Shown: positions 1 to 64,000 of the stretch, in pieces
Layout of the letters: every line of letters begins with the position of its first letter
Position numbering within the stretch: the first letter of the stretch is position 1
Source of the DNA: Pyropia yezoensis
Taxonomy: Eukaryota; Rhodophyta; Bangiophyceae; Bangiales; Bangiaceae
Length of the DNA stretch: 64,000 bases
Reading direction: 5' to 3'
Assembly (NCBI GenBank): GCA_009829735.1
Contig: CM020618.1
Coordinates: 13,870,568-13,934,567, forward strand
The notes under the pieces: model-generated
What the model was told of the DNA's origin: nothing
What the model saw: the letters and a program-made list of their open reading frames with translations, nothing else
Databases searched by the model: none
Program-made: the position numbers and the translations under genes

Positions 1-104
1 CCGTCGCACCGACGCGCGGCGTCTCCCCTTCCCCCTCTTCCCCCCCAACCCCCCTCGGCGGGCCCGCGTCCCGTCATGCGCGCGCCCGGCTGGGGGGCCC
101 CAGC

Positions 105-1067
105 ATGGCGTCATTGCCCCCGCTGCCGTGGCGCGTCGCCACCGCCGCCGCCGCCCCGGCCGCCGCCGGCAGCCACCCGCGGGGGCCCCCAGTGACGGCC
201 ACGCTGGTGCCCGCGCTGCTCGGCGACTGGCGCGACGCGGCGGCCGCGTTTGTGGCGGCCGGCCTTCTGGGTCCCGCGGGCCCCGCGGCCGAGGCGGGCG
301 GCGGCCCGCCGGCGGGTGCGGCGGCCGTCCCCGCCCCCGCCATCCGCCCGTCCCTGGCGGCCGCCCTCTCCCACCTGGGCGCCGAGGCGGCCGCGTCCCT
401 GGCGCACCACCTGCCTGCCGACGCGGTCGGGGGAACCCCCCTGGGGGCGGGGGGGTGGTGGCCCGCCGCCGCCGACAGCCACGCCGCCCCCGCTCGGCTC
501 TTGCCGGCGGCAGTGGCGGGCGGTGGCGGGCGCCTGTTTGTCGATGCCGCAACGTCTGCCCCCACCGCCGCGGCCTTTCACCAGGCCGTTGCCTCGCTGG
601 TCGCGGCGGTAGCCCGCGAGCCCGCGGCACTCCCGTTGGTCCTGGGGGGGGTCCTCGCGTCTGCAGCCGCCGCCGACGCGGCGGTGGCGTCGGCGGCCGC
701 CGCGGCCGCCGCCGCGTTGACAGCGCCCTACCCCAACGGCGGTGGAGGTGGTGGTGGCAATGGGAGCAGCGGCGGCGGCGCGGCCGGCGCGTCGGTGGAC
801 GGCGTCGGCGGGCCGGCGCCCATCCCCGTGGAGCGGCTCGCGTGGGACTATGTCGCCGCCCTGACCGCCGCGGCGGTGGTGGCGGCGGGCCGGGCGGCGG
901 CGGCGCTGGGCGCCCTCGGCAGCCGACCGGCGGTGGAGGAGCACGCGCTGCGGCGGCTGGTGGCGCTTGCGGGGGCCACCATTGTTTGGGGGGGCGGGGG
1001 GGAGGGGGGGGTGGCCGCTGACATGGGCGCCGTTGCGCCTGCCTGCGGAGGTGCGTCGGGTTGTGGT

Positions 1068-1102
<35 letters not shown>

Positions 1103-2753
1103 GGGTGGCGTGAATGGCTGCGGCGGCGGCGGCAGGGGGGGGGGGGGGGGGGGGCTGGCGGTGGCGTCATGGGCATTCCGCCGGCCATGACCACCGGCTC
1201 GGCTGCCAGCAGCCGCGACGGCGGCGGCAGCTCCGGCGGCGGTGGTGTTGGCGGCGGCGGCAGCGGGTCGGCGAGCTCTGGTGGCGTCGGCGTCTACGCA
1301 GCCGCCGCCGCCCCGTCGACGCCGGCAACGGCGGCGGCGGCGGCGGACGGGTCGGCCGACGCAGTCGCGCGGGCCAACCGGCACGCTGCCCTCGACGCGT
1401 GGGCGCGTGTCGTCGGCCTCTTCTCTGTCGGCCGGCCCGGCGCGGCGGCGGGCCGTCTCGACCCCCACCTCCGCGGCCTCCTCCGGGCGTGCCGGACGCC
1501 CGCCCTCGAGCGGGGGCTCCCTTTTGTCAAGCGCGGGACGGCGCTCTTCCGCAAAACCCACAGCCTCATGTGGTCGGGGGGGGGGGGCGGGGGGAAGGCC
1601 GCCGCCGCCGCCGCCGCCACCGCCGCCACTGCCGCCGCCGCGGCCACCGCCGCCACCGCGGCGGCCGCTGCGGCTGCTGCAGCGGCTGATGCGCCCGACG
1701 GCGCCGCCGGTCGCGACGGGCCGTCATCGGCCGCGGGCGGTGTGGGCGGGGCGGGCGGGGGTGCGGGGGGTGCCGGCGGCGTGCCGGCGGGGGCACATGT
1801 GGGGAGAGGGAGGGGCAGTGGGGGGGGCCTCTTGGCGGCCCCGCCGCCACCGGCGGGTGCGACGAGCGCGGCGCGGGCCAAGGCCGCCGAGGCGACCGCC
1901 GCGGAGCTGCTCCGTGCCCTGCGCTACGTTTGCGTCGAGGCCGAGGGGCCGGGCGGGTGGGCCCCCGCCGACAGCCGTCGTGGCAGCAGCAGCAGTGGTG
2001 GGGGTGGCGGCGGTGGGGGTGGCGGCGGCGGCGGCGGCGGCTGCGGCGGCAGTGGTGGTGGCGGTGGTGGTGGTGGCGGCGGGGGATTTGCGGCTGGTGG
2101 TAGCGTGGAGAGCGCCGTACAGTATGTGACCTTTCTGGTGGACATGGTAGGTCTCACGCGCTCCCTCCCCTCCCTGCTGGCGGCGGTGTCGGACCTTGTC
2201 GCCGCCACCCTGGGCGCCGTCGACGTGGCGCGCCTGCCCGGCTCGAGCCCCCGCTGGGACGCGGCGGTGCTCCTCCTGTACGCGCGGTTTGCCAAGCTCA
2301 AGAAGAAGAGCCTGCCATTCATCTACCCCGGCTACGTTGCCAGCCTCTGCGTCCTCCGCGACTCCCACTACGAGGTGGACGTGGGGCCCTTTCTCCGCGA
2401 CGCCGCCACCCTGTGCGAGCCCCGGACCAAGGGCGTCCTGCGCCTCGCCGCCCTCCGCGCGGTGCTGCTGCTGCTTACCGCTGAGCTGACGCGCGCCCCC
2501 CCCGACCGCGCCGCCCGCCACGTGACGCTCGTCATCCGGCGGGTGCTGCTCGACACGTCGGTCTTCCCGTCCGAGGTGGCCGCGCAGGCGGCGCTGGCGG
2601 ATATCGCGGACACGCTCGCCGCCCGGGGGCGGCCGTCGCTTGCGCTCGACGTACTCGCGGCGATGCTCGACGCGCGGGGGGAACACGCGCTGGTCGCCCT
2701 GCGGGCGGTACTCCGCCGCTACGCCGCCCTCCGCGCTGAAATGCACGGCGGGC

Positions 2754-2793
<40 letters not shown>

Positions 2794-3669
2794 CAGTGGT
2801 GGCAGGGGGGGGGCTGCGGGGGGGTGGGCTCCCGCCCCGTCGGTCGCGGCGCTGCTGGGCGGCGATGCCGCCGACGCGGGGGTGGCCGACGGCGTTGCGT
2901 CGCCGGCGCGGTTTTGGCGCCGCCGCGCAGTGGCGGCGACGGCGGCGCCTGCTGCCGCGGCGCTGGCGGCGGCCGGCGCCCGCGGGGTGGTGTCGGCGGT
3001 GGGGGTCCGTGGCGGAGCGGCCGCGGCGCCCCGCTGCCGGCCGGCGGGGAATGCCGCGCTCGCCCCGCGGGCGTGGGCGCCCGAGCTGGGCGTAGCCCCC
3101 TGGGCAGCGGGCTTCCGGTCGCCCACCGCCGAGCTGCTGGCGGCGCTCGCCCCCCGGGTGGCGACCGCCTTTGCCGCCGCCGCCGCCGACCTGGCCGAGT
3201 ACCTCGCCTACGAGCGGCTGCCCGCGGATAAGGCGGTGGCGCTGGGCACCCTGCGCCTGGCGGCGGCCGCCTGGGCCCGCGGCGCGCGGGTGCTGCCGGC
3301 CCCCCCGCGGCCGCCGCGGGGGGTAGACCTCGTTGAGCTGGTTGCCGTTGCGTCGCGCAACCGCCGGGTGGACGTGGCCGAGGTGGCCCGCGAGGCGCGC
3401 GGCGCCGTCGACGCGCTGTTTGGGCGGGTGGTGGCGTGCCGCGCGCCAACACTGGTGCGGCTTGCCGCTGCGGTGGCGGCAGCACCGCCCCAGGAGGGGG
3501 CCCTCATTGGCTCGCTGCTCGGCTGGGTCGCCGCCCTCCTCCGCCGGTGGCGGTGGGGCATCGGGGCAGCCGCCACGTCGAGGGTGGTGGGGGGGGCCTT
3601 CCGCGGCGCCGCGCGCGGAAACTGGAGTGGCAACGGCCGCGGGGGTGGGCATGACGACGATGACGATGA

Positions 3670-3708
<39 letters not shown>

Positions 3709-4372
3709 TGATGACGGCGACGAAGATGAGGATGACGATGCCGATACACCGTCGGCGGCGGCCGCGGCGGCCGCCGCGCGCGCTTTTTTTCGCTCCCCCG
3801 ACCGTGTGGCGGTGGAGACGCAGGCGATCGTTTGCCTGTGCCACCCTCGGCTGGGCGTGCGGCTGGCCGCCGCGGCGGTCGCGCTGGAGCTCCGCGCCCT
3901 CGGCCGCGTTGACGTTGGCGGCAGCGGCGGCGTCGTCGGCCACGGCGGCGACCGCGGCGCCGGCTTTGACGCTGCGGCCATTGACGACGACGACGCGGCC
4001 GCCGTGTATGGGCGGCCCGTGGCGGACCTGTGCGTCGGCGACTTTCTCGTCGACGCTGCGGCCGCGTCGCGGGGCGGCGACGCGCCCGACCGGGCGGCTG
4101 GCTTTTGGGCGGCCGCCGTCGCGCCGGGTGCCGCTGGCACCCGCGCGTGGCGGCGGGAGCTCGCGGCGGTCCTCCGATCGGCGGCCACCATCCTGGTCGA
4201 TGCCGACGGCGGGGGGGCGGTGGGCAGGGCGGGCGCCGCCGCCGGTGGTAGGGGCGCCGGGGGGATCGCGGATGGTGGCGCCGAGTATTATGTGCTCCCC
4301 GCGGTGCGGGCGGCGTGGACGGTCCTGGCGCGGCAGGTGCTCGATACGGGCTTTGCAGCGCAGCGGGGTGGA

Positions 4373-4407
<35 letters not shown>

Positions 4408-5217
4408 GCTGGGCGGTGGCGTCGGCGGCGGTGGGGGGGGACGTGCCAGCCGCCCGGCGTCTGTGATGAGCCTCGGCGGCCGCGCGTTTGGCGGTGGCGG
4501 CGGCTCTGCGGCCGCCTCAACGGGGGCGCTGCCGCTGGGCAGCCTGCCACCGCTGCACCCGCACCACGGGCGGTCGGCGAGTGTGGGGAGCACCGGCAGC
4601 GGCGGCGGCGGCGGCGGCGGGGGGGGGGGGTCAGGGGGGGACACGGTCGGGGGCGGGGGCGGGGGGGGGGGGGGGGGGGGGGGGACTCCCGCGGCGGCGG
4701 CGGCGGCGGCGGTGGCGTTGATGGCGGGGACGGCTCCCCCCTGGACGTGGCGTCGCTGTGGAAGACGATGCTGGTGGTGGCGTTTGCCACCGCTGCCCTC
4801 CCGCGCCTCGTTGACGGGGCGGTGGTGGGCCGTGACGGCGCCGACGCGGCGGCCGCGGCGGCCTCGTACGTCGACTGGCACCGGGGGCGACAGCTCATCC
4901 GGTCGGCCATGGCCGCGTGGGCCGACGCGGGCGCCGCCGCCGCCTCTGCGTCTAGCACTGGCGGCGGGGGGGGGAGTGGGGGTGGCGGTGGCGGTGGCGG
5001 GGGTGGCGTCGGAGGCGGCGGCGGCGAGCCGCCCGGCCTGGCCGCCGGCGGCGGCGGCCCGTCCATCACGCCCCTGACGGGGCTCCTGCGCGACGCGGAC
5101 GACGCGCGGGGGACGATTGTGGAGGCGTGCGTCGCGGCGCACCCGCTGGCCTTTGACGTCATCCTTGCCGAGGCCGCCTCCCGCGGGTGGGGAGTGCCGT
5201 CGGCGGGCGGGGCGGGC

Positions 5218-5248
<31 letters not shown>

Positions 5249-6660
5249 AGGGCCCCCCCACCGCCGGGGGGGGGGGGGCGGCGGGGGGGAGGGGGGGGGG
5301 TGGGCGCGGCGTGCTATCGCCGCTGGCGCTGCCAGGCCGCCGCCACCGGGGGAGTGGCGGCGGCGGCTATGCCGAGGGCTCCCCCGCTGGCACCACCCCA
5401 GCGGCGGCGGCAGGCAGCGGCACCTCCCCTACCGCCGCCACCACCCTCCCCGCCACCATTGCCGACGGCGGCGGCGGCGGGTGGTCGTCGGCCGACGCGG
5501 CGGCCAGCGGCGGGGAGGCGGCGGGGCTGTCCCCCCGCCCCCCCCCCCCCGCCGCCCCCCCCCCCGCTGTGGGCGGCCGCCCCCCTCACCGTCGTGTTCC
5601 GGTCGGCGGTCGCCCGGCTGGCCGCCGAGGCGCGGCGCGGGGCGGTGGGCGCCGGCGCGCCCGCGGCGGCGCGCCTGCGGGCGGCGCTGCTGGGCCACCT
5701 GGCGGCCACGCACGCGGCGCTCGACGCGCTGCCCGACGCGGACGGGCGGGGGGGGGTGGCGGCGGCGCGGCTGCACTTTTGTGAGCTGGTCGCGACCGTT
5801 GGGGGGGGAGTGGGGGGGGGGGGGGGGGGGGACGCCGGCTGCTGGGCGTGGCTCCCGTCGGGGGGGGGGGGTGGCGACGGGGGGGTGGGGGGGGAGGGCG
5901 GTGGGGACCACGGCGGCGCCGGCGGGGGCGCCGGCGGCGGGGGCGTTGGCGGGGGGGAGGGGGCCACCACGGGCAGCGAGGGGGGGGGGTCCTCGGCGTC
6001 GTCGCCCGCCGACCGCCACATGTCCCTGGGCGGCGGCGCGGCGGGGGGGGGGGGCGGCGGTGGGGGCGGCAGCAGCGGCGGCCTCTTCCTCCTCGACGCG
6101 TCCATCCGGCGGCGGCTGTTTGGCACCTGCGCCCGCTGGTCGGGCTACACCCCCGCCGCCGGCCGCGCGGCGGTCGCGCCGCCCACCGCCGTGGACGCGC
6201 CCGACGGGGCGGCGGCGGTGGCCATGCGCCTCGCCCGCGGGCGGGTGGTGGATGATCCGTGGGCGGGGGGGTGGGCGGCGGCACCAGCGGGGGGGCGGAG
6301 GGGGGCGGGGGGGGGGGGGGGGGGGGGGCGCCCGCCGTCCCCTCCCCGCCGCTGCCGCCGCCGCCGCCAACGACGCGGTCGTCGCCGGGGGCGCTGTCCA
6401 ACGGGCCCACCAGTGGCAGTGGCAGCGGCAGTGGCGTTGGCGGTGGGGGTGGGGGCGGTGGGGGTGGGGGTGGTGGGGGTGGGGGGGGGGAGCCCCCCGG
6501 CGGGGGCCTGCTGTACAGCCTGCGGCCGCCCGGCCTGCGCGGCGCCTCCCGCCGCGGGCGGCAGCGGTCGCACGACGACCCGGCGCTGGCGCCGGCGACC
6601 GTCGCCCAGCACCGCCGCACCCGGTCGGCGGGGGTGGTGCGTGGGGAGGAGCCGCTCGCC

Positions 6661-6695
<35 letters not shown>

Positions 6696-6744
6696 TGTCG
6701 GTGGCGGGGGTGCCGCCGACGCGGCGACCGCGGCCGGCGGTGGG

Positions 6745-6780
<36 letters not shown>

Positions 6781-8113
6781 GACGACGCGGCGCCCGCCGT
6801 CCGGGCGGCGGCGGCAGCGCTGCGGGGCCCCCTCACCGCCGCCGACGCGGCGGCTGGCGTCGGGTGGGTGTTTGCAGTCCTCCGCGGGGGCACCCCGGCG
6901 GACCGCCGGGTGGCGCGGGCGGGCCTCGCCGCGCTGGCCGTCCGGGACCCGGCGCAGGTGCCGCTGCTGCTCGACCGCTGCTACCCGGGGGGGGACACCC
7001 CGGGCGGCCCGGGCGCCCGCGTCGCCGCCCACACCTTTGTGGCGCTTGTGGCGGTGGCCGCCCGCGGCGCCGCCGCGTGTGCTGCAGGGGGGCGGGGGGG
7101 GGGGGCGGGGGCGGCCGCCGACGGCGGCCGGCCTGGCGGCGGACGCCACGGCCGCCTCCGCCGGCAGGGCGGCCACCCCCACCAGCCGTCTGGCGGCGGT
7201 GGGGGGGGGGGGGCGCCGCGGGCGGCGGCGGCGGCGGCGGCGGCGCGCCGGCGGGGTGGCCCCGCCCGCGGTGTGGGGGGTGCGGCGGCTGCCGCGTGCT
7301 GCGTGCCGGGAGCCCCCTCGCGGCGGGCCTCCTCGTCGTTGCCACCCGCATGGTGGGGGCGCCCGCCGGGGCGCCCCCCCCCGACGTCCGCCCCGCGGCG
7401 GTGACGCTGCTGCACCTGCTGGCGCACGCCTGGTTTGCCTCCCCCGCCGACGGCGTCGACGGCGGTGGCGACGACGGCGACGGCGACGGCGGCGGTGGTG
7501 GCGGCGGTGGGGGTGTCGGTGGTGGCGGCCCTGACGCGGGGGGGACCAGCGACGCGGCCTACCCGCTGGCGCTGCCGCCGCCGACGCGCGCGGCGGCGGC
7601 GCGGCTGCAGGCGGACCTTGCCGCCTGGTACGCCCGGCGGGCGCCGCGGCTGGCGCCGGCGGTTGTCACCGAGGTGGTCACCCGCCTCACCCGGTCGGCG
7701 CTGCCGCCGGCAGAGGTGCGGTCGACGCTCGGGTGGCTGACCCCGTGGCTCGCCGTTTTGCCAGCCGCCGTTGCGGGGGGGGCGGCGGCCGCGGGGGTGG
7801 GAGTGGGGGTGGGGGGGGGATGGGCGGCTTGGGCGGACGCCTCGGGGGCGGGGGGGGGGGGGGGGGGCTGGACGGTCGTGGACGCCACCGCCGCGTCGGC
7901 GCCTGTGGGGGTGGGCGTGGGCGTGGGGGGGGGGGGGGTGCCGCTTGGCCAGGCGGGGCTCCACGGGGGGGGGATGGGGGGGGAGGGGGTGTGGGGGGGG
8001 GGGGGCACGTGTCGGGCATTTTTCACGTGACCGACGCTGCGTCGTCGGCGGCGCCGCGTGCGGCGGCGGCGGCGGCGGGTGGTGGCCTTGGCGGTGGCGG
8101 CTGGGGTGGCGGC

Positions 8114-8145
<32 letters not shown>

Positions 8146-9007
8146 GGGTGGCGGCGGCGGCGGCGGCGGCGGCGCCCCCCCCCTGCCGCTCCCGCCGGCT
8201 GACGACCCGATGCGGGACGTGGCGCGCGCCCTCGCGCGCCTGTCGGCCGTCCTTGCCCGGTCGGCCGGCGGCGGCGGCGGCGCGACGGACGAGGCGGTGG
8301 CGGGGGTGTGGGCGGCGTTTGCGGCGTCGCGGGCGGGCGCCGCCGCCGCGGCGGCGGCGCTCCTCGAGGCCACCGCCCGGGCGTTGCGGGCGGTGGACGG
8401 GGTGGCGGCGGCGGCGGCGGCGGCCGCCGCCGTGGCGGCACCGGCGCCGCCGTTGGGGGCGCCGCCTAGGGGGGGGGGGGGGGGGGGGGGCGCGCCGGGG
8501 TGGTGGGCTTTGTCGGCGGCGCGTCCCCGCGGAGCCGGGGGGTGGCTGCTGGTGGCGGCGGTAGCGGTGGCGGTGGCGGTGGTGGGGGCAGGGGGGGGGG
8601 TGGCGGCGTCGGCGGCGGTGGCGGCCGGGTTGGTGGCGTGGGGGGGGGTGGCGGCGGTGGCCATGGCAACGGCGGTCGTGCGGGTGGGGGTGGCGGGGGC
8701 GGTCGGTGGACCGACGGCCATGGCGGCGCCGGCGGTGGGGATGGGGGTGCCGGCGGCGCCGGTGCCGGCGCCGGTGCCGGCGGCGGCGCCGGGCGCGCCG
8801 CCGCCTATGCCGACGCGCTGGGCGTCTTTGGCGTCTACGCCGAGGCGGCGGTGGTGGTGGCACGCGCGGGCGGGGCGGCCGTCCTCGGCCGCCTCGTCGA
8901 GGCCGTCGAGGCGGCGGCGCCGCCCCGCGACATCCTCCATAGCGGCTGGGGCGGCGGCGGCGGCGGCGGCGGCGGCTGGCCATCGGGGCGGGAGGCAGAG
9001 GCGGCGG

Positions 9008-9047
<40 letters not shown>

Positions 9048-9263
9048 GGTGGCGCCGCCGCCCCCCTTTGGGCGCGTCGGCGCCGCGCCGTCGGCGCGGC
9101 GGGCGCTCCGCGCCCTCCGCGCGGACGCGGCAACGGTGCTGCTGGCGGCGATTGCGTACGAGGCGGACGAGGCGCTGCGGCCGGTGCTGCCGACGCTGCT
9201 GCTCGCGGCGATTGTGCGGCTGGACCGGGGGGGGGGGGGGGGGGGCGCCGCCGGTCTTGGTGC

Positions 9264-9295
<32 letters not shown>

Positions 9296-9673
9296 GCGGG
9301 GGTGGGTGTAGCGGCGGGGGTGGGGGTGGGGTGGCGGCGGCGCTCGTCGCGGGCGCCGCGCGGCGGCTCGCGGCGGGCCTCCTGCACTCGCTGGTGGTGC
9401 GGCAGCCCGCCCGGTTTGGCACCCCCGCCGCCGCCCGCGCCGCCCGCCGCGCCGCCGTCGACGCGATCCGCGGGCTGGTCGGGGGGCCCCGGGCGGGGGG
9501 GGGGGGGCGCCGCCGGCGCTGCCGCCCGCGGCGCCGCCGCGGCGGCTGCCGCCGCGGGCGACGCGCCGCTCGGCCACCCGGTGGCGGCGGTGGCGGCCGC
9601 CGGCGGCGCCCGCCCCGCGTGGGCGTGGGAGGTCCTCCCCTTTTCCGTGCGGCCCCCGCCGCCGCCGCCGGGG

Positions 9674-9705
<32 letters not shown>

Positions 9706-11785
9706 CGGCACCGCCGCCGCTGACGCGGAGGCGGCGGTGGTGGCGGCGGTCGCCGCCACCCCGCCCGCGGCGGCGCTTGGCTGGGAGGCCGCCGCCTGGC
9801 GGGGCGGCTCGGCGGCGGCCGCGGCGGCCACGACGCGGTCGCTGGTCGCGGCGCTCGCCGCCGCCGAGGCGGGCCTCCCCGCCGCCGTCGCCGCCGCGGC
9901 CGCCGCGGCCGCCGCGGGGGGGGGGGACCGCCACGACGCGGGGCGGGCGCTGGGGGTGGTGCGGTGTGTGGGGGCGGCGGCGCTGCCGCCGGCGGCGGTG
10001 GGGGGGGTGCTCGCGGCCGTGGGGGCGGCGTTGGAGGCGGCCGCCCGGGGAGGGGGGGCGGGGGGGGGGGGGGGGGGGGACCCCCACTCCCACCGCCACC
10101 GCCGCCGCCACCGCAGCGACAGGGGCAGCGGCGACGGCGGCGGCAGCGCCCGGGGGGCGCCCCCCAAAGGCAGCGGCGGCGACGGCAGCGGCAGCGGCAG
10201 CAGCAGCAGCAGCGGCGGCGGCGACACCCCCCCTCCCTCCCCCCCCGGCGCCGCCCTCTGCCGACGCGGTCGCGTTTGTCGGCGAGCTGCTCGCCACCGC
10301 CGCGGCGGCCGCCGAGGCCGCCCCCGTCCCGCGCCTGGCCCTCCACCCGCAGCTCTACTGGGCGGGCGTGGCGCTGCTGCGGCCGGGCGCGCACCCGCTG
10401 CTGCACCACTATGGCCTGCGGCTGCTGCTGGTGTTTGCGGCCGCCGCCGCGTCGGCCGAGCCGCCGCCGCCACCGCCGCCGCCGCCGCCACTGGGCGGCG
10501 GCGCCACCGCCGCCGCCACCGCCGCCGCCGCCGCTGCCTCGGCGGCGGCGGCGGCGGCCGCCACGGCCGACCGCGACGCGCTGATCGAGGCGGTCCGCCC
10601 CGCGGGGGGCGGCGGCCACGGCGGCCCGCCCGGCGGCGGCGGCCTCGTCGAGGCGGTCCTCGTCTCGGGCGCGGCCGCCTCAGCGCCGTCGGCGGCCGCG
10701 GCGCTGACGCTGCTGGCGCTGCTCGCCCGCCGGGGGGCGCTGGCGGCCGCCGCCGGTGGCCGCCGAGGGGGGGCGGCGGCGGCGGCGGCGGCGGCAGCTG
10801 CAGCAGCCGACGCCCGCTCGCTCCTCCGCGTCACGGCCGCGGTGCTGCCGTACGTGGTCGCCCACCTGACGGCGACGGCTGCCGACGGCGGGGATGGGGG
10901 GGGGGGGGGGGGGGGGGCGACCACGTTGCGTTCCGCTACTTGATGGGGGGCGCACGGGGGGGGGGGGGGCGCCGCTGCGGCCGCCGCCGCCGCCGCGCCG
11001 CGGCCGCCGGCGGTCGGCCCCGCGGGCGCCGTGCCCACCGCCGTGGCCGCCCGCCCGGCGCCACAGCCGCCCGCCCGTGGCGGGGTGGCCAATGGCGGCA
11101 GCGGCGGCGGCGGAAGGGGCGGGTGGGCGCCCCCGGCCGGCGGGAGCCCGGCCAGCCCGCCAGCGTCCCCCGCGGCGGCCATCTGCGGGTGCCTCGCGGT
11201 GGCGTGGGCGGCGGCGGGCGACGGCCGCCTGGCGGCGGCGTTTCGGCAGCTGGCCGCCCCGCGGTGGCGGTCGCCGCCGCCGCCGGCGGGAGCGGCTGCG
11301 GGTGGGGGTGGCGGTGGGGGTGGTGGGGGTGCGGGGGGCGGGGGGAGGGGGGGGAGTGGCGGCGGTGGCGGCGGGGACGGGGACTGCTGGCCGCTGGCGG
11401 ACGTGCTGCACCTGCTGCGGGGCCCGCTGGGCGCCGCCGCGTCCGCGTCGGCCGCCGCGGCAACGGCCTTTTACCCGCCGCTGGTGGCGGCGGCGGTCGC
11501 GTCGTCACCCGCGTCGGGGGGCGGCGGCGGCGGCGGCGGCGGTGGCGCCGCCGGTAGTGGCCCCGACGACGATGGCGGTGTCGGTGGCGGTGGCGGTGGC
11601 GGGGGTGGGGGTGGGGGTGGGGGTGGGGGTGGGGGTGGGGGTGGGGGGGACGCGGACGGCCGCGGGGGGGGGGCGTGGCCGTCCCTGTCGGCCGACCCGA
11701 CGGGCGCGCTCGCGCGCGCGGCGGGGGCGACGCTGGCGGCGGTGCCGCCCGCCGCGCCCGTGGCGGCCGCCGTGGCCTCGGCGGT

Positions 11786-11818
<33 letters not shown>

Positions 11819-12410
11819 GGGTGGCGGTGGCGGTGGCGGGGGGGTGGACCTGCCGCTGCTGCTGGCGGAGCTCGCCACCGCCCCCGCCTCGCGGCCGCAC
11901 CGCAGCGCGGGGGGCGCCGCCGGCGGGGGGGCGGCCGCCGGCGGGGCGGCGGCGGCGGGTGACAGCGGGGGGGGGGGCGGGGGGGGGAGGCGGCCGCGCC
12001 GCCCTTGCGGCGATTGCCGACGGCCTGCGGCGGGTGGTGGCCACGTACGGGGGGCACCCCGGCGGCCGTAGCGGCGGCGGTGGCGGCCGGGGTGGCGCCG
12101 TCGGGGGGGGGGCGGGGGGCGCCGCCGCGGCGACGGCGCCGCCGCCGGGGGGGGTGACAGCGGCGGCGGCGGCGCGGGGGGGGGGCGGGGGGGGACCCCC
12201 CCCGCGTCTGCCCGCGCGGGGCGCCGAGCCGCCCCACGCGGGGGTGGTTGCCGCCGCGGGCGGCGGCCTCCTCTTCTCCCCCGCCGCCGCCACCGCCGGT
12301 CCGGCGGGTGCCCCTGCTGTCGCCGCTGCCGCTGTTGCTGCCGCCAGTGGCGGCGGCGGCGCGGGCGGCTGCGGCAGCGGCGACGCGGGCAACGGCGGTG
12401 TGGCGGGGCT

Positions 12411-12449
<39 letters not shown>

Positions 12450-12576
12450 AGCGTCATCGCCCCTGTCGTCCACGCCGCTGCCGGCGCCGGTCGCTACGGC
12501 GCGGGCGCAGCTGCGGGCGCTGCGCGCGCACTGCCGCTTTGACTCGCAGTTCTCGTTGGATGAGAGCGCGCTGTGA
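105..12576 (+). CDS. FRY: Furry-family (FRY/Tao3/Mor2) cell-morphogenesis scaffold, frame broken at homopolymers
   Basis: Very large HEAT/armadillo-type scaffold of about 4,100 residues. Furry proteins act with NDR kinases and Mob in polarised growth. Seen: helical segments in Furry order between poly-Gly, poly-Ala and poly-Asp inserts. Near 2270-2360 'KKKSLPFIYPGYVASLCVL' and the following R-V-L-L-D-T-S block match the Furry N-terminal domain. Near 3800-3900 a 'CHPRLGVRLAAAAVALELRALG'-like stretch matches the 'CSP..R..A...LRE.RALG' signature. Near 6955-6990 'VPLLLDRCY' matches 'LL.RCY'. Near 7700-7760 'LGWLTPWLAVLP' matches the 'YLLPWL' motif. Near 10350 'HPQLYWAGVALL' matches 'PQLFW..VA.L'. 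The frame changes about 13 times (near 1140, 4670, 5540, 6305, 7100, 7210, 7860, 8475, 9500, 10075, 10910, 10968 and 11975), each in a G or C run. Start chosen at the first ATG with G at +4; the stop is TGA. Indel errors or very small introns could explain the breaks. Family call from remembered motifs, not a search. Confidence 0.6.
1135..1154 (+). repeat. 20-base G homopolymer inside the Furry gene
   Basis: Uninterrupted G run encoding polyglycine. The coding frame upstream of it ends within about 40 bases downstream, and the plausible protein continues in another frame. It is therefore a candidate length error or slippage site. Confidence 0.9.
4661..4684 (+). repeat. 24-base G homopolymer inside the Furry gene
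   Basis: Longest uninterrupted G run noticed in the gene. The protein-like frame moves by one register across it: residues downstream ('SLWKTMLVVAFATAALPRL') are only readable in a frame different from the one used upstream. Such a run can form G-quadruplexes and is hard to sequence. Confidence 0.9.
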
Positions 12577-13279
12577 GGGGGGGTCGGCCGGAGGGGGGGG
12601 AGGGGGGGGGGGGGACGCCCCGGGGTGCGGCGCGCGGCTTTTGAGGGGGGGTGGTGCGGGGGTGGGAGGGGTGCGAGGGGGCAGGGGGGTGGGGGACGGG
12701 GAGATGGGGCGGAGGGGGGGGGGGAGTTGTGACGTGGGCGGGGGTGGGGGGAAGGGGGGGGAAGACTGGGGGAGGGGCGTCCGCGGCGGGCCTGGACGCG
12801 CCGGGCATGGGGTGCCGTGCGGCGGCCGCACCGGCAGGCAGCGCGGCGTGGCGGCCCCTTGAGGTGATGGGCGTGGCGGCGGGTAGGGGTGGGGAGGGCG
12901 CGGCCTGCGGCGGCTGCCCTGAAACTCTTTTTTTTTTCTTTTCCTGCTTGTTCTTCTCCGCCCTTGTCCAGTCGAGGGGCGGCGGTGGCGCACGCAGGAC
13001 GGGCGGGGCGGGGGTGACGCAGGTAGTCGGGGTCGGGGGGGGGGGGGTGGGTGGGGCGGCTTGAGGACGGCGAGAGGATACGGGCGCGTCTTCCTGCCGA
13101 CGCTGGGTGGCCGTCGGTGGGGGGTGGGGGGGGCAGGCAAGCGCAGCAGAGCCACCGCCCGTCACGCCCGCGCCTCATCCGCCCTCCACCCGCCCCCCCC
13201 CCGCCCCCCCCTCCCCCCCAATCCCCCTACACTCCGGTTGCCCTGCCCCCCCCACCCCCCCCCCCCCCCCCCCCGGCGC
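12577..13279. other. Convergent intergenic spacer between the Furry gene and SPC25
   Basis: No gene seen. The left part (12577-12800) is G-rich on the plus strand, continuing the bias of the Furry transcript. The right part (13180-13275) is C-rich, so G-rich on the SPC25 transcript strand. A T-rich tract lies at 12929-12965. Confidence 0.6.
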
Positions 13280-15004
13280 TCAGCCAGTGGCGGGCGCCCC
13301 CGGCAGCGGCGGCGGCGGCGGGGGCGGGGGCGGTGCGGCGGCGGCGGCGGCGGCGGCGGCGGTGACAAAGGCGGCGCGGATGGCGAGGAGGAAGGCGGTC
13401 ACGTCCTCGTCGGCGGCCAGCTTGGCCGCCAGCCCCGCCAGCTGCGGCACCCGCGGCTCGCAGTGGGTCACTGTGGGCAGGCCGGGGGGGGGTAGGGTGG
13501 GGGGGGGGGGGGGGGAGGAGGGGGGATCGCCACAGAGTTGAACCGCGTGGGGGGTGTTAGCGTCGGTAGGTGTATAGGTGCAGTGGTCAAGCGGGGGGCG
13601 GGCGGGGGACAGGAGGGGGCACGCCGCTGCCGCCGCTGCCAGCCGCCGCTGCCAGCCGCCACCGCCAGCGGCGGTGCCATCAGGCCGGCACGGGGCGCGC
13701 CTCCCCCCCCCTACCCACACCCCGCCCACGCGACTCTAACTGCAACCCCCCCCCGGCCGCCCCCACCCCCCCCCCCCCCCCATCCCATCGTCCCCCCCCC
13801 CCCCCCCCCCCCTTTTCTGGTGGGTGGGGGGTGTGTACACGCCCCCCGAAGCGACGCCCACGCCCACTTCCCCCCCCTACTACCCCTCTGCCATGACCCG
13901 CCCACGTACCCCGCAAGGACGCGTCAAAGCCGACCGTCGCGGCCGCACCGGGCGCCCGCGGGTCCACGTCGGTGAACCGGAATGTCAGCACCGCCGCCGG
14001 CGCGTTGCCCACCGCCATGCCCAGCAGCGCCGCGTACCGCGCCGCGCGGCGGGTGGCCGCCGCCGCTGCCGCCGCCACCGCCGCCTCGAGGTCGTCCGTC
14101 TCTGTGGGGGGGGGGGGGGGGGGGCGGTGGGGGTCACGGTGGAGGAGATGAGGAAAGGGGAGGAGTGGGGGAGGGGGCAGGAGGGCAAGGCGGACGTCGG
14201 CACGTCGGTCAGTCGCTGCGTCCATTGGGGGGTGGCGCGGCGGTGGCCCCCGCCTAGCGCACGGGGTGCCGCCCGCCGCCCCCACCTGTACGGTCGCTGT
14301 ACGGTCGCCCCCAACCACTACGCGCGCCTCCCCCATCCACCGCAAACAAACGTGCAAAAAAAGAAAAGCCACACAAACGAGGGAGCACACCCCCCCCCCC
14401 CCCCCTCCCCACCCCACTGCGCGGACGCCACGCCACACTCCCCACACTCTCCCCCCCCCCCACCCCCCCTTCCCCCCACACCCCTTGTGCCAAACGTACC
14501 CCGCTCGTACGCCTCTGCCTCTGCCTCTTCCGCCTCGACCCGCCGCCGCGCGGCGGCGGTCGCGGCAGCAGCGGCGGCGGCCTTGCCCTCCAGCACCGCC
14601 CGCCCGTCGGTCACCCCCCGCAGCTCCTCCGCCTCTGCCGCCCGCGTGGCGGCGAGGCGGTCTGCCGCCGCGGCGGCGGCCGCCGCCGACCGGCGGAGGC
14701 TCCCCCCGTCGGCGGCGGCCGCCGCCACCGCCGCCGCCACGTCGGTGCCGTCGGTGGCGACCGCGGCGGCGGCGGCGGTGGCCCAGCCGGCAGCGTCGCC
14801 GCCGGCCGCGGTGGCGGTGGCCGCCAGGCGCGAGGCCGCGCCGGTGAGCCGGGAGAGGGTGCCCGCAATGGCGGCGGAGAGGGCGTCGACGGCGGCGGTG
14901 GGGGGGGGGGGGGGGGAGGCGGTGGCGGGAGCGGGGGGGGGGGGGGGGGGACGCCGGGGGGGAGGGGGGGGGGACGCCGCCCGGGGGGCCGCCGCCGCCG
15001 CCAT
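13280..15004 (-). CDS. SPC25: SPC25 kinetochore protein (NDC80 complex subunit), three exons
   Basis: SPC25 pairs with SPC24 in the NDC80 complex that couples kinetochores to microtubules. Exons on the minus strand: 15004-14500, 14101-13910 and 13470-13280, giving 295 residues. Both introns start GTACGT, end in CACAG and split codons after the first base, and the joined frame is open to TGA. Exon 1 is Pro-rich, then an Ala/Glu/Arg-rich coiled coil (residues about 55-165). Exons 2-3 hold the RWD-like globular domain: 'LTFRFTDVDPRAPGAA' matches the SPC25 'F.FT..DP..P' strand, followed by 'VTHCEPRVPQL' and 'DVTAFLLAIRAAF', which match the '.CDP.LP.L' and 'DFSAF...MR..F' signatures. An in-frame ATG at 15193 would add 63 residues of less protein-like sequence; 15004 is preferred for its start context. 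Introns carry long C runs on the plus strand. Confidence 0.8.
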
Positions 15005-15278
15005 GCTTGGGGCCGTCGTGGCCACCGCTGCTGCAAAGACGGGCGTCGCGGGGGGGTGGCGGGTGGGGGGAGGCCTTGGTCCGACGGCAGGGGCACGGAA
15101 GCGCCACGCGGAAGGGCACGGGCGGGGAGCGGCAAGACGCACACGAACAGGCGTAGAGTCGGGGTCACGCTCGCTCGCTGGTGCTTTGTCCAAAGCAAGC
15201 GTGTCTCCGCGCCCACGACAAGGTCCTCAAGGCACGAGCGTTGCCCCTCTCCTCCCCGTTTGAATATTCAAATGTATG

Positions 15279-15309
15279 TACAATACCGTGACAAAAGTGT
15301 TTCCACGAC
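15279..15309 (+). repeat. Left terminal inverted repeat of the Tc1-type element
   Basis: Begins at the TA at 15279. The inner half of about 19 bases matches the reverse complement of 16539-16557 with two or three differences. Confidence 0.7.
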
Positions 15310-15486
15310 TGAGAAAAGGGGGCTACCGTTGCACTCGGTCCATTGGCCGAGTCGTCAGAATCTGCGATTGCAGGTCATTGCGGCCCCCCCTGTCAACCAC
15401 TGGCCAGTGTGCGAACCGCCTCGATTTATCCAACAACCCGCCCTTCCCCCTCACCCTCCCACCCGCCCACCCCCATTCCCACGAGT

Positions 15487-16365
15487 ATGGGGCGCTACCA
15501 GCGCCTCACCGATGAGCAGCGCACTGCCGCGGCCGCTTTAGCGAAGAACGGGGCCGGCAACGCCGAGATTGCTGCGGCTGTTGGGGCGAATCGGGCAACG
15601 GTGGCGAAGATGGCGGCGCGGGTGCGCCGCACTGGGGGACCTGCAGGCGCATAAGTCTACTGGACGCCCCCCCATTTTCGACGCCAGGGGACGTCGGCGG
15701 CTCATTCAAATGGTTCTGGCCAACGACAGCCTGGAGCTGGGCCACCTTGTGGCCATGTTCAACGATGGCATGCCGGTCAAGATTTCCAAACGGATCAAGC
15801 CCTACCTGTCCAACAAGAACCGGGTCAAGAGGCTCTCCTGGGCTCGGAAGTATCGCCGGTGGGAGAAGGGGTGGCGGCAAGTTTATTTTACGGACGAAAG
15901 CAGCTTCCAGGTAAAGACTGGTCGCGGCAAGCTTTCTTGGTCTCAGCGTGGCTGCCCGTGGCGTCCTCGAACCTCTCTCCCGTCTTTTCAGAGCGGGCGG
16001 CAGTCGATAATGGTGTGGGCGGGTTTTCCTGCCGCGGCCGCACCGATTTGGTTCTGGTGGACGGGTGCCTCATCGCGCACTTCTACCAAGACCAACTACT
16101 CGAGGTGGCGTACCACCGCATGGTGGCGGATTTTGGGTCTACCAGCAACGTGCTGCTGCAGGAGGACCTGGCGCCGCCCCACAATGTCAAGAGTACCCGG
16201 GCGGCGCAGAGAGAGCTGGGCATCAAGGTGCTGCCGTGGGTGGGACAGAGCCCCGACTTAAACCCAATCGAGAACGCTTGGGCGGAGCTGGAGCGGCGCC
16301 TACGCCGGTGCCGTGACACCCCAAGGGCCGGGACGGAGCTGTTCCTGGCGCTGGAGGCGGAGTAA
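15487..16365 (+). pseudogene. Tc1-type transposase, two frame breaks
   Basis: Cuts and pastes the element. Reading from ATG 15487: an N-terminal helix-turn-helix ('RLTDEQRTAAAALAKNGAG', then 'ATVAKMAARVRR') in the first frame. After a break near 15632-15640 at a GGGGG run the sequence continues in the next frame with 'GRPPIFDARGRRRL' and the first catalytic Asp in 'FTDESSF' (about 15890). A second break near 16022-16030 returns to the first frame, with the second Asp in 'LLQEDLAPPHN' (about 16165) and the Glu in 'SPDLNPIENAW' (about 16270). Order and spacing are Tc1-like. The two breaks make this copy non-functional as read; base-calling errors are possible but less likely here because the context is not strongly homopolymeric. 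Confidence 0.8.
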
Positions 16366-16538
16366 CGGGGCATCCCCGACGCCTTTTTTGAGACCTGGCC
16401 GACTCCATGGTGCGCCGTTGCAGAGCCGTGGTCAGATCCCACGGTTGGCCCACGAAGTACTAGTAAAAAACATATACAGACTCGGGTCGACCAGGCCGCG
16501 TCAACTGCACTTGATCCCACCCTGCCCGGATCACGAAA

Positions 16539-16573
16539 TCGTGGAAATACTTCTGTCCCCCCATAGTGCAGTA
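16539..16573 (-). repeat. Right terminal inverted repeat of the Tc1-type element
   Basis: Partner of the left repeat. It ends at the TA at 16572-16573 and contains a CCCCCC stretch that the left copy lacks. Confidence 0.7.
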
Positions 16574-18062
16574 CATAAATACATGTCTGTCGTCCACAGA
16601 GAGGGAGCTTTTTTTTCAAAATCCTCCACCCTGTGGTTTCCACCTCACCATGCGCGGCACCGCCTCTTCTCCCACGCACAGCACCCAACAGATTTGATGA
16701 AATGAACAGGTCCTCGGCTTCCGACAATCGTTCGAGTCCGATCGGCAGCGCGAACGCTTTCGAGATATTGCGCTCGTCTACGTGGTAACGACTTCGCTAA
16801 CGTTCGCGGACACGATCTCGCAGCGGTCAACACAACCAAAATTCGATTCCATTTAGCTAGACGCCTGAAAAAAAGCCCCGTGCAGAAAGCAGACTGCAGC
16901 TCACCGCTCCAAACTTCGCAGGCGGACGAAAGAGTACCCTGCGGTAGACCTCTCCGACACAGCTTGTCATGTGGGCCAGGAGGTGTAGTGCTGGCGTCTC
17001 GTACGTCCATATTTTTCCGGGGAGACTCTAGATCTGGCCTCCTCTGCTACCTCTTCCAGCGGAGCCCCATATCAGAGGGAGCATCTGGCGCAAGAACGGG
17101 GGTTTACTTTGCTTTCAATCGATTGACACTGGAAGCAATTTATGTGGAGAAGCGCGACATGCCCGACGTCGTACCGCCTTGTATGTGCTACCACTCTCCT
17201 GACGAACGCTACAAGAACGGAGGATGGCATCGCATGCATGTGAATACACAACCGGAGTCCACGCCACTTCGCCAGACAGCGGTACCTGGTTGCTGCAAAG
17301 AAAACACGACGAAGAAGTGACGGAAAAACCACAGCTACATTCACGGCGTGAAGCATTTTTGTCTGCTACGTTCGTACAGTGAGCTCGTGCGACAATGCAG
17401 ACGAATGCCCATGACATGAGCTACAAAATGAGCCCAAGTATGTTGTTTGGGTGTGCGCGAGAAGGAAAATAGGAGGGGTCAAAGTTGGGGGGTGCCAATC
17501 AGTCTAGTTATATGGAATCGACTTAAGAGCGGTCGTACGGGTCGAAAGTACATGTAAAAAATCGCCCAAAGTTTCAACTGGGATTCAAGCGGGAGGGCAC
17601 CTGGAGCGACCTGGAGTGCCGATCCGCCTCCCGACATCTGAGACCTTTGACCGAGCACACCCGCCCTCCCCTCCGAGCCGACGTACTGTATCGGCCTCGT
17701 TGGGCGCTCGGACGTCGGGCTTTCCCCGCTGTGGGACCGCCGCAGCCTCCTGACACTATCCCAGGCACACCCACCTGTCGGCTGTGCGGCGGCGATGGCG
17801 GACGGCGCCGAGATGGGCGGCGGAGGGCATATGAGGTAAACGGCGGGGACGGCCATGAGGCAGCGTGAGGCGATCGCCCTGACTGCTTGAGTATGACGCT
17901 GGTGTCACTGGGAGTGTGCGGCGATCCCGGCGAGGTACCTGTCCCATATTTCTGAGATCGTGCCCCGTACGGCATGAGAGACCGTAGTCGGACCCATTTG
18001 ACTTGGCTCTGTTCTCGGATTCTTCCCTGAGTTTCTTTTTTTTTTTCTTGTATGAGCCTGCA

Positions 18063-18264
18063 GTGCTTTCGATGGTCTGGTTAGCGCGGTAAAGGACATC
18101 CTTAACCTCTCTACGGGGACCCCGCTGACGTTTATGTGCACAGGGTGCCACCAGGCGTTCCTGTTCCCCACGAGGGCTGCTGAGGACTACCTGGCATCTC
18201 TGGCATCGAGGCCCGCGGAGCAGGCGTCGCACGCGACCGCGGCTACCCTGCGCAGAGGGAACTG
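18063..18264 (+). other. Exon-like segment, possible gene fragment
   Basis: Preceded by a pyrimidine tract (18038-18050) and CCTGCAG, a convincing 3' splice site. The frame after it is open for about 66 codons to TGA. It reads as ordinary protein, with an amphipathic start and a 'FMCTGCHQAF' motif containing a CxxC pair. A possible donor, GAG|GTACCT, lies near 17931, but no start codon in a matching phase was found. It may be the last exon of a decayed gene. Family not recognised. Confidence 0.25.
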
Positions 18265-19359
18265 AGTGGGACCCTGTCGTTGCATTTCTCCTTCTGTAAT
18301 AGCATTGTTTGACCTCTCGCTTGTGTACGCCCGCATACATATCTGAGCATGATGGGGGTCGATGGCAGCGGGCAGCGCGTCGCCGCCAAGTTGATTTGAA
18401 GGGCTGTTTTGGGCCTGTCCCGCCACTGGCCTGCTCTTCCAAAAGTTCGATTCCAGCAAATGGCCTCACAGGCCCGTGTACCCCTTTCTGCAGGCCAGCG
18501 TTGGAAATCCTTCGTGAGGGCTGACTTTACTGACTGGAAGGCCCCCTGTCCAATCAAATGGCCTGATGCCAACGAAAACCCGCAAGACCGCTCTGGAGCG
18601 GTTTTAACTTGGTGTGTCAACGGCGCGGACTTACCAAGCTCTGCCTCTCACGAGAATGTTCGGCAAGCTGGAAGGCATTGAATTGGGAACGGGAGAGCAC
18701 TTTATTCTACGCCACTATCCCTGCTCCTACTCACCCTACCCGCCCCTTCCATGACCAGTGCGCAGCACAAGCAAATGGCATGTGGCCCTACGGACGAAGG
18801 CTTGGTCTCTCAGTCCTCACCATGGCCAATTTCGCATGCAGTCAAGACAATCAGCATCGAAGCGAAAAACACATGGTGATGCCACAGGTCGTTAGGGCTA
18901 TGCTCCAACCTGCTCCCCCGCACAGCCCTACCCCCCTCCGACCATAAATAGCTTCCGGCCCTGCACCATAGCAAAGAAAAGCGATACACAACACCACAGT
19001 TGTGGTCATGAAGCAGGATGACCGGACCAGAATGGTCAACATACCGTTCTCGTGTTCGGGGTTGGCCGACTATGCGGGGGCCGCCCCCAGAGCGCCTGCC
19101 GCAGTGGGGGCCCTGGGTGTGCGCGGATAGAAGGGCGGCTGCATCATTGAGGCGACGACGTCCGGTGTGGCAGTCAGCTGCGCCACCCCCGCCCGCCCCG
19201 CTGTCGAGGCGGCCGCGGTCACATCGAAGGCGAGCCGACGGAAGCGCGCAGGGTGTCGTGTCCGACATGGATGCGTGCCAGTAGGCCACGTGGCAAAGAA
19301 AGGACGAGAAGCTGCAGCATGCTTGCCAACGAGATGGGCGGGTGGGCGTGCGAGGTAGG

Positions 19360-19508
19360 ACGAAGGTAGGGGGAGAGGGGGAGAATGCAGGAAGAGGGGG
19401 GGAGAAGGAGGGGAAAGGTTGGGAGCAAGAAGAAGGAATTGGGGCGGAGGTGGGGAGAAGGTGGTTAAGGGGGGGAGTAGGCAGGGCGGGTGGGGATGAG
19501 CGAGGGGG
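19360..19508 (+). repeat. Homopurine tract
   Basis: About 150 bases composed almost entirely of G and A on the plus strand, with GGGGGAGA-like units. No coding sense on either strand. Such tracts can form triplex DNA. Confidence 0.6.
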
Positions 19509-21099
19509 GAAGTCGTCGTTGCCCATGTGGCTGCACTCGACACCCCCCAGGCCGCCGTCAACCAGACGCTGTGTACACAGCAATGGTGCACGCCCCCCTC
19601 CGCGGAGCAACCGGGTGCACATGGGCGGTGTGTCGAAGCTCTTCACCAGGGCCTTGGGCACAGCCACACGTCGGGCTGCAGTCAACCCCATGGGCATATA
19701 CCCACGCCTCCTCGCTCAGGCGCCTGTGTCGGTTTCGTGGCGGCCGCGCATTTACCGCGCAAGCTCCCTCTTGCTGACAACCGGTAAGGAATTTGCCCCT
19801 TAAATCCACGCCTGGAACCCAGGGGATATGGACTGGGACCTCTCCTCACATGTCATGCCCCGCCAACTCCTCCCAAGACACATCAACTTCCCACTACCCT
19901 GGGCGACACCGCGCTGTACCTGCTACGTTCTGCGAACGTCGGCTGGCCGCACGACAACAGTCGTCAACTCACTGTCGGAACCTGGTCATGGATGTCAATA
20001 CTCGACAACGAGGAACGAGTGAGATCGTCGACCAATCGCGGACGGGCATCCCCGTCTGTGCTGCCAGAACATTATTCTCTGCGCTGGTCGAAAGCTAGCA
20101 TCAAGGAAGAGCCACATGATTAACCGACGCCGAGGACACCACGTACCCTCGCTGGCGGCTGAGTGTGATATGACTCGCTCGCCGGCTTTTGGATTGACTG
20201 AATTCGGCCAGCTGGCTGGTGACTGACTGGGCGGCCAAGAGATTGATTGAATTAGGCCCTGCTTGCCCTTACAGCCGGTCGGACCTCCCGGCCGACCGGC
20301 GTTTGGAGCCGGCTGGTGGGGCGCGCTGGGCGCCATCCACGGGACCCCCTTCGTTTCGTGCGAACTGGGGCTGCACTCCTTTAGTGCGCACGCCCGCCCA
20401 TGCTTTGTTTTGAGAGCCATGCTTTGTTTTTGGGCCGTTCTGGGCCTACCGGGGGCGCGACAGGGAAACGCATGCTTTGGGGCACCTCGGGTGCCCCGAC
20501 GCGAGTATATAGTGCGTGGTTGTCGGCGCCACAGGGGCAGAGCAGGGGGGCCACCACAGACACAAACGAAAGACACTCTTTACCCTTTGTACCCGCGATC
20601 CCCACCGAAGTCGGGACCATCTTCCTCCCCAGACCCACACCCGTCAAGAACATCGTCCTCTTCCCCGTACCCTGCCGCCGTATTGGCTGGCAGGGCCCGC
20701 TGACACCCCCACGAGTACGTTGAGGGCGCCGCGGTTGTGGGTGGGTCCTCACACAACCGTTCATTGCACGGCGAGCTCGAAAATTTGAACTGATCCCACA
20801 CTCGCTGCAGCGTCCGCTGCGCAGCGCGCTGCTCTGCCCCGCCACGAAAATACTAAGGTCAAGTCGCAACGCTGTCGAACTCTTTCCCACGAGTCTCCTG
20901 GCGCTCCGCGTTGTCTCGAAGGCATATGCGGGGTAGAGCGCGACGTCTAAAAAAAACGGGTCCACAAGAGGAGAATACATCCGTCTGGCGATCGCGACGC
21001 GTTTCATTTCCCTTCTGACGCTCTAGCGGCGCCAAAATAGTTCGAAACCGTTCGTTCACGCGTTTCTGTTGGGTGCTGTGCGTGCCCGTGTTTGTCGCG

Positions 21100-21232
21100 G
21101 CCGCCCGATTGTCGTCGTCGCTGCCACCCCCTTGTCGTCGCCGCCGCCACCCCCGCGTGTCGCCGTCGCTGCCGCCCCATTGTCATCGTCGCTGCCGCCC
21201 CCTTGTTTTCGTTGCTGCCGCCCCAGCTGCAG
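21100..21232 (+). repeat. Short minisatellite with GTCGTCGCTGCC-type units
   Basis: Four to five degenerate units of roughly 27-33 bases, each running from a TTGTCGTCGYYG-like start through GCYGCCRCCCCC. No gene recognised across it. Confidence 0.5.
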
Positions 21233-21329
21233 GTCGACGCTTTCGCTGTAGCCGTCCCTGGCAGCTTGCGTCGCTGCCACCTGCTGCGATTGCTACCAAC
21301 GGCGGTGCCACAGCCATCGCCGCCGGCTG

Positions 21330-21728
21330 ATGTTGCTATTTATCTTGAACGTCACCTCTAGCTTGCACCACAACCTCTCTAGTGCCGGTCGCCCTAACCA
21401 CGGACGACCGCTCGAGGTGCTTCGCCGCTATGTGGGGCTGACGGTGGAAGGGACGGCTCTTTGCCACCAGCCGGCTTTTGTCGGTCCCATCATGATTTGG
21501 ACGGCCAAACCGTTTCCTCTGGCGCCTCGTGGTCGCATCTGGACGTCTAATCGTCCCCCCCGCGCTATTGCTGGAGTCAAGCCGCCGCGCCGGTCTCCGT
21601 TGCTGATGATGCAGCCCCCTTATGACTTTCAGTTGAGTGCGGTGCAATTACACGAGAAGTGGCAAGCTGTGTCTCAAGCACTGAGGGACCTTGAGCAACA
21701 ACGCGGTTTGCTCCAGCCGCGGATTTAG
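21330..21728 (+). other. Unassigned 132-codon ORF at the left flank of the LTR element
   Basis: Open from ATG to TAG; the C-terminal third ('QLHEKWQAVSQALRDLEQQR') looks like a coiled coil. The same frame, after the TAG, stays open to the GACGG target site and continues in frame on the far side of the retroelement (34044 onward). The element may therefore have landed in an older gene. No family recognised. Confidence 0.25.
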
Positions 21729-21803
21729 CGGCTTTCGCGCTCCCAGCGGGGTGCACCGCGGACAGAGGCGGCTGAAACCAGGACTCAGCGCACCAACCTC
21801 AAG

Positions 21804-21808
21804 GACGG
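21804..21808 (+). repeat. Target-site duplication of the outer LTR element (left copy)
   Basis: GACGG, repeated at 34044-34048 directly after the right LTR. Confidence 0.8.
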
Positions 21809-21983
21809 TGTAGCAATATGAATGACCGTATTGTGACCCTATTATAGGGGGACTACTTCTAACCCTTAACTTTCAATTTGGGAGTCCGTATTGGTCACGG
21901 TATCTATAAGTTACGTATAACCAGAGGGACTTGCATCTTGGGGTGAAGTGTAGTTAGTAGTGTCTCCGAGGGTTTATAACGAG
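21809..21983 (+). repeat. Left LTR of the outer element, truncated to 175 bp
   Basis: Aligns without gaps to 33682-33856, with about ten substitutions (roughly 94% identity by eye). It then stops abruptly where pol sequence begins. Confidence 0.8.
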
Positions 21984-24900
21984 CCATCACTGCTCGTGAT
22001 GGCGAACTATCGCGGTAAGGCAGTCACCCTTACGAAAGGGACAATCCTCGGGATCGCCGAACTCTACGAAGGAGACATCCTTACCCCTGACAAGGAAGGT
22101 CAAGTGGAACCACTTGAGGTACTGGCGGTCACCGAGGCCACCGAGCTGCAGGAACCCGATGACGGGAAACCTAACCCATCAACAGCTCCGGCGGACATTC
22201 CGCCAAAGGACCAAGAAGCCTTGAAGGCACTGGCCGAGGCTGACCTCGACCATCTTCACCCTTCGGTAGCTGAAGGGGTACGACGGATGCTAAGAAAGCA
22301 TGACGTCATGTGGACCGGCGGGGCTCTGGGTACCATTGGGGCAACCCAACACCGTATAGACCTGGTACCAGGTGCCCGACCAGCGCGGTCGCAGCCGCAT
22401 CGCGCGGGACCTATGCAACGAGAGATCTTTGATGGAGAAGTGAAGAGGATGAGCGAAGCTAATGTGATCCGACCTTCGATGTCGGAGTGGGGCGCCCCAG
22501 TCGTTATCGTACCGAAGAAGAATCAAACCCCTCGGTTCTGCATCGATTATCGACGCCTCAACTTGGTTACCAAGAAAGACTCATACCCTTTACCAAGGAT
22601 GGATGAGTGTATCGACTCCCTGGGGGAAGCCACAGTGTTTACTACTATCGACTGCAATGCCGGGTACTGGCAGATCCCAGTTGCAGAGGAAGATATCCCC
22701 AAGACGGCGTTCGTCTGTCACAGTGGAGTGTACGAGTTCCTAAGGAAGCCCTTCGGATTGTCCAACGCCCCCGCCACATTCCAGCGGGCCATCGACATTA
22801 TACTGTCGGGTGTGAAGTGGCGTAACTGCCTGGTGTACCTGGACGATGTCATCGTCTTCTCGCGTAACATGGATGACCATGTGCAACATGTCGACGAGGT
22901 ACTCACCCTCTTGCGGAACGCCGGGGTAACCCTGCGCCTCAAGAAGTGCGCCTTCTTTCAGCAGACCGTCGAGTATCTGGGTCACCAGATCACACCAGGT
23001 AAACTGGGAGTGCTCGAAGCTAATACCCGGGCACTCCGGGATGCGCGATACCCAACCACCCAGACACAGCTGAAAAGCTTCCTGGGGATGTGCAACGTAC
23101 ACCGACGGTTCGTCAAGGACTTCGCTCGTATAGCAAAACCGTTAACGGTTCTGACGAGCAGCGCCTTGCCAAAGGTACTCCAACCTCCCTCGCCCAGCGA
23201 GGGAGAGGCATTCGAGCTGCTCAAGCAAGCTCTGCTAGCCCCACCCGTGCTTGCGTTGCCGCATAGACGCGGGACCTTCGTCATCGACGTCGATGCCTGC
23301 GATACCCAAGTGGGATGCACTCTCTTACAGGGAGAGACAATCATCGGTACCGATAATGCTATCCTGGACCTACATCCGGTGGGGTACTTCAGCCGGACAC
23401 TCAACCCGGCTGAGCGTAACTATAGTGCCACCGAGCGCGAGTGCCTCGGAGTCATATGGGCAGTGCAACTGCTCCGACCATACCTGGACGGTTCCAGGTT
23501 CATCGTGAGGTCCGACCACGAACCTTTACGATGGCTTCTCAACCTTGGTGACAAGGATTCCGACAGCCACGGTCGGCTAGCCCGGTGGAGGCTGAAGATG
23601 GCCGAGCACGACTACCGGACCATATATAAGGCCGGCTCTACCCATCATCTGGGAGACGCACTGTCGCGACTCGATACACCGAGCGGGGATACCCGACAGG
23701 TGGATGAGGACATCCCGGTGGTACCAGTTTGCATGGTGGGTAACACCACCCAAGGTATGGTTGACCATACCATGGCACACCTTGCGTGCCCATTGACCCT
23801 CGCGGACTTCCGCGAGGCACAGGCCAATGACGATGACTGTAAACGCCATCGCGCTACCCTCCTCGCCGGCACGGCCGGCATCTTCTCCGACAACGAGGAC
23901 GGACTCATACAACGGCGGGCACCCGCCGATGGACGACATCAAGTCGTGGTTCCCGTGTCCTTACGACAAGCCGTCATGGAACGAGAACACGAGAACCCTA
24001 CAGCCGGACACCCGGGGGGCTCGCGCATGTTCGCAGCAATGCGAAGGTTTTTCTACTGGCCAGCAATGGCCGTCGACGTGGTCGACCACGTGCGGGGCTG
24101 CCACCCGTGTGCACGGAATCGTGTAAGTCTTCATAGGCGGGCATCCGCTATGAAACTATTCCCCCCGGATGGGCCCAACGAGCAAGTCGCTATCGACATA
24201 CTCGGGCCACTTCCGGTAACGGAAGAAGGGAACAGGTACATCCTGGTCATGTCGGACCGCTTTTCTAAGCTGTCACGAGCAGTAGCGATCCCGAACGACA
24301 CGGCCTACACGATCATGAACGCAGTGGTTGACCACTGGATCAGTGCTTACGGAGTAATGAAGCAACTCCTCTCCGACAACGGAGCCAACCTTACGTCAGC
24401 ATTCTGCACTAAGGTCATGGGCATGTTCGGTATCGAACCACGTCGGGCATCCGACTACCACCCGCACTCCAACGGGAAGGTGGAGCGGTTCAACCGCACC
24501 ATCGTCAAGATGCTCCAATGCTATGTGGCGGAACACACGAACACGTGGGACAGGCTTCTGTCCGTCCTGACCCTGGCATACAATGCCAGGCCCCACCGGA
24601 GTACCAGCATTGCTCCGCTGGAATGGGCCATGCCAATGGGCGTCGGTAATCTGACGCTGCCACCGGGCAGATGCACTCGGTATGACATACCGAAGGGCCG
24701 ACCGGCCGAACGGATCCACTTAGCTTGGTTGGCCAAGCTATCGTGGATGATACCTCAGCTCAAGGGTGCCCTTGACCGTACACAACTTCGATACAAGAAG
24801 AACTTCGACGCCCGGTTACGGGTACGCAACGCAACCCTGGTAACAGGTGACTGGGTCTACATCAGACACCAGAAGTTCCGAGGGAACAAGCTTATGCAAC

Positions 24901-25264
24901 CGGTCAAGGACCGTACCAGATCTCACACAGAGATTATCACTCTGTAATCCTGTACTCCGATACGGAGATACAACGCATCAATCTCAATGATGTGACACCT
25001 GCTCCGAAGCCGGAACAGCCTCAGCCGGCACCGGCTGGGTTGCTACATGAAGCTCTTACAACCCACCAGTCAGATGACCCGGTGGGGCCGGATGGGATTC
25101 CATACCAAGTAGAGAGCGTGGTCGGACACACCGACCCGGACCTACCAGGACCCTGGTACGTCAAGGTGATGTGGGTCGGATACGACTCACCCACCTGGGA
25201 ACAGGCGGCGAATATACCCCGCCAACTTCTGATGCCTTACATGAGGCGACGACACCTACTGTAA
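21984..25264 (+). pseudogene. Outer element pol: RT, RNase H, integrase, chromodomain; 5'-truncated with one frame break
   Basis: Copies the element and integrates the cDNA. Domains in order: the end of the protease-RT linker ('LTKGTILGIAE', about 22030); reverse transcriptase 22380-23150 with 'FCIDYRRLN', 'PFGLSNAPATFQ' and the YLDD catalytic motif near 22840; RNase H 23270-23650 ('IDVDACDTQVG', 'SATERECLGVIWAV', 'SDHEPLRW'); integrase with an HHCC finger (H and H near 23990-24010, 'CHPCARN' near 24100) and the D, D, E residues in 'AIDILGP' (24190), 'LSDNGANLTS' (24375) and 'NGKVERFNRT' (24470). The first frame stops at 24947. The expected 'GPYQI' tail and a chromodomain ('YVKVMWVGYDSPTWE', 25160-25200) continue one register back to TAA at 25264. 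The break lies in or beside a small palindrome at 24901-24913. There is no start codon because the 5' end is deleted. Confidence 0.9.
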
Positions 25265-25710
25265 CAACCCAACCGACACCGACTTCGGCTGTGGGGGGGT
25301 GAGGCTTATACCTACTAAGTAGGGTGTCACATGGATTCGGCACGACTTAGGTTCACTAAGTTGGAGCGGACTTAGGCAAACCAAGTAGGCTACTGACTTG
25401 AACAAGTTTACTTGAAGGAGATGACTAACCAATAATTTCAAGGTAACCTGAGGCTTACACCAAGGTAAACCTTCATCCATGGGGCAAGTGACGGACCGAG
25501 GAAGGTTGACCTTCATGAGTATTAACCAACCAGGATGGGTTTGGGGCGCGAGAAAAACCAAGGCAAGCCACTGCTAAGGCAAACGGGGTACTCCCCAAAG
25601 GCAGCCATTGGTATCATGCAAACGCCCCAGCGGGGGATGAGTTTATACTCACTACTACCCGGCCACCATAAGGGTCACCGGGTACCTCTCCCTCACAACA
25701 ATAGCACACA
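25265..25710 (+). other. Spacer between convergent pol and the antisense gene of the outer element
   Basis: Non-coding, with repeated ACTTAG, AAGTAG and CAAGT words in both orientations, including CTACT-A-AGTAG. It would hold the 3' ends of both transcripts. No polyadenylation signal stands out. Confidence 0.5.
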
Positions 25711-25870
25711 TCAGTGGGTAGACCCGCTGCCCGAGGGAGGCCACTCACGCGTAAGCGCGTACACCTCCATGCTCCACCGGTCGGCAATCTCGCGACGGTC
25801 AATCGCTCGAGTTACCTCGGTGCATAGCTCGACGAGAGTGCTGCGGCCAGCCTCCACTTCATCCAGAGCT

Positions 25871-25875
25871 GTCTG
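25871..25875 (+). repeat. Target-site duplication of the inner LTR element (left copy)
   Basis: GTCTG, repeated at 30894-30898. Confidence 0.9.
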
Positions 25876-26343
25876 TGTGGCAGTATTGACCCCCAGGTAG
25901 GGGGCAACACGTGCCATGCAAGGGGCGGCAGGCCACTAGCCTGATCCGTTCCTCCCCCTGCATTTGGGTCCATATTCCCTAAGTTCGGGATAGTTAGCTT
26001 AGTAGTAAATCCAACTTGGATTTGAGGGTTTTCTGCATTTATCGTCTTGAATTTTCGTGTGGCCCGGTGGGCAGGTGCTGGGGTGGGAGATTCTGAGTGG
26101 CGAGATTCTGAGTGGACCCTGGGGGGATAAGGGGAGGGACAGCGGGGCTTGGCCCTGCGTCCCCGTCCCGACCAAGAAACTGTTGGACCACACACCATCT
26201 TCTTGTTTGTCCGTGGGGGGATTGCCCCACAACAGGGATAGAGTGTGTGCGACTTGCACTTCTTCCGGTTCCCCCGACACGGGAGGCAGCCCTCGCACAC
26301 CGCCCCAACTTGGGTACCGTGTGTGCGAGTGGTTTTTGCCACA
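25876..26343 (+). repeat. Left LTR of the inner element, 468 bp
   Basis: Matches 30426-30893 throughout by eye. Contains two palindromes centred on CAACTTG (26007-26023 with 8-base arms, and near 26309), plus a tandem GAGATTCTGAGTGG pair near 26088-26115. Confidence 0.95.
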
Positions 26344-26345
26344 TT

Positions 26346-26363
26346 TGGTGGAGCAGCAGGGGA
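26346..26363 (+). other. Primer-binding site of the inner element
   Basis: Two bases after the LTR, an 18-base stretch begins with TGG, as expected for pairing to a tRNA 3' CCA end. It is consistent with an acceptor stem ending CTGCTCC-A-CCA. Which tRNA this is cannot be told from this window. Confidence 0.6.
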
Positions 26364-27039
26364 CAGAGGTAAACTTTACCTCCGGGTGCACCCGGGTGTA
26401 GGGGGCCCTCTGTCTCAGAGGAACGGTGGTCTTGGACTGTGTCGTGTGGATCGTTAGCCAACACGGCTGGATCGGACCTCCCGACGTTCGGGAAACTCTC
26501 CGGTGACGACTTTACCCCGGCGCCTTTGAATACTGGCCAGACACAGGGTGTACCTGGGGTCGCGGAGGTGCTAGAGGCACTCCAGCCAGCAGGGCCGTGG
26601 GTATCGGTGCGGGCGGTATGCCACCCCGACCCAGTCGGGTGTTCACCCTGAGGGTCTTTCTCGGACCGGTGGTTCGCACTTCGGCCACCGGGTGGTACAC
26701 TCAAAGGGAACGTCCCAAGGTGAGAGGACTGTCCCCGCGAGATCCACTCGGGTTGGATTCAACTTCGGCATAGAGCCGTCGCCAACTAGGCGGGTGGAAG
26801 ACGGCGGACCTTCACTCGTCGGTGATGGGCTCGAGCCTGTGACAGGGGTCGTAGCAAGTTGCTACCCCCGCCACCCTCAAAGAAAGTATCTTTGATCGGG
26901 AGCCAAGTTCGGCTATATCGACCAACATGAGGGACCGGTAGTAGCAGCCACCCTCAACGCGGGCGCGAGTAGCGACCCGAGGTCCGGAAAGGAGAAGCAT
27001 CAAGCCAAGTCGGCCGCCTCTCCTCGGCCCCAGGTAAAC
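26364..27039 (+). other. Leader region of the inner element
   Basis: About 680 bases without a recognisable sense gene; the usual gag and protease are not seen here. Contains a GTAGCAA-G-TTGCTAC palindrome at 26851-26865 and a CCGGTGG/CCACCGG pair near 26665-26690. Confidence 0.5.
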
Positions 27040-28029
27040 ATGGAGGGTGTTCCACCCAGGTTGAGGGTTCAAGTTGAACGCCTCTTGGACCAATATCACA
27101 AGTTGTGGGATGGTCAATTGGGACTCATGAGAGCCACCCAACACCGGATCGAGTTGAAACCCGGTGTACCCCCTATACGCCAACAACCGTATAGGGGAGG
27201 GCCCCGTTCAAGGGCCCTCGTCAAGGAGCGCTTCAACAAAACTATTGTTAGGCAGCTGCGCCACTATGTGAGTGAGCATGTGAAAACGTGGGACCAATAC
27301 ATTTCTATTCTTACCACTGCCTACAATTCGCAGGTTCACTCATCTACCGGGGAAGTACCCCTCGCTTTTGTGACCCCCCGTCGCGTGCGGTCTATTGCTG
27401 TGCGGCGGTCGCTCCCAACTAGGGAGGATGATGGCAGCACGCCTACTCCTACTGAGAGTAAGGCGGAGTTCGCTGCTAGGCTTGAACACCTCATCCCTAA
27501 AGTCAGGGCTGAGATGGACAAAGCACAAAAGCGCTACAAGCGTACCTTTGACAAAAAGGGGCGCAATGCTAAGCATGTCCCCGAACAGGGTGACTGGGTG
27601 CTGGTTCACTCACACACCCCAACTGGGGGTAAGTTGGTATTCCAGACGAAGGGGCCGTACCAGGTCCTTCGTACTGATGGGCGGCGTTTCACCATCGAAA
27701 GTGACGATGGGGTCCGCACAGTGAACGGACAGGACGTGGTCAAAGTTGCACCACCGCCTGCAGGCGACCCAGCTTGGGCGCGTGCTTTGGAAGCGTGGCG
27801 CCTCCCCTCACTGCCTGCGGCCAAACAGGGCCCGCAGGAGTACGTGTTCGATAAGTTCATCGACCACGGATGGGATGAGGATACTAACCGCCTCATGTTG
27901 AGGGTGCGTTGGTTTGGCTACAAAGCCAAGGATGATACGTGGGAGTATGTGGAGGACCTTCCCGCTGAGAAGGTCCGGGCGTACTGGGCCCGGAATGAGA
28001 TAGACCCTAACAGCCCTCCCTCAACGTGA
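27040..28029 (+). pseudogene. Pol remnant of the inner element: pre-RT segment fused to integrase end and chromodomain
   Basis: 329 codons, open. Residues 1-55 ('ATQHRIELKPGVPPIRQQPYR') correspond to the start of the RT region of the outer pol. After about residue 58 the sequence jumps to the end of the integrase core ('ERFNKTIVRQLRHYVSEH', about 27230), then the integrase tail ('YKRTFDKKG', 'QGDWVLVHSH', 'KGPYQVL') and a chromodomain (about 27840-27990: 'VRWFGYKAKDDTWEYVEDL'). Reverse transcriptase, RNase H and the integrase D and D residues are missing. The product cannot copy the element. The deletion junction lies within an imperfect palindrome at 27200-27222. Confidence 0.85.
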
Positions 28030-28140
28030 GGGAAGGCCGAGCAACAGTGCCAAGAGAGTGCTTCAAGTCGAAGTGGTACGCAGAGTGGCTTTTAACTACA
28101 GCCCTAATCCTCACACTCTCACAACAAAGGCAGCTGCCAA

Positions 28141-30084
28141 CTAGGCACGCATGCTAGACTCTCCCACTCCACGGCCCTCGCCCTCACGTGGAGGCGAGCG
28201 GCGAGACCCACGCCGATAACGGTCTCCACTTGTTGGAGGGGGCGGCGGCTCCAAGTCGGAACCGTCGCGTCCCTCACGGTCGCGCAAGTGGCGCCGACCG
28301 TGGCCACTCTTCTGCCTGGTCTTGCGCGCAAGTTTGCGACGCAGACGCTGGACAGACTCCGTCTCCGACGGGGTAGAGGACTCCGAAACGGAGTAAGACA
28401 ACTCGTCTTCCGATACGGAAGGAGAGCGCCGCGAGTGTCGGCGACGACGGCGAGGAGGCGAGTATGCCCGGCTCGCGCGACGTTTGCCACGCCCAAGTGG
28501 GGCTGGCTGGGGCATAATAGCCCCAATGCGAGCCAACTCGGCCGTCATAAACTCCGCCACCGACTCGCAACTCGCGGTCGCCACTGCAGTACGAACGCGC
28601 TCCTCAAGTTGAGGAGTCTCGGAACTTTGGAGGGTTGCGGTCGACGCGGCCAACCAGGAAATGGTGCGCACCAACGTGGTGATCATCATCTCTGAGGTTA
28701 GAGGCGTGGGCGGTAACACCAACTTGGGGTATACCGTCAGGAGGGTGGCCCCCAAGTTGGGAGACACCGGTGTGGATGACTCCACGGCCACGCTGATCGG
28801 GATGTTCCCGTGAGGCTGGAAAGGAACAGGAGGAAGCGGAGGGGCACGCCGAGGTGGCGGTACCCGGGTGTAACTGCGACCCCGACTTGGGGCCCCCGCA
28901 GTAGGTTGAGTCATATGGTCATCATATGAGGGCACAGCCATAACTATGGGCTTGTCCGGGGGTGGCGCAGTGTGACGATCCACCCCCGGGGCATACGGGT
29001 AGTCCCCGATGCCCAACCCCTCTCGTAGGACCACACGGCCGTCGTGAAGTTCACGAGCGACCCACACGAACTGGCGAAGTGCGCCATCGTCCTTGGGCCC
29101 CCGAGTGGGGCGGCGCAACTTGTGCTCAATGCTCTCCCACTCGATAAACTTGTGGAGGCGGAGCATCTCCTCAAGTAGAGTGAGTTGTCCTGACGAGCAC
29201 CCCTCAGCAACTAGCTGAGGGGTGAGCTGTTCCAAACCCTGGATGAGCCGGAGGGGGAGATGCCAGAGCATCCCCCGCCGCTGAACACATGACACCCAGG
29301 TCGACATGACCTCGAGGAGCCACTGGGTGGCCAACATGGCCCACACCAGATGATCAGGGCCAGCCGTCAACATGACGGAGCCGAAGTGGTCAAGCAACCG
29401 TGGCAACAATGCCGGGAACCCGTAGGGGACCTCAACTTGAGGCCACCACTCGGGCTTCTTCGGGTAGTATTGCTCCTTACTGGCAGCAGACTGCTGAGGA
29501 AACTCAAGTTGAGCCGAGGTCACCAAGTAGGGACCTCGCCGGAAGTCCTTCTCCATCCGCACATCAAAGTGATGAGTGTGCGGATCGGCCTCGTGAAGGT
29601 ACGGGGGGCGAGTTGCCACCGCGTCCCAAGTGAAGGTCGGCAAGTCGCCGGGACCCGGGATAGTTCCCCCGCGGTCCACCATGGCCTTGGCCCGCTGCAC
29701 GTCCTCGACCTCCTCGTCGTCCAGGAAGGCAAACTGGTCCGTCCTGAAGCCGGCAGGGAACCCGACCCTACGGGGATACTTCTCCCGTAGGCGGTCCCAT
29801 ACCCGACCCATCGCTGCGCCGAGTCGGCCACAGCGAAGAACAGTCAACCCCTCCTCATACAGAGGCCAAGCGGGGTAAAACCACCGCCCCAAGGCCTCAC
29901 GCGGGACAACTTGTCCCGCCTCCGGGGGAGATCCTGCCGTCAGCCCAAAGCCGGGTGACGCGGGAGTCCCACCCCCCGGAGCGATCGCGGAGCCCCCGCC
30001 GGAAGTCCCGGCAGGCGCTGCACCGTAGGAGGTGTCCTCCATACGCTCATCGAGAGAGTCCGTCTCCACTCCCGGAGTCGCCAT
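28141..30084 (-). CDS. Intact antisense ORF of the inner element (unknown family, basic C-terminus)
   Basis: 647 residues, convergent with the pol remnant and 112 bp from its stop. The start at ATG 30084 has the context GAGCCATGG; an upstream in-frame ATG at 30255 is less likely. N-terminal 60 residues Gly/Pro-rich; residues about 75-330 look globular and mostly helical ('WYPAWPLYEEG'-like start, 'HFGSVMLTAG' at 233, 'RRGMLWHLPLRL' near 268, 'LLEEMLRLHKFIEWE' near 297); a Pro-rich linker; a second helical block about 430-520; and an Arg/Ser-rich tail (about 530-640) suited to nucleic-acid binding. No CCHC knuckle, protease or transmembrane segment. The outer element has a related ORF in the same place and orientation, so this is a conserved gene and not a chance reading frame. 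A Gag-like coat role would fill the missing function but is unproven. Confidence 0.7.
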   Translation of the reverse strand: MATPGVETDSLDERMEDTSYGAAPAGTSGGGSAIAPGGGTPASPGFGLTAGSPPEAGQVVPREALGRWFYPAWPLYEEGLTVLRCGRLGAAMGRVWDRLREKYPRRVGFPAGFRTDQFAFLDDEEVEDVQRAKAMVDRGGTIPGPGDLPTFTWDAVATRPPYLHEADPHTHHFDVRMEKDFRRGPYLVTSAQLEFPQQSAASKEQYYPKKPEWWPQVEVPYGFPALLPRLLDHFGSVMLTAGPDHLVWAMLATQWLLEVMSTWVSCVQRRGMLWHLPLRLIQGLEQLTPQLVAEGCSSGQLTLLEEMLRLHKFIEWESIEHKLRRPTRGPKDDGALRQFVWVARELHDGRVVLREGLGIGDYPYAPGVDRHTAPPPDKPIVMAVPSYDDHMTQPTAGAPSRGRSYTRVPPPRRAPPLPPVPFQPHGNIPISVAVESSTPVSPNLGATLLTVYPKLVLPPTPLTSEMMITTLVRTISWLAASTATLQSSETPQLEERVRTAVATASCESVAEFMTAELARIGAIMPQPAPLGRGKRRASRAYSPPRRRRRHSRRSPSVSEDELSYSVSESSTPSETESVQRLRRKLARKTRQKSGHGRRHLRDREGRDGSDLEPPPPPTSGDRYRRGSRRSPPREGEGRGVGESSMRA

Positions 30085-30412
30085 GGCTCTCCCCAAGTTG
30101 GGGAGAGACGTCCTGGCTATCGCGGCACGAGACCCGCCTCGAGTTGAGGGGGACTCGGATCGTGGGTAAACGGGTGGCCTCCCCAGCGTGGGGTGGCCCC
30201 GTGTAAGGTGAAGGAGAAGTGGTGGTGGTGGTGAGGTGTGAACCGAGGAGAGCAAGCTGCCAAGTGGGCAAGCTTGAGGAGAGGGGCGGCCAACGTGACC
30301 GCCTCCACATCCGCGTTACGTACTCAAGGGGGGACAGCAAGTCGCGTCCCCCCCAACGCCGAGACGTGCGTTTACGCACCCCCTCACAGGGCCGACCGGG
30401 TCGGTCGGAACT
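30085..30412 (-). other. 5' region of the inner antisense gene
   Basis: No second gene. Holds a perfect palindrome at 30087-30107, two bases upstream of the antisense start codon, and smaller ones (CCCCA-GCG-TGGGG near 30185, GTGCG-TTTA-CGCAC near 30366, GACCG-GGT-CGGTC near 30393). A promoter for the antisense transcript would have to lie here or in the right LTR; none is recognisable. Confidence 0.4.
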
Positions 30413-30425
30413 GAGGAGAGGGGAG
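30413..30425 (+). other. Polypurine tract of the inner element
   Basis: GAGGAGAGGGGAG immediately before the right LTR, the normal primer for plus-strand synthesis. Confirms the element's orientation. Confidence 0.8.
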
Positions 30426-30893
30426 TGTGGCAGTATTGACCCCCAGGTAGGGGGCAACACGTGCCATGCAAGGGGCGGCAGGCCACTAGCCTGATCCGTT
30501 CCTCCCCCTGCATTTGGGTCCATATTCCCTAAGTTCGGGATAGTTAGCTTAGTAGTAAATCCAACTTGGATTTGAGGGTTTTCTGCATTTATCGTCTTGA
30601 ATTTTCGTGTGGCCCGGTGGGCAGGTGCTGGGGTGGGAGATTCTGAGTGGCGAGATTCTGAGTGGACCCTGGGGGGATAAGGGGAGGGACAGCGGGGCTT
30701 GGCCCTGCGTCCCCGTCCCGACCAAGAAACTGTTGGACCACACACCATCTTCTTGTTTGTCCGTGGGGGGATTGCCCCACAACAGGGATAGAGTGTGTGC
30801 GACTTGCACTTCTTCCGGTTCCCCCGACACGGGAGGCAGCCCTCGCACACCGCCCCAACTTGGGTACCGTGTGTGCGAGTGGTTTTTGCCACA
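30426..30893 (+). repeat. Right LTR of the inner element, 468 bp
   Basis: Same sequence as 25876-26343 by eye, ending TGCCACA, followed by GTCTG. Confidence 0.95.
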
Positions 30894-30898
30894 GTCTG
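30894..30898 (+). repeat. Target-site duplication of the inner LTR element (right copy)
   Basis: GTCTG, as at 25871-25875. Confidence 0.9.
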
Positions 30899-33097
30899 GA
30901 GGCGGTCCAGCACGCTACCGAAGCAACGCGCGGAACCAACCGGCGCAGCACCTGGGGGGATATCCCCCCAGCTAACAGAGAGACTCTCCCGCAGCTCGAG
31001 GGCAACAAGGGCGTCAACGCCCTCATACCACAGACGGGGACCCCCGTCAGGCATGACAGAAGCAGAAGGTGACACTGGCGCAGCCAGAGGGGCCACAGGA
31101 GCCGACACGGCTACCACCGGAGCCGGTGGCGCCTGATACGAGGCCCGGTAGGACCCCACTGAAGGGGCTCCACCGTAAACCCAGCGGGGCTGCGCCCGAC
31201 GACGGGACACCTCACGCTCCCCACCCGCAGAGTCCCACTCTCGGGGACGACGGCCAACCGCCACCGGTATCGGGTTACCGAACCACGGGGCGAGGACCTG
31301 TAGAGGGTCATGGATAACCATGGGAATGCCCAGGTCAGGAACAGCCTCGGTGGACGCCCACCCACGGCAATTGGGCTCACCCGGCTGAGTACGCCGGATG
31401 CGCAACGAGTGACGAGGCAAGGGGGCAGCCCCAGCCTGCGGATCCCGGTACGGGGGAAGGTTCAACACCCCAGCCCAGTTCACGGCATCGTGAACGGCCA
31501 GGAGGGCCTCGAACTCCCGGGCCAACCCGGTCTTGGCAGCGATCATGTCTACACCCAGCTGCCCGATATGCCGACGGACACCCGTCGGAAGATGAAACAG
31601 GCGCCCCTGCCGACGGACGGACAGCAAGAAGGAGGAAGCCTGCCCGAGGGTAACCTCAAGGGTGAAGGTCCCCTGCAACGGGTGGACAGGCCGGGAGGCC
31701 AACACACTACCGAAGTATCGGAGACAGGAGCCGGTGTCAAACCGGAAAGCAGGGGCGGGCTCCCACCACTCCTGCCACAGAGGCGGGCGCACGGGAGTGT
31801 ACACCGGCGCACGACCGTTACCGGTCTGCAACGCACACGATATATCGGTGCGGAACGCATCCGCCATGACACCATGGTTGCGTCGCTAGCTCGACGCCGA
31901 CTTCAACCCCGCCATGGGCGAGTACGGAGCCGTCAACGTCAGATACGGGGATACCCCCGGGAAGTACTCAAACCCGGGATACCGGCCGGTATCGCCCACC
32001 GTCTGCCCAAACGCCACAGGAGCCACCGCAGACGCAACCCCCCGAGCACTAGCCGGGTATTGAACCTCCCGCGGCAACGCGGGGGCAACCAAGTCGCATA
32101 TCCCGAAGGCGGGGTCGAGAAAGACTTCACCCCGCCCCACCCGGGTGCGCCAGAGCTGCGCATGCCGGTCGTCCGGCTGACTCAGGACCCAAAGATGCTC
32201 CACCCGGACCGCATTCGGCTGGTTGACCAGCCGCACCAACTCCCGCTCCCAACTTGGGTCCGACTTGACACGCCAGGAGGACCCTCCACGGTGACGCGGC
32301 TGGTGGAAGTCCACCCGCATCCGCCCAGTGGAGTCCATGGACTCCTGCACGGTGAGGCCTCGAACCCGAGCCACCAAGTCGGACATCGACAGGGAGGGTT
32401 GACCCGCCACCAAGGCGACGCCGCCACCCAGCGGGGCAACCCTGGCGGGCCCAGGAAGAATCGGTGGCGCCGGGGGAAGCCCCACCGGCAGATGGGCCGG
32501 TACCACAGGCGCACGGGGCCGAGGAGGAAGAAGAAGGGCGGACGCCCGCCCGGAGTAGCTCCCGGAGTCCACCGCCATCGGGGAAGACACGTCTTGACCA
32601 CCTGTTGCCCGCGGCACCGCGGGCAGAGCGTCGCCGCCACCCGGGCCCGACGTAGGCACAACGGGGACGGAAAGGGAAGACCCGTTACCCACCTCCGCGG
32701 ACGCACCACCAACCGGGCGGGCACCCGCGCCGTCTTGACCCGCCGTCCCGGTCGGGGTACCGCCACGACCGTCCGACACACCAGCTGCACCGTCTTGGGG
32801 TAGAGCCGCGCCGGCACCGGCGACAGGAGCCATCCGGGCCTCCGGAGGAGCAGGAGTAGAGGCAGCCACACGCGGTTGACCGCCACCCGACGGAGCAATC
32901 GTGCCGCTGCACACGGACGACAATCCGCCTGGCGCGCCTTCCGCGGCCACACGGACGGTTACCCGGTCGTCATCGTCCGACGAACTCGCCAGGAAGCACT
33001 CGGCAGCGGTGGCGGAGACGGGAACGTCGTCCTGCATCACCTCTTCCTCCTCAAGCAGGAGGTCGTCCTCGCCCCCGGGCACCTGGGGGTCCGACAT

Positions 33098-33669
33098 GGT
33101 GGAGCCGGTGTAGCAGGGGCGCCCCGTGCCAAAAAGCCGCAGCCGGCTCGACCCGGTACATGGAACGCTTGCAGACGAGCCAGGGAAGCGCGGGCACCCG
33201 CGCTTATAACCACACAGCTCAGCACGAGCGATACGGCAGCGCGGGACGACCCGCGCCAGCCGAGCTACGAGGTCGCTCCACCCAGGCACCTGGATCGGGG
33301 CCACGCCCCCCACGCGGGGTAAACAAGGGGGGTCACCCCCAACCGCCCCCACGCAACGCGGGCAGCCCCCGCTCCCCACTCAATCGTCCACACAAGAGGG
33401 GCCCCCCTACCACCAAACGCCTGGTGGCGGATCCGCTTGCACCACCCCTCGGAAAGGGGGGTCGTGAACTAAACCCGCATCGGGAGTTCAACGGTCCGGA
33501 AAACGGATCGTGTGTGTACCACACAAAGAGGGGCACCCCCCTCAGACAACCTCGAAAAGGGGTGTCTGTCGCGACAGGGCGCAAAGCCCCACCCGACTGG
33601 TAAACGGTCACGCGACCCTTTTACATTCGGAAACCCGAATGCAACTCGACCCGAGGACGGGCCGAATCT
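33098..33669 (+). other. 3' untranslated region of the outer element
   Basis: No sense gene seen. Rich in short inverted repeats: AAGCGCGGG-CA-CCCGCGCTT near 33189-33208, GCGCGGG-ACGA-CCCGCGC near 33239-33256, CCACCA-AACGCC-TGGTGG near 33410-33427 and CTGTCGCGACAG near 33567. On the minus strand it is the leader of the antisense gene. Confidence 0.5.
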
Positions 33670-33681
33670 AAGGGGGGAATA
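33670..33681 (+). other. Polypurine tract of the outer element
   Basis: AAGGGGGGAATA directly before the right LTR. Confidence 0.65.
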
Positions 33682-34043
33682 TGTAGCAACATGGATGACC
33701 GTATTGTGACCCTAATATAGGGGGACTTCTTCTAACCCTTAACTTTCAATTTGGGAGTCCGTACTGGTCACGGTATCTATAAGTTACGTATGACCAGAGG
33801 GACTTCAATCTTGGGGTGGAGGGTAGTTAGTAGTGTCTCCGAGGGTTTATAACGAGGGGGCCGGCGGCGAATCCACCGCCGGCCATGGTAGAACAACGAA
33901 CCCCTCCCATTTGGGCTCCCATCTTGGTCCCGTGGCTTGCGCTCCAAGGACAGCAACCTTGGCCTCCCGGTGACGTTGATGCCGATCCCCCTTGGTGAGT
34001 GTTCCCTGAGAGTGGACGTGCAGCGGATACCTATTGTGCTACA
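33682..34043 (+). repeat. Right LTR of the outer element, 362 bp
   Basis: Starts TGTAGCA and ends TGCTACA, followed by GACGG. Contains a strong hairpin at 33859-33884 (9-base arms beginning GGCCGGCGG). Only its first 175 bases have a partner at the left end. Confidence 0.85.
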
Positions 34044-34048
34044 GACGG
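34044..34048 (+). repeat. Target-site duplication of the outer LTR element (right copy)
   Basis: GACGG, as at 21804-21808. Confidence 0.8.
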
Positions 34049-34670
34049 GCTGTTATGCTTGGACGTGGACCGCGCGACATGGGCCGAAGAGATGGCGACT
34101 CTGCGTGGCTATTTGGATGCACGCCATGTCACAGATGAGGGCGCTCTTCTGGCAGGTGTCTCGGCAGAGATGCCTGCCGGGGTCAAGCACCGGACGTTGA
34201 AGACAATCGCGGGCTTTATGTCCCTTACACAAGTGTCGTCTCCGACCCTCGTTCGAGAGAACGACGACGCCTCGCTGCCGCCGGAGGTCGCCGTTTCTTC
34301 CGTGGACGGACCCGTGTGTGCAGACCTGCCGTATGACCCGAGTGTGTGGGGAAGCCTGCGCAATGACGGCTTGCAGTCCCCTGCGGGCTTCTGTCGGGAG
34401 GAGCAGCTGTACAATTTTGCGACGGTGTGGACGTGCTGTACACGCCCTCGGATGCCGAGGACGTGATCGACTGGGTCCGCCTGCCATGCAAGTGCGAACC
34501 TGAGCTGTTGGTGACGTCTTCCAGCGGCGAGGCTGGGTTCAACGGTGCAGTCAAGGCACCGAGGAACACGATGCTGCGCGCAGGCGTGGTGGACGCACTG
34601 CTCGCGCTCCGCAGCAGGACGACCTTCCGCTATTGCACGTACCGCGGTGGGCGACGTGACTGTTGTTGAA
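34049..34670 (+). other. Possible gene remnant at the right flank of the LTR element
   Basis: Two adjoining open stretches read like ordinary protein. 34049-34430 includes 'WAEEMATLRGYLDARHVTDE' and 'VKHRTLKTIAGFMSL'. In the next frame 34427-34669 includes 'DVLYTPSDAEDVIDWVRL' and 'NTMLRAGVVDALLALRSRT'. A frame break or short intron near 34425 would join them. No family recognised. Confidence 0.3.
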
Positions 34671-35835
34671 GATCGCTTCGCCGATGGTCATGCAGCTCGC
34701 GCGCCGCTCGCTGAAGGGGCCCTCTACACATGCAGCACATGCATTACAGACTGACACTGGCGTGTGGCTGTCGTTGTCTGTTTCTCTCATTCCAGACATG
34801 TTGTATCTGAGGGTCAAGAGGGTTGTATTCTCCATGCTGCTTGCGTCTCTGTCCTCTATTAGGAAGAGTAGGAGAGAGAACGGTTCGTTTTTGCACTTGT
34901 GCACAGGGGGGGGACAAAAGTTGCGCAGCCACCCTGAGTTCGGCCGTGGCAGGCATGCCCCCCCTAGAACAACAAAATCAGCGCCGGCGGCGCCAGTGCC
35001 ACCGCCACCATCGACGCCTTCGACGAACCCGTTCCATGTACAACAGTTACTATAACCCAGCTGCCGCGCCCCCAGGCCGCCTAGAGCTCTCCCCATACCC
35101 CCGCTTCCTCCCTCCCACTATCAACCAAACCGCCATTGAACAGCGCGTGTCGCTATCGCGGGCACCCTCCCTCGATCAAAAATCATCCCCGCCGCCGGCA
35201 CCAGCAAGCGCCCCCCCCTACGCCCCAACAAAAAAAAACGGCCGTCAACCTCTGCCACTCTCTCCCCCAATCGTAGCCATCACCGCCGCTGCAGCCGCGG
35301 TCACCATGGCCGCCTCGTCGGCCACGGCGGCCGCCATCATGGGCACCGAAGAGCGCGGGGTCGCCGCAACCGTGGGAACCGGCACAGGCAGGGTGGCCAC
35401 CACCTCCGCCTCGGCCGCCGGGCCGTCTGCCACAGCTGCCGACGCCACCAGCGTCGTCGCCGTCCCCGCCGCCGCCGTCATCGCCGCCGCCGCGCCCCCC
35501 CCCCCCCCCCCCCCCCCAACACGCCGTCTTCGCTGCTGCCTTCGATGACTCCGCCGCCGCTGACGTCGCCGACCCCCCCCCCCCCCCCCCCACCCCCAAC
35601 ACGCCGTCGTCGCTGCTGCCGTACATTCCGCCGCGGCCGCTGACGTTGCTGCCGCCATCGCCCCCCTTTCCCCCCCTAAACTCGTCGTCGCCGCCGCCAT
35701 CGCCGCCATCCCCGTCGCCGCGGCCGACACCGCCGTCCCCCCCCTCCCCCCCGCAAGCTCGCCGTCGTCGCCGCTGCCGCCGACGTCGCCACCGCCGCCG
35801 ACGTCGCCGCCGCCGCCGAAGTCGCCGCCGCCGCA

Positions 35836-35866
<31 letters not shown>

Positions 35867-35880
35867 ACGCCACCGCCGCC

Positions 35881-35911
<31 letters not shown>

Positions 35912-37493
35912 CCTTGGTCGCCGCCGTCGCTGCTGCTGCCGCCGCCGTCGTCGCCATCGTCGTCGTCGTCGTCACCGTCGTCGCCGCTGTGCCCGCCATT
36001 GTCGACGCTGCTCGCGGCACCGGCCCGACACCCCGTGTCGCGGCCTACCCCACCGCGTGTACCCCCCTCCCGCTGTCCCACTTGATGAGCACGCTGCCAG
36101 AGTTTCCCGAAAGGGACCCACCACCGCTCATGCGGGGCCCATTACACCGGGGCATACCGTCAAGGCGCCTGATTGGCTCAGGCCTGTGGCCCGAAGGTTC
36201 TCGGAGAAATGAGAAAAGAACGCTTTGTATATCATTTTTCTGCCACGTACCATAGCTTCACGGGCGGAAAAGAGAGCGCACTTGGAAAGGTCAAATCCGT
36301 TTTAATTACCGCCCCGCAACGCTCATCTGACAGATTGTAGGCCGGAATCCGACTGCTTCGCAACGCATCTCTGCGTCCCGCTCGCCCCACCTGCGCCCCG
36401 CTGCGGTCTTCCTCCTCCTATCTCGGGTTTGAGCATCTTGTCAGAGTCACCAGAAGGGCAGAACACGTCTATGAGCCTGTCCCGGCAGCAACCACCCAAC
36501 CCCCTCCCCCAACAACCCGCACCCCACCCTTGCCCACAACCGCCACCCGAGGCAGCGGCCACCCACCCCCCGGCGGCAGCTAAACCCCCACGCGACCACA
36601 GCCGCCCCCCCCCAGGCAGCGACCGCCCGCCCCCGCCGCCCTAAAACACCCCCCCCGGCGGCACCCGCCCACCCCCCGGCCGCAGCCGCCCCACCTCACG
36701 CAGGGGCCGCCAACCCCCCGCCCCCGACCACCAGCGGCCTCCCCGCCCCAAGCAGCAGCCACCCCCCACCCAGCATTGGTCGCCCACCATATGCCCCCAG
36801 CCGCCCGCAGCTTCAGCCCCCCTACAGGCAGCAAACACCCTACCCCCTCCTCCAGCCGCCAGTGGCCGCCCCACCCCCGGCAGCGGCCGCTCTCCCCCGG
36901 GCAGCAGCCGCCCCCCCCTCAGCTGCCGCCGCCCAACCCACCCTGCGGCGGCCGCCCCCTACCCCGCCGCGGCCACCCCATCCTCAGCAACACCGCACCC
37001 CGACCCCTGCCGCAGCCGCCAGCCGCCGCCTTCGCCCCGTCAGCGGCCGCCCGCTCCCACCGCTAGCCGCCTGTGGAAGCCCCCTCCCCGGAAGAGGGCG
37101 CCCCACACCCGGCATCAGCCGCCGCACTCGCGGCCGCGGCCTCTCCCCCTGCCCGGCAGCGGCCACACCCCGCATGAACACAGCCGCCGCCCCCCCAGGC
37201 ACAGCGGGTGACCCCCCGCCCCGAGTCCCCCTTCCCCCTTCCCGACTAGGCCCTCCACCGTCCCGAAACGAGTGGGCAGCACGAGGCAACTCCGACGAGG
37301 GCCGCTGGCAGCTGTTCATCACCGACGGCTCGCCGCATCGTGCCACTCGAGCCATACTGGTCCAACGTGTGGTTAGGAGCAATTTGGTATTGCAAATACG
37401 TAGACCAAACAATTGGCGTGAGCGCGACAACAAGCGTGGCTGCTTCACAAAGGAGCTTCGCTAATCACATCCTTTCTTGGCCACGGTGTCTAA
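34671..37493. other. Low-complexity spacer upstream of IRE1
   Basis: No convincing gene. 35260-36010 is CCG-trinucleotide DNA with two C runs over 15 bases long (near 35496 and 35573) and two similar units of roughly 90 bases that share AACACGCCGTC. 36480-37240 is built from degenerate CCGCCCC...GGCAGCGGCC words. Several ORFs span these parts on both strands but translate to simple Pro/Ala/Arg or Gly/Ala runs. Confidence 0.55.
35460..35650 (+). repeat. Poly-C containing tandem pair
   Basis: Two units each hold a long C run followed by AACACGCCGTC(T/G)TCGCTGCTGCC and a CCGCCGCNGCTGACGT block. Confidence 0.5.
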
Positions 37494-37818
37494 GGGCATA
37501 CCCACCCACGTGGACTAACGGGGAGACGAAAACGAGGCCATGTATTAGTTTTCGGTATTCAAGTCCTACTACCTTTCGTCTTAACTTGAAAATCACTTCA
37601 GCCAATCAGACGCACGTATTACCACGCGCCCGATAGTCTGTTGACTATCGGTGTGACTAAAACTCGCTGCTTTGGTCACTCATATAGTCCACGGACCAAC
37701 CTGAGGTCTCCCTGGGCTTGATCTGATTGGCTGTCGCTTCGTTACTAAAATATGCGATTTCGCTCCGTAACGTTACATTATAGTCCATTGTCGGATAGTC
37801 ACGTTGGTGGGTACGCCC
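37494..37818. mobile_element. PIF/Harbinger-type MITE, 325 bp
   Basis: Terminal inverted repeats GGGCATACCCACC... on the left and, reversed, GGGCGTACCCACC... on the right, alike at about 17 of 20 positions. They are flanked on both sides by TAA. A 3-bp TAA/TTA duplication with GGG-starting ends is typical of PIF/Harbinger. No coding capacity. Its ends do not match those of the Harbinger element at 47002, so another source would have moved it. Confidence 0.75.
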
Positions 37819-37978
37819 TAAGAACACAGCGAAAGTAGAGCGACCGTGCTACATGGTACGATCGTCGCAGGCGTCGGCATTCGATCGAGTTCGTTGTCCA
37901 CTCAGCGGGCATATCCAGATTGGGACTTCACGGCTTACGGTGGTCGTAAAGGGTGTCTTGCATTGGAGAAAGACTGCG

Positions 37979-37986
37979 TATATAAA
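37979..37986 (+). promoter_or_regulatory. TATA-like sequence upstream of IRE1
   Basis: TATATAAA about 690 bases before the chosen IRE1 start codon. It is the only good TATA match in the spacer, but the distance would require a long leader or an upstream intron. Confidence 0.25.
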
Positions 37987-38673
37987 TTGGGGACGTGGAT
38001 CCATCGATCCTTCCCAGACTCGTTCCGAGTCGGCGACGGACTCATGGTGGCACGTGTTGGCAACATGCATCTCACACAATTGCACTAAATAGAACCCCAT
38101 TACCACATTCTAAATCCACAGCCCATGACAGTCACCTGGCACTCAGACGGCCAGCGTCTGGGGCGTGACCCCGCTTGGGGATTGACGACGACTTGCCGAC
38201 CACCCCGCCCACCGCGGCGTGGACGCGCGCACGGTACGAGGTGTGGGGGGGGGGGGGGGCGGTGGCCTTGCCTGGTTTTGCCAGGAGCGCGGCCGCGCCG
38301 CCGCGTCCCGGGACAGCCATCCCCGCCGCGCGCGCCGCGGCTGGGGCTCCCCGTCCTCCCACCGGCCGCGTCCGCCGCGGTCGCCAACCGCGCTTCCCCC
38401 CCTTCCCGTCCCCCTCCCCCGCTGACCTGCCCCCGCCCCCCCCCCCCCCCGCTCTGTGTGCGCGTGGCCGTGCGTCGGGTCGCCCCGCCGTCTATCCTCT
38501 CAACGCTCCACCTCTTCCCCTCGCCCCGCCCCCCCCCCCACCCCCGCGCGCGCCCCCCCCACGCCCCCCCCCCCACTCCCGCAGCCGCCCCCCCTCTGCC
38601 CGGCGCGCGCGCGCGCGCGCGCGTGCCGTCCCCTGTCGGGCCCCCCCCCTCCCCCCCCCTTGCGTGTGTGGGG

Positions 38674-41600
38674 ATGCGGCCGCCGCGGTCGCAGCCGCGG
38701 CGGCGGCTGGCGCCGCCGCCGCCGTCGGTGGATGGTGCCACCACCCGCGGCGGGACCGCCGCCCCGTCGACCGTCGTTGTCGCGCTGGTCGTGGCGCTGG
38801 CGCTGGTGGTGGGGGCGTGGCTCGGCGCCGCCGCCGCGCCCGCCGACGCTGCCGCCGCCGCCGCTGTTGGCGCCGCCACCACCGCCGCTGGCGCTGCTGC
38901 CGCCGCCGCCGCCGCTGACGTCGGCGCTGCTGCCTCGTCGGGGGCCACCGGCGGCGACTTGAATGGCGGCAGCGGCGGCGGCGGCGGCGGCGGCGGCCGC
39001 CGCGGCGGCGGCGGTGGCACCCCGCCGGGCTCGTGTGCGGTGGGCCCGGCGGCGCCGGGGGGGCTCCCCATTGGCCTCACCGCCGGCCAGAGGGAGCACG
39101 GCCACCAGCGGGGGGCCACCGCCGCCGCCGCTGGTGCCTCTTGGCGGGCTGGCCGCCGTGCCGGCGGCCCGGTGGCGCCAGCCGAGGCGGCCGCCGCGGC
39201 CGCGGCGGCGGTGGCGGCGGCGGCGGCGGCGGCGACGCCGCCAGGCGCCGGCGGCGGCAGCGTCGACAGGGACCGCGGCCGTGGCGGCGGTGTTGCTTGT
39301 GGGGGTACCGGTGGTGCGGGGGCGGCGGCGTCGGCCGGTGTGGGTGGCTTGGCAGGCGGCTGCGGCGGTGGGCGTGGGAGCTCCCTAGCCGGCAGCGGGC
39401 TGCTGCTGCTCGCGCACGCGGACGGGTGGGTGTCGGCGGTGGCTGCCACAACGGGCCGGCAGCTGTGGCGGGTCCGGGCGGGGGAGCCCGCGCTCAGCGC
39501 CTGGGCCGCCCCCGGCTGGCCGACCTTCCTCCCGGGTATTGATGGGAGCCTCTTTCGGCTGGACGAGGCCCCCAGCGGGAGGGGGGGTGCCGACGGCGGC
39601 AGCGGCGGCGGCCGTGGGCCCGGCGCTGGGGGGGTGCCGGCGCAAGGGGCCGCCCCCATGCTGCAGCCGGTCCGGTCGGCGTTTACGCCCCTCCGCCGGC
39701 GCGGGGGCGGCGGGCGGCGGGTGAGCCTGGGCGACGCCGTGGATGGTGGCAGCGGCGGCGGCGGCGGCGGTGGCGTCGGCGCCAACAGCGCGGCTGACGG
39801 GGTGCTGATCTCGCGGCAAAACACGCGCGCCATCTACGTGTCGCTACGCACGGGGGAGCTGCTACGGGAGCTGTCGTTTGACGATGACGCGGCGGCGACG
39901 GGTGCGAGGGGGGGCGGGTCGGTCCCCCCCCCGCCGCCCCCCTCTGGGGTGCCCCCCGGGGGTGCCCCTCCCCTGCCCCCCGAGGTGCTCCTCCTCTCCC
40001 GCACCGACGTGCGGATAAGCGTGGTGCACGTTGGCAATGGCATGACGGTAGCCAATGCGACGCTCGCGCACGTCACCCCGTCGCTCCTCGTCGGCGACAC
40101 GTGCGTGGTGGCGCGGGGGGAGGGCATGCCTCCCCTGCCTCCATCGTCGGGGTGGGGAGGGGGGAAGGCGGCGGGCGGCGGGAGCGGCAGTGGCGGCGGC
40201 GGCGGCGGCGGCGACGGCGGTGTTGCTGCTGACGGGCTGGTGGCGAGCCTCTCCCCCGACCGCCGCACCCTGTCTGTGCGGTCGGGCGGCAGCGGCGGGC
40301 GGGTGCTGTGGTCTACCGCCCTCTCGTCGGTGGTCATTGACGCGCACAGCATGGGCGCTGTGACTGTGGCTGCGCCCGTTGTGGCGCCCGCTCTCCCCGC
40401 CGGCAGCGGTGGCGGCAGTGGCGGCGATGGAGACGGGGGCGGCCCCGCTGGTGCCACCCTCCCCGTCCCCGTTCGGGCGGTGGTGGCCACCAGCACCTCC
40501 ACTGGTGGCCGCTGGGCGCGGATGCTGCCCGCCGGGGAGGTGCGAGCGCCGGCGCCGGGGGAGGTCATCCACACGGTGGGGGCAGCGGAGTTGCCGCCGT
40601 CGCGGGCGGCGGTGTATCCCGGAGATGTCGGGGGCGCGTCGCATGACCGGCTGACCGTGGGGGCCAGGGATCTGGGGGGGGGCGACGCCGCCACGTTCCT
40701 TCCTCTCTCCGTCTCGCCCGCCGAGGGCCCCGCCTGGCGTGGTGGAGGCCGTGGCGGTGGATCCGCTGCCGCGGCCGCCGCCGCTGGCGCCCCGGGCGGG
40801 GGTGGTTTTGGCGGTGCTGCCGGTGGCGACCGCCGTGGTGACGGTGCGCGCGCTGCCAGCGGCGGCGATTTTGGCTGGGGCGGGGGGGGTCGCTACCACC
40901 CCGCGGCGGTCCCCGCCCCCCCTCCCCGCTCGGCCGCATCTGACGCGGCCATGGCGGCTGCCGCCGGCATGGCCGGCGCTTCCACCGTGGTAATATTCTT
41001 TGGGGCGGCCCTGCTTTACCTCCGGCGCCGCCAGCGGCTGCTCGGCCGCGGGGGCGGCGGCGGCATACCGTCGGCCCTCGATGCTCTGCTTGGGATGGAG
41101 CCGCCAGCAGCCTCTACGGCCGGGGGCACGGGGGGCGGCGGCGCGTCGTCGGCGGCCGCGCGAAAGCGGGCGCGTCAAAAGCGGAGACGAGCTGCCGAGC
41201 GGGCGGCGGCCGCAGCGGCGGCTGCTGCCGCCACGGCTGCGGCCGCTGGGGATGGCAGTGACGGCAAGGGCGATAAGGGCGACTCGGAGGGCGATGGGGA
41301 CGGCGGTGGCAGCGTGGGCAGTAGCACTCTCGACAGCACCATCGACGGGCAGAGCATGACGGTGGCTTCGACAGAGGACCCGACGAGCAGCAGCTACGAG
41401 CACGCCACGGCAGCCATGCCGTGGACGCTGGTCGCGGGGCGAACGGCCCGGCCGCCAACGCTGACGCTGAACGTGGCACCCGTGGCGGGTGTGCACTCAG
41501 CCGGGTTGGACACGGTGCGGCGACGGGCAGGCATCCCGGTGAGCAGTGGGGGCAGCTCTCAAGGCGGGCACTCTCCGTCCTCGGAGCGGCCTTCTTCCAC

Positions 41601-44091
41601 TGTCGCGGCCGCTGCCGCCGCCGCTGCCGCTCCTGCTGGCGCCCCTGCCGCCGACACTTCGTCCGCTGGGACTGCTGCTGCAGCGGCGGCTGCGCCCGTT
41701 GCTCGCGGCGCTGCGGCATGGGCGTCGACGGCTGTCTCGAGCCGGAACACGTCTACCACTGTCGGTACTGGAACCGGCGACGAGCCAGTCGGCGACGACG
41801 GCCAGCCGCTGTGGACGACTGTCGGGCGGTTGGACGTGTCCTCCACAGTTTTGGGCACCGGCTCCCATGGCACCGTAGTGTACGAGGGTCTGCTCCAGCC
41901 TGGTGGCCGGCGGGTTGCGGTCAAGCGTCTCCTCCGTGCCTATTACGCAGCGGCGCGGTCGGAGATGGAGCTCCTCATTGACCTGGACGAGACGCCCCAC
42001 GTGCTCCGCTACTACGCGATGGAAGAGGACCGTCACTTTCTGTACCTGGCCCTTCAGCTGTGCGCGTCGTCGTTGGCCGCTCGCCTGGCGCGGAATCCTC
42101 CGCTTGGCCTCCCTGCCGCCTTATCCATCTTGCGGCAGCTGGCGCGGGGTGTGGCAGACCTTCACACCCGGGGCGTCGTGCACCGGGACATTAAGCCCGC
42201 CAATGTGCTGCTCACACACCGGGGGGACGTCAAGATTGCCGACGTTGGCCTGGCACTCAGGCTCGAGGAGGACGCGTCCAGCTACGCGGCCGCCACCGGG
42301 ACGGGCACATCGGGGTGGCGGGCGCCCGAGGTGCTCCGGTCGGGATCCCGCCACACCCGTGCGGTGGACGTCTTCTCGACGGGCTGCGTCTTTGCCGCAG
42401 TCCTTGGCCGCGGCCGCCACCCGTTTGGCAACCGCCCCACGGCACGGGACGGCAACGTCCTTGCTGCCCGCCCCGACCTGTCGGCGCTGGACCATCTGAA
42501 ACTGCCCGAAGCCGCCGACCTCATCACCGCCATGCTGTCGCCTGACCCCGCTGCGCGCCCGACGGCATCGGCGCTGCTGCGGCACCCGCTGCTGTGGACG
42601 GATGATGTCAAGCTGGCGTTCCTTGTGGACGTGTCGGACCGCCTCGCCGACGTGCGGGCGGTGGGGGACGACCACCTGGGGCGGGCACTGGACGCGTCGC
42701 CCGCGGCGGTGGCGCACTGCTCGGATTGGGCGGTTGCGCTCGACACGGACGTGCTGGTCTCGGCGGGCGGGCGGGGCTACGAGCCTGGCTCCCTGTCTGC
42801 CCTTCTGCGGTTGGTGCGGAACAAGCGGAGCCACTATGCTGAGCTGCCGCCCGCCCTTCAGCGGATGCTCGGGCCGCTGCCCGCCATGGGCGGCGACACC
42901 AGTGCCAGCAGCAGCGACCTTATTGGCGCCGCCACCGCCGCCGCCGACCCCCGGGCGCCGCCGCACAACTTCCTCACTTACTTTACCTCGCGCGTGCCGT
43001 GGCTGCTCATGGCTGTCTACAAATTTGCTGCCACCACCCCTGAGGTGATCGCGGCGCCCCACTTTGCGCGCTATGGCTTTGCGCCGGCTATTGCCGCGGC
43101 GGCGGCCGCGGCGGCCGCGTCCCCGCCGCCCCTTTCTCTGTCGGCCGGCGGCCCCGGCGGCCGGTCGCTGACATTGGCGGCGGCGTCGGCGTCGGCGTCG
43201 GCGGCGGCAACGGCAGGCGGCCTCCCTCCCGGCTGGTCTGTCGACGTGTCTGTGGGGGGGCACGAGGAGGTGGTCTTCTTCCCGTCGGTGGGGAATGTCG
43301 AGGCGTGGCCGCCCAATGTGCCACACGCGCTGTCGCGGCGCACCTACTCGCCGGCGACGCTGCTGGCGCTCCGCCCCGCGCCCGGCGAGTGCCCCGAGCC
43401 GCCGGCGCTGCCGCCGGCGCTGACCGCCCGCCCCGACTGGGCGGCGGTTGTTGCGGGGGGGCGCAGCCGCAGCGGCAGTGGCACCGCCATCAGCGGAAGC
43501 AGCGCTGGCAGCGGCGGTGGCGGCGGCGTCGGGAACGCCCTCTTTGGGCGGCACGGCGGCGCCCCCGCCGCCGGTCGGAGTGTGGACAGCCCGCCCCTGC
43601 GGTCGCTCCCGCTGCCACTGCCGCTGCGGTCAGCGGCGCCCCCCCCCGTGCCCCTCGGTGCGCCGGGCGCAACGACCACCCCCGCCGCCACAGCCACCGC
43701 CACTGCCGCGCCGCCCACCATCGCCGCCGCGGCGCGGCCGTGGCGGGTCCTCGAATGGCGCTCCCGCCCCGTCGGGGGTGCGCTTCCCAAGGGCCCGTCT
43801 GCGTTTGGCGCGATTGGGCCGGGGCCCCCCGCCGCCGCCGCCGCCGCCACCAACGCCACCGCCCCCACCACCGCCGGCCGGGCGCCGTCGTCGTGGCGGG
43901 GGCGGCCACCGCCGTCGGCGTCAGCGACGGTGCCGTCGGGGGCGACCGCGGCCACCACGGCGGCCGCGCCGGCGCTGGCTCGCGGCGGGCCGCCGGGCTT
44001 TCCCGCCGCCCCGCCTGCGGCGCCCGCGGCGCCGGCACGGCCGCCGGGTTTTGGCGGTTGGGGCGGCTGGGGGGATGGCAAGGTGGCCTAG
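38674..44091 (+). CDS. IRE1: IRE1-type ER stress sensor kinase/endoribonuclease
   Basis: Senses unfolded protein in the ER lumen and cleaves target RNA in the cytosol. 1,805 residues, single exon. Order: signal segment 33-51 ('TVVVALVVALALVV'); Gly/Ala-rich linker; luminal beta-propeller-like domain about 240-610 ('LLAHADGWVSAV', 'FLPGIDGSLFRL', 'TRAIYVSLRTGELL', 'LLSRTDVRISVV'), which matches the IRE1 sensor; transmembrane segment about 770-785 ('STVVIFFGAALLYL') followed by RRRQR; kinase about 1050-1310 with 'GTGSHGTVVYEG', catalytic Lys 1084, HRD at 1170-1172 and Asp 1190 in DVG where DFG is usual; KEN ribonuclease 1312-1470 with 'RNKRSHY' at 1382-1388 and 'FLTYFTSRVPWLL'. A 335-residue disordered tail follows, longer than usual. 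The start was chosen because the ATG directly precedes the signal segment; the ORF is open upstream but only as Pro/Arg-rich sequence. Confidence 0.92.
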   Translation: MRPPRSQPRRRLAPPPPSVDGATTRGGTAAPSTVVVALVVALALVVGAWLGAAAAPADAAAAAAVGAATTAAGAAAAAAAADVGAAASSGATGGDLNGGSGGGGGGGGRRGGGGGTPPGSCAVGPAAPGGLPIGLTAGQREHGHQRGATAAAAGASWRAGRRAGGPVAPAEAAAAAAAAVAAAAAAATPPGAGGGSVDRDRGRGGGVACGGTGGAGAAASAGVGGLAGGCGGGRGSSLAGSGLLLLAHADGWVSAVAATTGRQLWRVRAGEPALSAWAAPGWPTFLPGIDGSLFRLDEAPSGRGGADGGSGGGRGPGAGGVPAQGAAPMLQPVRSAFTPLRRRGGGGRRVSLGDAVDGGSGGGGGGGVGANSAADGVLISRQNTRAIYVSLRTGELLRELSFDDDAAATGARGGGSVPPPPPPSGVPPGGAPPLPPEVLLLSRTDVRISVVHVGNGMTVANATLAHVTPSLLVGDTCVVARGEGMPPLPPSSGWGGGKAAGGGSGSGGGGGGGDGGVAADGLVASLSPDRRTLSVRSGGSGGRVLWSTALSSVVIDAHSMGAVTVAAPVVAPALPAGSGGGSGGDGDGGGPAGATLPVPVRAVVATSTSTGGRWARMLPAGEVRAPAPGEVIHTVGAAELPPSRAAVYPGDVGGASHDRLTVGARDLGGGDAATFLPLSVSPAEGPAWRGGGRGGGSAAAAAAAGAPGGGGFGGAAGGDRRGDGARAASGGDFGWGGGGRYHPAAVPAPPPRSAASDAAMAAAAGMAGASTVVIFFGAALLYLRRRQRLLGRGGGGGIPSALDALLGMEPPAASTAGGTGGGGASSAAARKRARQKRRRAAERAAAAAAAAAATAAAAGDGSDGKGDKGDSEGDGDGGGSVGSSTLDSTIDGQSMTVASTEDPTSSSYEHATAAMPWTLVAGRTARPPTLTLNVAPVAGVHSAGLDTVRRRAGIPVSSGGSSQGGHSPSSERPSSTVAAAAAAAAAPAGAPAADTSSAGTAAAAAAAPVARGAAAWASTAVSSRNTSTTVGTGTGDEPVGDDGQPLWTTVGRLDVSSTVLGTGSHGTVVYEGLLQPGGRRVAVKRLLRAYYAAARSEMELLIDLDETPHVLRYYAMEEDRHFLYLALQLCASSLAARLARNPPLGLPAALSILRQLARGVADLHTRGVVHRDIKPANVLLTHRGDVKIADVGLALRLEEDASSYAAATGTGTSGWRAPEVLRSGSRHTRAVDVFSTGCVFAAVLGRGRHPFGNRPTARDGNVLAARPDLSALDHLKLPEAADLITAMLSPDPAARPTASALLRHPLLWTDDVKLAFLVDVSDRLADVRAVGDDHLGRALDASPAAVAHCSDWAVALDTDVLVSAGGRGYEPGSLSALLRLVRNKRSHYAELPPALQRMLGPLPAMGGDTSASSSDLIGAATAAADPRAPPHNFLTYFTSRVPWLLMAVYKFAATTPEVIAAPHFARYGFAPAIAAAAAAAAASPPPLSLSAGGPGGRSLTLAAASASASAAATAGGLPPGWSVDVSVGGHEEVVFFPSVGNVEAWPPNVPHALSRRTYSPATLLALRPAPGECPEPPALPPALTARPDWAAVVAGGRSRSGSGTAISGSSAGSGGGGGVGNALFGRHGGAPAAGRSVDSPPLRSLPLPLPLRSAAPPPVPLGAPGATTTPAATATATAAPPTIAAAARPWRVLEWRSRPVGGALPKGPSAFGAIGPGPPAAAAAATNATAPTTAGRAPSSWRGRPPPSASATVPSGATAATTAAAPALARGGPPGFPAAPPAAPAAPARPPGFGGWGGWGDGKVA

Positions 44092-44473
44092 GGTGGAGGT
44101 GAGGTGTGGGGAGGGAGGTGTGGGTCCCCAGGGCGGGAGGGGGGGGAGGGTGTGAGGAGGGACTGCGCGAGTTGTGTCGGACGAGGCCCACAGAGAGTGT
44201 GTGGTCGGGAAAAACTCTTTGACGACGCCCGTACGCGCGCGTGACAGCGCCCACGGGCGGCGGGCAATACAAACGGTTGCACTCATCAGGTCTCACGCCA
44301 GGGTGCGCACGCGCAACGGGGTGGCGCGACGGGCAGTTTGTGGGTGAAGAGGTGGAGGGCCCCTGCGCACAGTGAACGGCCTCAGGCAGCAAACCTCCCG
44401 CTGTTACAGCCAGTTCCCTGTTCCTCCCCTCCCCCCCCTCCCCATGCTTCCCACTATAACAACCTCCCCCCCT
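44092..44473. other. Convergent spacer between IRE1 and NTRC
   Basis: 382 bases holding both 3' untranslated regions. No other feature seen. Confidence 0.5.
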
Positions 44474-46345
44474 CTAAACCTTTGCCGGCACGGTCGCCAG
44501 GACTGACTTGATCTCCCGCCGGTAGGTGCTCTTCATCTTGACCCCCTTGATGGTTGCCACGAGGGCCTTCTCGAAAAACACCTGTACCGTTGGGGTCCCC
44601 GTCACGCCCGCCGACTCGGCCACCTCCCCGTCCGTGGCAATGTCAATGGTCACAAAGTGGACCAGGCCTTCAAACTCGTCAATGACCGCGTTGAGGATGG
44701 GCTTGAGCTGCCGGCACGGCCCGCACGATGGGGACACGTACTTGACCACCACCGGCCGGGGGCTTTCGTGGTAGAGCTTACGCAGCGCGTACTGCCCACG
44801 CATGCGCGTCTTGGCCAGGTCGTAGGTGGTCTCGTCGTCCGAGGTCTCGGCCTCGCCGCCACCATCCCGACCGCCGCTGGTCTGCCCACTCGAGGTGCCA
44901 GCCGATGAAGCCGGCTGGTTGTCCGGGTCCGACTGTGTCGCCGACACCGAGTGGAACTCCACGCCCAGGCCCCTCTCGGTGAGGAAGCGCTCCACACCAA
45001 GGGCGGCAACGCAGCCCATGCCGGCCGCAAACACCGCCTGCCGGTACTCCTTATCCGCCACATCACCCGCTGCAAAGACGCCCTCCACTCCCGTCTCGGC
45101 CGTACCCGCTTGCGTGAGGATGTACCCCGTGTCATCCATCCGCAGTGAGGGGGCCGTGTCGGCCGCCGCCGACGCTGCCGCCCCGTTGGACGCCCCCGCC
45201 GGCGGCGCCCGAAAGATGGATGTGTTGGGGTTGTGGCCAATGGCGTAAAACACCCCACGGACGGGCAGGTCCAGCACCTCCCCCCGGGTGCGGATGGTGG
45301 CCCCCCGCAACGGGGAGCCCGGCGTCTCCCCGTCCTTGACCGAGCCGTACACGTCCACAAGCTCCGTGTTGTAGTGCACCGTCACGGCCGGGTGATACAG
45401 CGCCCGGTCGCGCACCGCCGCCGATGCGCGTGCGAGGTCCCCCCCGCGGACCAGCAGGTGCACGTGCGACCCATACTTGGTGAGGTACACCGCCTCCTCA
45501 CAAGCCGAGTCGCCGCCGCCGACTACCGCTAGCGGCTGGCCCGCAAAGATGGGCGCGGCGCCATCGCAAATGGCGCACGCCGAGATGCCGCGCGACCAAA
45601 ATGCCCCCTCTGACGGCAGGCCCAGTCGCCGCGCCGTCGCGCCCGTCGCAATGATAAGCGAATGCGCACGGACAGGGCCAGTGAGATCCGCGTGGACGGT
45701 GTAAGGGAAGGTAGACAGGTCCACCGCCGTGACATCATCAGTAATAAGCTCCGCGCCGTTGCGGACCGCTTGCTCGCGCATCGAAGCCATCAGCGCCGGG
45801 CCCGTGATGCCGGCGGGAAATCCTGGAAAGTTCTCTACATCTGCGGTGGTAACCAGCTGGCCGCCCGGCGGGCCAGACCGAAAGCCCTCGTACAGGAGGG
45901 GCTTGAGGTTGGCCCGCGCCGCGTAGATGGCGGCGGTGTAGCCGGCGGGCCCAGACCCAATGATGATCACGTTTTGGACGGCCACGTTGCCGCGGAGCTC
46001 TACACGGTCCGCCGCGTCGTCATCGTCAGCGTCGCCATTTGCGGCACCCGACGCGTCGAGCATGCGCACCGGCGGCGGCGACGATGACGATGGCAGCGAC
46101 GGCCGGCGGGCGCGCTTGCCACCCGCCGCCGTGCCCAGGCGGGGGCGCAGCGCGGCCGCCCCAGCGCGGCCGACGCAGCCCCACGTGGAGGCCACGGGGC
46201 GGCGCGCGGCGGCGGCGGTGGCGGAGGCGGCGGGGGCGGCGGCAGCGACCGTTGCCGCGCCCAGCGGCAGCGCAAACGCCGTAACAGCACGCCTACCAGG
46301 AGTAGTGGGTGGAGGACGCCCGCGGGCGCCCGTACCGCGTGCCAT
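44474..46345 (-). CDS. NTRC: NTRC: NADPH-thioredoxin reductase fused to thioredoxin, plastid-targeted
   Basis: Passes electrons from NADPH through FAD to its own thioredoxin domain and on to 2-Cys peroxiredoxin and other plastid targets. 623 residues, single exon. Residues 1 to about 95 are Arg/Ala/Ser/Pro-rich, as in a transit peptide; a Ser run and an acidic patch follow. Reductase: '[15 protein letters not shown]' (FAD, about 127-141), '[17 protein letters not shown]', redox pair C257 and C260 in 'CAICDG', '[12 protein letters not shown]' (NADPH) and '[16 protein letters not shown]' (FAD). A Ser/Gly/Glu linker leads to the thioredoxin domain with C541 and C544 in '[10 protein letters not shown]' and cis-Pro in '[10 protein letters not shown]'. 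Start at ATG 46345 (TCCATGG); an upstream in-frame start at 46690 would add 115 non-conserved residues. NTRC occurs in oxygenic phototrophs, which points to a photosynthetic host. Confidence 0.95.
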
Positions 46346-46998
46346 GGACGCCAGCAACGGCCGAGGTAGACGGGGGAGTGGAGGACCACGGCGGGACGCT
46401 GCGGCGCCAAGGGATGGCCGCCGGGATGAGGACGAAGCCCGGGAAAGAGCGAGAGAGGGAAAACGCGAGGGATAGACAGAAAAACGTCGCCGGGGATGGG
46501 TGGGGAGTCGGGGGCAGAGAGAGGGGGATGCGTCGAGAAGGAGGCCCGCGGTCACCGGAGGGGGAATACAAATGCCCGGAGGTCCTCCACAACCACGCCC
46601 CGCTGGCAGTAGAAACGCAGCGGGAAAGAAGCGGCGACAGCGAGAGCGGGCCACGGGGCCAGCGACAGGCGGGTGGCGGTTCTCGGCCACGCGCGCCGGT
46701 CGGCCAGACGCTCACGACTTGGACGCTTGCGGCAGACGACGCGCGGCCGCCGGCACGACCGCGTCAGGCCTCCCCTCGGAGCTCCGCCACCCACCGCCGT
46801 TGGGGCAATGGCCGGTCAGTGGGGGGTGCCTCTGCCACCCGCGGGCGTGACCGACCCCTTGTGGACGTGAGGTGGGGGAGCGTTGCCACACGAGATATTG
46901 GATAGACATCTCCACGGGGAGCGTGGCGGTTGGCGGGCAATGGGATGCAGTTGCAGGGAGTCGCCCGCTTGGGAGTAGAGCGGCCAATTGGGTCGCAA
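46346..46998. other. Upstream region of NTRC
   Basis: About 650 bases, no gene seen; overlapping ORFs on both strands are Arg/Pro-rich and unconvincing. Confidence 0.45.
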
Positions 46999-47390
46999 TT
47001 AGGCTGTTTCACATATCCAGAATCGCCACCCAGGGAGAGGCGATTCTACGGTGCCATCGCGAGGCAAAGAGTATGTTTAAATCAAATACATAATCACCTC
47101 ATTGAATTCCAAGCGATTGTGCGCGACGGCCAGAATCGCCTCTGCGCTGACCCCCTGGCCTTCACAGTTCCGCCACACAGGTGATTTTATGCCCAGCACT
47201 CGCAGCCAGCTGGGGCCTTCTGGTGCTGATCCGTGGACGTGCAAGCGTTCATCGGCGCCGGTCTCCGCCCGTGCCGTCCACACGTCCCTCACCGTTCCAA
47301 CCATCCCGCCCCCCCTCCTGGTGCCTCAGCCGCCCCTCCCCCTCGCCCCCCCTCCCCTATACTCCTTTACCATACATTCCCCAACCGGGG

Positions 47391-48547
47391 ATGGCCCGGC
47401 GCACGCGCAAGAGAGTCTTGTCGACGTCGCGCCAACGGGTTTTTCTATTTTCCTTGCTGCTCGCTGCGCTGGAGGTGGGTGCCCTCGGCAAGGGAGACCT
47501 GCTGCCTGGGGGTGGGCAGCTGACCAAGGTATCCTTACATCTGGGCTGGGTGCTTTCCTGGAGCGCGCTCCGCAACATTCAAGCTACCCGGTACCTGAGC
47601 GCAACCAAGGCGGGGTGCCCAAGTCAGACGCCTGGTTCCGATGGGTAATGCAGAACGCGTCGGAGGAGCGCTTCCGTGGGCTTTTTCGTATGGATAGAGC
47701 GACTTTCCGTGCAACACAAAGCGTCCTCCGGTCCCGCTCTTGTGCCCCCTTTTTTAGTCGTCGTGGTCGACGCCATTTGAGCTTGGACGTGCAGCTGGCT
47801 ATTGCGCTGTACCGCCTCGGGCATTATGGAGACGCGTGCTCTGTAGAGGCCGTGGCGGACATGTTTGGCGTCTCCGTCGGGGCGGTGGTGAAGTGTACCC
47901 GGCGCGTTATCGGGGCGCTGGGTGCGGTCGCCCCGCGGTTCGTCAAGTGGGCAAACGCACGACGTCGGGCCGAGCTGTCGGAGAGTGCGGCGAGCAAGTT
48001 TGGATTTGATGGCTGCGTCGGCGCGGCAGACGGAACAACATTCCCCCTCGCGTACCAGCCGGCGTTGCAACCATGGACGTATTACGACCGCAAGCAAAGG
48101 TATAGCTTGAGCGGCCTCATTACCTGTGATTGGGACGGCTACATCACCAACGTCGTTCTCGGCTGTACCGGTGCGGCCCCCGACACGTTTGTGCAGTCGT
48201 TGGCGTCGTGGCATCGCCGTCCGAATTTGTTCTTTTCAGCTGGGCAAGACCTGCTCGGCGACAAGGGGATGCTGTATTCGCGGAACCTGATTGGGCCGTT
48301 CAAGGAACCGGAAATTACTGGCCCTGAGCACCGAAATTTCAACTACCAACTTGCGCGATTGCGGGTGAAGTCCGAGCACACGATTGGCATCCTGAAAGGT
48401 CGATGGGGCAGCCTGAAGGAGCTGCGCTTGGCGCTGTCAACGGACAAGGGCGACACCTTCCCCCTACCGCCCTCTGCGGATCCCTCTCCCGAAAGATACA
48501 GGCATTTACAGAGAGAGCTTGTGAAGCAAACGAGAAAAACACAGTAG
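47391..48547 (+). CDS. Harbinger-type transposase (DDE_Tnp_4 family), two exons
   Basis: Catalyses excision and insertion into TWA targets. Proposed exons 47391-47528 and 47600-48547: the 71-bp intron begins GTATCC and ends CTGAG, and the join keeps the frame, giving 361 residues. The N-terminal 46 residues are basic ('MARRTRKRVLSTSRQR'). Then 'FRGLFRMDRATFRATQSVL', a helix-turn-helix ('SVEAVADMFGVSVGAVVKC'), the first Asp in 'VGAADGTTFPL' (about 48030), the second in 'LLGDKGMLY' (about 48260), and the Glu in 'ARLRVKSEHTIGILKGRW' (about 48375). The usual C-terminal 'CVLHN' helix is not seen; the last 40 residues are unlike the family, so another intron or truncation is possible. All three acidic residues are present. 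A longer reading without the intron, from 47102, has a poor N-terminus. Confidence 0.8.
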
Positions 48548-48551
48548 CTCA

Positions 48552-49836
48552 CTACGGCTCCGAGTCCCTCATCGCAGCCCGCAGCATATCACGAAACGTC
48601 TCATTATCCGGCTGCTTCTCCATTGCAGCCGTCAGCAACGCCACGCGCTTGGTCCGTTCCACCTCGGCGGCCTTGAGGCGTTTCGTTTTTTGCTTTTCGT
48701 CACAGCGGCGCGCCCCGTCACCGAGCGACGCTGCCAGGGAGCGCATCAGGTCCGCGCCCCCCGGCATGGCCGCCTCGAGAGCGGCGTCCGCAATTGCCGC
48801 TCGGCGGGACCGCCCGCTGGCGCCAGACGGGGTCACACCAGCACCTCGCGCGGGAGTGGTGGGGGCACCAGACGTTCCGGCAGCGCTGCCTGCGCCGGGG
48901 GGGGGCGACGGCGGACTCGACCAACCCGCCGACCCACCCTCAGAGTCGCTGGCAGCGCTATCCCGCGAGCCGTCAGGCCTGACGGACGGACCGTCACAGT
49001 CTACGTCCTCCGCGTCGGGGGAGGCATCAGCCAACACAGACGCAACAACGCTGTCTCCGGTGGCCACCTCCCCAGACCCCCCGTCCCGTCTCCCGTCGCC
49101 CCCGGCGCTACCACCCGCACGACCGCTCCCGGCTGGCCCCGTGCTGCCGCGCCCCGCGTCGGCCGGCCGTTCGGCGTTCCCAGGCGTACTATCCGGTCCG
49201 TCATCGGGGGGGGAACCGCCAAAAGGTGGGGAGACATGTTGCACCCCGCCGACCAGGGGCTGTGTGTCAGTGACCAAGTCCAAAATCTTGGACGCATCAC
49301 CAAAGCCCATTTGCCAGGACTTGCTCTGCGCGGTCACGCGCTCGTTGACCTTTTCCTCCACATAGTCCGCCGACCTGCCCGTGTTGTGCTGCCGGATAGT
49401 GTTGGTAGCGTTGTACAGCGTCACTGCTTTCGTGATGATGCGGGTCACCGCAGCCTTGTCGATGGGCTTTCCGCCAACGCGCAAGCGACGCACCCACGCA
49501 TTCGTCGTCACCAGGTGGGCAGAGATGGACGCCACCTGCAGACGCTTGGACACGCCTCGATTCTTGTGCCGTCGGGCGCGTGCATGCACAGTATCATGCC
49601 ACAACTTCACAATGCCAACACGAACAAAAGGGTAATAGCACGTCGAGGAGCTCTTTGCATTGATAAAGTTCTCCGTCTCACTACCACGCGCCTCTCCGCC
49701 ACCCTCAGGCACCTCCCGCGTACCTCCAGAAGCACCACTCGCCCCCCCCCCCCCCCCCCCCCAGGCCTGCCGCCACGTCTTGGACAGGAGCGGCATCCGT
49801 CGGTGGGCTCCGGTCGGCCGGCGCGCTCGACTCCAT
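48552..49836 (-). CDS. Accessory protein of the Harbinger element, possible DNA-binding partner
   Basis: Convergent with the transposase; the two stops are only 4 bases apart. About 425 residues. The main frame runs from the Gly-rich segment near 49765 to TAG at 48554. Its start is either ATG 49796 in the same frame, or ATG 49836 ('MESSAPADRSPP') in another frame joined through a 21-base C run (49742-49762) whose length is uncertain. Contents: a basic helical region (about residues 45-150: 'WHDTVHARARRHKNRG', 'NAWVRRLRVGGKPIDKAAV', 'YNATNTIRQHNTG'), a disordered Gly/Pro/Ser/Asp middle, and a C-terminal coiled coil ('KRLKAAEVERTKRVALLTAA'). Harbinger elements normally encode a Myb/SANT-like protein needed by the transposase. 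The position fits, but the classic Trp pattern is not clear. Confidence 0.55.
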
Positions 49837-50592
49837 CACAGCCACCAAGCAACAGACGTGGCGAGGCGGGGTGAGGGGGAAGGGGATATTGTGGGAGGTA
49901 GGTGTGCTAACCACTGCGTCCGTGCACGCGGGAGGGGGAGGCGGGTGAAAGGGGGGAAGTAAGTGTGGGAGGTTGGTGTGCCAGCCACAGCGTGTGTGCA
50001 TGCGGGGGGGGGGGGGGGGGAAGGCAGACGCGGAGGAGAGCGGGCAGGAATGGGGGGACGCGGATGCAGACGCACGGCACTAAACGGGGAGCTGCCGGGG
50101 CAGACCGCACGCGCGCGCACGCGCCCCTATGCACCTCGGCGCTTGTGCTGGTGCAGCGGCCAGCCGCTGGTGTGTGGTGTGGCACGGTCCCTGCATGGTT
50201 TGCGCCGTGCACCTGCGTTGGGGGCCCCTCCGGCGCGCCCCGGTCAGAAGCTTCCGGAAGCTGCTCCATCAGTCCACACGGAACTTGCGACACGAGGATT
50301 TATAATTATTGGTCGAGCATCATCCTGGCCCAGGATCGCCACCGGTACCGATGTGTGAGTCAACCTAATGTGGAACAGCATGCATTGCATGTGGTCTCAA
50401 ATTGACATGAGATGACAGAAATGAGAAGATCAAAAAAAAGAAGAAACCACCGGTTGCCCTTTGCCTTCACACTCGTGGATTCCTGCGAGCCTCTTGCCAG
50501 CGAGGCGGGATGATAGAAAGCGTACGTGAAAGTTGCTATGAAACCAAATAAAACGATACGTACAGTGCAAAACGGAATGGAATATGGAGCAC
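49837..50592. other. Right part of the Harbinger element and spacer up to the tRNA
   Basis: No gene seen. Contains two similar units near 49885-50010, each with GTGGGAGGTNGGTGTGCYARCCAC and a nearby G-rich GGGGGNGG stretch, and the candidate right end at 50365. Confidence 0.45.
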
Positions 50593-50678
50593 TACTCTCG
50601 CCGAGGCTCGAACTCGGGACCTCCAGCATATTAAGGTTGTTGTTAGGCTGGCGCTCTAACCAACTGAGCTACGAAAGC
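50593..50678 (-). tRNA. tRNA with a 12-nt intron; anticodon AAC (Val) if the intron is canonical, otherwise AAT (Ile)
   Basis: Minus strand: acceptor GCTTTCG pairs with CGAGAGT (one G-U), D-arm GCTC...GAGC with AGTTGGTTA, anticodon stem CCAGC/GCTGG, T-arm CCGAG-TTCGAGC-CTCGG, discriminator A. The anticodon loop plus insert is 19 bases (CTAACAACAACCTTAATAT). Removing 12 bases after position 37 leaves CTAACAT (Val). Removing them two or more bases earlier leaves CTAATAT (Ile), which the D-arm also suits. CCA is not encoded. Confidence 0.85.
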
Positions 50679-50990
50679 TGCCAGTCTTGATGTCCTTATC
50701 AGTATTTGATTTAACTTAATATTATAATTTTATTCAATCTTCTTGCAATCGTCCACTTGTCGCACAGTCCAAGCCATCGCGAACTTGGCTGAGCCAGTGT
50801 TTCAGCTGATTCAGCCCTGCACAGCCCTGGTGCATCGAGCAGCGCAGCTGTGCGACGGCAACCATTCGTGGCTGCTGCCGCTGCAGCAGCGACTGGCAGC
50901 AAATGGTTTGGTGTTGCCAGTGCCGCCTTGTACCCCTCTGACCCGGCCGCCCCCCCCCTCCTGGCTTATATTTTCCACGACACACTCACC

Positions 50991-52653
50991 ATGCAGCCTG
51001 CTGCGGCTGCGTCTACTCGCCGCTCTGCTACGGACGAGGAGCGGCGAGCGGCCCGGGAGGTGGCCAAGGCCGAGTTCTTCCACGCGCCCCTCTCCTCACA
51101 CACCTACCGCATCCTGCACGTCATTGGGGAGGGTGCGTATGGCGTCGTCTGCGCGGCTGTCAACGAGAGGACGTCCGAGCGGGTGGCTATCAAGCGTATC
51201 AAGTCGGTGCTCGACTCTTACCCAGTAGCCACCCGCATTTTGCGGGAGCTGAAGTTCTTGCGCCTGCTGCGGCATCACGAAAACGTGGTAACCGTCGAAG
51301 ATGTGCTGGTGCCCGGCGAGCGTGACCGCTTTAATGATGCGTTCGTGGTCAGCGAGCTGATGCCCACCGACCTGAGCAAGCTTCTGCGGTCTGCAACCCC
51401 CTTGTCGGGTGACCACGTCAAGTATTTGATGTTTCAGCTGCTACGGGCGGTGCACTTTCTTCACAGCAGCAACGTGTTTCACCGCGATATCAAGCCGAAC
51501 AACATCCTGGTGAACAAGAAGTGCGAGCTGCGCGTATGCGACTTTGGTACGTCTGGCAGTGAAGGAAGGGAGCGTGGGGAGCGTGCCGGGGTGCAGGGCG
51601 CTCTTGTTGTACTTGCGGCGCACGTTTTGTGTGTGGCGCATCTTTGCGCATGGCCGCTGCCGTCTTGCACTGCGCTTGCGGGCGGCGTGCTGCTCAGGCG
51701 CCCCGGTGTTGTGATGTTGTGTGACCCTCGCTGACTTTTTTTGTACTGCTCGTGCTCCTGGGGTGTGTATGATGTTGTTCTGATTCCATCGCCCCTGCTC
51801 TGTAGGGCTTGCCCGAGCCGCCTTTGAGGAGGAGCCGGACCCTGGCTTTTGGACCGACTACATCGCCACCCGCTGGTACCGCGCGCCTGAGCTCATCATG
51901 GCACACCTCTCCAACTACTCCACCGCCATTGACATGTGGTCTGTTGGTTGTATCTTTGCTGAGATCCTCTCCCGTGGTCGCCCGCTCTTTCCTGGTCGGG
52001 ACTCCAACCACCAGTTTCGTCTGATTGTGGAGGTGACCGGCACGCCAACGGCGGCCGAGATTGACCAGCTCCGCAACCCCATGGCGAAGCGTGCGGTCCT
52101 GGCCCTACCGCAGCGCCCCCGTCGGTCGCTGCAGTCCATCCTGCCCGACGCAGACCCTGCGGCCGTGGCGGTGCTGGAACGGATGCTCGAGTTTGACCCA
52201 CAAAAGCGCATCTCTGCGCTTGGTGCCCTCCATTCTGAGTACTTTGCGGCGTACGCGTACATGGGCCTGGGCGCCGCAGCGATGCCCGTGCCAGCGGCAG
52301 ACTTTGAATTTGAGCGCCGGCGGATGTCGCCTGAGGAGATGCGCCGCGAGTTCCTGAAGGAGATTGTGTACTACCACCCTGAGCTCTCTGACGAGCTCCT
52401 TGGCGACACGCCTAGCCGGGCGTATGGCCGCGGTACCGCCGCCGTGGCGGGCGCATTTGCCAGCGCCATTGAAATGGAGGATGATGGCGCCGGCGGCGAG
52501 GGCGGGGACGGCGCAAGCGGGAGCAGGAAACAGCCGTCCCACCACACGGTGGGTGAGCGGGATTTAGAGGCAATCAACGCGGCGGGAGGGAGACGGGGAG
52601 GGGACTTTCGGTCGACGACGATGGACGAGCAAGCACTGAAGCGTCTGCGGTGA
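50991..52653 (+). CDS. Mitogen-activated protein kinase with TDY activation loop, two exons
   Basis: Terminal kinase of a MAPK cascade. Exons 50991-51546 and 51806-52653: the intron starts GTACGT, ends CTGTAG and splits the Gly codon of DFG; 467 residues. The start ATG has the context TCACCATG. Kinase domain from about residue 40: 'GEGAYGVV' at 46, Lys 68 in 'VAIKRIK', 'RILRELKFLRLLRHHENVV', HRD at 164-166 with 'IKPNNILVN', Asp 184 of DFG, T202-D203-Y204 in 'FWTDYIATRWYRAPE', 'DMWSVGCIFAEIL' and 'MLEFDPQKRISA'. Then the MAPK C-terminal extension 'FLKEIVYYHPEL' and a disordered Gly/Asp-rich tail. TDY rather than TEY is the variant common in plant and algal groups. Confidence 0.93.
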
Positions 52654-54359
52654 CGCGGGGCCGTGGGGAAGTGGCGCGTGGAGGGCATGTTGCGTCGCCG
52701 CTTCTGTTTTTTTTGGGCGTTTTGGTGGCGTCCTCCCTCTTTTCTTTTTGTTGGACTCGGCACCGACCCGCCCACTTTTCTCCCCGCTGCCGGTGCCCCG
52801 GCAGCGGGCTGACTCGGGGCTGCCGCTGTCGCCACCCTGGCAGGGGCAGTCGACACTGCACTGCCGCTGTGTAGCTGGCCAGGGCCGGCGCGTCAGTGAC
52901 CGGCGAGGTCGCGGGCAGCCAGCGGCACCCGCCGCTGGGAACAGACGCGGCCTTCGTGGTGGTGGTGGGTGCCAGGCGCGGCCCGACAGGGCGGCGGCTG
53001 CTGCGGCGCGGGCTGTGGTCGTGGCGGCCGTCGTGGTACTCGCCCCCCTGTCGGTGCGTGCCCCCCGCGCGCGCATCCCTCTCCGAGGTACGGCAGCGCA
53101 TGGGGGTCAGGAAGGGTGGATGGGCTCCGCGGGGGCCGCCATTGGGTCGCCCCCGTTCATTGGCACGACCCCTCTCGCTCGCCTCCCCAATATGCCCACT
53201 TCGTCTCAGTGTGTTTTCCAGTGTACGCTACTGTATACCATCGCAAATCACAAGAAGTGCTCGCACTGTGTGCGCACACGCGAGCACTGCGAGCAAATCA
53301 TCGGGCAGGAGCGGGGCCGCCCTCCGTCCAACTAGGTAGTGGGGCTGTCCCGCAGGAGACGTGGAGGTTGGCCATTCCTTCTTGACATACCTGAAGGTCG
53401 GGATTTTAGCGCCCCTCGCCACAGGGTCATCATCAGGCGGGGTGTACAGTGCGATGCGCGTGGTGCATCCCCCCCGCCCCCCTCTACTAATGACGCAGCC
53501 CTTGGCGGGTCGGTCGCGCCTTGTGGACTCGGTCGCTACCATGCGTGTGGGCGCCCTCGGCCGGCCAACGAGGACCCACAGTCTCGAAGGCCGGCCATGC
53601 ACCCCCCCGTCGTCCAATGATCCACGGTCAAGGACGAGGAGGCCAGCACACTCTCCCAGCAAGGACAGGCTGGCGAGCACGTGGCGTGCCAATGCACTCA
53701 CCCCAAGAACCCGGCCCTTAAATCCTACCCCTGCCCGCCGTCCTCCTCGCCACTCTCCTCTGTCAAGACCCCCCCTCCTGCGCCTCTCTGTGCTGTTCAA
53801 CGGGGAATTGGGCTGCCGGATGCTGCGCGGGAGTGCTCGTTGGCTTTGGATTGGATGGACTATTCGACGTGGGGGTCCCCCCGTGGGGGACCGGTTGCAG
53901 TGCACACCAACCGGTGGTGTGGGGGGATGGTGAAAGCCCGGCGGCCAATCCCAACAGCGGGAGAAGGTTGTGGCCGGTCTGAGGCTCTCTCTCTCTCGGA
54001 GGGAGTCCCTTTCCTCTCTTGCACCCCCTCGCGGGCTGCCTCGGTTGGACAGGGGGACCAACACCGCGCCGCGAAGGGGGCGGGCCAGGCGTGGTCACCA
54101 CCCTCCACGCCAGCACGTGCCCCCCCCTATCCTGCCGCCCCCCCCCCTGCGCATGCAGCACCGCACGAAGAGGCAACAGCACTTGAGATACCCGCTTGCA
54201 GCGGTCCCATGCACTCCCCGCCCCACCGCCGCTGCGGCACGCCCTTGCCTTCGCTTGTGCTTCCGCCAACCGCTCCCCCCCCCCTCCCCCTTGCCCCCCC
54301 CCCTCTTCTCGCTGGGACCAACTCCACCACGTGGGGTGGCCCCCGACGGCATCCCCGCC
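52654..54359. other. Spacer between the MAP kinase and the acidic-tail gene
   Basis: About 1.7 kb with no recognised gene. A minus-strand ORF (54064-53228) and overlapping plus-strand ORFs have no motif I can identify. The last 400 bases are C-rich, as for the leader of the downstream gene, and resemble the region before 57569. Confidence 0.45.
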
Positions 54360-54610
54360 ATGGGCCTCCGTGACCGCCTGCGGGCGGCCAAGAAAGCGGC
54401 CATCACCGCCGCGCTGACCAGCCTACAAGACCCGCCCGCGGCAGACGCTGCCGCCGCGCCCCCCCCCGCGGCGCATCCGGGCGTACCCGCGGGCAGCCCG
54501 CCGGCGTGGCACCCCCCGCCACCCGCGCCTCTGGCGGGGACGACCGGCAAGGGGCGGGGGGGGGGCAAGCGCCCCCCCACCGGCGTCGGCAGTGGCGGTA
54601 GTGGCAGCGG

Positions 54611-54642
<32 letters not shown>

Positions 54643-55988
54643 ACGTGGTTGCGGGGCTGGCCGCGGCGGTCGCGGCCATGGCGGCGGCTGGGGCGGCTGG
54701 CAGTGGCGGTGGGGGCGGCGCGGGGGCATTGGTGCAGGCGCCGCCGCCGCCGCAGCAGGAGCAGCGGCGGCGGCGGCGGCGGCGGCGGGTGGCGGGGGCG
54801 GTCAAGGCACAGCTCCCAGCCGCCGCACGGGCGGCGGCGGCCGCTGCAAAGGCCGGCCGCGGGTCATCCTCGGGCGGCGGAAGGCGCCATGGCAGTGGAA
54901 GTAGCAGCTGTAGCCGCAGCAGCGGCGGCAGTGGCAGCGACAGCCACGGTGACAGCCACGCCGGCGACGGTGAAGACGACAAAGGCAGCGAGAGCGGGAG
55001 TGGAAGCGGCAGCGGCAGCAGCAGCGACAGCGGCAACGGAAGCGGCAGCGGCAGCGGCAGCGGCAGCGGCAGCGGCAGCGGCAGTGGCAGCGGCAGCGGC
55101 AGCGGCAGTGGCAGCGGCAGCGGCAGCGCCTCCTCGTCCTTGTGCTCGTCAGGGGACGACCGTGGCGCGGATGCGCTCATAGACGGGGAGGATTGTGCGG
55201 CGGCAGGGGAGGAGGAGAACGAGGCCACGGTTGCTGCCGAGAGCGCAAACGGCGATGAAGACCGGGCTGCGCTGGAGCAGCCAGTTAAGGAGGAGGTAGA
55301 CGCAGGGGAGGAGGACGAGGCCACGGTTGCTGCCGAGGGCGCAGACGGCGATGACGACTGGGCTGCGCTGGAGCAGCCAGTTGAGGAGGAGGTAGACGCA
55401 GGGAAGGAGGACGAGGCCACGGTTACTGCCGAGGGCGCAGACGGCGATGAAGACTGGGCTGCGCTGGAGCAGCCAGTTGAGGAGGAGGTAGACGCAGGGG
55501 AGGAGGACGAGGCCACGGTTGCTGCCGAGGGCGCAGACGGCGATGACGACTGGGCTGCGCTGGAGCAGCCAGTTGAGGAGGAGGTAGACGCAGGGGCAGA
55601 GGTAGTGGAAGGAGAGGTCAGCTGCTGGGTGGATGAGGAAGGAAGGGGCGTCGAGGTCGAGGAGGACGAGGAGCCTGCGGCGACGGGAGCAGAGGACAGC
55701 TGCTGGGCAGAGGGGGAGGGTGCTGTTGCGGCAGAGGTGGATGTCGGTACGGGGGGGATGACCGAAGACGCGGGCGACTGGGATGGTGGGGCCGACAGGG
55801 CGGATGACGTTGTTGGTGGCTGTGACGAAGCTGTTGAAGAAGGTGGGGAGGGAGGCTGGAACGACGGCGGCCAGGAGGACGGCGGAGATGACGACGGCGG
55901 CTGCGAGGAGGGCGGAGATGAAGGCGGGGATTGGGACGAGGGCGGAGATGCGGGTGGCGATTGGGACGAGGAGGACGGGGGCGAATGA
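54360..55988 (+). CDS. Disordered acidic-tail protein, MG[L/I]RDRLR family (larger paralogue)
   Basis: Not a family I recognise. 542 residues, single exon, start ATGG after CCCCGCC. Order: N-terminal basic helix 'MGLRDRLRAAKKAAITAAL'; Pro/Ala-rich segment; Gly run; 'QQEQRRRRRRRR' basic cluster (about 134-145); Ser/Gly-rich stretch ending in about 15 Gly-Ser repeats (about 228-257); four 32-residue acidic repeats (about 288-415: 'ATVAAEGADGDDDWAALEQP'); and a very acidic Gly/Asp/Glu/Trp tail ending 'DWDEEDGGE'. No signal peptide or membrane segment. The layout, a basic head with a long acidic tail, suggests a chromatin or RNP partner, but nothing in the sequence settles that. A shorter relative starts at 57569 and its upstream DNA is similar, so the pair probably arose by local duplication. 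Confidence 0.7.
55041..55128 (+). repeat. (GGCAGC)n hexanucleotide repeat
   Basis: Encodes an alternating Gly-Ser run within the acidic-tail protein. A few units carry GGCAGT. Confidence 0.9.
55221..55604 (+). repeat. Four tandem 96-bp coding repeats
   Basis: Units begin at 55221, 55317, 55413 and 55509. Units 2-4 are nearly identical, while unit 1 differs more (Asn for Asp, Arg for Trp, Lys for Glu). The period is a multiple of three, so copy number can vary without a frame change. Confidence 0.9.
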
Positions 55989-57568
55989 GGTAGCGCCATC
56001 TCCATATCGGCGTATGGAAAGGCGTGTGCACGGACCTTCTGGAATATGAACGCGGTCATTGCTTGTGTCGTATGGAACGCGGTCCTCAGCGGGCTCTGGA
56101 TCATCCACGGCGATCATAGTCCCAAGAATGTCCTGGGAGCATGGCCGCGAGTCATGACCACAGACGCGTTGGTCTGTGGATGCAACGCGGAACACTTCCT
56201 CCAGGACCTCAAGTGGTGAGACAAGAAAGACCCTACCAGTGGAGCATGCATGAAGCTCCATCCGAGAACAGTCCCAGCGAGCGCTGTCGTAGTTGGGGGG
56301 GGGGATGAGAGACGCGCAACATCGCCAGTGGAGAGGCAGGTGAGCTCTGGTGCCCAACGAGATGGTGAGACGGGATCATCTCATCATGATGCGAAGGGGG
56401 AATCGCTGGATCAGCTCCTTGCGCTCTCATTGGTCGGATGCACCACAGAGGGGATGAACTCCGTGATCATTTTTCCCTGCGTCCGAACCCTTGATTAACA
56501 CACGTGGCAAGACGCGCCACAGAACCATTTCAATCTTCCAGCTTGCGCCGATTCACGTACTTCCAACCTGCAAGGCCTACGGATTTTGTTTCGCAGCTGT
56601 AAGTCACTCTGCTGTCATCTGTGCAGCACGTTCAGGCCCACTCCGGACGCGTCCGCTTTTCTCACCGGTAAGTACAGTACAGTACTGTACTCGGACACTG
56701 AACTGTTCATACGGCATCACAGCGTGATGCGAGCGGCGCTACCCCACACCCCCCTCTGTGGCCACAGTGACGCCATTGGCAGCCACTGACAAGGTCCCGC
56801 GATTTGGAACCGGTTTTCCGTCACAGCTGCGGGGGCTGGCTGTCGCTCAATGCTCGAGGGTCAAGGCAACGCTGCACCCCTGCAACGCTTTGCAGTCATG
56901 GACTGCCGACACGGACTTCAGAAAAATTAGGCTGACGAGCAAGCTGCTAATGCCTGCCTACTCCCCCTCTCCAACGCCCACTTGACAGAATCCCCGCCAG
57001 CCACCCTCCTCTGTCAGAGAGACGAGGTGGGCATGACGGTCTCCCCCCGCGTCATCCGTGTGTCAATGCCCCCCCCTGTGGAGCCACGTCCGGGGGATGT
57101 GTGCGACGGGGCTGCTCGACAGACACGGGCAGCACGGTGCCCACTCCCCCCAGAGGTGAGAGAGGAACAAGGGACGGCTCTGGGGCTCTGATCGCCCCCG
57201 CCCGATGCCGCCTCTGTGGGCTACCACGCTTGGGCAGGCGCTCGACCTGCCGCTGTAGCGAGGAGGGTTGGGCGGGGAGCCCGCTTGCCACGCCAGCACC
57301 ACCACCCCGCGCCACCCATGCCTCTGATCACGCGTCAGATGCAGAGGAGCGACTGCTGTCGGGTCGACCACTTGCTGCATCCCACTCCCCTTGCCCCGAA
57401 TAAAACCACCCCCGGGCTGCCTCATCCCTCTCTCCATTTACCCACCTTCTTTCACAGCCGCTGCACGAGCAGGGTGGCCATCTCCCTCGCCCTCCCTGCC
57501 CGCTCTCTCCCCTCTCTTCTGCAACCCCTCCTCCCTCCGGCGGTGTGCTCCCAACGGTCGCCTTTGCC
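55989..57568. other. Spacer between the two acidic-tail paralogues
   Basis: About 1.6 kb, lower GC from 56000 to 56990, no gene recognised. The final 500 bases resemble the leader of the first paralogue in composition and in several short blocks. Confidence 0.45.
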
Positions 57569-58105
57569 ATGGGCATCCGTGACCGCCTCCGGGAGGTCCG
57601 GGAAAAAGCCATGGCTGCCGCCGTCGCAGCTGCCGGCGCCCCCAGCGTGCTGCCCACAAGCGCCCCTGCGGGTGGCCCGCCGGCGGCCCACTCCCCAACC
57701 ACGGCCACGACCACGACCGCCGCGGAAGAGAAGCGGCGCCCCAACGGCGTATGCGGTGGCAGTGGCGACGCGGTCGCGGGGCCGGCATCGGCGTTCACGC
57801 GGGTGGCGGCGCGGGCGGGCACCGACAGTGGGGGCCAGGGCGGCGGGGGGGTGTCGCGCACGGGGGCGCCACCGCAGCGCGGCGGTCCGCGGCAGGTGGC
57901 GGTAGCGATCAAGCGTCGCCCACTGGCTGCTGCGCGCGCGGCGTCAGCGATGGTCAGGGCTGTCGGTGGCGGGAGCGACGGTGGTAGTGAGAGTGGCGGC
58001 AGCAGCAGGAGTAGCAACAGCGAGGGAGACGACTGCGCCGACTGGGAGGAGGAGGGAGATGAAGCTGGCGGCTGGGAAGAGGGCGGGGACGACGGGGGCG
58101 ATTGA
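57569..58105 (+). CDS. Disordered acidic-tail protein, MG[L/I]RDRLR family (smaller paralogue)
   Basis: 178 residues, single exon; ATGG preceded by TTTGCC. The start 'MGIRDRLREVREKAMAAAVAAA' matches the N-terminus of the 542-residue neighbour at 54360. The middle is Pro/Thr/Gly-rich and disordered, a basic patch lies at about 110-130 ('RQVAVAIKRRPLAAARA'), then a Ser/Gly stretch, and the acidic Trp-containing tail 'DWEEEGDEAGGWEEGGDDGG' closes it. It lacks the Gly-Ser repeats and the 32-residue repeats of its relative. Function unknown; the preserved parts (N-terminal motif, basic patch, acidic Trp tail) are likely the ones that matter. Confidence 0.65.
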   Translation: MGIRDRLREVREKAMAAAVAAAGAPSVLPTSAPAGGPPAAHSPTTATTTTAAEEKRRPNGVCGGSGDAVAGPASAFTRVAARAGTDSGGQGGGGVSRTGAPPQRGGPRQVAVAIKRRPLAAARAASAMVRAVGGGSDGGSESGGSSRSSNSEGDDCADWEEEGDEAGGWEEGGDDGGD

Positions 58106-58799
58106 ACTGGACAGACAGCATGGACGAGGTGTCGTGGTGGGATCCCCGACTGAACTACACGACGACGGCGATGGCAATGGTCTCGGCTCAGTGGGATCCC
58201 CTCAGGATCAAGGTTGGAATAACAAGTACTATGAAATAACAAGTACTATTGGCAAGCAATGAGATCTGCGGGCAATTTCAACGCCATGGCGTTCACAGTG
58301 CTACCTTACCCACGTGGCAATTGGCGCCCCTGTTCCATTTGATATTCCCAGCCTGCGTGTGCGTCACGTAGGAAAGGCCCCACGGCGCCCAGCGTGCGCC
58401 CTCAGCTGTAAGGCACGCCGTTGTCGCCGTTGCACACGCCCTGCCATCGCCGTCTTTGCCGGCGTCGTGGTGGGGACGTACGGCCTGTGTGGTGGTGTGG
58501 TGCCCCGCGCCCCCGCCCCCCCCACCGCCGGCAGCGTCCACCCGCACCGCCGTGGCGGTGGGACTGTGGAGCTGTGGCGCGGGTGTGCGGATCTCCTGTC
58601 TGGAGGGCGCGCCAGATCTCTTTCTGGGTGGCCACTCGCTCTCCCTTCCACCCCCCTGCACACCCCTACACACACACTGCCCCGCTCGGCGGCGGTTAGG
58701 GAGGCTGTATCTGGGGCCGCCGCTGAGTGCGGGTCGAGTCTTTTCCCAGGCGGCTTCGGTTGTTGTGTCGGTGCGGCCCATCTGTAGGCTGTTACCACC
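58106..58799. other. Upstream region of importin beta
   Basis: No other gene seen. A short direct repeat of AATAACAAGTACTA lies at 58214-58246. Confidence 0.45.
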
Positions 58800-61601
58800 A
58801 TGGATGTGGCGACCATCCTTGCGGCCGCTCAGTCGGCGGACGCTGCGACCCGGCAGGACGCCGAGGCGCGGCTGACGCAGGCGGAGCAGCTCAACTTTCC
58901 GCTCTTCCTGACGACCCTGACCACGCAGCTATCTACAGAGGGGAGCCCTGTCAATGCGCGCCGGCTGGCCGGCCTGATCATCAAGAACTCCCTCGACGCC
59001 CAGGACGCGGCGCTGCGTGTCGCACGGGCGGAGCGGTGGGTGAGTGTCGTCGACGCGGAATCGCAAAAGGTCGTCCGCGATGCGCTGCTTGCGACGCTGT
59101 CCTCGCCCGAACAAGCGGCTCGCCGCGCGGCGGCGCAGGCAATTGCCAAAATCGCAGCCATTGACCTGCCCATGAACGCATGGCCGGGCCTTCTGGACAA
59201 GCTTATGGCCAACAGCACATCTGCGACGACGAGCGGAGTGCTCAAGACCGCCTCCCTCGAGACGATTGGCTTTGTGTGCGAGGAGGCCGCGACAAGGGAA
59301 GCGTCGGCTGTGTCGGCAGTCTTGTCCACTCAGTCCAACCTGATCCTCACCGCCGTCGTGCATGGGATGAAGTACACGGGTGCGCCCGCCAGCGGAGACC
59401 CTGCTACCCCCGCTGACGCCTCATCGGCCGAGGCACGGGAGGTGCGGCTGGCCGCGACGGTGGCGTTGAACAATGCCCTCGAGTTTGTGAGGACCAACTT
59501 TGAGACTGCCGAGCACCGGCGGGTGATCATGCAAACGACGGTGGAGGCGGCGCGGGACGCTGATGCGAGCATCCGTGTCGCAGCGTTTGAGTGCCTTGTT
59601 CGGGTGGCGGAGGAGTTTTACGATATCCTCCCCGAGTCGATCAACGACCTTTTCCAGCTAGCTATGGCGGAGATCAGCGGTGACGACGAGCCAGTGGCGT
59701 TGCAGGCCATTGAGCTGTGGTCGACGATTGCAGAGGAGGAGATTGCGCTCGAGGATGAGGCTGCTGCTGCTACGGAAGTGGGCGAGGCGAACACTCTTAC
59801 CCGCCGCTCTCATGCGTTTGTGTCTCACGCGCTTGCGCACCTTTGCCCCGCCCTCTTCCAGTGCCTCACCCAACAAGAGGACGACTGCCACGAGGAGAAT
59901 GCGTGGAACCGGGCGACAGCGGCGGGCTCCTGCTTGGAGTTGCTCGCGCAGGCTGCCCCTGCTCGCATCCTCGAGTACGTTGTGCCGTTTGTGAGGGACA
60001 ATGTGGCGGGCGCCGACTGGCGCGCCCGTGAGGCCGCGGTGCTCGCTTTTGGTTCCGTCTTGGACGGGCCGCCGCAGGCGCAGTTGGCACCCGTTGTAGC
60101 CGCGGCGCTGCCCGTATTGGTCCGCACGCTGGTGGAGGATGTCAACGCGGCGGTGCGGGACACCACCGCCTGGACGATTGGCCGGGTACTGCGCGACGGG
60201 GATCACAAGTTGGCAGCGGCGGCGATTCTGCCAGATCTGGTCAGCGCCCTCTGGCGGACACTGAAGGACGAGAACGCACCAGTCGCAGCGCACGTCTGTT
60301 ACGCCATCCACAACCTGGCTGACGCCTTTTCCGCCGACGGCGCAGATGAGGAGGACGACTCTGGCGCCACTACCAATGGCACGGCCACGGGGTTGGCGGA
60401 CTACGCCGAGGGGCTTCTGCGCGAGCTGTTTATCACGACTGAGCGGTCAGACGGAGGGGAGGCGCACTTGCGCGTGTCTGCGTACGAGGCAATCAGTGCA
60501 ATTTTCCGTGCGGTTGGGGACAGCTCCCTCAACTGTGTGACGCATTCGGTGCCTTTGCTGCTGGACCGGCTGGAGGCGTCCCTGTCGGTGGCGGCGCCGC
60601 CGCCAGGCACCGAGGCGGCCGCGGAGCTGGCAGAAACACAAGGCTTGCTGTGCGGTGCGCTGACGACGGCCACCCAGCGGCTGCGGTCGATGGGAGTGGG
60701 ACCCTTCACTGATCGCATGCTGCAATGCTACATGAAGCTGCTGGAAGGCACAGTGACGGCACCAGCAGCAGCCGCGGGGGGGGCTACCAATGGGGTGCCG
60801 ACACCAAACTCCAACGCCGTTCACGAGGAGGCGCTGTTGGCTATTGAGGCCGTGGCGGATGCTCTTGGCCCTGACTTTTCTCGGTACTTTGCCACTGTCG
60901 CTCCGGTTCTCGTGTCGGCGCTGCGCAACTGGACTCATTACCAGCTGTGCGCAGTCGCGGTGGGCACGGTGGGTGACATCTGCCGCGCCATTGGCAAAGA
61001 TTTTGCGACCGTGGAAAACGGCGCGATCGCGCGGGAGATCGTACGGTGCTTGCTCGATGCGGTCCAGTCGCAGATGCTGGATAAGTCTGTCAAGCCCGCT
61101 GTGCTATCGGCGTTTGGGGATGTGGCAATGGCGATCAAGGGGGACTTTGAGCCTTTCCTCGGCTACGTCATGCAGATGATGCAGGAGGCGGCGAGCACCT
61201 CGATGACTTTCAAGGTGCCAGACGACGACTATGACCTGCTTGATTGGCTGTTGGCGCTGCGCGAGAGTGTTTTTGAGGCGTACACTGGCGTGATTCATGG
61301 GCTCAAGGACGATGGCAAGCAGGCACTCCTGGAGACGCACGTGGAGTGGCTACTCATCTTTTGCGAGGCCGTGCACGAGGACGAAACGATGGGCGCCGCG
61401 AGCCCGCCGGCCGCCGAGGCCCTCTCAAAGGCCGCCCTGGGTGTGCTCGGCGACCTGGTCGAGGCCGCCCCCGCGCTGCGACCCAAGCTTTCTGGCCTCA
61501 AGTGGTTGCGGCAAAGCGTGGAGAACTCGGAGATGGCGTCAGATATGCGGACGCGGCAGACAGCGGCGTGGGCCAAGCAGGTCATCTTCGCGCCGCAGTA
61601 G
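58800..61601 (+). CDS. KPNB1: Importin subunit beta-1 (karyopherin beta)
   Basis: Carries importin-alpha/NLS cargo through the nuclear pore and releases it on RanGTP binding. 933 residues, single exon, start context ACCACCATGG. HEAT-repeat protein throughout. N-terminal importin-beta domain (residues about 20-95): 'RQDAEARLTQAEQLNFPLFL', 'NARRLAGLIIKNSLDA'. Repeat helices then run to the end, with typical pieces such as 'AAAQAIAKIAAIDLPMNAWPGLL' (about 100-122), 'VAAFECLVRVAEEFYDIL', 'WRAREAAVLAFGSVLDGP', 'VRDTTAWTIGRVLRD' and 'CAVAVGTVGDICRAIGKDF'. An acidic loop 'ADGADEEDDSG' (about 513-524) follows a 'VCYAIHNLADAF' helix. Slightly longer than the usual 860-880 residues because of small loop insertions. 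Contains no poly-Gly tracts, unlike the other long genes here. Confidence 0.93.
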   Translation: MDVATILAAAQSADAATRQDAEARLTQAEQLNFPLFLTTLTTQLSTEGSPVNARRLAGLIIKNSLDAQDAALRVARAERWVSVVDAESQKVVRDALLATLSSPEQAARRAAAQAIAKIAAIDLPMNAWPGLLDKLMANSTSATTSGVLKTASLETIGFVCEEAATREASAVSAVLSTQSNLILTAVVHGMKYTGAPASGDPATPADASSAEAREVRLAATVALNNALEFVRTNFETAEHRRVIMQTTVEAARDADASIRVAAFECLVRVAEEFYDILPESINDLFQLAMAEISGDDEPVALQAIELWSTIAEEEIALEDEAAAATEVGEANTLTRRSHAFVSHALAHLCPALFQCLTQQEDDCHEENAWNRATAAGSCLELLAQAAPARILEYVVPFVRDNVAGADWRAREAAVLAFGSVLDGPPQAQLAPVVAAALPVLVRTLVEDVNAAVRDTTAWTIGRVLRDGDHKLAAAAILPDLVSALWRTLKDENAPVAAHVCYAIHNLADAFSADGADEEDDSGATTNGTATGLADYAEGLLRELFITTERSDGGEAHLRVSAYEAISAIFRAVGDSSLNCVTHSVPLLLDRLEASLSVAAPPPGTEAAAELAETQGLLCGALTTATQRLRSMGVGPFTDRMLQCYMKLLEGTVTAPAAAAGGATNGVPTPNSNAVHEEALLAIEAVADALGPDFSRYFATVAPVLVSALRNWTHYQLCAVAVGTVGDICRAIGKDFATVENGAIAREIVRCLLDAVQSQMLDKSVKPAVLSAFGDVAMAIKGDFEPFLGYVMQMMQEAASTSMTFKVPDDDYDLLDWLLALRESVFEAYTGVIHGLKDDGKQALLETHVEWLLIFCEAVHEDETMGAASPPAAEALSKAALGVLGDLVEAAPALRPKLSGLKWLRQSVENSEMASDMRTRQTAAWAKQVIFAPQ

Positions 61602-61763
61602 AGGCCGATATTTCGGGCGGGACAGCGGGAGCCGGGGCAACGTGGACGGCACTACATTTTTTTTTCTGTCGGGAACTGTGTGCACGCGTTCGGTGTGGTA
61701 CACCCGTGTGTGTCTCTGTCTGTTTGCGTGCGTCTGTGTGTGCGTCTGTGTGTGTGTGTGTCT

Positions 61764-61827
<64 letters not shown>

Positions 61828-62637
61828 CTTTTTTGGGCTGCCCTCCACGGGCCCCCGACGACGTGTCTTGTGTCTTTTCGAGAGTGAGAGAGAGGGTGTG
61901 AGAGAGAATAGCGAGGGAATGAGAGGGTGCAATGAGAGCAGAGGATTGCCATCCTCATTCACCACAGAGACAGAATGAGGGACGCTGGCAACCACAAAAG
62001 CGAAGGAGCCGCCCGCCTGGCTTGCCACCCGCCGTCCCTGCGCGGCAGCGTCGTGGGCCCAGGGCACTGCAGCGCAGCCCCTCGGCCACACCCCCCTCGT
62101 CGTGTGTCCCCGGGCATTGAGCGCCGGCCGCCAGGCGCCGAGACGTGGCCTGCGGTGCAGCGCGTTCTTAATCCCCGCAGTGTCCAACCTTGTATCCGTT
62201 TGTTACAGTCCCCCCAGGGTCGCCAGCTGGCCCTGCAGGGGGCCCCCCGGCCGCCCGCTCTCCTTGCCGCCCAACCCCCACTCCGGAAGTCCCTTCCTGC
62301 ACAATGCCTATCTACACATACCGAGTCTGCCCCGCCCTTCCCACCCCCTTTTCTATGCCAGGCGTGGACCCTGGCGGCGGCTGGAGCAGGCGGCCGGCCG
62401 GCCGGGCACTGCAACGGCGACAACAGAGCGTGTGTGTACGCGCACGGAAGGTCATAGCTCCCTATCGGCCGGGAGCGCCCCGCGCGCTGCGGCATCTGCA
62501 CGCTGGGTGGCCGTCCAGTACACAAATAAAGCCCCCTTCCCACCCTGTGGATCGTCCGCCGCCGCCCCCCCCCCCATCTTCCCCCGTCCGCCCCCGCCCC
62601 CCCTGACCCTCTTCCGCCCAAGGGCGCACGCTAAACG
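61602..62637. other. Convergent spacer between importin beta and the metalloprotease
   Basis: About 1 kb with no gene seen. Holds a GT microsatellite and, at 62570-62610, a C-rich stretch. Confidence 0.5.
61771..61825 (+). repeat. (GT)n microsatellite
   Basis: About 27 uninterrupted TG units, with imperfect CTGTGTG/CGTCTG units from 61706. Lies in the 3' flank of importin beta. Confidence 0.95.
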
Positions 62638-64000
62638 TTAGGCCAGCGCAAACGCGGCCGTGGCCAGCCGGAGCCCCCGCAGGTGAGCACTCCCCGGCGC
62701 TGCCGCCACCGCCGCCGCCACAGCCGTCGCGATGCGCGACAGCTCCCCCGCGGCGGCCAGCCCCACCGCCGCGGGCTGCTGCGCTGTCTCGTTGGCAGCA
62801 GACCCCGACGCGAGGGCGGTGAGCGTCGCCACCCACCGCGCCGTCGCCTCGTCCCGGAATAGGGAGCCGGCCGTGACAGCCGCGGGGGGGGCCAGGCCCA
62901 CCCAGCGGGGGCCGACCAGCGTTTCGCTCACCGCCCCGAGGAGGTCCGCCACGGACAGGCGGCGGGGGCGGGCGGCGGCGTTGGCGGTCAGGCGCGCCAG
63001 CCGCGACGGGGCCAGGAGGGTGGCCAGCACCTCCTCCCGCGCGGCGTGGAGGAGGGTGGCCAACGGCGGCGGCGCCCGGCGGAGGCAGGCGGGGCTGTCG
63101 CTGCAGGCGGCGCCGCCCTTGGCCAGCAGGTGCGGCGCCACCGCCGCCACCGTTGCCGCCGATAAGAGACCGTCGGCCGGGTGGAGCTGCGCCAGCACCC
63201 ACCCCGCGGCGGCGGCCTCTGTGGCGGCGTCGAGGAGCGACACCGCCGGCGCGCCACGGGTGCGGCCGCGGTGGGGGATGGCGGCGCCGACCAGCACCGC
63301 CGCCAGCCGCACGCTCCCCACCCCAGAAGAGAGGAGCTGCGCCGCCGCGGCGGTGCGGTCGGCGGCAGAGGTCGTGGACGCCGCCGACCCGGCGGTGCGG
63401 CCCAGCCGCCGCAGCTGCCGCCGCACCGTAGCCACATTGTGGCGGTGCCACTCGAGAGGGGTGGCGCTGAGGTCAAACTGCTGCGCCAGCGCGTCGGCCT
63501 CCTGGTCGCCGTCGACGGCCAGCGCCAGGCCCGACGCGGCAACCGACTCGGCAAACGCCCGCGCGTCGGCCTCGGAGCGCCACCGGGTGTAGCCGTAGCG
63601 GATGGCCGCAATGTCGTACGCGCCCACCACGGGGGTGGCAAAGTAACGCTGCGGCCTGCCATCCCTGGTTGGGAGCGGCTCGGACGGAAGGTAGTCCATC
63701 ACGCTGGTGCTCAGTCCGTGGATGCTCACGTACGTCTCGTTGGTCAGCTGCTCCCACGGGATGCCCGCAGAGCCCCGCCAGTTGTGGCGTAGCCCGAGGG
63801 TGTGTCCCACCTCGTGGGCGGTCGTGTCCGCCAGCTGCTGGTACACAAAGTCCTCCTCTGACCCCGGCACCGGTCGGCCGGCTGCCGAGGCCGCCCGCGA
63901 CGACGCCCGCTCATCCCTGTCGCTGGCATACCACAGCCGGTACGTGGTCGCCCAGCCCCGGACCATGTTGTCCTTCAAGATAATGTCCGCGTTGAGCGTC
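62638..64000 (-). CDS. Zinc metalloprotease of bacterial DUF5117/DUF4953 type, C-terminal part (cut by the window edge)
   Basis: Partial: the frame is open to the right edge, and about 454 C-terminal residues are visible. The visible part starts with 'LNADIILKDNMVRGW', the strand that precedes the active site in this family. The zinc site is in 'TTAHEVGHTLGLRHNWRGS' (near 63770-63830), an HExxHxxGxxH pattern with Glu as catalytic base. The Met-turn is in 'STSVMDYLPSE' (near 63690-63715), then 'VGAYDIAAIRYGY'. The C-terminal 270 residues are helical and Ala-rich, as in the bacterial proteins. Homologues known to me are mainly bacterial secreted or periplasmic enzymes, so acquisition from bacteria is possible. 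The N-terminus, with any signal peptide, lies outside the window. Confidence 0.85.
   Translation of the reverse strand, partial: TLNADIILKDNMVRGWATTYRLWYASDRDERASSRAASAAGRPVPGSEEDFVYQQLADTTAHEVGHTLGLRHNWRGSAGIPWEQLTNETYVSIHGLSTSVMDYLPSEPLPTRDGRPQRYFATPVVGAYDIAAIRYGYTRWRSEADARAFAESVAASGLALAVDGDQEADALAQQFDLSATPLEWHRHNVATVRRQLRRLGRTAGSAASTTSAADRTAAAAQLLSSGVGSVRLAAVLVGAAIPHRGRTRGAPAVSLLDAATEAAAAGWVLAQLHPADGLLSAATVAAVAPHLLAKGGAACSDSPACLRRAPPPLATLLHAAREEVLATLLAPSRLARLTANAAARPRRLSVADLLGAVSETLVGPRWVGLAPPAAVTAGSLFRDEATARWVATLTALASGSAANETAQQPAAVGLAAAGELSRIATAVAAAVAAAPGSAHLRGLRLATAAFALA

What the first reader, a model, noticed from the sequence alone, without database searches (positions are those of the whole stretch)
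25711..33097. Two nested LTR elements share a conserved antisense gene opposite pol
Seen: both the outer and the inner element have pol with a chromodomain on the plus strand and one long ORF on the minus strand in the 3' half, converging on the pol stop. Primer site, polypurine tracts and LTR polarity fix plus as the genomic strand. The two antisense products resemble each other by eye: F-G-S-V-(L/M), later R-R-x-G-x-L-x-H-L-P, then L-L-x-x-H-x-x-x-W. Neither element shows gag upstream of pol, though both have 5' or internal losses. Known: antisense extra ORFs exist in some plant elements, but a conserved one across two diverged families with no visible sense gag is unusual. Inference: an ambisense Ty3-type lineage in which the antisense gene supplies a structural or regulatory function.
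Basis: partly seen in the sequence, partly recalled or inferred. Interest (0 to 1): 0.9.

Follow-up and report, generated by a model that had tools for sequence, protein, structure and literature searches.

The report
Antisense accessory gene in nori retrotransposons
Two nested jumping genes in the edible seaweed nori each carry an extra protein gene on the opposite strand, related between the two families and shaped by selection, but relatives of both also carry the ordinary structural gene, so the extra gene looks like an accessory and not a replacement.

Summary
The window lies in a 107.5 Mb genome whose three large contigs match the scaffolds of Neopyropia (Pyropia) yezoensis. An inner Ty3/gypsy-type element (25876-30893) sits inside an outer one (21809-34043); each has a long minus-strand ORF between pol and the 3' LTR. 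The two antisense proteins are homologous (28% over 118 aa, E 1e-7; profile 15.9 bits against at most 4.2 for 500 shuffles). Copies vary in antisense codon phase: dN/dS is 0.07 and 0.39 in copies picked by protein score, 0.18 and 0.47 in copies picked by neighbouring non-coding DNA. So the gene is real. The gag argument fails: the window copies lost gag by deletion, while other copies in the same genome have a long sense gag with a CCHC motif upstream of pol in both families, together with an open antisense gene. The layout LTR-gag-pol-(antisense gene)-PPT-LTR is that of plant Grande, RIRE2 and Retand, here with a protein that matches no Pfam family, in a red alga. A regulatory nuclear role is inferred, not shown. 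Separately, both families are packed with short hairpins of family-specific loop type, far beyond the host DNA tested.

The parts
21809..34043 (+). Outer Ty3/gypsy-type element, bounded by TSD GACGG (21804-21808 and 34044-34048), interrupted by the inner element
   Evidence: LTR remnant and 3' LTR, TSD
21809..21983 (+). Remnant of the outer 5' LTR, fused to pol by a deletion that removed the rest of the LTR and gag
   Evidence: 94% to 33682-33856; sequence
21985..25256 (+). Outer pol (RT, RNase H, integrase in ORF 21960-24947; the rest in another frame); end estimated from L034
   Evidence: Pfam; alignment to L034
25876..30893 (+). Inner Ty3/gypsy-type element, gag-less deletion derivative, LTRs 25876-26343 and 30426-30893, TSD GTCTG
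27040..28029 (+). Inner pol remnant: first part of RT joined in frame to the end of integrase with a chromodomain-like end (329 aa)
28141..30084 (-). Inner antisense gene, 647 aa from ATG (open to 30255, 704 aa)
   Evidence: 63 of 63 scored genome matches without stop; dN/dS
30894..33097 (-). Outer antisense gene, main part (ATG at 33097); TAG at 31886-31888 in this copy
25711..25899 (-). End of the outer antisense gene, separated by the inner insertion (the first bases of this match reach into the inner LTR)
   Evidence: outer aa 761-822 at 25899-25714
33682..34043 (+). Outer 3' LTR
28600..28616 (.). One example of the family-specific palindromes (core CAASTTG); others at 26007, 26851, 29901, 30087

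Best explanation
A lineage of Ty3/gypsy-type elements in the nori genome carries, besides sense gag and pol, a third gene on the opposite strand between pol and the 3' LTR. Shown: the gene is homologous between two families, is present in the copies sampled, and varies in antisense codon phase, so its protein has been selected; gag is present in sense in both families. Inferred: it is transcribed from an antisense promoter in the roughly 340-580 bp between its ATG and the 3' LTR, or in the LTR, and makes an accessory protein without a membrane-like segment and, in the inner family, with a basic arginine/serine-rich tail. It most likely acts in the nucleus to regulate the element or help its RNA or cDNA, as proposed for plant antisense accessory ORFs. 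The antisense mRNA is complementary to the 3' part of the genomic RNA, so the two may also form dsRNA, a built-in brake. The window copies look gag-less because they are deletion derivatives; the inner one has itself been copied to at least five places, presumably with proteins from other copies.
For: Homology of the antisense proteins. Codon-phased variation: variable columns 8/1/36 in 21 inner and 149/142/255 in 10 outer copies, dN/dS 0.071 and 0.393; 0.179 (10 copies) and 0.469 (8 copies) when copies were chosen by non-coding DNA. Long sense gag with CCHC in both families, same elements open for the antisense frame (same element inferred from spacing). Antisense and Gag diverge to a similar degree between families, 28% over 118 aa and 24.5% over 220 aa. 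No hydrophobic segment above 1.44 (19-residue Kyte-Doolittle mean), basic cluster in the inner tail. Deletion derivative shared by 5 of the 20 loci first fetched, with different 3' flanks.
Against: No transcript or protein data. Of 10 outer copies used, four carry one in-frame stop in the ORF; 14 of 123 scored outer matches show a stop. L056, one of 10 inner copies chosen by non-coding DNA, has 12 single-base indels. The basic tail is not found in the outer protein. dS is lower in the inner antisense gene (0.012) than in the neighbouring pol end (0.039), so something besides protein selection, such as exchange between copies, also acts. The nuclear role rests on analogy.
Confidence: 0.6

Rival explanations
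1. Ambisense element: the antisense protein is the structural Gag of a gag-less lineage.
For: The two window copies have no sense gag.
Against: Sense gag with CCHC upstream of pol in L033, L035, L036 (inner) and L038 (outer); Gags of the two families align to each other (E 1e-17) and do not appear among the listed profile hits of the antisense protein.
Confidence: 0.04
2. The antisense transcript matters as RNA: it pairs with genomic RNA and feeds silencing or translation control, and the protein is secondary.
For: Full complementarity to the 3' part of the genomic RNA follows from the layout. Discussed for plants in PMC7264820 (parts 1-2 of 3 read).
Against: Codon-phased constraint in the antisense frame needs selection on a protein.
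Confidence: 0.2
3. A host gene captured in antisense by the ancestor of both families.
For: No Pfam family matches the protein; capture is one origin discussed for extra ORFs (PMC7264820).
Against: The own-genome lists are filled by element copies, so a distant host relative could not have shown; no relative confirmed in viral or GTDB contigs, which would hardly hold algal genes. Essentially untested.
Confidence: 0.1
4. Chance ORFs of a GC-rich sequence.
For: The window holds many long ORFs in all frames; a 634-aa sense shadow ORF lies opposite the outer antisense gene in L034.
Against: Antisense frame dN/dS 0.07-0.47 against 1.11 and 1.03 for the shadow frame in the outer family; homology between families.
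Confidence: 0.02

Closest known systems
Plant LTR elements with antisense aORF between pol and 3' LTR (Grande gene23, RIRE2, PvRetro13), and fungal Boty, as reviewed in PMC7264820 (parts 1-2 of 3 read)
   Same: Extra antisense ORF at the same place, kept in many copies, conservation similar to other element proteins, gag and pol in sense, function unknown.
   Different: Host is a red alga; the protein has no Pfam match. No direct comparison with the Grande, RIRE2 or Boty proteins was run. Antisense promoter and nuclear location, known for Grande, are untested here.
Retand lineage with the TRP28 domain (PF04195), PMC11963269 (passages read)
   Same: [quoted passage not shown] a regulatory role proposed.
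   Different: No PF04195 match at E up to 1 in three antisense stretches of the window or in L034; Retand is described as non-chromovirus and only in flowering plants.
Antisense genes of retroviruses (HBZ of HTLV-1, APH-2 of HTLV-2), as described in PMC11963269
   Same: Antisense gene in the 3' half; nuclear regulator is the model proposed here.
   Different: Analogy only; no sequence relation was looked for.

Membership tests
Ty3/gypsy LTR retrotransposon | LTRs TG..CA with short TSD, polypurine tract | tested here: met
Ty3/gypsy LTR retrotransposon | pol order RT-RNase H-integrase, protease before RT | tested here: met
   Pfam on outer pol; protease-like DTGAG motif before RT in L034, L037, L038 read by eye
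Ty3/gypsy LTR retrotransposon | sense gag with CCHC knuckle | tested here: met
   absent in the window copies; present in L033, L035, L038; Pfam zf-CCHC above cut-off for L035 only, L038 13.3 bits below it
Chromovirus | chromodomain at the end of integrase | tested here: inconclusive
   inner 24.0 and 22.1 bits, cut-off 25.1; outer no Chromo match
LTR element with antisense aORF between pol and 3' LTR | antisense ORF at that place in most copies | tested here: met
   inner: present in 10 of 10 copies chosen by non-coding DNA, 9 without indels in the part seen; outer: present in 8 of 8, one with a stop, four with indels not all multiples of three
LTR element with antisense aORF between pol and 3' LTR | antisense transcript from its own promoter | not testable with these tools
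   no RNA data
Retand lineage | TRP28 domain (PF04195) in the antisense ORF | tested here: not met
   Pfam scans

The most novel reading that the evidence does not exclude
The antisense protein is the partner of the family-specific palindromes that fill these elements. Each family has its own loop class (AASTT-like five-base loops in the inner, four-base loops closed by G-C in the outer) and its own fast-evolving antisense protein; the protein would bind these hairpins in DNA or cDNA and mark, fold, package or regulate its own element. That would be a self-recognition system spread over the whole genome of an LTR element, a kind not known to me.
Probability: 0.06. Interest if true: 0.9.

Novelty: new variant of a known kind. 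Interest (0 to 1): 0.5.

Why it matters
Antisense accessory genes of LTR elements are on record in flowering plants, in a fungus and in retroviruses, mostly with unknown roles. A red-algal lineage with an antisense gene that matches no known family, present in many young copies and under measurable selection, suggests that the arrangement arose more than once and serves the element. In nori it can be checked with strand-specific reads. The dense family-specific hairpins through gag, pol and the antisense gene are a second, unexplained property of the same two families.

Tried and rejected
Antisense gene as Gag substitute: rejected.

Sense shadow ORFs opposite the antisense gene (31310-32803 in the window; 634 aa in L034): rejected as genes; dN/dS of that frame 1.11 in 10 and 1.03 in 8 outer copies.

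Structure: one AlphaFold job on three window pieces, mean pLDDT 43.5, mostly helical; too poor for a fold search, none was run. PDB sequence search with the same alignment: 0 matches up to E 10. Relatives elsewhere: 4 and 137 pattern matches in viral and GTDB contigs, none confirmed.

Other gypsy families: the 12 loci with the best chromodomain matches (150 scored, 12 fetched) fall in three DNA clusters; a two-sequence profile found the antisense protein only in L048 (E 2.4e-7 and 2e-5), as a frame-broken piece of its start on the minus strand, about 1.1-1.4 kb beyond the L048 chromodomain. Only 1.5 kb beside each domain was seen. Whether L048 is a remnant of a third family with this gene or a chance neighbour is open.

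Hairpins as insertion targets: of 27 distinct insertions of inner copies, 10 could be placed in sequence that I held, 17 could not; 4 of the 10 lie in a hairpin of stem 5 or more, background about 28-34% of positions: no support. Hairpins as RNA structures of one strand: single changes in stems give G-U and A-C alike (30 and 34 distinct events, outer family): no strand favoured. Covariation: 6 double Watson-Crick cells in register, 9 with the partners slid by -1: no support. One row (outer pol window) was read in a wrong frame and is discarded.

Deletion derivatives: their antisense gene (21 synonymous, 4 non-synonymous variable codons in five copies) looks more constrained than their pol remnant (18 and 11; the full copies show 5 and 5 there), but exchange with other copies would also explain it.
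Full report
WHERE IT IS. The window is C1:13870568-13934567 of a 107,475,971-base, 11-contig genome. Contig lengths of C1, C2 and C3 are 43.59, 34.33 and 29.39 Mb; the published scaffolds of Pyropia yezoensis are 43.6, 34.3 and 29.4 Mbp (PMC7423979, passages read). The same passages give 48% repeats with LTR retrotransposons predominant. I take the organism to be Neopyropia (Pyropia) yezoensis.

ANATOMY. The inner element runs 25876-30893; its LTRs of 468 bp differ at 0 positions and the TSD is GTCTG. The outer element runs 21809-34043 with TSD GACGG. Purine tracts precede both 3' LTRs. The outer 5' LTR is cut at 21983 and fused to pol. The inner pol is an in-frame fusion of the first part of RT with the integrase end. 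Among the 20 loci, L001 (the window copy), L002, L003, L004 and L006 share that junction and the other 15 do not; the five have different 3' flanks, so the deletion derivative itself was copied. The inner element interrupts the last codons of the outer antisense gene.

SENSE GAG. I fetched 5' parts of further copies. L033 (inner family) has a sense ORF with a CCHC motif upstream of pol. L036 has the inner LTR at 518-985 and a sense ORF of at least 562 aa from 1015 (its end was not fetched); L035 has an open gag end of 418 aa with a knuckle that Pfam recognises (zf-CCHC 24.5 bits, cut-off 20.8). L038 (outer family) has an LTR at 207-574 and a 731-aa sense ORF at 780-2972 that ends in a CCHC motif and overlaps the PR-RT frame; Pfam scores that knuckle only at 13.3 bits, below its cut-off. 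The antisense frames that belong to these elements are open: L019 (724 aa) and C1:23179390 (825 aa); that each pair lies in one element is inferred from spacing. L034 (outer) lacks most of gag, as L037 seems to. L014, L031, L032, L033 and L035 contain 500-N runs, which I read as assembly gaps. I did not establish that any copy is fully intact.

IS THE ANTISENSE GENE REAL. In the own genome 63 of 63 scored matches of the inner protein have no internal stop. For a 324-aa stretch of the outer protein 14 of 123 scored matches show a stop (my count of rows). Both lists hold best-scoring copies only. In 21 inner copies the variable columns by antisense codon position are 8, 1, 36 and dN/dS is 0.071; in 10 outer copies 149, 142, 255 and 0.393 (duplicates L030, L031 and the outer part of L032 removed). 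None of these rows has an indel that breaks the frame; 4 of the 10 outer copies, the window copy among them, have one stop. The inner pol end gives 0.123. Every other frame gives a higher ratio; the nearest is the pol-strand frame whose third positions coincide (0.142 and 0.472), while the frame of the long sense shadow ORF in the outer family gives 1.11. Because protein score favours intact copies, I repeated the count in copies chosen by non-coding DNA next to the 3' LTR. Ten inner copies (first 443 codons) give 0.179 and eight outer copies, the window copy among them (first 377-380 codons), give 0.469. Nine of the ten inner copies are free of indels there; L056 has 12 single-base indels. 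Of the eight outer copies one has a stop and four have indels not all multiples of three. Five of the ten inner copies are also in the list. So the signal weakens in the less biased sets but stays.

RELATION BETWEEN FAMILIES. The antisense proteins align over 118 aa at 28% (E 1e-7); with another outer copy and other statistics 23% over 186 aa (E 8e-4). The outer profile finds the inner protein at 15.9 bits, above 500 shuffles (best 4.2) and unrelated window ORFs (best 8.5). For scale, the RT-RNase H parts are 50% identical over 562 aa and the Gags 24.5% over 220 aa. This fits descent from a common ancestor that already had the gene; transfer between families is not excluded.

WHAT THE PROTEIN IS. 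Pfam finds nothing above threshold (one sub-threshold DUF6214 at E 0.074 in the outer piece), the PDB sequence search nothing, and the AlphaFold model is unreliable. There is no membrane-like segment; the inner protein has a basic arginine/serine-rich tail, the outer one has none by the same patterns. I commit to an accessory, probably nuclear, regulatory role, as proposed for plant antisense ORFs (PMC7264820, parts 1-2 of 3 read; PMC11963269, passages), with dsRNA formation as a likely side effect. My odds: a selected gene 0.95; accessory and not a Gag substitute 0.9; nuclear regulator 0.4.

PALINDROMES. In the inner element I saw repeated CAA(C/G)TTG cores in self-complementary arms of differing sequence (11 in 26344-30425, 0.49 expected from 200 dinucleotide shuffles, maximum 3). 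Both families carry an excess of short perfect hairpins (stem 6 or more, loop 3-8; observed against 30 shuffles): outer gag/PR 24 against 3.7, pol 25 against 4.4, antisense 17 against 4.9; inner window copy 23 against 6.1, gag 11 against 2.5, pol 16 against 4.4. Of eight other window segments seven give z between -1.0 and 0.8 and one (14-16 kb) 2.7; five stretches with other gypsy elements give 1.8 to 3.0. The excess survives synonymous-codon shuffling in six ORFs of the two families (z 3.5 to 6.2), against 0.0 to 2.1 in four other gypsy pol ORFs and 0.6 in the host ORF 38125-44091. Folding energies of 150-nt windows average z from -1.41 to -2.60 on either strand in the two families and from -0.77 to 0.12 in two other gypsy loci and three host segments. 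The inner family prefers odd loops (AASTT-like), the outer even loops; 68 of 80 four-base loops of L034 are closed by G-C. In the outer family stems vary less than the rest (103 of 948 against 1277 of 7312 columns, p 9e-8), but not significantly in the antisense ORF alone (p 0.35) or in the inner family (p 0.23). Compensatory changes are few (4 distinct) and no more frequent than in a slid control. G-U and A-C changes are equal, which points away from one RNA strand. Hairpins are not clearly insertion targets (the weak palindrome preference of plant LTR elements is in PMC6911290, passages read). I cannot explain this. The antisense region of each family carries the same kind of hairpins as its gag and pol, which suggests that the gene has long been part of each element.

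LITERATURE. Searches on antisense ORFs, aORFs, Pyropia/Porphyra retrotransposons and hairpin-rich retrotransposons (listings seen) showed no report of an antisense gene in a red-algal element or of such a hairpin load among the papers listed; the library holds open-licence papers only, and only the top of long lists was seen.

VERDICT. A real, selected antisense accessory gene in a red-algal gypsy-type lineage: a new variant of a known kind. The gag-less ambisense reading is refuted.

Noticed in passing
25876-30893; L031, L036 (inner family); L034, L038 (outer family): Both families are packed with short perfect hairpins (stem 6 or more), about 6-11 per kb against about 1.5 expected, with family-specific loops (AASTT-like five-base loops in the inner, four-base loops closed by G-C in the outer). 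Survives synonymous-codon shuffling; no strand preference; unexplained.
   Followed up: partly
L001, L002, L003, L004, L006: A gag-less deletion derivative of the inner family with one shared junction sits at five places with different flanks and keeps the antisense ORF open in all five; the pol remnant diverges faster.
   Followed up: partly
L048:2715-3069: A decayed fragment about 76% identical in DNA to the start of the inner antisense gene, on the strand opposite a different chromodomain gypsy element; maybe a third related family.
   Followed up: partly
L012, L054, L060, L001, L004, L025, L059: Seven of 27 distinct inner insertions lie inside outer-family copies and three (L005, L015, L057) inside inner-family copies: nesting is common.
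   Followed up: partly
38125-44091: Single 1988-aa plus-strand ORF with very Ala/Gly-rich stretches and a protein-kinase-like region by eye (recalled, not searched).
   Followed up: no
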